Part shown: piece by piece, positions 1-33,176 of the stretch
Layout of the letters: every line of letters begins with the position of its first letter
How positions within the stretch are numbered: position 1 is the first letter of the stretch
Made by a program: the position numbers and the translations under genes
Notes under the pieces: generated by a model
Databases searched by the model: none
Seen by the model: the letters and a program-made list of their open reading frames with translations, nothing else
Told to the model about the DNA's origin: nothing
Source: Streptomyces coryli
GTDB taxonomy: Bacteria > Actinomycetota > Actinomycetes > Streptomycetales > Streptomycetaceae
Direction: 5' to 3'
Assembly (NCBI RefSeq): GCF_011044975.1
Contig: NZ_JAAKZV010000071.1
Location: 1 to 33,176 of the forward strand
DNA: 33,176 nt

Positions 1-12
1 GGAGGACGAACC

Positions 13-171
13 ATGGCCGACTCCCCAGCCACGCCCGCCCGCGAATCTCCGGCACCCGACGACGCCGCCCGCCGCCTGCCGCTCCTCGGCGCCTGCGGCT
101 GCGGGTCCGGCTGCGGCTGCGGCTGCCAGTCCGGCGGCTCCTGCCAGTGCGGCGGAGGCTGCTGTCACTGA
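13..171 (+). CDS. Small cysteine-rich metallothionein-like protein
   Basis: A 52-residue protein starts at an ATG with a GGAGGA ribosome site seven bases upstream. The N-terminal half is Ala/Pro-rich and without cysteine. The last 25 residues hold nine cysteines (28, 30, 34, 36, 38, 44, 46, 50, 51), mostly as C-G-C and C-x-C pairs, and the protein ends C-C-H. Such clustering is typical of metal-thiolate proteins, so binding of zinc, copper or cadmium in the cytoplasm is likely; there is no signal peptide. It is convergent with phoU and shares a terminator with it. A metallothionein-like gene next to phoU has, as I recall, been reported in Streptomyces coelicolor as mtpA, but I cannot confirm orthology here. 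The metal and role are inference. Confidence 0.75.
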   Translation: MADSPATPARESPAPDDAARRLPLLGACGCGSGCGCGCQSGGSCQCGGGCCH

Positions 172-185
172 CCTCGACACACATA

Positions 186-222
186 AACGGGCCCGGCTCC
201 TCCACGAGGAGCCGGGCCCGTT
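186..222. terminator. Bidirectional terminator between the Cys-rich gene and phoU
   Basis: A perfect 16-bp inverted repeat (186-201 with 207-222) has a 5-base loop and A/T at its outer ends. It lies between two convergent genes, so it can end transcripts from both sides. Confidence 0.85.
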
Positions 223-241
223 GCCGTATGCCGTACGCGGC

Positions 242-922
242 CTACTGCGCGCCCTCCACGGGCGCACCCGTGTCGAGCTCGTCGGCGTGCTCGCCCGTGA
301 CCAGATAGACCACGCGATTGGCGCAAGAGACGGCGTGGTCCGCGAAGCGCTCGTAATAGCGGCCGCAGAGCGTCACGTCCACGGCGGTCTCGATGCCGTC
401 CTGCCAGCGGTCGTCCATCAGCGACTGGAAGAGCTTGCGGTGCAGCGAGTCCATCGCGTCGTCGTCGGTGTCCAGCTCGAGGGCCAGATCGACGTCCTTC
501 GTGGAGATGACGTCCGCGCACTTCGCCATCAGCCGCTGCGCCAGCTGCCCCATCTCCAGGATGGTGGCGTGCAGGTGCCCGGGCACGGCCGACTGCGGAT
601 AGCGCAGCCGGGCCAGCTTGGCCACGTGCTTCGCCAGGTCGCCGGAGCGCTCCAGGTCCGCCGACATCCGCAGGCTGGTGACGACAATGCGCAGGTCGGT
701 CGCGACCGGCTGCTGGCGCGCGAGCAGCTGGATCGCCCGGGTCTCCAGGTCGCGCTGCAGGTCGTCCACCTTCTCGTCGCCCTCGATCACGCTCTCCGCG
801 AGCTTCAGATCGGCGTCGAGCAGCGCCGTCGTGGCGCGTCCCATGGCGGAGCCGACGAGCCGGGCCATCTCGACCAGGCTCTCGCCGATCGAGTCCAGCT
901 CCTCGTGGTATGTGTCCCGCAT
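242..922 (-). CDS. phoU: PhoU, phosphate-signalling regulator
   Basis: A 226-residue all-helical protein of normal PhoU length. Two related three-helix halves each carry the metal-binding E/D-x3-D type motif: D-L-E-R-S-G-D in the first half and Y-Y-E-R-F-A-D-H in the second. PhoU proteins couple the Pst phosphate transporter to the PhoR kinase and dampen the Pho response when phosphate is ample. I chose the ATG at 922 because GGAAGGA lies five bases upstream and the conserved start M-R-D-T-Y-H fits the family; a longer frame to 1066 would run into the phoR promoter. It is divergent from phoR-phoP, with a PHO box in the shared intergenic region, so it is probably under PhoP control. Confidence 0.95.
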   Translation of the reverse strand: MRDTYHEELDSIGESLVEMARLVGSAMGRATTALLDADLKLAESVIEGDEKVDDLQRDLETRAIQLLARQQPVATDLRIVVTSLRMSADLERSGDLAKHVAKLARLRYPQSAVPGHLHATILEMGQLAQRLMAKCADVISTKDVDLALELDTDDDAMDSLHRKLFQSLMDDRWQDGIETAVDVTLCGRYYERFADHAVSCANRVVYLVTGEHADELDTGAPVEGAQ

Positions 923-977
923 CGCAGTCCTTCCATCCGATTTCTGCAGCATCCACCATGCCGTGGGGGTCGCGCCA

Positions 978-1010
978 CCGTAGTGAACCCGAGCCGTCGC
1001 CAGAGTGAAC
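978..1010 (-). promoter_or_regulatory. PHO box (PhoP direct repeats) between phoU and phoR
   Basis: Read on the minus strand there are three consecutive 11-base units: GTTCACTCTGG, CGACGGCTCGG and GTTCACTACGG. The first and third match the streptomycete PhoP direct-repeat unit (GTTCA-rich half, then a C/G-rich half); the middle one keeps only the C/G-rich end. The box starts 55 bases before phoU and ends 73 bases before phoR, so PhoP bound here could control both genes. Confidence 0.8.
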
Positions 1011-1083
1011 TCTTGGCGACTCCTGTTCGAGAGGACACTCGGATGGCTGTGGACGGCCCCCGGCACCCGCTTAACCTGGAGCC

Positions 1084-2352
1084 ATGGACGTGAACGCGGC
1101 GGTGGCCGCAGCGGCGGCGATCGGCGGTCTGTGCACCGGCGTGATCGCCATGCTGGCCTTCCGCTGGAGTGAGCGGGAGCAGACCAAGCCCACCCGCACG
1201 TCCTTGCACACGGAGGCGGTACTGCCCCCGGGCGTCGACACCGTCCTGTCCGTGCTGCGCTCCTCGGCCGTCGTCCTCAACGAAGAGGACGCCGTGGTCA
1301 AGGCCAGCTCCGCCGCGTACGCCCTAGGGCTCGTCCGCGGCGGCCGGCTCGCCGTGGAGCCGATGCTCGCCATGGCCCGGCAGACCCGCCGCGACGGCGA
1401 GATCCGCCAGGTGGAGCTGGACCTCCCGCGCCGGTCGGGCCGCGGCGAGGCGCTGGCGGTCTCCGCCCGGGTGGCCCCGCTGGGCTCCCGCCTCGTGCTC
1501 CTCCTGGTCGAGGACCTCACCGAGGCCCGCCGCATCGAGGCCGTCCGCCGCGACTTCGTCGCGAACGTCAGCCACGAGCTCAAGACCCCCGTAGGAGCCC
1601 TTTCCCTCCTCTCCGAGGCGGTCATGGACGCCTCGGACGACCCCGAGGCGGTGAATCGCTTCGCCGGCCGCATGCAGCTGGAGGCGACCCGCCTCACCAA
1701 CCTGGTCCAGGAGCTCATCGACCTCTCCCGGGTGCAGAACGACGACCCGCTGGAGGACGCCGAGTCCGTACGGGTGGACGAGCTGGTGCAGGAGGCGGTC
1801 GACCGCTGCCGGCACCAGGCGTCCACGAAGCAGATCACCATGGCCCCGGGAGGCACGGAGGGCCTCACCGTGTGGGGCAACCGCGGCCAGCTGGCGGCGG
1901 CCCTCGGCAACCTCGTCGAGAACGCCGTGAACTACAGCCCCGCCCGCACCCGCGTCGGCATCGCCGCCCGCCGCATTACGGCCCCGGGCGGCCCGCTCAT
2001 CGAGATCGCGGTGACCGACCAGGGCATCGGCATCTCGGAAAAGGACCGCGACCGCATCTTCGAGCGCTTCTACCGCGTCGACCCGGCCCGCTCCCGGGCC
2101 ACCGGTGGTACGGGCCTCGGCCTGGCCATCGTCAAGCACGTCGCCGCCTCGCACGGCGGCGAGGTCGGCGTCTGGAGCGCCGAGGGCCAGGGCTCCACCT
2201 TCACCCTCCGCCTCCCCGAAGCCGCCCGTAAGCCTTCCCGAAGCGCCGACACCCGCAGCGGCGCCCTGATCGAGCCGGACGACCTCGACGGCGAGGACCG
2301 ACTGGCCGAAGACCAGCCAGAGAACAACCCTGCCCCGGAGGTCATCCCGTGA
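1084..2352 (+). CDS. phoR: PhoR/SenX3-type phosphate sensor histidine kinase
   Basis: A 422-residue kinase. One membrane segment (about residues 5-27) is followed by a short cytoplasmic PAS-like linker (about 60-150). The HisKA domain has its phospho-acceptor His164 in N-V-S-H-E-L-K-T-P, and the HATPase_c domain shows N-box N-L-V-E-N-A, G1 D-Q-G-I-G-I and G2 G-T-G-L-G-L. The tail is acidic and Pro-rich. There is no large external sensor domain, as expected for actinobacterial PhoR/SenX3, which are thought to read phosphate through Pst/PhoU. The ATG at 1084 has CTGGAG upstream. The stop overlaps the phoP start by four bases (GTGA), indicating translational coupling. The PHO box upstream suggests autoregulation. 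Confidence 0.95.
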   Translation: MDVNAAVAAAAAIGGLCTGVIAMLAFRWSEREQTKPTRTSLHTEAVLPPGVDTVLSVLRSSAVVLNEEDAVVKASSAAYALGLVRGGRLAVEPMLAMARQTRRDGEIRQVELDLPRRSGRGEALAVSARVAPLGSRLVLLLVEDLTEARRIEAVRRDFVANVSHELKTPVGALSLLSEAVMDASDDPEAVNRFAGRMQLEATRLTNLVQELIDLSRVQNDDPLEDAESVRVDELVQEAVDRCRHQASTKQITMAPGGTEGLTVWGNRGQLAAALGNLVENAVNYSPARTRVGIAARRITAPGGPLIEIAVTDQGIGISEKDRDRIFERFYRVDPARSRATGGTGLGLAIVKHVAASHGGEVGVWSAEGQGSTFTLRLPEAARKPSRSADTRSGALIEPDDLDGEDRLAEDQPENNPAPEVIP

Positions 2353-3029
2353 CCCGAGTGTTGGTCGTTGAGGACGAGGAGTCCTTCAGCGACGCACTGT
2401 CGTACATGCTCCGCAAGGAAGGCTTCGAGGTCGCGATCGCGCCCACGGGTCCCGAGGCGCTGGACGACTTCGACCGCAATGGCGCCGATCTGGTGCTGCT
2501 CGACCTGATGCTGCCGGGGCTGCCCGGCACGGAGGTGTGCCGCCAGCTGCGCAGCAAGTCCAATGTCCCCGTGATCATGGTGACCGCGAAGGACAGCGAG
2601 ATCGACAAGGTCGTAGGCCTCGAAATAGGAGCCGACGACTACGTGACGAAGCCCTTCTCCTCGCGGGAGCTGGTCGCCCGCATCCGCGCGGTGCTGCGCC
2701 GCCGCGGCGAGCCCGAGGAGCAGGCGCCGGCGGCCCTGGAGGTCGGCCCGGTGCGGATGGACGTGGACCGGCACGTGGTCACCGTCTCCGGCGACAAGGT
2801 GGACCTCCCGCTGAAGGAGTTCGACCTGCTGGAGATGCTGCTGCGCAATGCTGGGCGGGTCCTGACCCGCATGCAGCTGATCGACCGCGTCTGGGGCGCG
2901 GACTACGTGGGGGACACCAAGACCCTCGACGTCCACGTCAAGCGGCTGCGCGCCAAGATCGAGCCGGACCCGGGCGCCCCGCGCTTCCTGGTCACGGTCC
3001 GCGGCCTGGGCTACAAGTTCGAGCCGTAA
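2349..3029 (+). CDS. phoP: PhoP/RegX3-type phosphate response regulator
   Basis: A 226-residue OmpR-family regulator. The receiver domain (1-115) has acidic residues E8-D9, phospho-acceptor Asp52 in L-L-D-L-M-L-P, Thr79 and Lys101. The C-terminal winged helix (about 128-226) ends with the usual wing motif V-R-G-L-G-Y-K-F. It is the partner of the preceding kinase and master regulator of the Pho regulon, acting on PHO boxes of 11-base direct repeats. The GTG start overlaps the phoR stop in GTGA. The pair is closed by a strong hairpin just downstream. Confidence 0.96.
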   Translation: MTRVLVVEDEESFSDALSYMLRKEGFEVAIAPTGPEALDDFDRNGADLVLLDLMLPGLPGTEVCRQLRSKSNVPVIMVTAKDSEIDKVVGLEIGADDYVTKPFSSRELVARIRAVLRRRGEPEEQAPAALEVGPVRMDVDRHVVTVSGDKVDLPLKEFDLLEMLLRNAGRVLTRMQLIDRVWGADYVGDTKTLDVHVKRLRAKIEPDPGAPRFLVTVRGLGYKFEP

Positions 3030-3046
3030 GCCGCCGCCGATACGCG

Positions 3047-3093
3047 AAACCGCCCGCGCCGCCCCGTACGAAACGGGGCGGCGCGGGCGGTTT
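3047..3093. terminator. Terminator after phoP
   Basis: A perfect 21-bp inverted repeat (3047-3067 with 3073-3093) with a 5-base loop, bounded by AAA and TTTT. It sits between phoP and the convergent lipoprotein gene and can work in both directions. Confidence 0.9.
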
Positions 3094-3111
3094 TCCGTAT
3101 CCGGACGGGGG

Positions 3112-3846
3112 TCAGTGACCACCCGCCTGGCTGCCGTCGGCCTCCGGCGAGGTCCCGGTGCCGGGAGCCTGGCTGCTGCTCGTCGAGGGGGACGCGGCGC
3201 CCGCGCCCTCGGCGGCGCCGGACGCCGTCTGCGACGGGTCGGCGGACTGCCCGGCGCCGGGCGACTGGGACGGGTTCGCCGACGGCGACCCGGAAGCCCC
3301 GCCGCGGCCGCGACCCGCGGCATCGTCGGCGGCCGCCGGGCTCGGCCCGAAGCTCTTGTACTGGCCCGTCGCCGGCACCACCAGCGTGGCGATCTTCACC
3401 GCGCCGGTCCTGCTGAGCTGGAAGACCAGCTGCTTCGCCCGGCCGTCGGTGACGCTCTTGCGGCCGCCCTCGATGACCGCCGAGGCATTGCCCTTGCCGC
3501 CGATCATCAGCGAGCCGCCGGCCGGGATGGTGAGCGTGTCGCCGCCCTTCGGGCCGCTCAGCTTCACCGTGGTGTTGGTCTCGGGGATGGTCAGGCTGGT
3601 CAGCCGCTCCGGCGACTTCCCGTCGTTGAAGATCCGCGCGGAGACGGCGGCGGTGCCTTCGCCGCGCTCCTCCGGGGTGATCACGACGGCGTTCTGGATC
3701 TGGATGTCGCCCACGGTGGCCCGGGCGTTGTCCGGGTTGATCTGCCCGGTCTCTGCGTTGTTGCCCGCTCCGCAGGCGGTGAGGGCGGCAAACGAGATCA
3801 CTACGGCGGTCGCGGCGAGGGCGCCGCGTCCGAGGCTGCGGCTCAC
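3112..3846 (-). CDS. Secreted lipoprotein, possibly with a PCu(A)C-like fold
   Basis: A 244-residue exported protein. A basic N-terminus and hydrophobic stretch lead to the lipobox L-T-A-C with Cys25, so it should be a lipid-anchored surface protein. Residues about 40-165 form a beta-rich domain with the pattern of strands and I-P-A-G-G turn seen in PCu(A)C/DUF461 copper-chaperone-like domains, but I see none of the Met/His copper ligands. From about 170 on, the chain is a low-complexity Gly/Ala/Ser/Pro/Gln linker. The start is a GTG with AAGGAG ten bases upstream. It lies convergent to phoP and divergent from carD. Its function is unknown; the fold assignment is only a guess from pattern. 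Confidence 0.8.
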   Translation of the reverse strand: MSRSLGRGALAATAVVISFAALTACGAGNNAETGQINPDNARATVGDIQIQNAVVITPEERGEGTAAVSARIFNDGKSPERLTSLTIPETNTTVKLSGPKGGDTLTIPAGGSLMIGGKGNASAVIEGGRKSVTDGRAKQLVFQLSRTGAVKIATLVVPATGQYKSFGPSPAAADDAAGRGRGGASGSPSANPSQSPGAGQSADPSQTASGAAEGAGAASPSTSSSQAPGTGTSPEADGSQAGGH

Positions 3847-4358
3847 GGGGGCGCAACTCCTTGGACGTTTCGGGTCAGCCAGACAGGCGGACTGGGGCGA
3901 TCATCGATCAGGGAGAACAGTACCGACCGCCCCCGTACCACCCGCAGCCGACCCGCCCCTTGGAGTCCGGCCGGCCCTCCTAATGGCCCGTCAAGAGCCG
4001 CCATAGGGAATTGCGGGATTCTGCCCGGCGACCGGATCATCGCCCGGAAAGATCAATTCCGGATTTCTCTTGCTAACGATCGCGATCGGCCGAACGGAGC
4101 ACGCGGGGTTCACCATTGAGACTCCGACAAATCGGGACGTTTGCCCCCTCGCGAGGGGGTTGGGCGGGCTGTAACGTTCGCGTTTCAGCCCGTGTGCAGA
4201 ACCGTCCCGACCTGCGGATATCCCCTTGACGGTCGCCCGTGAAGCACGATACGGCCGCCGTTGTCAAGCCCCGAGATGCGGCCTGACCTGCGAAAACGCC
4301 ATTCAGAACGGGCCCTTCCCGTGTTACTCTGGATAGCCACGGAAGGGGTACCTGTCAC
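3847..4358. other. Gene-free 512-bp region upstream of carD
   Basis: I see no convincing gene in this divergent intergenic region. It holds several dyads: CCGGAA/TTCCGG around a 7-base centre (4044-4062), the palindrome CGATCGCGATCG (4077-4088) and the palindrome at 4144-4159 (C5-TCG / CGA-G5). Candidate carD promoter elements are TTGACG (4226-4231) with a weak ATACGG about 17 bases on, and TACTCT (4325-4330) about 29 bases before the carD start. The region is more AT-rich than its neighbours. Which promoter is used cannot be told from sequence. Confidence 0.4.
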
Positions 4359-4841
4359 ATGACGTTCAAGGTTGGCGACACCGTGGTCTATCCCCATCAC
4401 GGGGCCGCGCTGATCGAGGCCATCGAAACTCGCCAGATCAAAGGTGTGGACAAGACCTACTTGGTGCTGAAGGTCGCTCAGGGCGACCTCACGGTGCGTG
4501 TTCCCGCGGACAATGCGGAGTTCGTGGGTGTGCGCGACGTAGTTGGCCAGGATGGGCTGGAGCGCGTGTTCGAGGTGCTGCGCGCCCCGTATGCCGAGGA
4601 GCCCACGAACTGGTCGCGGCGGTACAAGGCGAACCTGGAGAAGCTGGCCTCCGGTGACGTCATCAAGGTCGCGGAGGTTGTCCGGGATCTGTGGCGCCGC
4701 GAGCGGGAGCGTGGTCTTTCCGCTGGTGAGAAGCGGATGCTCGCCAAGGCCCGGCAGATTCTGGTCAGCGAGCTCGCGCTGTGCGAGTCCACGAATGAGG
4801 ACAAGGCCGAGGCACTGCTCGACGAGGTACTCGCGTCCTGA
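4359..4841 (+). CDS. carD: CarD/CdnL-type RNA polymerase-binding regulator
   Basis: A 160-residue protein of standard CarD length. The N-terminal Tudor-like RNAP-interaction domain (about 1-60) begins [13 protein letters not shown], and the C-terminal helical DNA-binding domain (about 70-160) includes W-S-R-R-Y-K-A-N. CarD proteins bind the RNA polymerase beta subunit and stabilise open complexes at many promoters, including rRNA promoters. ATG at 4359 is preceded by GGAAGGGG at about ten bases. It is monocistronic by layout, with a 311-bp gap before ispD; the same carD-ispD-ispF order is usual in actinobacteria. Confidence 0.95.
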
Positions 4842-5152
4842 ATTTGAAGATCGAAATCGCGCGTCGGTGCAGTTCAAGACGCGTGTGAATGCCGTGGTGC
4901 CCGAGCGGACCCGCCAATGCGGTGGCTTCGCGCCGGGCGCTGCGGCATTTTACGGCGCGGTGTGTGGTGCGCGCCGAAAACGGTGTGCCGGGGCCGGGCT
5001 GCCGCCGGGGGTGCTGCATCTCTTGCAGCGCGTCACGGAAGGGTCCGGCGGCTGTGCGCTGCGCCCCGGCAAGCGGAGGCGTGGCGCCCGGCACGCTGTG
5101 GCCATACCCAAGCCCTCGTAGGTCCAAAACCTGAACTGGCCGGGAACTGACA
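4842..5152. other. Gap between carD and ispD without a recognisable gene
   Basis: I find no supportable gene, RNA or strong terminator here. Short Arg/Cys-rich reading frames exist but have no ribosome site and look like GC-rich noise. The ispD start at its right edge has only a weak GGGAA purine stretch, so ispD may be transcribed from carD or from an unrecognised promoter here. Confidence 0.5.
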
Positions 5153-5908
5153 ATGTCTGCGACAAACCCTGAGCCGGGCGGCCGCACCGCCGCCGTCATC
5201 CCGGCTGCCGGCCGGGGCGTACGCCTCGGCCCCGGCGCCCCGAAGGCGCTCCGCGCGCTCGGCGGCACCCCCATGCTCGTCCACGCGGTCCGGGCCATGG
5301 CCCAGTCCCGCGCCGTCACGCTCGTCGTGGTCGTGGCACCGCCCGACGACACCGCTGTCGCCGAGGTGCAGCAGCTGCTGGCCGACTCCGACGCCATCGC
5401 CGAGGTCCTGGTCGTCCCCGGCGGCGAGACCCGGCAGGAGTCCGTACGGGCCGGGCTCGACGCCCTGCCCGCCGACGTCGACGTGGTCCTCGTGCACGAC
5501 GCGGCCCGCCCTCTGGTGCCGGTCGACACCGTCGACGCGGTCGCCGCGGCGGTACGGGCCGGAGCGCCGGCCGTCGTGCCCGCGATGCCGGTGACGGACA
5601 CCGTCAAGGAGGTCGGGCCGGGCGGCGAGCCCGGGGCGCCCGAGCCGGTCCTCGGCACCGTCGACCGCTCCCGGCTGCGCGCCGTGCAGACCCCGCAGGG
5701 CTTCGACCGGGACGCGCTCGTCGCGGCGCACGAGAAGACCGCCCTGGAGGGCGACGGCGCCACCGACGACGCCGGGATGGTGGAGCGGCAGGGGCATCAG
5801 GTCGTGCTCGTGCCCGGGCACGAGGAGGCGTTCAAGGTGACGCGGCCGCTGGACCTCGTCCTCGCCGAGGCCGTGCTGGCGCGGAGGAGGGCGACCAGTG
5901 GCTTCTGA
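5153..5908 (+). CDS. ispD: IspD, 2-C-methyl-D-erythritol 4-phosphate cytidylyltransferase
   Basis: A 251-residue cytosolic enzyme that joins CTP and MEP to give CDP-methylerythritol, third step of the MEP isoprenoid pathway. The CTP-binding start [12 protein letters not shown] and the conserved Lys in P-K-A-L are at the N-terminus. The motifs V-H-D-A-A-R-P, P-V-T-D-T-V-K and Q-T-P-Q-G-F follow in the correct order. The length is normal apart from an acidic insert around 158-170. ATG at 5153 is the first reasonable start and gives an 11-residue lead before the nucleotide loop. It overlaps ispF by 11 bases, so the two consecutive-pathway enzymes are coupled (IspE is not in this window). Confidence 0.96.
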
Positions 5909-6401
5909 GCGCCCCGTCATCCCCCGCGTCGGCATCGGCACCGATATCCACGCCTTCGCCGCCGACCCCGACCGCGAGCTGTGGCTGGCCGGCCTGCGCT
6001 GGGACGGCGAGGGACCAGGACTCGACGGCCACTCGGACGCCGACGTCGTCTGCCACGCCGCCTGCAACGCCCTCTTCTCCGCGGCAGGCCTCGGCGACCT
6101 CGGCGCCCACTTCGGTACGGGCCGCCCCGAGTGGGCGGGCGCGCCAGGACTGAAGCTGCTGGCGGAGGCGGCGCGGATCGTACGGGCCGCCGGCTTCGAG
6201 ATCGGCAATGTGGCGGTGCAGGTCGTCGGCGTACGGCCCAAGGTCGGCAAGCGGCGTGAAGAAGCGCAGCAGGTGCTCTCGGAGGCCGCCGGTGCGCCGG
6301 TGTCCGTGTCCGCGGCGACCACGGACGGGCTCGGCTTCCCGGGGCGCGGCGAGGGACTCGCCGGGATCGCCACCGCCCTGGTCTACGTGCCCGCGGAATA
6401 G
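5898..6401 (+). CDS. ispF: IspF, 2-C-methyl-D-erythritol 2,4-cyclodiphosphate synthase
   Basis: A 167-residue enzyme that cyclises CDP-ME 2-phosphate to MEcPP with release of CMP, fifth step of the MEP pathway; the family is trimeric and zinc-dependent. Metal-binding D and H are seen in G-T-D-I-H-A-F, with the third ligand in D-G-H-S-D-A-D. The family signature [14 protein letters not shown] is near the C-terminus. The GTG start at 5898 lies inside the end of ispD and has GGAGGAGG just upstream, itself within ispD codons. A GC-rich hairpin (arms 6410-6417 and 6427-6434) follows the stop and may weaken readthrough into the next gene. Confidence 0.96.
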
Positions 6402-6468
6402 CCTTGATCCGCCGCCGCCGGGTACTCGGCGGCGTGGCAGGCACCCCCGTGTACGTAAAGGAACCGCC

Positions 6469-6864
6469 GTGCTTTCGGAAGACCTGAAGAAGCTCCTCGA
6501 CTCCCCCGTCTTCGTCACCGTCGCCACCGTGCAGCCCGACGGCAGCCCGCAGCTGTCGCCTGTCTGGGTGAAGCGGGACGGGGACGACCTCCTCATCTCC
6601 ACCACCCGCGACCGCCGCAAGGAGCTGAACCTGCGCCGCGACGACCGCGTCTCGGTGATGGTGCAGCCCTTCGACTCCCCGTACACGTACGCGGAGGTCC
6701 GCGGCACCGCGACGGTGACCGAAGAGGGAGGTCAGGAGCTCATCGACGAGCTGGCGCAGAAGTACACCGGGAAGTCCTACGCGGAGTTCAACCCCGCCTC
6801 CGCAGAGGACAGCGCCCGGGTCGTCGTGCGCATCACGCCGCGTAAGGTCGTCGGCCGTATCTGA
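6469..6864 (+). CDS. PPOX-class, probable F420-dependent oxidoreductase
   Basis: A 131-residue split beta-barrel protein of the pyridoxamine-5'-phosphate-oxidase-like superfamily. The beginning F-V-T-V-A-T-V-x-P-D-G-S-P-Q-L-S-P-V-W resembles the small Rv1155-type F420-binding proteins of actinobacteria. The central T-R-D-R-R-K-E-L-N-L-R-R-D is the usual cofactor-phosphate contact region, and V-R-G-T-A closes the barrel. The start is a GTG at 6469 with AAAGGA upstream; the open frame extends further left but would overlap ispF. The substrate cannot be told. It lies between ispF and cysS without an obvious functional link. Confidence 0.85.
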   Translation: MLSEDLKKLLDSPVFVTVATVQPDGSPQLSPVWVKRDGDDLLISTTRDRRKELNLRRDDRVSVMVQPFDSPYTYAEVRGTATVTEEGGQELIDELAQKYTGKSYAEFNPASAEDSARVVVRITPRKVVGRI

Positions 6865-6881
6865 CGGCGGCGCGGCGCCGC

Positions 6882-6887
6882 TACCCT
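6882..6887 (+). promoter_or_regulatory. -10 element of leaderless cysS promoter
   Basis: TACCCT is followed by seven bases and the cysS GTG, placing the expected transcription start at or next to the start codon. No Shine-Dalgarno sequence is present. No good -35 hexamer is visible. Confidence 0.55.
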
Positions 6888-6894
6888 TGTCTGC

Positions 6895-8292
6895 GTGAGT
6901 ATTCGCCTGTACGACACCAGCGCCCGGCAGATCCGTGACTTCACCCCGGTGGTACCGGGTTGCGTCTCGATCTACCTGTGTGGGCTGACCGTGCAGGCCG
7001 CTCCGCACATCGGGCATGTCAGGGGAGCGCTGAACTTCGATGTCATGCGCCGCTGGTTCGAGTACCGCGGCTACGACGTGACGCTGGTGCGCAATGTCAC
7101 CGACATCGACGACAAGATCATCGCCAAGCAGGCCGAGCTCGGCCGCCCGTGGTGGGCGATCGGATACGAGAACGAGCGCGGCGTCAACGCCGGTTACGAC
7201 GCGCTCGGCGTGCTCCCGCCGACGTACGAGCCGCGGGCCACGGGCCACATCCCCGAGATGATCGAGATGATGCGGGGCCTGATCGAGCGCGGTCACGCGT
7301 ACGAGGCCGACGGCAACGTCTACTTCGACGTGCGCTCGTACCCGGACTACCTCTCCCTCTCCAACCAGGACCTGGACGATCTGCGCCAGCCCGAGGGCGA
7401 GGGCGAGACCGGCAAGCGGGACCCGCGGGACTTCGCCATGTGGAAGGCCGCCAAGCCCGGCGAGCCCTCCTGGGAGACGCCGTGGGGCCGCGGCCGGCCC
7501 GGCTGGCACCTGGAATGCTCGGCCATGGCGCACAAGTACCTCGGCGAGGTCTTCGACATCCATGGCGGCGGGCGGGATCTGATCTTCCCGCACCATGAGA
7601 ACGAGATCGCGCAGTCGAAGTGCTTCGGTGACGAGTTCGCGCGCTACTGGATGCACAACGGCTGGGTCACCATGAGCGGCGAGAAGATGAGCAAGTCGCT
7701 GGGGAATTCGGTGCTGGTCGCCGACATGCTCCAGCGGTGGCGTCCCATCGTGCTGCGCTACTACCTCGCCGGGCCGCACTACCGCTCCATGATCGAATAC
7801 AGCGAGGACGCGCTGCGCGAGGCCGAGTCGGCGTTCGCGCGGATCGAGGGGTTCGTGCAGCGCGTGGTGGAGAAGGCGGGCGGCGCGGTCGCCCCCGCCG
7901 AGACCGTGCCGCCGGCGTTCGCCGAGGCGATGGACGACGACCTGGGCGTCCCGCAGGCGCTCGCCGTCGTGCACACCGCGGTCAAGCAGGGTAATTCCGC
8001 GCTTGCCGCGGACGACAAGGAGGCCGCGGTCGAGCGCCTCGCCGAGGTCCGCGCGATGCTCGGCGTGCTCGGTCTCGACCCCCTGGACGCCACGTGGTCA
8101 GGCGGCGGCAACGACCGCAGCGAGGAGCTGCACGGCGCCGTCGACACCCTGGTGCGGCTCGTCCTGGAGCAGCGGCAGGCGGCACGGGCCCGTAAGGACT
8201 ACGCCACCGCCGACGCCATCCGCGACCAGCTGCAGCAGTCGGGCCTCGTCATCGAGGACACCCCGGACGGCGCCCGCTGGTCGCTGGGCTGA
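6895..8292 (+). CDS. cysS: Cysteinyl-tRNA synthetase
   Basis: A 465-residue class I synthetase that charges tRNA-Cys. Cys29 is the first zinc ligand, and the H-I-G-H motif at 38-41 is exact. W-H-L-E-C-S-A-M and H-H-E-N-E give the remaining zinc ligands, and K-M-S-K-S is at 264-268. The helical C-terminal anticodon region is full length. The usual C-G-P/A-T-V after the first zinc Cys reads C-G-L-T-V here, a small deviation. It is the synthetase rather than the related mycothiol ligase MshC, judging by the length, the C-terminal domain and the H-I-G-H loop. The GTG start has no ribosome site and appears leaderless. A hairpin follows the stop. Confidence 0.96.
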
Positions 8293-8308
8293 GCGACCGC
8301 ACCACCGA

Positions 8309-8336
8309 TGTGCCGCCCGGACCCCCGGGCGGCACA
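8309..8336. terminator. Hairpin after cysS
   Basis: A perfect 12-bp inverted repeat (8309-8320 with 8325-8336) and a 4-base loop between cysS and rlmB, without a T-tract. Such T-less hairpins are common terminators in high-GC actinobacteria. Confidence 0.7.
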
Positions 8337-8378
8337 CTCATGAATACGTACGTACGCAACGAGACAAGGTGACACCCC

Positions 8379-9299
8379 ATGGCCGGCAAGAAGGGCCCGT
8401 CGAAGGGCACCGGTGGCAAGAACCGCCGCAGCCTGGAGGGCAAGGGTCCGACCCCGCCCGCCGAGGCGCGCAAGGGCCACGCCAAGCAGCGCGCCGCCCA
8501 GGCACGCGCCCGGCAGGCCGCCAAGCGTCCGGCGCCGCGCCGCGGTGGCGCCAAGGGGACGAGCGAGATGGTCGTCGGCCGTAACTCGGTCTACGAGGCG
8601 CTGCGCGACGGGGTGCCGGCGTCGACGCTGTATGTGCAGCAGTTCATCGACAACGACGACCGGGTGCGGGCCGCGCTGCAGCTCGCCACCGAGAGCGGCA
8701 CCATCAACCTGATGGAGGCCCCGCGCCCCGAGCTCGACCGGATGACGAACGGCCTGAACCACCAGGGCCTCGTCCTCCAGGTCCCGCCGTACGACTACGC
8801 CCACCCGGACGACCTGGTGGCGGCGGCGCACGACGAGGGCGCCGACCCGCTGATCGTCGCCCTCGACGGGGTGACGGACCCGCGCAACCTCGGTGCCGTC
8901 GTCCGGTCCGTCTCCGCCTTCGGCGGCCACGGCGTGGTCGTCCCGGAGCGGCGCGCGGCGGGCATGACGGCGGGCGCCTGGAAGACGTCCGCCGGTACGG
9001 CCGCCCGTACGCCGGTCGCGCGCGCCACAAACCTGACCCGGGCGCTGGAGCAGTACCAGAAGGCCGGCGTGATCGTGGTCGGGCTGGCCGCCGACGGCGA
9101 CACCGAGGTCCAGGACCTCCAGGCGCTGGACGGCCCGGTCTGCATCGTCATCGGCTCGGAGGGCAAGGGCCTGTCCCGGCTGGTCGGCGAGACCTGCGAC
9201 GTGCGGGTGCGGATCCCCATGCCGGGCGGCGCGGAGTCCCTCAACGCCGGGGTCGCGGCAGGCATCGTGCTGTACGAGGCGGCCCGTAAGCGGGCTTAG
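8379..9299 (+). CDS. rlmB: RlmB-type 23S rRNA (guanosine-2'-O)-methyltransferase (SpoU family)
   Basis: A 306-residue TrmH/SpoU-family methyltransferase. The first 60 residues are a Lys/Arg/Gly-rich extension typical of actinobacterial members. The substrate-binding domain follows ([12 protein letters not shown] onward, about 65-140). The SPOUT domain has motif 1 N-L-G-A-V-V-R-S, motif 2 [11 protein letters not shown] and motif 3 [15 protein letters not shown]. By family it methylates a 23S rRNA ribose, although close paralogues modify other sites, so the exact nucleotide is inferred. ATG at 8379 follows AAGGTGA. The position directly after cysS is conserved in many actinobacteria. Its stop overlaps that of the convergent Nudix gene (shared TTAG). 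Confidence 0.92.
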
Positions 9300-9931
9300 C
9301 GGTCCAGCAGGCCGGCCAGCCGGGCGCGGGTGAGGACGGCGATCGTGAACGCGTCGGTGATGCCGCCGGTGCGGATCAGCTCCTCGGCCTCCGCGACCGG
9401 CACCGGCAGCGCCCGGCGGATGCCCTCCCCGCGGTCCACCTCGCCGATCGCGGCGATCCGGGCCGCGAAGAGCTCGGCGTGCCCGCCGCGCAGCCCGGTG
9501 TCCGGGTGCAGCAGGCCCAGCGGGATCAGCTCGTCGGCCGTCGTGCCGAGCTCCTCCGCCAGCTCCTTGGCCGCGTTCTCCGCCCCGGACAGGCCGGAGG
9601 TGCCGTGTCCGCGCGGCACCTCCAGGTGCCACTCGCGGGTGGCGTGCCGGAAGTGCTCGACCAGCACCACCTCCGGCCCGAGCAGCGGCAGCAGCACGCA
9701 GCTGGGGCCGGTCGCGGAGTCGAGGAGGCGGATGTACGTGCCGCGCTCGCCGTCGGGGAAGCGGACGGGGTCGCGCAGGATCGTGATGTACGGGTCCTGG
9801 TAGACGACGCCGACCTCGTCGTCGGCCGCGTCGTGGAGGATGTCGATGCCGCCGGGCAGGTTGCGGAAGAGCTGGGGGCGCTGCTGCCGCAGTCGTTCGT
9901 ACGCGTCGCCGTCGCCGTTCGTACCGGTCAT
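9296..9931 (-). CDS. Nudix hydrolase, ADP-ribose pyrophosphatase-like
   Basis: A 211-residue protein with the ADP-ribose pyrophosphatase-like layout: an N-terminal beta domain (D-P-Y-I-T-I-L-R-D), then V-L-V-E-H-F-R-H and W-H-L-E-V-P-R-G, then the Nudix helix. The catalytic end K-E-L-A-E-E-L-G is present. Two consensus positions differ: the first Glu of the box (G-x5-E) is Leu here and the Arg is Lys. The metal-binding Glu pair is intact, so it should still be active. The substrate is not determined. The ATG follows the stop of the upstream 499-aa gene by one base (TGACATG), so the two are translationally coupled. Convergent with rlmB. Confidence 0.88.
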
Positions 9932-9932
9932 G

Positions 9933-11432
9933 TCATACCCCCACCTGCTGGTCGGCCTCGTTCGCGAGCAGATCGCCGCGGGCCTGCCGGGGCCCGCCGC
10001 CGTATGCCCGCAGCATCGTCTCCCAGTCCCGGCGCAGACTGCGCAGCCGCAACGCCGGGAGGGTGATGCTGTGGCTCAGCCCGCCGCGCCCCGCGGAGCG
10101 CAGCTCCTTGAACATCAGCCGCATCACCAGCGGCCCCGCCACCACGCCCACGGCGTCGAGCGAGCCGCTGACCAGTGAGCCCTCGCCGGCCGCCAAGTGC
10201 AGGACGATGCCGGGGGATTCGAGGACGAGCATCAGATTGATCTCACGGGCGTAACCGCCGCCCTTGGTGAGCTTGCGCGCGCGCCCGAGCATGCGCGCGT
10301 GCAGCCGGGCTATCCGCCGGGTCGCCTCCGCGAACTCGTCCGGGGACGGCACACGCCCGGCGGCGAAGCCGGCGCGGAGGAAGCCGCCGAGCGCGGCGAT
10401 GTAGTCGTGCCACGCCTCCTCCTGGCGAAGCGCCACGATGTCGGTGAGGCTCAGCCCGCCGTACGAGTTCGGCCCGTCCACCGCGCGGTGCAGCGCGTCC
10501 GCGAACACGCCGCGCAGCAGCAGGCCGAGTGACTCCGGGTCCGCGACCGGGTCGTCCAGCCCCGCGGTGAGCTCCTGCAGCGCGCTGCGCGGCGGGGACA
10601 GCGGCGGGGTGGCGGCGGTGATGCCGGCGGCCACCGGGACGCCGATGTTGTAGAGCAGGTCGACGAGCTGCTTGGCGGGGACGATCTCCGGTCCCTCGCG
10701 CAGCAGTTGCTCGTACGGCTCGGTGCCGGGGCGGGTGATGAAGTGCTGGTAGACGGCGTTGCGGGTGATGGCCGCGTCCGGGCCCTGGTCGAAGGCCCAG
10801 CGGGCGATGTCGGTGAGGATGCCGCGACGCATCCGGTCGGCGAGCTCGGGCGGGATGTCGAGATCCTCGGCGAGCAGGACCGGGTCGAGGCGGTTGAGGG
10901 TGAGCACGTTGCGGGAGAAGTACTCGCCGATCCGCCGGGTCGCGGTGACGTTCGCCGTATCGTCCCAGGACAGGCGCACACAGGCGGGGTCGGCCTCGTC
11001 CTCGAGCAACCGGTGCCACATGCGGTGCACATGCTGGTCGTGGGTGAAGCGGATCTCCTGGCCCTGGTGCAGGTGCAGCGGGCGCTCGGCCGGATCGCGC
11101 TCGGCGAGCAGGAACGGGACCATGGCGCGGTCGTTGAGCAGCCGGGCGAAGGCGCGCCGGTCGGTGTGGTCGGCGTCCGCGAGGAAGTTGGCGTACAGGG
11201 CCTCGTTGTTGAGGAAATATGCGCGGTTGACCACGAGCGTGCCGCTGTTCACCAGCGCCCGGCGCAACTCGGCCGACGCGGCGGCGAGCTGCTCGGCGCC
11301 GGCCGTGGCGGGCGTCGTGGGACGCTGCCGCTCGCCGGCTAGGGAGGCGGGCAGCCACTGGTTGTCGAGGGCCTGCGCCATCACCGGATAGCGGTCGCGG
11401 AGGTCGGCGAACTCCAGTTGTTGTAAGGGCAC
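9933..11432 (-). CDS. Conserved protein of unknown function with TTA codon 3
   Basis: I do not recognise a family for this 499-residue protein. It is soluble by composition, largely helical, and has a His-rich segment L-H-L-H-Q-G-Q-E followed by T-H-D-Q-H-V-H-R-M-W-H that could bind a metal or cofactor. The C-terminal half carries a basic helix (R-R-I-A-R-L-H-A-R-M-L-G-R-A-R-K-L) and a hydrophobic, Gly-rich stretch. I chose the GTG at 11432, preceded by GGGGAAGATGGGG. The frame extends further upstream but would cross the divergent DoxX gene start. The third codon is TTA, the rare leucine codon that needs the bldA tRNA in Streptomyces. It forms a tight operon with the Nudix gene, so a shared nucleotide-related task is possible but unproven. 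Confidence 0.8.
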   Translation of the reverse strand: MPLQQLEFADLRDRYPVMAQALDNQWLPASLAGERQRPTTPATAGAEQLAAASAELRRALVNSGTLVVNRAYFLNNEALYANFLADADHTDRRAFARLLNDRAMVPFLLAERDPAERPLHLHQGQEIRFTHDQHVHRMWHRLLEDEADPACVRLSWDDTANVTATRRIGEYFSRNVLTLNRLDPVLLAEDLDIPPELADRMRRGILTDIARWAFDQGPDAAITRNAVYQHFITRPGTEPYEQLLREGPEIVPAKQLVDLLYNIGVPVAAGITAATPPLSPPRSALQELTAGLDDPVADPESLGLLLRGVFADALHRAVDGPNSYGGLSLTDIVALRQEEAWHDYIAALGGFLRAGFAAGRVPSPDEFAEATRRIARLHARMLGRARKLTKGGGYAREINLMLVLESPGIVLHLAAGEGSLVSGSLDAVGVVAGPLVMRLMFKELRSAGRGGLSHSITLPALRLRSLRRDWETMLRAYGGGPRQARGDLLANEADQQVGV

Positions 11433-11527
11433 GACCCCATCTTCCCCCCGGATCGTCTGATCTTTGACGGGTCTCGGACAGATCGCTGCGGCGGAGGCAG
11501 TGTCCAAAAGGCGTGTCACTCGGTTAG

Positions 11528-13138
11528 ATGAGCGTGGACACCAGAACACCGCCCACTCCCAGGGGTGGCCGCGCGCAGGGATTCGAAGAAACCGACGTGC
11601 TGAACATGCGGAAGGTGCCGAGCGATCCGGCGCTGGTCGCCCTCAATAACGCCAGTTTCCGGGTGCAACTCGGGCCCAGCTCCGGGCATTTCGGTCCGTC
11701 GGTGGGCCGGCGTGCGCCGGGGCGGCGGCAGGTCACGGTCGCGGCCGGTGGTGCCGGTGCGGCCACGGTGGCGATGCCGGTCGTGTCCCCGGTGGGCGAG
11801 GAGACCGCGGAGATGCCCGCGGTGCCCGGTGCGCGCCGGCGTGCGCCCGTGGTGTGGAGCGGGCGTTCCACGCCGGGCGATCCCGCGGCCGGGCAGCTGC
11901 TTCAGGCCGTACGGCAGTCGTCCCGCACGGCCGGGGACGGCACCGTAAATCCGGATCTGACCGAGACGCAGGTGCTGCCGCGGCTGGAGTCCACGGTGAT
12001 CGGGCAGCGCGGTCCCTCCGGCGACGACACGCAGCTGCTGCCGCCGATCCAGCCCGGCCAGGACTACCCCGGCGACGACGGCTACGACGACTACGACGAC
12101 GACTACGAGTCCGAGCCCCCGCGCCGGCAGCGCTTCGGCGCCGACCCGGTCCGGCACGCGTACTATCCCGGCCGCCGGATGAACCTCGGGGTGGTGCTGC
12201 TCCCGCTGCGCATCTTCCTCGGCCTCGTCTCGATCTACGCCGGCTTCGGCAAGCTCTCCGACCCGGCCTACTTCGACGGCGGCGAGCGCGGCTCGCTCGC
12301 CAAGTGGCTCGGCACCCTGGAGCCGTGGGCCGTCGCCCAGCCGCTCTACGACCTCGCGCTCACCCACCCCGTCGGGGCCGGGCTCACGGTGGCGTTCCTG
12401 CAAGTGATCGTCGGCGTGCTGACGATCTGCGGCCTCTGGCAGCGGATCGCCGCCGGCTTCGGCGTGCTGCTCTCGCTCGCGCTGATCGTGACGGTCAGCT
12501 GGGGCGCCGCGCCGGTCTACGACGCACCGGACTTCATCTACCTCGCCGCCTGGTCCCCGCTGGTCATCGCCGGCGCCCCGGTGTATTCGATGGACGCCCG
12601 GCTGGCCGGGCAGGCCTGGCGCCGCCTCGGCCCGCGCTCGGAGCTGTGGGAGCTGCGGCGGTACGTGCTGCGCCGCGGCGTCGTCCTCGCCACCTTCGTC
12701 ATCGGCGCCACGCTGCTGCTCGGCGCCATGCTCGGCGGCGCGGTCCGCTCCTCCAAGACGGTCGACGTGCCGGAGCCCGGCGAGGCCCCGCGCAACCAGC
12801 TCCCCGGCTCCCCGCTCCCGGAGACCCCGGGCGGCGACGGGCGCGGCGGGCCGGCCGGTTCGGGCTCCACGGCGCCGTCCGAGCGCCCGTCGCGGGAGAC
12901 CTCGCCCTCGCCGTCGGCCTCGCCGTCCGCGGGCCGCGACGCCTCGCAGCCGGGCAATGTCGGCGAGCAGCCCTCCTCGCCGCAGGGCGAGCAGCAGCCG
13001 CCCGCGCAGCAGGAGCAGCCCTCGGAGCAGCAGCCGCCCGCGGAGGGCGGCGGCTCGACGGGCGGCGGCGGTGGCGGCGGCTCGCAGGACCCGGGCGATG
13101 AGGAGTCGCCGGGTCTGGTGGGCGGGCTGCTGGGCTGA
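11528..13138 (+). CDS. DoxX-family membrane protein with long disordered ends
   Basis: A 536-residue integral membrane protein. Residues 1-215 are cytoplasmic and mostly disordered (Gly/Arg/Pro-rich, with a Tyr/Asp run at about 177-194), with a conserved-looking segment L-N-M-R-K-V-P-S-D-P near 25. A DoxX four-helix domain covers about 218-352 (I-Y-A-G-F-G-K-L near 236-243). A further membrane helix lies at about 383-405, and an extracytoplasmic Pro/Gln/Ser tail ends in a poly-Gly stretch. DoxX proteins are quinone-linked or redox membrane components, but their role is mostly unclear. ATG at 11528 has no clear ribosome site, so the start is the least certain part. A strong terminator follows. 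Confidence 0.85.
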   Translation: MSVDTRTPPTPRGGRAQGFEETDVLNMRKVPSDPALVALNNASFRVQLGPSSGHFGPSVGRRAPGRRQVTVAAGGAGAATVAMPVVSPVGEETAEMPAVPGARRRAPVVWSGRSTPGDPAAGQLLQAVRQSSRTAGDGTVNPDLTETQVLPRLESTVIGQRGPSGDDTQLLPPIQPGQDYPGDDGYDDYDDDYESEPPRRQRFGADPVRHAYYPGRRMNLGVVLLPLRIFLGLVSIYAGFGKLSDPAYFDGGERGSLAKWLGTLEPWAVAQPLYDLALTHPVGAGLTVAFLQVIVGVLTICGLWQRIAAGFGVLLSLALIVTVSWGAAPVYDAPDFIYLAAWSPLVIAGAPVYSMDARLAGQAWRRLGPRSELWELRRYVLRRGVVLATFVIGATLLLGAMLGGAVRSSKTVDVPEPGEAPRNQLPGSPLPETPGGDGRGGPAGSGSTAPSERPSRETSPSPSASPSAGRDASQPGNVGEQPSSPQGEQQPPAQQEQPSEQQPPAEGGGSTGGGGGGGSQDPGDEESPGLVGGLLG

Positions 13139-13147
13139 GGTCCGTAC

Positions 13148-13187
13148 GACGAAGGGGGCTGCCGGATGCCCGGCAGCCCCCTTCGTC
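13148..13187. terminator. Bidirectional terminator after the DoxX gene
   Basis: A perfect 18-bp inverted repeat (13148-13165 with 13170-13187), loop ATGC, followed by TTT. It lies between convergent genes and probably serves both. Confidence 0.9.
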
Positions 13188-13202
13188 TTTGCCTGTCCTG
13201 GC

Positions 13203-13937
13203 TCAGCTCTCCTGCTTGCCGCTGGCGAGCTCCTTGGCCGCCTCGGTCAGGTCCTTTGCCGTGTCGATGGCGCGCCAGTACGCGCCCTGCGGGATCTGCC
13301 ACCCCGCCAGCCGCCGCTCCCGCGCCAGCCGCGGGAACGTAGTGCGCTCGTGGTCGCCGCGGTCCGGCAGCATCTTCGTGAAGGCGGCGGAGAAGACGTA
13401 GACACCGGCATTGATGAGATACGGCGACGGCGGCGCCTCGATGAAGTCCAGGACGTGGCCGAAGCGGTCGGTCTCCACCGCTCCCCACGGGATCCGCGGC
13501 CGGGCGAGGGCGAGGGTGGCGTCCGCGTCCCGCTCGTGGTGGAAGTCGGCCATCTCGCGGAGGCTGAAGCGGGTCCAGATGTCGCCGTTGGTGGCGTACC
13601 AGGGCTCGTCGTCGCGGGGCAGCGAGGCCGCCGCGTACTTCAGGCCGCCGCCGCGCCCCAGCGGCTCCGTCTCCACGACCGTGGTGACCCGCAGCGGCAG
13701 TTCGGTGGCGTCCAGCCAGTCCTGCAGGACCTCGGCGAGGTGGCCGCAGGAGACGACGGCGTCGGTGACGCCCTCGGCGGCCAGCCAGGCCAGCTGGTGG
13801 CCGATGATCGGGGTGCCGGTGCCGGGGATCTCGACCATGGGCTTCGGGCGGTCGTCGGTGTACGGACGGAGCCGGGAGCCCTGGCCGCCGGCCAGGACGA
13901 CGGCCTGTGTCGGGCGCGCTGCGGGATGGGCGGTCAT
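13203..13937 (-). CDS. Sugar-nucleotide / NTP transferase (GlmU N-terminal-like)
   Basis: A 244-residue nucleotidyltransferase of the NTP_transferase family. The N-terminal signature A-V-V-L-A-G-G-Q-G-S-R-L-R-P-Y-T and R-P-K-P-M-V define the nucleotide-binding site. E-T-E-P-L-G-R-G-G-G-L-K and the metal-binding T-N-G-D-I follow, and Y-L-I-N-A-G-V-Y lies in the sugar-binding half. Such enzymes make NDP-sugars such as GDP-mannose or dTDP/UDP-glucose from sugar 1-phosphates; the sugar cannot be told. There is no C-terminal beta-helix. I chose the ATG at 13937, which has AAGGTG six bases upstream, over a start nine residues earlier. Wall polysaccharide or glycan precursor synthesis is a reasonable guess. 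Confidence 0.9.
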   Translation of the reverse strand: MTAHPAARPTQAVVLAGGQGSRLRPYTDDRPKPMVEIPGTGTPIIGHQLAWLAAEGVTDAVVSCGHLAEVLQDWLDATELPLRVTTVVETEPLGRGGGLKYAAASLPRDDEPWYATNGDIWTRFSLREMADFHHERDADATLALARPRIPWGAVETDRFGHVLDFIEAPPSPYLINAGVYVFSAAFTKMLPDRGDHERTTFPRLARERRLAGWQIPQGAYWRAIDTAKDLTEAAKELASGKQES

Positions 13938-14074
13938 GAACGGCACCTTATCCGCGGAGCGCACGGCTCCGCCCCGTCCGGAAGATGACGTTGCTTACCG
14001 GGCGGGGCGGACAGGGGAGACGGGAAGCGGGACTTGCGGGACCGCCGGGCCGCCGGGGTGCGTACGACGCGGGC

Positions 14075-14488
14075 TCACTGGCCCGCGGCGACCCCGGAGG
14101 CGAAGGCGGTGTCGCAGACCGGGCGGGAGAACTTCTGCGCCTGCACCGGGCCGTACTTCGCGACCGCGGCGCGGCCCAGCGAGCGGGCGATGCCGACGCA
14201 GTGCTTCGCCAGCGACGGGCGTGCGGTGGTGGCGCGCTGCAGCTCGGTGAGCGCTGCGGCCGGGTCCTTCTGCTGCAGCTCGGTGAGCAGCCGGTCGCGC
14301 AGGATGTCCTGCGGGGCGCGGGAGCCGGCCTTGCTCGATGCCTTCTCCGCGGAGGCTAGGAGCTGCGAGTCGTGCTGGGACGACTCGGTCCACGGCACGG
14401 TGGCCACGGCCAGGGTCCCCGAGAGGACGAGGACGACGGGGAGTACGAACGCGAGAGTTCTGCCGATGCGGCGGGCTGCCTGATTCAC
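14075..14488 (-). CDS. Small exported protein of unknown function
   Basis: A 137-residue protein. A basic start (R-R-I-G-R) and hydrophobic core (about 12-31) form a signal peptide or single membrane anchor, so the rest should be outside the cell. The outer part is helical with two cysteines (C-V-G-I near 96 and P-V-C-D near 124) that could form a disulphide. I recognise no domain. The start is a GTG at 14488 without a ribosome site; TACGAT seven bases upstream suggests a leaderless transcript. It stands alone between the nucleotidyltransferase and msiK on the same strand, separated by 137 and 218 bases. Confidence 0.7.
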   Translation of the reverse strand: MNQAARRIGRTLAFVLPVVLVLSGTLAVATVPWTESSQHDSQLLASAEKASSKAGSRAPQDILRDRLLTELQQKDPAAALTELQRATTARPSLAKHCVGIARSLGRAAVAKYGPVQAQKFSRPVCDTAFASGVAAGQ

Positions 14489-14495
14489 GCAGGCG

Positions 14496-14501
14496 ATCGT
14501 A
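14496..14501 (-). promoter_or_regulatory. -10 element of leaderless small exported-protein gene
   Basis: On the minus strand TACGAT is followed by seven bases and the GTG at 14488. No Shine-Dalgarno is present, and a clear -35 is not visible. Confidence 0.45.
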
Positions 14502-14644
14502 GCGACCGGTAGTGATATGGCGACATTCGGTCACCCCTATGAGTGGCCATTTTCCGGGGTTTTCGAATCCGGTGTTGACGCCGTGCGACCCCTGCGGGGG
14601 ATTTGTCGACAGAATGACCCGAATCTCCGTCGTTCGAACGCGGA

Positions 14645-14676
14645 CGGCGCCGCACCCCCGCGAGGGTGCGGCGCCG
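14645..14676. terminator. Terminator after msiK
   Basis: A 13-bp perfect inverted repeat (14645-14657 with 14664-14676) with a 6-base loop lies about 30 bases beyond the msiK stop on its strand. No T-tract follows, as is usual for this GC content. Confidence 0.7.
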
Positions 14677-14706
14677 CCGTAAAGCTGTCGGCCGTGGACC
14701 TCAGCC

Positions 14707-15822
<1,116 letters not shown>

Positions 15823-15838
15823 GCTGTTGTCTCCTTCA

Positions 15839-15856
15839 CCGGCAGGAACGTGCCGG
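15839..15856. promoter_or_regulatory. Dyad in the msiK leader
   Basis: CCGGCA and TGCCGG form a perfect inverted repeat around six bases, ending 16 bases before the msiK start and just upstream of its ribosome site. It could be an operator or an mRNA hairpin near the ribosome site; its function is unknown. Confidence 0.35.
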
Positions 15857-15876
15857 ACGATCCGAGTAAAGGGTGA

Positions 15877-15892
15877 TGTGGTGTAGTCCACT
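15877..15892. promoter_or_regulatory. Candidate DasR operator (dre) upstream of msiK
   Basis: The 16-base site TGTGGTGTAGTCCACT matches 13 of 16 positions of the DasR consensus AGTGGTCTAGACCACT and keeps both GTGG/CCAC arms and the central TA. It lies 55 bases upstream of the msiK start. DasR (GntR/HutC type) senses amino-sugar phosphates and controls chitin and N-acetylglucosamine uptake genes. Confidence 0.5.
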
Positions 15893-16004
15893 CCCGCGGA
15901 CTTCCGTGACCGTAACCCGCCGGGTACGCGCTTGTCAGTACCCCGGCAGGAGAGAAATCCCCTGGCCCGGCCCTCCCGGCCGCCGGTTAGACTTGCCCGC
16001 ACAC

Positions 16005-16078
16005 GCCTCGTTAGCTCAGCTGGCCAGAGCAACGCACTTGTAATGCGTAGGTCATCGGTTCGACTCCGATACGAGGCT
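16005..16078 (+). tRNA. tRNA-Thr, anticodon TGT
   Basis: A 74-base cloverleaf. The acceptor stem GCCTCGT pairs with ACGAGGC and is followed by discriminator T. The D-arm reads TAGCTCAG...AGAGC. The anticodon stem ACGCA/TGCGT encloses loop CTTGTAA with anticodon TGT, reading ACA threonine codons. The T-arm has GGTTCGACTCC. CCA is not encoded. TAGACT at 15988-15993, about 12 bases upstream, is a likely -10 element. ACA is a rare codon in this genome, so this is a low-use isoacceptor. Confidence 0.95.
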
Positions 16079-16086
16079 CTGCTGAG

Positions 16087-16119
16087 GGCCAGGTCACAGT
16101 GTCTGTGACCTGGCCTTTT
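16087..16119 (+). terminator. Terminator after tRNA-Thr
   Basis: A perfect 13-bp inverted repeat (16087-16099 with 16103-16115), 3-base loop and TTTT: a textbook intrinsic terminator nine bases after the tRNA. Confidence 0.93.
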
Positions 16120-16153
16120 GTGTGGGTGGGGGGCGGGAGGCGCGTGGTGCCGT

Positions 16154-16159
16154 TAGGGT
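16154..16159 (+). promoter_or_regulatory. -10 element of leaderless acyltransferase gene
   Basis: TAGGGT is followed by seven bases (GCGGCGG) and the ATG at 16167. There is no ribosome site, so the transcript probably starts at the ATG. Confidence 0.5.
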
Positions 16160-16166
16160 GCGGCGG

Positions 16167-17315
16167 ATGTCCCACGTCGTTGCTGAGCGGCCGCCGCTCT
16201 ATCCAGACCTCCCGAGCGCATACCCCGGTGCCTTCGGGAGCTCGGCGCCGCTTGCGGGCGGTGGGCCGCCGGAGAGCGGTGGCAAGGGCCAGGGCCGGGA
16301 TCCGTTCCTGGACAACGCCAAGTACCTGACGATCATCCTCGTCGTCCTGGGGCACACCTGGGCGCCCATGGTCCACGGCAGCCGGACCACGGCCGCCGCT
16401 TACATGCTGCTGTACTCGTTCCACATGCCGGCGTTCATCATCGTGTCCGGCTATCTCTCGCGGACCTTCACGGGCAGTCCGCGCCAGCTCCAGCGGCTGG
16501 TCACGGGTGTGCTGGTGCCGTATGTGGTGCTGCAGACCGCGCTCACCCTCTTCATGCGGGTGATCGACAACCCGGAACGGGAATTCCGCTACCAGGACCC
16601 GGGGTTCGCCCTCTGGTTCCTGGTCGCGCTCTTCCTGTGGCGGCTGACCACCCCGCTGTGGAACCGGCTGCGCTGGCCGGTGCCGGTGACGCTCGCGATA
16701 GCCGTCGCGGCGTCGGTGACGCCCACGATGAGCGACAGCAGCCTGAACCTGATGCGGGTCGCCCAGTTCCTGCCGTTCTTCGTGCTCGGGCTGCAGCTGC
16801 GGCCCGAGCACTTCGAGGTGCTCAAGCGGCCGTCCGCCCGCCTCATAGCCGCGCCCGTCATGTGCATGGGCCTGGTCGTGGCGTACCTGGCGGTGCCGCG
16901 GATGAGCGCCGGCTGGTTCCTGCACAACTACGCCTCACAGACCCTGGGCGCGCCGGCGTGGGCGGGAGCCGTGATGACGCTGGCGATCTTCGGCTGCGGC
17001 GTGGTCATGACCGCCTGCTTCCTGGCCTGGGTGCCGCGGCGGCGGCTGTGGATGACGGCGCTGGGGGCCGGGACCCTGTACGCGTACCTGCTGCACATCT
17101 TCCCGGTCCAGATGTCGCGCCACCTCGGCTGGTACGACGCGGGCTGGATCCGCGGCCCGGTCGGCCACGCGGCCATCTCCGTCATCGCCATGGTGCTGAT
17201 GACCCTGCTGTGCACCGGGCCGGTGCAGCGCGCGCTGCGGCCCGTACTGGAGCCGAAGATGACGTGGTTCTTCCAGCGCGAGCGCCGCCGGGGGGCGCAT
17301 GCCCGACGGCGGTGA
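16167..17315 (+). CDS. Acyltransferase-3 family membrane protein
   Basis: A 382-residue integral membrane protein. After a 48-residue Pro/Gly-rich cytoplasmic lead comes the family start D-N-A-K-Y-L-T-I-I-L-V-V-L-G-H, with the catalytic-type His in G-H-T-W. About ten hydrophobic helices follow, including F-H-M-P-A-F-I-I-V-S-G-Y, the second family hallmark. It ends in a basic Arg-rich tail. Acyltransferase-3 proteins O-acylate sugars, peptidoglycan or antibiotics at the membrane; the acceptor is unknown. I chose ATG 16167 rather than an earlier in-frame start because it fits a leaderless TAGGGT promoter. The next gene begins 77 bases later on the same strand and could be co-transcribed. Confidence 0.88.
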   Translation: MSHVVAERPPLYPDLPSAYPGAFGSSAPLAGGGPPESGGKGQGRDPFLDNAKYLTIILVVLGHTWAPMVHGSRTTAAAYMLLYSFHMPAFIIVSGYLSRTFTGSPRQLQRLVTGVLVPYVVLQTALTLFMRVIDNPEREFRYQDPGFALWFLVALFLWRLTTPLWNRLRWPVPVTLAIAVAASVTPTMSDSSLNLMRVAQFLPFFVLGLQLRPEHFEVLKRPSARLIAAPVMCMGLVVAYLAVPRMSAGWFLHNYASQTLGAPAWAGAVMTLAIFGCGVVMTACFLAWVPRRRLWMTALGAGTLYAYLLHIFPVQMSRHLGWYDAGWIRGPVGHAAISVIAMVLMTLLCTGPVQRALRPVLEPKMTWFFQRERRRGAHARRR

Positions 17316-17341
17316 TCTCCCCTGCCGTCCGTGACTCTCCG

Positions 17342-17347
17342 TATGAT
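17342..17347 (+). promoter_or_regulatory. Candidate -10 of the hydrolase-macro gene
   Basis: TATGAT matches five of six bases of the consensus TATAAT and lies 45 bases upstream of the TTG start. No matching -35 hexamer is visible at 16-18 bases, so support is modest. Confidence 0.3.
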
Positions 17348-17392
17348 GCCGGGCAGGCGTTCAGGAGCCGGGCACAACGGTAGGGGGAGATC

Positions 17393-18862
17393 TTGCGTCA
17401 GGCCGCGGTTGTCTTCGTGCACGGGCTGTTCTCCTCGCCGGCTACCTGGTCGCCGCTGCAGCAGGAGTTATCCGCGGTTCCCGCCGTCGCGGACCAGTTC
17501 GACTTCCTTTTCTTCGAGTACGCGACGCGTCCTGTGACCTGGAACCCGCTGCGCCGTATGCCGGATCTGGACACCGTTGCCGAGAGCTTACGCGGATTCA
17601 TCGGGGATCTCACCGCCGAATACGAGCGGATTGTGCTGGTCACCCACAGCCAAGGCGGCCTGGTTGCCCAGCGTTTCTTGTCGCGCATGCTCCAGGGGAG
17701 TCGAGGAAGAGAACTCGCCAAGATTCGCCGGTTGGTGATGTTCGCTTGCCCGAACAACGGGTCCGATCTTTTCCTGCTGGCCCGCAAAGGGCTGATACCG
17801 GTGACCCGCAATGTCCAGGAGCGTGAACTCAAGCCGCTGCAGACCTCGGTGCTCGAAACGCAGCGCAGAGTCCTCGACGGAATCGTCAGGGCCTTCGACG
17901 TGGCACGGGACCGATGTCCGATCCCCATCGTTGCCTATGCGGGGGAAAGCGACAACGTGGTTGTTCCGTCCTCGGCCGCCGGCTTCTTCCCTGAGACGGG
18001 TGTGCTCCCCGGTGACCACTTCTCCGTCATCCAACCGAACGGGCCGGACAGTCGACTCATCCACGCGGTCTGCAGGGAGCTGGCGCGAGCCCTGGCGGAG
18101 CCCTTCCCGGGCGAACCGCAGTCCGAAGCGGATGTTCCCCACCATCGCCGACCGGTCCCTGTAGCTGCCGATGTGCCGACAGAGCTGGAGGTCGTCGGCC
18201 CCATTCCCGTTCCGGCCGGCGGGGCGGCGGGGCCCGCCACCGAGTTCTTCGTCCACTGCGGGCCGGTGGAGCAGCTCAGGAACGTGGACATCGTGGTCTC
18301 CTCGGAGAACACTCACCTCCAGCTCTCCCAGTTCTTCAAGCCGTCGACATCCGGCAGCCTTCGCTGGGCTGCCGCCGAGAAGAGTGCAAGCGGTCAAATT
18401 CTGGAGGATGTCGCCGGCGAGCATCTGTCCGCGTGGCTGCGAAACCACGGTAGTTACGGATTGCCTGTTCCGGAGGGGACGGTGGCGCCGACACCGTCCG
18501 GCGCGCTTCGGCGACGAAACATCCAGCGGATCTATCACGCGGCTATTACCACCCCGATGTCCGGTACCAACAGCTACCGGATCGCTCCACAGGCCATCCC
18601 TCGGGCTGTGCACAACACATTCGACTTGGCCAGACGGGAGAGGGAGGAGCTGCGAGCGCCGTTGTCCTCCATCTGCTTTCCGCTGTTCGGTTCGGGGCGA
18701 GGGGGGATGAGTGCGGTGGAAAGCTTCGAGCTGATCTGGGAGTCGATGATGAGCGAGCTGGCCGACGACCCGAGTTGGAGCATCCATTTCATGTCCCGGC
18801 GCAGGTCGCACTTCGACCTTCTGTATGGCCGGATCCAGGCGAAGAAGCGGGCGTGCCCGTAA
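17393..18862 (+). CDS. Alpha/beta hydrolase fused to a macro-like domain
   Basis: A 489-residue two-domain protein. Residues 1-235 form an alpha/beta hydrolase: V-F-V-H-G-L-F-S-S at the oxyanion site, nucleophile Ser86 in T-H-S-Q-G-G, likely Asp187 (G-E-S-D-N-V-V) and His209 (G-D-H-F), as in lipases and PGAP1-like esterases. After a Pro-rich linker, residues about 285-470 look like a macro domain: V-D-I-V-V-S-S-E-N in place of V-D-A-I-V-N-A-A-N, then I-Y-H-A-A, then I-C-F-P-L-F-G-S-G-R-G-G, the phosphate-loop region. Macro domains bind ADP-ribose-type ligands. The start must be the TTG at 17393: an in-frame stop lies just upstream, GGGGGA precedes it, and any later start removes the H-G motif. 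Two TTA codons (17468, 17588) and many A/T-ending codons mark it as probably acquired and bldA-dependent. A sensor-effector role is inference. Confidence 0.82.
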   Translation: MRQAAVVFVHGLFSSPATWSPLQQELSAVPAVADQFDFLFFEYATRPVTWNPLRRMPDLDTVAESLRGFIGDLTAEYERIVLVTHSQGGLVAQRFLSRMLQGSRGRELAKIRRLVMFACPNNGSDLFLLARKGLIPVTRNVQERELKPLQTSVLETQRRVLDGIVRAFDVARDRCPIPIVAYAGESDNVVVPSSAAGFFPETGVLPGDHFSVIQPNGPDSRLIHAVCRELARALAEPFPGEPQSEADVPHHRRPVPVAADVPTELEVVGPIPVPAGGAAGPATEFFVHCGPVEQLRNVDIVVSSENTHLQLSQFFKPSTSGSLRWAAAEKSASGQILEDVAGEHLSAWLRNHGSYGLPVPEGTVAPTPSGALRRRNIQRIYHAAITTPMSGTNSYRIAPQAIPRAVHNTFDLARREREELRAPLSSICFPLFGSGRGGMSAVESFELIWESMMSELADDPSWSIHFMSRRRSHFDLLYGRIQAKKRACP

Positions 18863-18868
18863 AGACGA

Positions 18869-18901
18869 CTGTGGGCCCGGCTGGAGCAGCCGGGCCCACA
18901 G
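18869..18901. terminator. Bidirectional terminator between the hydrolase-macro and surface-protein genes
   Basis: A perfect 15-bp inverted repeat (18869-18883 with 18887-18901) with a 3-base loop between convergent genes. Confidence 0.88.
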
Positions 18902-18915
18902 GTTCGTGCGGCGCG

Positions 18916-21900
18916 TCAGTACTGGCGGCGCATGAGGCGGACGGCCGTTACGGCGCCGCCCAGGGTGAGGGCGAGGATGGCCCCGCCGATGACGTACTCA
19001 TTGGTGTTGAAGCCCGTGTCCGCCAGGTGCGGCGGCTCCTGCGGGCCGTGCGGGGCCGGCTTGTTGTCGTCCTTGTCCGGGATGGCCGGATCATCCTTGT
19101 CCGGGACGGACGGAGCCGGCTGCGGCTCCGAGGTGGACGGGGCCGGCTCGACGGGCGGGTTGCCCGGGCCCGCCGGCGGGGCGGGCGGGTTGCCCGGCTC
19201 GTCCGGGGTGGGCTCGTCAGACGGCTCGTCCGGCGTCGGCTCGTCCGAGGGGTCGTCCGGCGTCGGCTCGTCCGAAGGGTCGTCCGGCGTGGGCTCGTCA
19301 GACGGCTCATCCGGCGTCGGCTCATCCGACGGCTCAGCCGGCGGCGGCGTCGTCGGGTCGTCCGACGGCTCCGCCGGGTCGCCCGGGTCCTCCTCGTCGA
19401 TCACCCGCACATTCGCGTCCCCCGACTGCACCGGCAGCGCAAGACCGCTTGCCCGCGCGCCCACGCGGTTCGTGTACACGTCGTCGTGCACCGCCCCCTG
19501 CGTCGCCAGCACCAGGTCGTACGACTGCGTCTCGTTCGGTGCCAGCGGGCCGGGGTCGGTGATGCGGTAGCCCGTCACCTCCGCGAGGCTCGCCGGGCAG
19601 CCGGTCTCGCCGAGTTCGGACTCCTCGCACCAGCGGGTGGCGCCGCCGTCGTCGTTGGAGCCGTCCTCCGGGTCGAGGCTGATCGCGTCGGGGGCCGCCG
19701 AGGTGTAGAAGAGCTTCGCGCCGTCGTGCAGCGGGCCCGGGGCCTTGGCGAGGCCGACCGTGCCGTGGAAGTCGCTGGCCGGCGAGCGGCCGTCGCCGCG
19801 GTACGGCAGGGCGTCGATGATGTCGAGGTTCCGCAGCGGGCGCGGGCTGCGGTTGGCGATGGTCATGTCGTACGTGAGGTCGTCGCCGACCTTCTCGACC
19901 GGTACCGGTGCGTGCTTCTCGATCGCCATCGCCGCGCCGTGGGCGATCTGCAGGGCCTGGGTCGCCCTGCGCTGGTCCTCGGGGCTGTTGTCGGCCGGCG
20001 TGGAGGTCTCGACCTCGTTGACGGCCGTGGTCTCCGGGGCCAGCGAGCTCGCCCGTACCTTGAAGGTGATCGGGTCGATCGGCTCGTTGGGCTTCCGGTC
20101 CTTCAGGACCCAGGTGACCGTCGTCGTGCCGTCCTCGTTGGCCTCCACACTGTCCGGCTCGACGGAGGCGCTGCCCGCGTACGAGATCCACTCGGGGAGG
20201 GTGTCGACGACCGTCACGTCATGGGTGCCGGTCCCGTTGGCCTTCGAGGTGAGCGTCGGGTAGAGGGCGTACGTGGCCGTGCCGCCCGCGGTGACCTGAT
20301 AGCTCGGCCGGTCGGGGGCGGTCTCGGCGGTCTCGCCCGGGCCCACCACCTTCTTGTTCACGCGGGTGAGCACCGAGGTGACGGTGACCCGGTCGGCCGC
20401 GCGGCCCAGTGCCTCCTCCGGGTCGCTCGTGTCGTGCACCCACTTCTGCCGGGCCCTGGTCATGCCGAAGTTGCGCAGCCGGTCGCCGTCCTCGGCGCCG
20501 TCCGCGACCTTCAGGTTGGTGTAGTAGTAGCCCATCGTCAGGCCCCTGAGCGGCCCGACGAAGCGGACCTTGCCCACGGCCTTCACACCGCCGGGGACGT
20601 CCGCCGGGTCGTCGTACCAAGGCCCGTCGTCGTCATTGCAGTCGGCCTGCTGCATCTCGCGCGGGCTGCCCCAGTCGGCGGCCGCGTACTCGATCCGCAC
20701 GCCGCTGACGTTCTTGGTCAGGGCGTACGCGCCGGAGGCGTCCGTGGTGAGCGTCTGCAGCTTGTTGTCGAAGGTGTCGCAGGCGTAGAGCGGATCGAAC
20801 GCCGTCACACCGGAGTTGGTGACGCGGACCCGGCTGCGGAAGCTCTCGCCGGGGGTGACGTAGCCGTCGCCGGTCTCGAAGTCGGTGGCGGTGCCCACGG
20901 GGTCGCCGTCCATGGACTCGTACCACTTGCGCAGCAGCAGCTTGCCGTTGACGACCAGGCTGCTCGTGTTGGTGTTGTTGTCCAGCGGCTCTTCGCCGTC
21001 GCCGTAGTTGTCCTGGCCCGAGATGCTCTTCGGGTCGAAGCCGGTGAAGGCGTTCTTGATGGTGACGGTGCCGCCGGGCTTGCCCTCCGCGGCCTGGTTG
21101 ATCGCGTCCTGCGGGATCCAGACCTTGATGTAGCCGGAGATCACGATCGCCGAGTCGGCGGGCAGGGCCTTGCCGCTGGTCGTCTGCGTGGGTACGTGGT
21201 CGGCGCTGGTGTCGGCGCCGGTGACGGTGACGTCGATGTTCGCGCCCGCGCCGGACTGCGTGCAGTCGATGGTGCCGCTCTCCGTGACCCCCTTGGCCCC
21301 CTCACCGCGCCCGGCCGGCTGGCTCGCCGCCTTGTTCGCGGGGTACGGCGCGCAGGCCGGGACGGCGCCCCAGTCGTAGAGGCGGGCGCCGCCCGACGTG
21401 CCGTCGAGGAGTTCGGAGATGTCGTCGGTGAAGGTGAACGGCGAGGCCAGCGGCTCGGAGCCGAGCTGCGGCGAGTGCTTCGGGTCGTCCTGCGCCCTGG
21501 CGTCCACCACGATCGGGAATTCGTAGACGACGCCCGGCTCGTCGTTCGGGCCGTCGGCCTCCGTCTTGGCGATGCCGCCGTTCTTCTTGTCCAGGTCGAA
21601 CTTCGGGGCAGCCGATACGGTGACGGGATCGGCGGCGACGCCCTTGCCGGGTGCATTGTCGGCGCTCACATCGGCGGACACCGGGATCTTGTCGCCGTTC
21701 TTCATGTCGCCGGTCACGCGCAGCAGCACCGGAATGCTGCGGCTGGTGTTGGTGAGGTCGCCGAGATTGCAGATGAGCCGCTGCCCGTCGATTTTCGAGC
21801 CGGGGCCTTTGCAGACGCCGGGCAGCTGCTGCCATTCGGTGCCGACCGGGGCGTCGAGGGTGAAGGTCTCATTCCTGGCGGTGCCGCCGGTGACGTTGAC

Positions 21901-22137
21901 ATCCACCTTGTACTGGATGGTGTCGTGGGTCCGCACGATGCCGTTGTTCGCACCGGAGTCGAGGCCCGGGCCGTCCTCCGCGGTGAAGTTACCGCCGCCG
22001 TCCTTGGCCACCGAAAGCGCGATGTCGATGGTGGGGGCGGCGCCTGATGACGACGCACCCATGACCGCCGGAGCGGTGGCCGTCAGAATTCCCGCTGTCA
22101 ACGCGACCCCTACCGGATGCCGCTTTCGCCAATTCAT
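18916..22137 (-). CDS. Large sortase-anchored surface protein with DUF11-like repeats
   Basis: A 1,073-residue secreted protein. The start M-N-W-R-K-R-H plus a hydrophobic stretch forms a signal peptide cut near A-S-S-S-G-A (about 30). Several hundred residues of beta-sandwich repeats follow, resembling DUF11/isopeptide-type surface repeats (V-R-V-T-N-S-G-V; D-V-T-V-V-D-T-L-P; M-T-I-A-N-R-S-P). A Pro/Asp/Glu-rich stalk contains five 9-residue repeats of P-S-D-E-P-T-P-D-x type. The sorting signal L-A-D-T-G (1038-1042), a membrane helix and the R-R-Q-Y tail end it. L-A-x-T-G is the class E sortase motif, as in streptomycete chaplins, so it is wall-linked. ATG at 22137 has a perfect AAGGAGGTC; the longer frame upstream is not needed. 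Cargo, ligand or adhesive role unknown. Confidence 0.9.
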   Translation of the reverse strand: MNWRKRHPVGVALTAGILTATAPAVMGASSSGAAPTIDIALSVAKDGGGNFTAEDGPGLDSGANNGIVRTHDTIQYKVDVNVTGGTARNETFTLDAPVGTEWQQLPGVCKGPGSKIDGQRLICNLGDLTNTSRSIPVLLRVTGDMKNGDKIPVSADVSADNAPGKGVAADPVTVSAAPKFDLDKKNGGIAKTEADGPNDEPGVVYEFPIVVDARAQDDPKHSPQLGSEPLASPFTFTDDISELLDGTSGGARLYDWGAVPACAPYPANKAASQPAGRGEGAKGVTESGTIDCTQSGAGANIDVTVTGADTSADHVPTQTTSGKALPADSAIVISGYIKVWIPQDAINQAAEGKPGGTVTIKNAFTGFDPKSISGQDNYGDGEEPLDNNTNTSSLVVNGKLLLRKWYESMDGDPVGTATDFETGDGYVTPGESFRSRVRVTNSGVTAFDPLYACDTFDNKLQTLTTDASGAYALTKNVSGVRIEYAAADWGSPREMQQADCNDDDGPWYDDPADVPGGVKAVGKVRFVGPLRGLTMGYYYTNLKVADGAEDGDRLRNFGMTRARQKWVHDTSDPEEALGRAADRVTVTSVLTRVNKKVVGPGETAETAPDRPSYQVTAGGTATYALYPTLTSKANGTGTHDVTVVDTLPEWISYAGSASVEPDSVEANEDGTTTVTWVLKDRKPNEPIDPITFKVRASSLAPETTAVNEVETSTPADNSPEDQRRATQALQIAHGAAMAIEKHAPVPVEKVGDDLTYDMTIANRSPRPLRNLDIIDALPYRGDGRSPASDFHGTVGLAKAPGPLHDGAKLFYTSAAPDAISLDPEDGSNDDGGATRWCEESELGETGCPASLAEVTGYRITDPGPLAPNETQSYDLVLATQGAVHDDVYTNRVGARASGLALPVQSGDANVRVIDEEDPGDPAEPSDDPTTPPPAEPSDEPTPDEPSDEPTPDDPSDEPTPDDPSDEPTPDEPSDEPTPDEPGNPPAPPAGPGNPPVEPAPSTSEPQPAPSVPDKDDPAIPDKDDNKPAPHGPQEPPHLADTGFNTNEYVIGGAILALTLGGAVTAVRLMRRQY
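19198..19332 (-). repeat. Five 27-bp tandem repeats in the stalk of the surface protein
   Basis: Five in-frame 27-base units start at 19198, 19225, 19252, 19279 and 19306, each coding nine residues of the P-S-D-E-P-T-P-D-D/E type. Units one and four share the variant GTGGGCTCGTCAGA, hinting at duplication of a block rather than of single units. The copy number is likely to vary between strains. Confidence 0.9.
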
Positions 22138-22356
22138 GGTATGACCTCCTTTTCCCTCCGTCCCTTGTAGACGATTGCCGTCTATGGCCACCGGAGCCGG
22201 TCTCGCGCCTTTGCGGATGGCAGGGAACTTCACCCGAGCGGCGGGGCCCCGGTCGGGCTGATTTGATTCCTTTCCGAACACGCCATATTTGGTCCGTATG
22301 ATCGGCCGGGCGCTGAGGCATGCTCGGGGTCCGGCGAACTCAGGAAGTCAGGTGCC
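22138..22356. promoter_or_regulatory. Divergent promoter region, surface protein / HAMP gene
   Basis: This 219-base region between divergent genes is less GC-rich near 22261-22303. Candidate plus-strand elements are TTGATT (22263-22268) with TATTTG 17 bases on, and TATGAT (22297-22302) without a clear -35. The minus-strand promoter is not obvious. Confidence 0.3.
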
Positions 22357-24507
22357 ATGGCGGTGAGCCCTGGGCAAAAACCTCCTCGCAGCCGCCGCAG
22401 GGACCTGCCGCTCCTCGGCGGCGTGCGCTTGCCCATCGCCCTGCTCGCGGCGCTGCTGCTCGGCGTATGCGCGCTTACGGCCGTCACGGTCGGCGACGGC
22501 GACGACGGGCCCGTATCGCAATCGGTCCTGGACGCACAGCAGTTCATCGCCGAGGACGGGGCGGGCACGGTCGGCTCGGCGCTGGGGCAGCATCTGCAGG
22601 ATCTGCCGCGGGCGGCGCGGCTGTTCGCCGCGGGGCCCGCGGAGCCGCCGCGGCGGACGGTCGCGGCGATCGCGGGCTCGTATCAGAAGTGGCGCGGGCT
22701 GGCCCTCGTGGAGCCGGCGACCGGACGGCCGCTGGCGGCTGCCGGCGAGGGAGTGCCGCTCGCGGGGCCCCTCATGCCCGCGCCGCGGGCGCGGATCACG
22801 CCGCTGCCGGACGGGCAGGCACGGCTGGTCACGTACGCGCCCTTCCGGCGTCCCGGACAGCCCGAGCGGCTGCTGGTCGCCGCGGGGGCGCTGCGGCTGC
22901 CGCCGGAGGGCGAGGGGCGGACGACCTTCGTGACCGGGCCCGGCGGGCGGGTGCTGGCCGCCTCCGGCGAGCGGTGGGCGGATCCGCGGCTGCGGCGGCT
23001 GGTGTCGGCCGCGGCGCCGCAACACCGGGCCGTGGCGCGGGCGGACGGGGCCGGCGGGCGGCATCTCGTGCTGGGCAGCGCGCCCGTCGCGGAGGGCCGG
23101 GCCGTCGCGCGCTTCGGGCTCACCGTCACCACGGCCGTGGACCTGCCGCCCGGGACCGCCGCATGGGACCTGCCGCGGCTGGCCCTGCTCGGCGCGCTCA
23201 GCCTGCTCGTCGTCGCCGTGGCCGTCACCCTGCTGCTGCTCATCGGTGTGCAGCGGCCGGTGCTGCGGCTGCAGGCGGCGTCCCGGCGGCTGGTGCGGGG
23301 TGAGATCGATGAGCCGGTACGGGTCCGGGGCTGGGGTGAGCCGCGGCGGATGGCGGCGGCGCTGGAGGCGCTTCGGCTCGCGCTGCGGGGCGAGCAACGC
23401 CCGTACTGCCCAAGGGAGAAGCGGCTGACCGGCATCAGCAGCGTGCGCGCCTCCGCGCTGCTCTGCACCGCGCTCGTCGCCGGCTGGGCGGTCGCGCTGC
23501 CGCTGCTCACCCACGCGGACGCCGACGACCGGGTCCGCGAGCGGACCGCCCGGGAGCAGCTCGCCCGCGACCAGGCCTACCGCACCCACGCCACCGCCGA
23601 GCGGATGCGGCGCCTCGTGCTGGAGGCGGCGGCCGATCTGTCGTCGCTGGCGCCGTCCGTGCGCACGTCCTCGTACCGGGCGGGCGAGCTGCTGAAGGAG
23701 GCCGTCGCGGGCGGCGGGCCGTGGCGCTCGCTGTACGTGCTCGACCGCGGGGGCCGGGTGCTGACGCGGGCGGGGCAGGCGCCGACCGGGTACCGCTGGC
23801 CCGCGGCGCTGCCCGCACAGTCCGCCGTGCTGCAGCTCAACCACTCCGGCAAGGAGCCCGCCACCGCCGCCGTCGCCCCGCTGGGCGGCAGGGCCGTACT
23901 GGTCGGCGAGCTGCGGCCGTCCGTGCTGAGCGCGCCGCTGCAGCATCAGGGCATCGGGCGGGCCTGGCTGGTCGACGCGCGAGATCGGGTCATCGGCGGC
24001 AACCGGGGCTTCACCGCCTTCGAACCGCTGCCGGGGCGCGGGCTGTTCAGCGTGCTGACCGAATGGTCCACCGACAGCTCGCTGGGCGATCTGCTGCGCG
24101 GCGCCGACGCCCCCGTGCTCGCCGCCGACGCCCCGCTGACCGGCCCCGGGCCCGTAGCGGCGCTCGGCTGGCGGGTGGTGACCGAGAAGCCGCTGTCCTG
24201 GGCGGCGCTGCCCTCGTACGAGACCGAGCGCCGCTGCCAGCTGGCCGGTCTGCTCGCGCTCATCGCCGCACTGCTGTGCGCGGGCTGGCTGCACCTGATC
24301 GTGCTGCGTCCGCTGCGCGAGGCCGACCGGGCGGCGGCCGCGCTGGCGGAGGGCGACCGGAAGGCCGTTCTCTACCCCCGACACGAAGACGAAGTGGGAG
24401 CGATCATGCGGAATCTGGAGCTGCTGCGGCGGCGGCTGAACGAGCGCGACCGGACCGAGGCCGACGTACCGGCCCAGCAGCCCGAACCGGCCTACGCCGA
24501 GCGCTAG
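22357..24507 (+). CDS. Duplicated membrane sensor/HAMP protein without output domain
   Basis: A 716-residue membrane protein made of two similar modules in tandem. Module one has TM1 (24-45), an outside domain (46-273), TM2 (274-298) and a HAMP-like segment (297-345: Q-R-P-V-L-R-L-Q-A-A ... G-E-I). Module two has TM3 (365-385), an outside domain (386-628), TM4 (629-650) and a second HAMP segment (650-700: L-R-P-L-R-E-A-D ... H-E-D-E-V-G). The outside parts resemble Cache/PAS-like sensor folds. No kinase, cyclase or methyl-accepting domain follows, so signalling must go through a partner. Thirteen bases separate it from the capB/pgsB homologue, making a likely three-gene operon. A role in steering polymer synthesis or export is inference. 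ATG at 22357 has a weak AGGAAG about ten bases upstream. Confidence 0.85.
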   Translation: MAVSPGQKPPRSRRRDLPLLGGVRLPIALLAALLLGVCALTAVTVGDGDDGPVSQSVLDAQQFIAEDGAGTVGSALGQHLQDLPRAARLFAAGPAEPPRRTVAAIAGSYQKWRGLALVEPATGRPLAAAGEGVPLAGPLMPAPRARITPLPDGQARLVTYAPFRRPGQPERLLVAAGALRLPPEGEGRTTFVTGPGGRVLAASGERWADPRLRRLVSAAAPQHRAVARADGAGGRHLVLGSAPVAEGRAVARFGLTVTTAVDLPPGTAAWDLPRLALLGALSLLVVAVAVTLLLLIGVQRPVLRLQAASRRLVRGEIDEPVRVRGWGEPRRMAAALEALRLALRGEQRPYCPREKRLTGISSVRASALLCTALVAGWAVALPLLTHADADDRVRERTAREQLARDQAYRTHATAERMRRLVLEAAADLSSLAPSVRTSSYRAGELLKEAVAGGGPWRSLYVLDRGGRVLTRAGQAPTGYRWPAALPAQSAVLQLNHSGKEPATAAVAPLGGRAVLVGELRPSVLSAPLQHQGIGRAWLVDARDRVIGGNRGFTAFEPLPGRGLFSVLTEWSTDSSLGDLLRGADAPVLAADAPLTGPGPVAALGWRVVTEKPLSWAALPSYETERRCQLAGLLALIAALLCAGWLHLIVLRPLREADRAAAALAEGDRKAVLYPRHEDEVGAIMRNLELLRRRLNERDRTEADVPAQQPEPAYAER

Positions 24508-24520
24508 AAGGGCCCGGCGC

Positions 24521-25735
24521 ATGTATTTCCTCTACTGGGTCCTGCTGCTGTCCGCCCTCGGCCTCGCCGCCGCCGGCGTCGTCGAGCAGCGCCGGCACTT
24601 CGCCAATCTGGAGCGCGTCGGCCACCGGGTGCTGGTCAACGGGATCCGCGGCAAGTCCTCCATCACCCGGCTGTGCGCGGGCGCGCTGCGCGGCGGCGGC
24701 CTGGTCACCGTCGCCAAGACCACCGGCACCGCGGCCCGGTTCATCCACCCGGACGCCTCCGAGGAGCCGGTGTACCGCAAGTTCAACATCGCCAACATCA
24801 TCGAGCAGGTCGGCATCGTCCGGCGGGCGGCGGCGTACGCGCCCGACGCCCTGGTCGTGGAGTGCATGGCGGTGATGCCGGACCTCCAGGAGATCAACCA
24901 GGAGAAGCTGATCCGCTCCGGGATCGGCGTGCTGTGCAACGTACGCGAGGACCACCTGGAGGAGATGGGGCCGACGCTCGACGACGTCGCCCGCTCGCTG
25001 TGCCGGTCGATGCCGGTGGGCGGGGTGTGCGTGACGGCGGAGCGGGAGCGGCTGGACATCCTGCGGGAGGAGGCGGCGGCCCGGGACTGCCGGCTGGTCG
25101 CGGTCGACGCGGAGTCGGTGACGGACGAGGAGATGCGCGGCTTCCAGTGGTTCACGTTCAAGGAGAACGTGGCCATCGCCATCGCCGTGGCCGAACTGCT
25201 CGGCGTCGGCCGGGCGGACGCCCTCGCCGGCATGTACGCGGCGCCGCCCGACCCGGGCGTGATGACGGTGCAGAGCTTCCGTACGCCCGGGGGCAACACG
25301 CTCCGCTTCGCCAACATCTTCGCCGCCAACGACCCGGAGTCGACGCTGCTCAACATCGACCAGCTGCTCGGCCTGGAGGCGATCAGGCGCCCGCTGCACG
25401 TCCTGGTGAACTGCCGCCCCGACCGGGTCGAGCGCAATGTCCAGATGGGCCGGCTGATTCCCGAGATCGCGCCGGACGCCGTCTACTTGATCGGCCACCC
25501 GACGAAGAGCGCCCGCGACGGGCTGCCGCGGCAGTGGCCGGGCAAGGTCGTGGATCTGGGCGGCAATTCGCGCAGTCCGGCCGAGATCGTCGAGTCGGTG
25601 CTGACCCACGTGGACGAAGCGGGGGAGGCCGTCTCGCTCGTCGCCATCGGCAATATCCACGGCCAGGGCGAGCTGCTGCTGCACGACCTCGACCGGCTGC
25701 CCCGGCCGCCCGCCGCGCTGCCCGTAGGACCCTGA
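24521..25735 (+). CDS. pgsB: CapB/PgsB-type poly-gamma-glutamate synthase, ligase subunit
   Basis: A 404-residue amide ligase of the Mur-ligase-like superfamily. An N-terminal membrane helix (2-20) precedes the ATP loop G-I-R-G-K-S-S-I-T-R. C-N-V-R-E-D-H-L-E-E-M-G, the CapB hallmark, and A-N-D-P-E-S-T further on match the family. Length and order fit PgsB of Bacillus, which with PgsC polymerises glutamate by gamma-amide bonds at the membrane. ATG at 24521 follows AAGGG. Its TGA stop overlaps the ribosome site of pgsC. PgsA (CapA) and PgsE are not in the window, so whether the product is poly-gamma-glutamate cannot be decided here. Confidence 0.92.
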   Translation: MYFLYWVLLLSALGLAAAGVVEQRRHFANLERVGHRVLVNGIRGKSSITRLCAGALRGGGLVTVAKTTGTAARFIHPDASEEPVYRKFNIANIIEQVGIVRRAAAYAPDALVVECMAVMPDLQEINQEKLIRSGIGVLCNVREDHLEEMGPTLDDVARSLCRSMPVGGVCVTAERERLDILREEAAARDCRLVAVDAESVTDEEMRGFQWFTFKENVAIAIAVAELLGVGRADALAGMYAAPPDPGVMTVQSFRTPGGNTLRFANIFAANDPESTLLNIDQLLGLEAIRRPLHVLVNCRPDRVERNVQMGRLIPEIAPDAVYLIGHPTKSARDGLPRQWPGKVVDLGGNSRSPAEIVESVLTHVDEAGEAVSLVAIGNIHGQGELLLHDLDRLPRPPAALPVGP

Positions 25736-25749
25736 GGAGGCCCCGTCCG

Positions 25750-26229
25750 ATGCCCGTAGTCCTCGCGCCGGAAACCGCCGCCGTCGGCATCGCGGTGGGA
25801 CTGCTGCTGTCCCTCGTCTGCTATCTGGCGACGAACCTGTCGCCCGGCGGCATGATCACCCCGGGCTGGCTGGCCCTCACCATGGACCAGGACCTGCGGA
25901 TGGCGCTGATGGTCGCCGGGGTGACGGTCCTGACCTACGCCACCTCCAAGGTGCTGCAGCAGCTCGCGATCCTTTACGGGAAGCGGCTGTTCGCGGCGGT
26001 GGTGCTGTGCGGGGTGGTGCTGCAGACGTCGCTGTATCTGCTGATGCAGCAGCAGTACCCGATGTTCTTCGCCGACCAGACGCTCGGCTACATCGTGCCC
26101 GGGCTGATCGCGTACCAGCTGATCCGGCAGCCGCCGAAGGCGACGCTGCTGACCACCGGGATCGTCACCTTCAGCGCGTACGGGGTGATCACGGTGGGGA
26201 GCCTGCTGGGCGCGCTGCCGAGCGCCTAG
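25750..26229 (+). CDS. pgsC: CapC/PgsC-type poly-gamma-glutamate synthase membrane subunit
   Basis: A 159-residue membrane protein with about five helices. The family start is seen in G-L-L-L-S-L-V-C-Y-L-A-T-N-L-S-P-G-G-M-I-T-P-G-W, matching the PgsC pattern of a short N-terminal helix followed by P-G-G-x-I-x-P-G. Further on, G-Y-I-V-P-G-L-I-A also fits. It pairs with PgsB in the polymerising complex. ATG at 25750 follows GAGGAGG, which overlaps the pgsB stop. The TAG stop lies within CTAG shared with the convergent LysR gene, and no terminator lies between them. Confidence 0.9.
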   Translation: MPVVLAPETAAVGIAVGLLLSLVCYLATNLSPGGMITPGWLALTMDQDLRMALMVAGVTVLTYATSKVLQQLAILYGKRLFAAVVLCGVVLQTSLYLLMQQQYPMFFADQTLGYIVPGLIAYQLIRQPPKATLLTTGIVTFSAYGVITVGSLLGALPSA

Positions 26230-27140
26230 ATGGGGTGCAGGGAGACGGCTGCCGTCTCGGTGACCGCCTGCGCCACCAGGGCGAGTGCCGGGATGTCCAG
26301 CTTCCACTGCTGCCAGTAGAGGGGGACGTCGAGACGTTTGCCGGGGGCCAGGTTGACCAGCGCACCCGAGGCGAGCAGCGGGGCCACCTGCATGTCCGGG
26401 ACCAGGCCCCAGCCGAGACCGGCGACGACCGCGTCGCAGAAGCCCTCCGACGTGGGTACGTAATGCCGCAGCGGGCTCGCCTCGGCCTTGCCCCTGGTCA
26501 CGGTGCGTACGAACCGGTCCTGCAGCTCGTCGCGCCGGTCGAAGACCATCACCGGCGCCTCCGGCAACCGGCGCGAGAGCGGGCCCGACGCGAAGTGCCG
26601 CCGCTTGAACTCCGGGCTCGCCACCGGCAGATACCGCTCCTGGCCCAGCGCCCGCACCGTGCAGCCCGCCACCGGCTCCGCCGCGGACGTCACGGCCGCC
26701 ATCACCCGGCCCTCGCGCAGCAGCGTCGCGGAGTGCCCCTCGTCCTCGCGGACCAGCTCGAAGCAGACCGGCGGGTCCTGCGGCAACCGGGTCAGCGCGG
26801 GCAGGAACCAGGTGGCCAGCGAGTCGGCGTTCACCACGATGGGCAGGCGGGCCGCCGGAACGCTGTCCGCGTCGCCCGGCGAGAGCCCCAGCTCCAGCTG
26901 CGCCTCCTGCTCCAGCGCGGCCAGCGCCCGCGCGAAGCGCACCACCACCTGGCCGGACTCGGTGGGCCGGACCGGTTTCGTACGCATCAGGAGCACCCGG
27001 CCGGTGCGCTGCTCGAGCGCCTTGACGCGCTGGCTGACCGCGGACGGGGTCAGGTGCAGGGCCGCGGCGGCGGCGTCGAAGGTGCCCTCGTCGACGGCGG
27101 CGAGGAGGGTGCGGACCAGTTCCGGGGGGAGGTCTTTCAT
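26226..27140 (-). CDS. lysG: LysR-type regulator, LysG/ArgP-like
   Basis: A 304-residue LysR-family activator. The N-terminal winged helix-turn-helix (1-60) reads F-D-A-A-A-A-A-L-H-L-T-P-S-A-V-S-Q-R-V-K-A-L, as in ArgP/LysG, and the effector domain (about 90-295) is full length. Such proteins sense lysine, arginine or similar amino acids and switch on the divergent exporter gene, and a lysE gene is exactly there. The start at 27140 gives the expected M-K-D-L-P; a GTG one codon upstream is also possible, and there is no ribosome site. The short AT-rich interval to lysE is the expected operator. Confidence 0.88.
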   Translation of the reverse strand: MKDLPPELVRTLLAAVDEGTFDAAAAALHLTPSAVSQRVKALEQRTGRVLLMRTKPVRPTESGQVVVRFARALAALEQEAQLELGLSPGDADSVPAARLPIVVNADSLATWFLPALTRLPQDPPVCFELVREDEGHSATLLREGRVMAAVTSAAEPVAGCTVRALGQERYLPVASPEFKRRHFASGPLSRRLPEAPVMVFDRRDELQDRFVRTVTRGKAEASPLRHYVPTSEGFCDAVVAGLGWGLVPDMQVAPLLASGALVNLAPGKRLDVPLYWQQWKLDIPALALVAQAVTETAAVSLHPI

Positions 27141-27196
27141 CACGAGCGCTAATGCTACGTAAGAAACTTTAGCTGTACTGATGGCACGGTGATCCA

Positions 27197-27202
27197 TAAC
27201 GT
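27197..27202 (+). promoter_or_regulatory. -10 element of lysE, leaderless
   Basis: TAACGT is followed by seven bases and the ATG at 27210. TGTACT (27174-27179) sits 17 bases upstream as a poor -35, consistent with an activated promoter. Confidence 0.45.
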
Positions 27203-27209
27203 CGAAGGC

Positions 27210-27836
27210 ATGAACAGCGCACTCCTCCCGGCGGCCGCCGCCGGCTTCGGCACCGGCCTCTCCCTGATCATCGCCATCGGCGCCCAGAACGCCTTCGTCC
27301 TGCGCCAGGGCGTGCGCCGCCAGGCGGTGCTCGCGGTAGTCGGGATCTGCGCGCTCTCCGACGCCCTCCTCATCGCCCTCGGGGTGGCCGGGCTCGGCGC
27401 CGTGGTCACCGCCTGGCCCACCGCGATGACGGTGATCGGCCTGGCGGGCGGGGCCTTCCTGATCGGTTACGGGGCGCTGGCCGCCCGCCGCGCCTGGCGC
27501 CCGGCCGCGGCGCAGGGGCTCACGGCGGAGGGCGCGGCGACGGGGTCCGTACGCACCGCGGTGCTCACCTGCCTGGCGCTGACCTGGCTGAACCCGCACG
27601 TCTACCTGGACACGGTGCTGCTGCTCGGCTCGGTCGCGGCGGAGCGGGGGGATCTGCGGTGGGTGTTCGGCGCGGGAGCCATGCTGGGCAGCCTGGTCTG
27701 GTTCGCGGCCATCGGGTACGGCGGGCGGCTGCTGAGCGGGGTGCTGGCGCGGCCGGTGGCGTGGCGGGTGATGGACCTGGCGGTGGCGGCGACGATGCTG
27801 ACGCTGGGCGGCATGCTGCTGGCCCGCACCCTGTGA
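27210..27836 (+). CDS. lysE: LysE-family amino acid exporter
   Basis: A 208-residue membrane protein with about six helices. The LysE signature is at the start: G-F-G-T-G-L-S-L-I-I-A-I-G-A-Q-N-A-F-V-L-R-Q-G, with the characteristic G-A-Q-N. The loop T-W-L-N-P-H-V-Y-L-D-T is the second family mark. These proteins export lysine, arginine or related basic amino acids. I chose ATG 27210 rather than a GTG seven codons earlier, from the leaderless promoter spacing and the family start. It is divergent from a LysG-type regulator, the classic arrangement. Confidence 0.93.
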   Translation: MNSALLPAAAAGFGTGLSLIIAIGAQNAFVLRQGVRRQAVLAVVGICALSDALLIALGVAGLGAVVTAWPTAMTVIGLAGGAFLIGYGALAARRAWRPAAAQGLTAEGAATGSVRTAVLTCLALTWLNPHVYLDTVLLLGSVAAERGDLRWVFGAGAMLGSLVWFAAIGYGGRLLSGVLARPVAWRVMDLAVAATMLTLGGMLLARTL

Positions 27837-27902
27837 GGGCACGGGCCAGGTCGTACGGGGGAGGGGGCAGTCGTCCTTTGATGAGAGAGGTCAGTCGCGG
27901 GG

Positions 27903-28532
27903 TCAGTCGTCCTTCTTGTCGGACAGCACGTCGCCGGTGGCGGCGTCCACGACGACCTCGTGCTCGGCGCCGTCCTTGCCGCGCAGCTCGAGGTCCCAGC
28001 TGGCCCGCTGCTTGCCGTTGTAGTCGTCGTCCAGGTCGGCGGCGGTCGCGGTGCCGCCGCTGACCTTCTTCTCCGCGGCGTCGGCGGCCTCGACCAGCGT
28101 CACCTCGGCGTCCTTGGCCAGCGCGGCGTCCGCGGCGTCGTCGTCATCGGCGGCCTTGACGCGGCTGCGGACCACCTTGCCGCTGTCCGCGGCGACCTCC
28201 ACCTTGTGCCACTTGTCGTCCTTCGCCAGCACGTCGAACTCCCAGACCAGGCCGTCCCGTCCGCTGTCCAGATCGGCGGAGGTGGCGATGCCGGCCTGTT
28301 CCTTGAGCGCGGTGGCGGCGGCGTCCTGGAGCTTGACGTCGGGGGTCTGGGCAACGGCGGCCTGGCGGGGCGCGGTGTGCTGGGCGTGGGCGGGGCGTTC
28401 GGGGGCGGCGGATTTCTCGCTCGCGGCGCCCGCGGCGTAGCCGCCGTAGCCGGCCGCGCCGATGAGTACCGCGGCCCCCAGTACGGCGGCCGCGACGCGG
28501 CCCGTACGACCGGAAGAAGAGTGTGCGTTCAT
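27903..28532 (-). CDS. Membrane-anchored protein with two PepSY domains
   Basis: A 209-residue protein. An N-terminal hydrophobic helix (about 14-38) acts as signal or anchor. Two PepSY-type domains follow: the first at about 60-125 (L-Q-D-A-A-A-T-A-L ... V-W-E-F-D-V-L ... V-E-V-A-A-D-S-G-K-V), the second at about 140-209 (L-V-E-A-A-D-A-A-E ... W-D-L-E-L ... E-V-V-V-D-A-A-T-G-D-V-L). PepSY domains are thought to inhibit peptidases or act at the cell surface. The linker is an Asp/Ala run. Neither the ATG at 28532 nor a GTG three codons upstream has a clear ribosome site, so the start is uncertain. It lies alone between lysE (convergent) and a HAD gene (divergent). Confidence 0.85.
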   Translation of the reverse strand: MNAHSSSGRTGRVAAAVLGAAVLIGAAGYGGYAAGAASEKSAAPERPAHAQHTAPRQAAVAQTPDVKLQDAAATALKEQAGIATSADLDSGRDGLVWEFDVLAKDDKWHKVEVAADSGKVVRSRVKAADDDDAADAALAKDAEVTLVEAADAAEKKVSGGTATAADLDDDYNGKQRASWDLELRGKDGAEHEVVVDAATGDVLSDKKDD

Positions 28533-28610
28533 GGAGTCCACGGTGGTGCCAGGGGGCCGGGAGCGCGCGCCTCAGTAGGCCGAACGGTGCCTTCCGCGGG
28601 CCGGGGCGCA

Positions 28611-28616
28611 TAGCCT
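28611..28616 (+). promoter_or_regulatory. -10 element of leaderless HAD hydrolase gene
   Basis: TAGCCT is followed by six bases and the ATG at 28623; no ribosome site is present. Confidence 0.45.
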
Positions 28617-28622
28617 GCGGGC

Positions 28623-29324
28623 ATGACGATCAGCGCCGTGCTCTGGGACGTGGACGACACGCTCTTCGACCACTCGGGCGCGGAGCGGCAGGGGGCGCTG
28701 GAATTCCTCGCGGCGGAGGGGCTGCTGGCGCGGTACGCCTCGCCGGAGGCCGCCGCCGGGCACTGGCACGCGGTGTCGGAGGAGTGGGTGGAGCGGTATC
28801 TGGCGGGCGAGCTGAGCTTCCGGGCGCAGCGGCGGGAGCGGGCGCGGGTGCTGGCGGATTTGCCGGGGATGACGGACGCGGAGGCGGACGCCTGGTTCGC
28901 CGGGTATCTGGCGGCGTACCGGCGGCACTGGCGCGCCTTCCCCGACGTACGCCCGGCGCTCGACTCCCTGCGCGGGCGCTACCGCCACGGCGTGCTCTCC
29001 AACAACGCCACCCACCAGCAGGACAGCAAGCTGCGCGCCGTCGGCCTGCGCGACCGCTTCGAGGTGCTGGCCTGCTCGGAGGAGCTCGGCGTCGCGAAGC
29101 CGGACGCGGCGGCCTTCCACGCGGCGTGCGCGGCGCTGGGGGTGCCGCCGGAGGAGACGGCGTATGTCGGCGACCGCTGGGATGTGGACGCGGCGGGGGC
29201 GGACGCGGCCGGTCTTATGGGGGTGTGGCTGGACCGCGAGGGCGGCGCGGGGCCGCGGGAGTTGCGGCGGATCGGCGGGCTCGGGGAGCTGGCGGGGGTG
29301 CTGTCGGGACCGCGCCCCGGGTAG
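28623..29324 (+). CDS. HAD-family hydrolase (phosphatase-like)
   Basis: A 233-residue HAD subfamily I protein. Motif I is D-V-D-D-T with the nucleophile Asp and the acid Asp, motif II is S-N-N-A, motif III is the Lys in G-V-A-K-P-D, and motif IV is G-D-R-W-D-V-D. An all-helical cap (about 20-100) lies between motifs I and II, as in YjjG/phosphoglycolate-phosphatase-like enzymes. Substrates are probably small phosphate esters such as nucleotides or sugar phosphates. The start is well fixed by the leaderless promoter. Its last codons form the left arm of the terminator hairpin, with the TAG stop in the loop. Confidence 0.9.
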   Translation: MTISAVLWDVDDTLFDHSGAERQGALEFLAAEGLLARYASPEAAAGHWHAVSEEWVERYLAGELSFRAQRRERARVLADLPGMTDAEADAWFAGYLAAYRRHWRAFPDVRPALDSLRGRYRHGVLSNNATHQQDSKLRAVGLRDRFEVLACSEELGVAKPDAAAFHAACAALGVPPEETAYVGDRWDVDAAGADAAGLMGVWLDREGGAGPRELRRIGGLGELAGVLSGPRPG

Positions 29325-29334
29325 GCGCGGTCCC
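29306..29334. terminator. Terminator overlapping the HAD gene stop
   Basis: A perfect 11-bp inverted repeat (29306-29316 with 29324-29334) with a 7-base loop that holds the TAG stop, between convergent genes. Confidence 0.75.
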
Positions 29335-29341
29335 TTGCCGC

Positions 29342-30328
29342 TCACGGGATCAGCACGACCTTGCCGGTCGTCCCCCGGTTCTCCAGCGCCCGGTGGGCGG
29401 CGGCCGCGTCCTTGAGCGGGAAGAGCTGGACCTGCGGTACGAGGCGGCCTGACGCCGCCTCGTCCAGGGCCGCTGTCTCCATCCGCCGGAGCGGGTTGTC
29501 TCCGCCGACCTTGTCGAGCCAGCCGGGGCCGAGGACGTTGCGCGTGGTGATGCCGCGCTCGGCGAGTTCCGCCTCGGTGAATTCCAGCGGGGCGCCCGAC
29601 GACCAGCCGAGCACGAGGTGGCGGCCGCCGCGGCCGAGCAGGCCGGCGGCGGTGCGGGCGGCGTCGCCGCCGACGGTGTCGAGGAGGACGGTGGCGGGGC
29701 GGGAGCCGAGGGCCTCGCGGACGCCGTCCGCCCAGTCGGGGGCGCGGTAGTCGGCGGCGATGTCGGCGCCCAACTCCCGTACCAGCGCGGTCTTCTCCGG
29801 ACCGCCGGCCAGCCCGATGACGTACGCGCCGAGGTTCTTCGCGTACTGCACCAGGAGCGATCCCACGCCGCCCGCCGCCGCGGTGACGACGACCGTGTCG
29901 TCGGGCTTGAGGTCGGCGAAGTGCAGGAAGGCCATCGTGGTACGCCCGGTGCCGATCATCGCGACCGCCTCGGGGGCGCCGACGCCGTCGGGGAGCGCGT
30001 GCAGCCGGTCGGCCTCGGTGGCGACGAGCTCGGCGTAGCCGCCGGGGCGCAGGCCGATGTGGGCGACGACGCGGCGGCCGATCCAGTCGCGGTCGACGCC
30101 CTCGCCGACTTCGTCGACGGTGCCGGCTATCTCGCGGCCCGGGATGGTGGGCAGCTCCGGCAGCGGATACGGGCTCTCCTTGCCCTCGCGGATGGCGGTG
30201 TCGAGGAGGTGCACGCCGGCGGCGGCGACCCTGATGAGCACCTGGCCGGGGGCCGGGGCGGGGTCGTCGGCGGTCTCGTAGCGGAGGTTCTCGGCGGGGC
30301 CGAAGGCGTGCAGTCGGATGGCGTGCAT
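29342..30328 (-). CDS. MDR-family quinone oxidoreductase-like dehydrogenase
   Basis: A 328-residue medium-chain dehydrogenase/reductase. The N-terminal GroES-like domain starts M-H-A-I-R-L-H-A-F-G and includes P-T-I-P-G-R-E-I-A-G. The NADPH-binding Rossmann domain has A-A-A-G-G-V-G-S-L-L-V-Q-Y-A-K at about 150-165. The cysteines that bind zinc in alcohol dehydrogenases are absent, as in NADPH:quinone oxidoreductases. It probably reduces quinones or other electrophiles with NADPH. ATG at 30328 follows GAGGAGGA, a strong site. It is divergent from the pentapeptide-repeat gene. Confidence 0.9.
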   Translation of the reverse strand: MHAIRLHAFGPAENLRYETADDPAPAPGQVLIRVAAAGVHLLDTAIREGKESPYPLPELPTIPGREIAGTVDEVGEGVDRDWIGRRVVAHIGLRPGGYAELVATEADRLHALPDGVGAPEAVAMIGTGRTTMAFLHFADLKPDDTVVVTAAAGGVGSLLVQYAKNLGAYVIGLAGGPEKTALVRELGADIAADYRAPDWADGVREALGSRPATVLLDTVGGDAARTAAGLLGRGGRHLVLGWSSGAPLEFTEAELAERGITTRNVLGPGWLDKVGGDNPLRRMETAALDEAASGRLVPQVQLFPLKDAAAAHRALENRGTTGKVVLIP

Positions 30329-30456
30329 GGTGGTGTCCTCCTCGGTTGGTACGACCCATCGTTGAAGGTGAACCAAGGTTGAGGTCAAGCCGATTCCGGA
30401 GGGGATCGAGGAGGTATCGAGGAGGCGTTGTCAGACCCCTGCGCCAGGATGGGCGC

Positions 30457-31137
30457 ATGACGACATCGGGGACCCGGGACAAGGAGTTCAAGCCGCCGCG
30501 GCGGGCGCGGGTGCACCTGCCCGACCTGCGCGCTCTCGAGGGAGCGGGCCTGGAGCCGGACGGGGATTACGACGGGATCCGGCTCGCGGACCTGGACCTG
30601 GCGGGCGCGGACGGCGGCGGCGCGCGCTTCATGGACTGCGGGCTCTTCCGCTGCGGACTCGACGAGGCGCGGCTGGAGTCGGCGCGCTTCATCGACAGCC
30701 TGCTGGAGGAGGTGCGCGGGGTCGGCACGGACTTTTCGGGCGCGATGCTGCGCGACTGCGAGGTGACGGACGCGCGGCTCGGCGGGGTGCAGCTGCACGG
30801 CGCGGTGCTGGAGCGGGTGGTGATCAGGGGCGGCAAGATCGACTTTCTGAATCTGCGGGCCGCGCAGCTCACGGATGTCGTCTTCGAGGATGTCGTGCTG
30901 GTGGAGCCGGACTTCCAGGGCGCGAAGCTGACGCGGGTGACCTTCGACGGCTGCACGATCGCGGACGCGGACCTGTCGGCCGCGGTGCTGCGGGACGTGG
31001 ACCTGCGGCGGTCCGCGGAGCTCGGCATCGCGCGGGGCGTGGACCGGCTGGCGGGGGCGGTGATCAGCCCCGAGCAGCTGCTGTCGCTGGCGCCGGCCTT
31101 CGCGGCGCAGGTGGGGGTGGCGGTCAGGCCCGGGTGA
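30457..31137 (+). CDS. Pentapeptide-repeat protein
   Basis: A 226-residue cytosolic protein. From about 45 to 205 it shows imperfect five-residue periods of the A-(D/N)-L/F-x-x type (L-A-D-L-D, L-A-G-A-D, A-R-F-M-D, A-R-F-I-D, T-D-F-S-G, A-D-L-S-A), which build a right-handed quadrilateral beta-helix. Members such as MfpA/Qnr mimic DNA and protect gyrase, but many have other or unknown roles, and nothing here points to gyrase. I placed the start at ATG 30457, with a weak CAGGAT six bases before it and no ribosome site. Its end overlaps the convergent next gene by 14 bases. Confidence 0.85.
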   Translation: MTTSGTRDKEFKPPRRARVHLPDLRALEGAGLEPDGDYDGIRLADLDLAGADGGGARFMDCGLFRCGLDEARLESARFIDSLLEEVRGVGTDFSGAMLRDCEVTDARLGGVQLHGAVLERVVIRGGKIDFLNLRAAQLTDVVFEDVVLVEPDFQGAKLTRVTFDGCTIADADLSAAVLRDVDLRRSAELGIARGVDRLAGAVISPEQLLSLAPAFAAQVGVAVRPG

Positions 31138-31624
31138 AGCGGGACTGGAGCTCCCAGACGACGGGGTTGTCCCCGAGCCCGTCGTGCATGTCGGTGAGGT
31201 CCTCGATCAGATCGTGCAGGAAGTCGCGCGCCTCGCGGCGCAGTTCCTCGTGCCGTACGACCAGGGGCGGCTCGGTGACGTCCTGCCAGTCGGCGGTGAT
31301 TTCCACGCTCCCGAAGCGCCGGTCGAAACGCAGCCGGTCCGTGGACTCGGTGAAGTCCAGCTCGGCCCGCTGCGGCCGCGCCGCGCGACTCCCGAGCGGG
31401 TCCCGGTCGAGCCGCTCGGCGATGTCGCACAGCGCCCAGGCGAAGTCGAGCACGGGCACCCAGCCCCAGCGCGGGGTCGCGATCTCGTCGTCGGTGACGG
31501 TGTCGGCGAGATAGACGTCCCCGCAGAAGAGATCGTGCCGCAGCGCCCGGACGTCCGCGGAGCGGTAGTCGGTCTGCGGGGGGTCGGGGTGGCGGCGGGA
31601 GAGGGAGTAGCCGATGTCGAGCAC
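31124..31624 (-). CDS. Conserved protein of unknown function
   Basis: A 166-residue soluble protein that I do not recognise. It is rich in acidic residues and tryptophan, with motifs W-G-W-V-P-V-L-D-F-A-W-A-L-C-D near the centre and a helical C-terminal part. It looks like a small single-domain protein found alone in actinobacterial genomes. The start is a GTG at 31624 with no clear ribosome site. It is convergent with the pentapeptide-repeat gene (14-base overlap) and divergent from the Uma2 gene. Confidence 0.65.
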   Translation of the reverse strand: MLDIGYSLSRRHPDPPQTDYRSADVRALRHDLFCGDVYLADTVTDDEIATPRWGWVPVLDFAWALCDIAERLDRDPLGSRAARPQRAELDFTESTDRLRFDRRFGSVEITADWQDVTEPPLVVRHEELRREARDFLHDLIEDLTDMHDGLGDNPVVWELQSRFTRA

Positions 31625-31683
31625 GCTGTGAATGGTCGCACGGGGTGGGGTAGTGCGGCCTGACGTGCAGAAACGTCACTGGA

Positions 31684-31697
31684 CACCCGTTCGGGTG
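31684..31697. promoter_or_regulatory. Dyad CACCCG-TT-CGGGTG upstream of the Uma2 gene
   Basis: A perfect 6-bp inverted repeat around TT lies 11 bases before TGATCA (31708-31713), a possible weak -35, and 34 bases before TACCCT (31731-31736), a likely -10 for the Uma2 gene. It is a candidate operator; the binding protein is unknown. Confidence 0.35.
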
Positions 31698-31768
31698 ATC
31701 GTGTCCCTGATCACTCTCCGGGCGGGGGCCTACCCTGGAAGCGTCGCTCCGTACGAAGGAGGTCCGCC

Positions 31769-32365
31769 GTGGCACTGACAGTTCCCGAGCATTCGATGAG
31801 TGATTCCGCTGACTCGTCCACTGCCGCGTCGATCGACGAAGCCTTCGAAGCGTTGAGCGCGGCAACTCCGGAGGGGTGGCGCGTGGAATTGATCGAAGGG
31901 GAAATCCACGTGGTCCCACCCGCTAATGGTGAGCACGAAGGCATCGTCAATCTCATGGTCGAGCAGGTAGTGGAGCGCAGGAAGGACAGGAGGTGGACCA
32001 CGCGCACGGGGCTGGGACTCCTGATTTCTGGAATCTCACCGACGGGCAAGGTCGTGCCTGACCTCGTCATCGTCCCGCGCGGCAGCTACATGGACGAGCT
32101 GGAGTACCACGATCCGTCCGAGGTCGTGCTGGTCGGTGAGGTCACCTCCCGCTCCACCGGCGCCAGCGACCGGTCCTCCAAACTCCGCGGCTACGCCCGT
32201 GCCAAGATCCCGTTCTATCTGCTCGTGGATCGCGATGCCGACGCGGTCAGCCTCTACTCGGAGCCCTCCAGCGGGCAGTACACCCGTGAAGCAACCGTCG
32301 CTATGTCGAAGACGATCGTCCTTCCTCACCCCCTCGGATTCGAGCTGGACACCAGCGAGTTCTGA
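31769..32365 (+). CDS. Uma2-family PD-(D/E)xK nuclease-fold protein
   Basis: A 198-residue Uma2/DUF820 protein. The family pattern is present: V-E-L-I-E-G-E-I-H-V near 37-46, V-P-D-L-V-I-V-P with the metal-binding Asp, and the E-V-x-S motif (V-G-E-V-T-S-R-S-T). K-L-R-G-Y-A-R-A-K-I-P-F-Y-L-L-V-D follows with the conserved Lys and Asp. These proteins have a restriction-nuclease fold, but function is mostly unknown and many copies sit singly in streptomycetes. The GTG start has AAGGAGG upstream, and its -10 is TACCCT at 31731. Its codon bias is a little looser than in its neighbours. Confidence 0.88.
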   Translation: MALTVPEHSMSDSADSSTAASIDEAFEALSAATPEGWRVELIEGEIHVVPPANGEHEGIVNLMVEQVVERRKDRRWTTRTGLGLLISGISPTGKVVPDLVIVPRGSYMDELEYHDPSEVVLVGEVTSRSTGASDRSSKLRGYARAKIPFYLLVDRDADAVSLYSEPSSGQYTREATVAMSKTIVLPHPLGFELDTSEF

Positions 32366-32383
32366 CGGCTTCGCCCGCGCGCC

Positions 32384-32389
32384 TAAGGT
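32384..32389 (+). promoter_or_regulatory. -10 element of leaderless winged-helix gene
   Basis: TAAGGT is followed by six bases and the GTG at 32396. No ribosome site is present. Confidence 0.5.
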
Positions 32390-32395
32390 GATCGC

Positions 32396-33176
32396 GTGAA
32401 GGACGCTCACCGCCGCGCCCGGCTCGCCCGTGGGCACCTGCTCGTCCCGGACGCCCGCGCCGCCCGTACCGAGGATGTCGCCGAGGCGCTCGTGGCGCTG
32501 CATGCCACCGATGCTTCCGCCGTGCTGCTCTCCGCCCGCGCGCGGCTGCGCGAACCCGCGCCGGCGGATGTCGAGCGGGCGCTGTACGAGGACCGCACGC
32601 TGGTCCGGATGCACGCCATGCGGCGCACGCTCTGGGCCGTACCCGCCGAACTCGTCCCCGTCCTCCACCACTCCACCACCCGCACCGTCGCCCGCCGCGA
32701 GCGCGCGATGGTGCTCAAGCAGCTGGCCGCCACCGGCCCCGCCAGGGACGCGGCCTGGCTGGCCGCCGCTGAGGAGGCCGCGCTCGCGGTGGTACGCGAC
32801 GCCGGCGCCGAGGGCGCGGGGACGGCCCAGGTCACCGACGCCGTGCCCGCGTTGCAGGAGACGATCGTGCTCTCCCCCGGCAAGCCCTACGAGTCCACGC
32901 TGCGGGTCGGCGGCTCGGTGCTGCGGCTGCTCGCCATGGACGGGCGGATCCGCCGCACCCGGCCGCTCGGCGGCTGGTCGGCGAACCAGTTCCGGTACGC
33001 GATCGCGCCCCCGATGCCCGAGCTCGACCCGGCCGCGGCGCAGGCGGAGGTGGCGCGACGGTGGCTGGGCACGTACGGGCCGGGGAGCACCGACGACCTG
33101 AAGTGGTGGACCGGCTGGACGGTCGCCGACACCCGGCGTGCGCTGGGCCGTATCGGAGCGGTGGAGGGGGAGGGTG
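32396..33176 (+). CDS. Winged-helix (HTH_42 / AlkZ-YcaQ-like) protein, cut by window end
   Basis: At least 260 codons, open to the right edge. The N-terminal part (R-A-R-L-A-R-G-H-L-L) and the later D-L-K-W-W-T-G-W-T are marks of the HTH_42 winged-helix family, which includes the DNA glycosylases AlkZ and YcaQ that unhook bulky or crosslinking adducts. At the place where AlkZ has its catalytic Q-x-Q, this protein reads A-L-H-A-T-D, so activity of that kind is uncertain. This H-A-T-D variant seems common in a large actinobacterial subgroup. The GTG start is placed by the leaderless TAAGGT promoter. The function of the subgroup is unknown to me. Confidence 0.8.
   Translation, partial: MKDAHRRARLARGHLLVPDARAARTEDVAEALVALHATDASAVLLSARARLREPAPADVERALYEDRTLVRMHAMRRTLWAVPAELVPVLHHSTTRTVARRERAMVLKQLAATGPARDAAWLAAAEEAALAVVRDAGAEGAGTAQVTDAVPALQETIVLSPGKPYESTLRVGGSVLRLLAMDGRIRRTRPLGGWSANQFRYAIAPPMPELDPAAAQAEVARRWLGTYGPGSTDDLKWWTGWTVADTRRALGRIGAVEGEG

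Follow-up and report, generated by a model that had tools for sequence, protein, structure and literature searches.

The DNA analyzed here, termed the window, was a stretch of 33,176 nucleotides from Streptomyces coryli. Near its center lies an intact gene encoding an alpha/beta hydrolase joined to a macro domain (Table 1), and the reading frame, strand, TTG start and length of 489 aa were exactly those given in a first-pass annotation made from the sequence. The TTG start fits because alignments to four full-length relatives start at residue 1 or 3, a start codon occupies the equivalent position in three of these four, and AGGGGGAG is present just 5′ of the TTG. TTA codons, which are rare in Streptomyces and are decoded by the bldA tRNA, occur twice in this gene and once, once, once and twice in the four relatives. 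The GC3 of the fusion gene was 0.784, compared to a mean of 0.937 (standard deviation, 0.037) for the 30 other window genes identified with a home-made gene caller, in keeping with the looser codon bias claimed for it earlier. This low GC3 fits acquisition of the gene, which can be maintained as probable. A further called gene with an unusually low GC3 (0.807) is located at positions 31883-32365 on the forward strand of the window.

Table 1. Features of the fusion gene and its product (window positions)
Feature	Position	Strand	Basis
Purine-rich ribosome-binding-like stretch 5′ of TTG	17382-17389	+	Direct sequence reading
Intact alpha/beta hydrolase-macro fusion gene, 489 aa, TTG start	17393-18862	+	ORF reading, relatives
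N-terminal alpha/beta hydrolase module, residues 5-245	17405-18127	+	Pfam, PADLOC, family alignment, family profile
TTA codon 26, first of two	17468-17470	+	Sequence reading
TTA codon 66, second of two	17588-17590	+	Sequence reading
Ser86 codon, predicted nucleophile, in T-H-S-Q-G-G	17648-17650	+	Invariant, 19/19
Asp187 codon, predicted catalytic acid	17951-17953	+	Invariant, 19/19
His209 codon, predicted catalytic base	18017-18019	+	Invariant, 19/19
Variable linker, about residues 246-279	18128-18229	+	Highest dN of three segments
C-terminal macro domain, residues 280-489	18230-18859	+	Profile matches to solved macro domains; hhalign
Asn306 codon in S-S-E-N, predicted ADP-ribose contact (from motif)	18308-18310	+	Invariant, 21/21
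F-G-S-G-R-G-G, residues 432-438, predicted phosphate-binding loop	18686-18706	+	Gly433 and Gly435 invariant, 21/21

As a single sequence, the N-terminal half was matched by Pfam Abhydrolase_6 (E = 2.4e-9, residues 6 to 134), by DUF676 (E = 4.6e-7) and, weakly, by the LmuA model of PADLOC (E = 9.6e-5). A profile of the hydrolase family detected hydroxynitrile lyases and esterases among solved structures, with a best E value of 2.2e-5. Ser86, Asp187 and His209 were retained in all 19 aligned hydrolase halves, the window copy included, and the order of these residues together with the nucleophile elbow motif identifies this half as an alpha/beta serine hydrolase with a predicted Ser-Asp-His triad, intact as the first-pass annotation had held. 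The same module is found at the N terminus of proteins with FG-GAP repeats (L022), EAD2 (L017) or WD40 repeats (L013), ahead of a STAND-like NTPase in L063 (Pfam nSTAND3, 0.0019, below its cut-off) and, by eye, ahead of NB-ARC/TPR parts in L060 to L062; modularity of the conflict type, another of the earlier proposals, was thus observed. A plasmid search returned 33 records matching the fusion protein, each with its best match in the hydrolase half and none covering 80% of the query. Phage records contained no match to the fusion protein, and neither the full protein nor the macro family had a relative among viral contigs. Among the surroundings of individual hydrolase relatives, a Streptomyces plasmid has a gene annotated as a Pycsar system effector (L004, 2238-2702, forward strand) ∼3 kb from a relative of the hydrolase-VCBS/FG-GAP type, cas2e is situated ∼5 kb from a second relative (L008), and a Doc toxin gene adjoins a third (L007).

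Single-sequence searches with the macro half produced weak matches to Pfam Macro (E = 0.023 for residues 338 to 444, under the curated cut-off), to an NCBIfam ADP-ribose-binding protein (0.094) and to three PDB entries (0.13 to 0.34). A profile built from 25 relatives (A1) had as its top matches the solved macro domains of TTHA0132 (2e-5), DR_2288 (2.7e-4), AF1521 (4.7e-4) and macroH2A (6.6e-4); its 28 structure matches at an E value of ≤1 consisted of macro proteins, PARPs, designed proteins (mostly serine hydrolases) and two macroH2A-containing constructs. With a profile of 21 sequences (A5), values of 1.9e-12 for a PARP14 macro domain and 9.1e-11 for TTHA0132 were obtained, and the best 60 of its 64 matches (E ≤ 5) included a few non-macro proteins, the best of which was a flagellin homologue at 0.0081. 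Judged from these sequence profiles, the C-terminal half is predicted to adopt the fold of a genuine, though divergent, macro domain. The fusion of a hydrolase to a macro domain was therefore upheld by profiles that find solved macro domains, and the profile searches did not place this half in a non-macro fold, the counter-case raised in the first-pass annotation. All of the landmarks quoted there, S-S-E-N (containing Asn306), I-Y-H-A-A and F-G-S-G-R-G-G, were present.

The relationships of this macro domain were examined by profile comparison and with a tree. Alignment of the A1 family with a transmembrane-macro family (A2) by hhalign gave a probability of 99.5 and an E value of 5.6e-23. In a midpoint-rooted tree of 21 macro domains, those joined to the hydrolase or to an R-R-x-G part formed one branch and those joined to TIR, transmembrane or L115 parts formed the other (100/100). 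The R-R-x-G part is a helical-looking N-terminal region with R-R-x-G and R-x-x-A-A-x-V-Y-G motifs (L041, L052, L109 and L114), for which no Pfam family was detected. Distant relatives L044 to L051 have, by eye, N-terminal transmembrane helices, and L117 and L118 are fusions to TIR_2 (2e-11 and 3e-12) in which Macro scored above cut-off. These two TIR-macro genes (L117, 355-2160, and L118, 811-2145, both on the forward strand) are from one actinobacterial genome, G702; in L115 (1375-2589, reverse strand), the macro domain, the only part named by Pfam, is preceded by a stretch that by eye resembles nucleoside deoxyribosyltransferases. When 345 genomes were searched class-wide by profile, macro domains of both branches were detected in 13 genomes (14 matches, 4 of which were the more distant L115 to L118). 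Within the A5 set, eight of nine sister-branch domains contained N-x-E-N and one contained S-S-E-N. The N-A-A-N motif is that of hydrolytic MacroD types. The earlier suggestion that the altered S-S-E-N motif favors binding over hydrolysis receives indirect support from the sister-branch motifs and, by analogy, from the ThsA macro domain, which in the available part of PMC11204291 binds ADP-ribose without hydrolyzing the two substrates tested. Kinship of the window domain to that of ThsA appears indirect at the sequence level, as no solved ThsA macro domain was present among 15 structure matches or among the best 60 of 64 for A5.

Full-length fusions were detected in S. hainanensis (88% identity), S. 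jumonjinensis (82%), Actinacidiphila cocklensis (79%) and another Streptomyces genome, G345 (62%), making five genomes with the window included; a scan of the genome collection with the macro half alone returned the first three as the sole relatives. Comparisons of the window copy with the four relatives gave dN/dS values (Nei-Gojobori) of 0.08 to 0.22 for the hydrolase and 0.08 to 0.34 for the macro half, values that indicate purifying selection on both. The linker, set as residues 241 to 279 for this purpose, exceeded the other two segments in dN in each of the four comparisons. The presence of the fusion in four further genomes at this range of identities and the selection acting on both halves indicated that the joining of the two domains was not due to chance.

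In all four relatives, the fusion is immediately followed on the same strand by a gene, located with a home-made frame-bias gene caller, that encodes a RES protein, a member of the NAD+ phosphorylase family. The distance from the fusion to this gene was 161, 74 and 50 bases in L002, L003 and L072, respectively, with the first two values including the stop codon. Pfam RES matched these three partners at 2.2e-17, 1.6e-16 and 7.4e-19, and HEPN/RES N-terminal domain 1 was detected in L003 (1.7e-6), in L072 below cut-off (2.7e-5) and in L002 at 0.06. The partner of the S. hainanensis fusion (L001) matched Pfam RES at 7e-6 for its end, and its RES part exhibited 66, 68 and 47% identity to the other three over about 250 residues. 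In this gene (L001, 3437-4470), the RES part is open and the N-terminal HEPN/RES domain fails to align. Arg164, Glu214 and Ser310 of the RES motif (P0002 numbering) were present in 14, 16 and 16 of 16 RES proteins, and the two proteins lacking the arginine are gene calls that start past this residue. Assignment to RES is based on Pfam: a single-sequence search detected no solved RES structure at an E value of 0.1. PADLOC had no match for the RES partners P0002 and P0004. The NAD/ADP-ribose connection anticipated in the first-pass annotation was upheld. The gene had also been described as isolated, which is accurate for the window copy, with no RES partner in its 33 kb, but not for the relatives; its description as a single-gene system is incomplete, as the gene forms one half of a hydrolase-macro and RES pair in the relatives.

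The fusion and RES were the sole genes common to all four relatives, with other neighbors common to no more than two loci. A mycothiol-S-transferase/DinB-type gene follows RES in L001 (4482-5027) and L002 (12014-12526), on the forward strand in both, and the two copies are 39% identical; a set of ABC transporter genes precedes the fusion in L002 and follows RES in L072. These genes, found at two loci each, would fit a metabolic setting, in which the fusion would be a horizontally acquired metabolic or housekeeping esterase tuned by the level of ADP-ribose and devoid of any conflict role. Such a role is also consistent with the lack of defense genes in the scanned set of 10 window ORFs and with PADLOC results that were weak for the window fusion and negative for the G345 fusion. 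We consider it very unlikely, however, as the fusion is sparse (at least 3 of 392 Streptomyces genomes) and low in GC3, its hydrolase module is reused in receptor-like proteins, and RES is both linked to it and the only gene that accompanies it in all four relatives. The counter-case in which homologues are always situated in a metabolic operon did not hold, and the neighbors of the fusion genes do not form a recognized defense island.

Linkage was then quantified in 392 Streptomyces genomes (a set that excludes G003, Actinacidiphila), with macro and hydrolase counts being lower bounds because four candidates were scored per genome. A RES gene was present within 10 kb of 61 of the 64 genes with this type of macro domain (3/3 fusions and 58/61 others) but of none of the 23 hydrolase-only genes or 10 remote macro genes, with each gene classed according to which part of the query it matched. 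These counts derive from 97 of 100 rows, the remaining three (G013, G356 and G169) being second pieces of genes already counted. At a distance of 1.5 kb, RES accompanied the 3 fusions and 35 of the 61 others. The three macro genes without RES within 10 kb were those of G273 and G308, with RES on another contig, and G383, with RES 784 kb away. By genome, a RES match (E ≤ 0.001) was detected in 59/59 macro-bearing genomes versus 33/333 others; of the resulting 92 RES-positive genomes, 83 were over the Pfam cut-off. The Fisher value for the linkage was 1.4e-46, which is not a probability over independent events as the genomes are related. Macro-RES distances fell into three groups (0.6 to 1.6, 4.2 to 4.7 and 7.4 to 8.9 kb), and gene content and orientation varied among the fetched loci, indicating that the association is not one frozen arrangement, with the same proviso that related genomes do not supply independent events. 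These data demonstrated that RES is linked to the macro half rather than to the hydrolase half. Eight of the 10 remote macro genes were read (L044 to L051, transmembrane-macro genes by eye), the other two being those of G241 and G150; neither TIR nor RES was found near L044 to L051. No TIR gene was present near any of the 10 remote macro genes, though one was expected, which speaks against interpreting that branch as plain Thoeris.

Thirteen of the 61 non-fusion macro genes, picked for a nearby RES gene, are part of larger loci (L084 to L096) that contain macro, RES and antitoxin-like genes and varying combinations of extra genes, representatives of which match CHAT, a radical-SAM-type domain, protein kinase, ClpB-like AAA, FHA and vWA. 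The antitoxin-like gene, C1 (about 200 to 260 aa), is directly beside RES in 13/13 of these loci; on visual inspection, the three examples read are similar to an Xre/MbcA-ParS antitoxin, and the one tested had no Pfam family. These loci look like a multigene conflict or stress system, and we know of no previous description of them.

The window itself contains no RES gene within its 33 kb, as determined by tblastn with three partners; hence, the window gene may be an orphan, albeit an intact one, or may respond to a signal made elsewhere. The 10 ORFs scanned, which included both flanking genes, contained no defense or TIR genes. The next gene encodes a DUF11 protein on the opposite strand and ends 53 bases downstream of the fusion gene. 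This protein (18916-22281, reverse strand) carries acidic, proline-rich repeats at its C terminus; visual inspection also revealed a sorting-like LADTG motif ahead of a hydrophobic tail. The lack of RES and the closeness of the oppositely oriented gene raise the prospect that the window copy is a remnant, functionless in this strain following loss of RES. We view this as quite improbable given the open frame, the retained catalytic residues and the low dN/dS of both halves, though a recent loss would not be apparent from the last of these. An empty-site comparison was performed with five relatives: those with the flanking acyltransferase lacked DUF11 and the one with DUF11 lacked the acyltransferase. 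As these two genes were never side by side, the insertion point is not definable.

Taken together, the architecture and linkage are compatible with the fusion being the sensor-effector of a two-gene NAD+-signaling conflict module with RES, a proposal that we regard as having an even chance of being correct. The RES enzyme would cleave NAD+ to generate ADP-ribose-1″-phosphate, the expected product by analogy with characterized RES enzymes; the C-terminal macro domain, as a putative sensor, would bind this product or a close relative; binding would release or cluster the N-terminal hydrolase; and the putative effector would cut an ester or lipid, resulting in arrest of growth or of phage production. 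ADP-ribose-1″-phosphate is the established product of NatT in the available text of PMC11535050 and of MbcT in that of PMC8883491, where macro domains are also described as binding or processing molecules of the ADP-ribose-phosphate type.

Linkage of macro and RES genes gives no direction, and RES could be a toxin with the macro protein as its eraser. This is the main rival explanation, one that we rate as unlikely: the macro domain would remove or hydrolyze ADP-ribose-1″-phosphate or ADP-ribosyl adducts and the hydrolase would cleave an ester-linked adduct. There are precedents in the accessible sections of PMC8883491, namely the hydrolysis of cyclic ADP-ribose phosphate by the macro proteins Poa1p and MacroD1/2 and the neutralization of an ART-type toxin by the macro protein DarG. 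Among the genes adjoining RES at the compact fusion loci, none was recognized as an Xre antitoxin, and a solitary antitoxin, such as the window copy would be, would be harmless and could persist. In the larger loci, however, C1 is beside RES in every case and, if it is an Xre-type antitoxin, a macro antitoxin is not needed there; the hydrolase family also occurs in receptor-like proteins without RES (0/23 linked), and the motif is S-S-E-N rather than that of the hydrolytic MacroD types. Reuse of the hydrolase in receptor-like proteins and the position of C1 lead us to lean toward an effector, while the DarG precedent leans toward an eraser.

If the sensor-effector reading is followed further, RES-made ADP-ribose-1″-phosphate (or a relative) might be an immune second messenger and a dedicated macro lineage might switch on interchangeable effectors, here a serine hydrolase, as a RES counterpart of Thoeris of which the large Streptomyces RES/macro loci are the elaborate form. 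This wider proposal is tentative and somewhat more apt to be wrong than right. According to the available part of PMC11535050, no RES toxin-antitoxin system has been implicated in immunity and the known NAD-targeting immune systems use TIR and SIR2 only. The RES-macro link, including the two-gene hydrolase form, makes a direct test possible. Binding and activation of the macro-hydrolase by the RES product would add a new enzyme class and messenger to NAD-based immune signaling, whereas a negative outcome, in which the macro domain instead turned the product over, would point to a new way of taming RES toxins. The position of the fusion gene beside that of an NAD-consuming enzyme in related bacteria suggests a two-gene alarm by which the breakdown of NAD would be converted into a response that damages or protects the cell.

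Several known systems share parts with this one. In transmembrane-macro Thoeris, a TIR protein makes a nucleotide that is bound by the macro domain of the effector ThsA, which then oligomerizes (PMC11204291, available part). Membership of Thoeris was rejected: the fusion has a hydrolase as its N-terminal half and no transmembrane part, and TIR_2 or ThsB_TIR genes were not found near the four fusion relatives, with the nearest being 109 kb away in G345 and the G001 contig extending for 9.9 kb. In both systems, a macro domain that is the putative sensor for a nucleotide derived from NAD+ is fused to an effector, and distant relatives of the window domain have transmembrane-macro (the form of ThsA in type II Thoeris) and TIR-macro architectures; they differ in that a hydrolase replaces the transmembrane helices and the linked NAD+-cleaving enzyme is RES and not TIR. 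With RES as generator, macro domain as sensor and hydrolase as effector, the anatomy could be read, by analogy, as Thoeris with changed parts.

The RES-Xre modules NatRT and MbcTA have a RES protein with the same R-E-S residues, and a gene that on visual inspection is similar to Xre antitoxins adjoins RES in the larger macro loci; here, however, a macro protein is added, and the compact loci show RES with a HEPN/RES domain at its N terminus (unambiguous for L003) and no recognized Xre gene. A macro partner of RES is not named in the available portions of PMC11535050 and PMC8883491, nor is a RES-macro pair present in that of PMC9503650. DarTG likewise pairs an ART-superfamily enzyme with a macro-domain protein, but RES is not DarT, the fusion has an additional hydrolase domain, and there is no evidence of DNA modification. 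The match of the LmuA model is shared with Lamassu, from which the fusion differs in its C-terminal macro domain and in the lack of an SMC-type gene among those flanking genes that were scanned. The EAD/STAND/VMAP systems of Kaur et al. 2020 (PMC7159879) resemble the present family in the fusion of the hydrolase to EAD2 and a STAND-like NTPase; in the part of that article available, EAD2 is a coupling adaptor in conflict systems and alpha/beta-hydrolase and, separately, Macro domains are named among the parts of these systems, but neither a hydrolase-macro fusion nor RES coupling was found, and the word "RES" does not occur in the main text. No RES-macro pair or hydrolase-macro effector was the subject (title or start of abstract) of the open-access matches listed in a literature search, a source that mostly excludes subscription journals and preprints. 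The new element is the pairing of enzymes, RES with a hydrolase-macro protein; the kind of system, a sensor-effector responding to an NAD-derived signal, is a known one.
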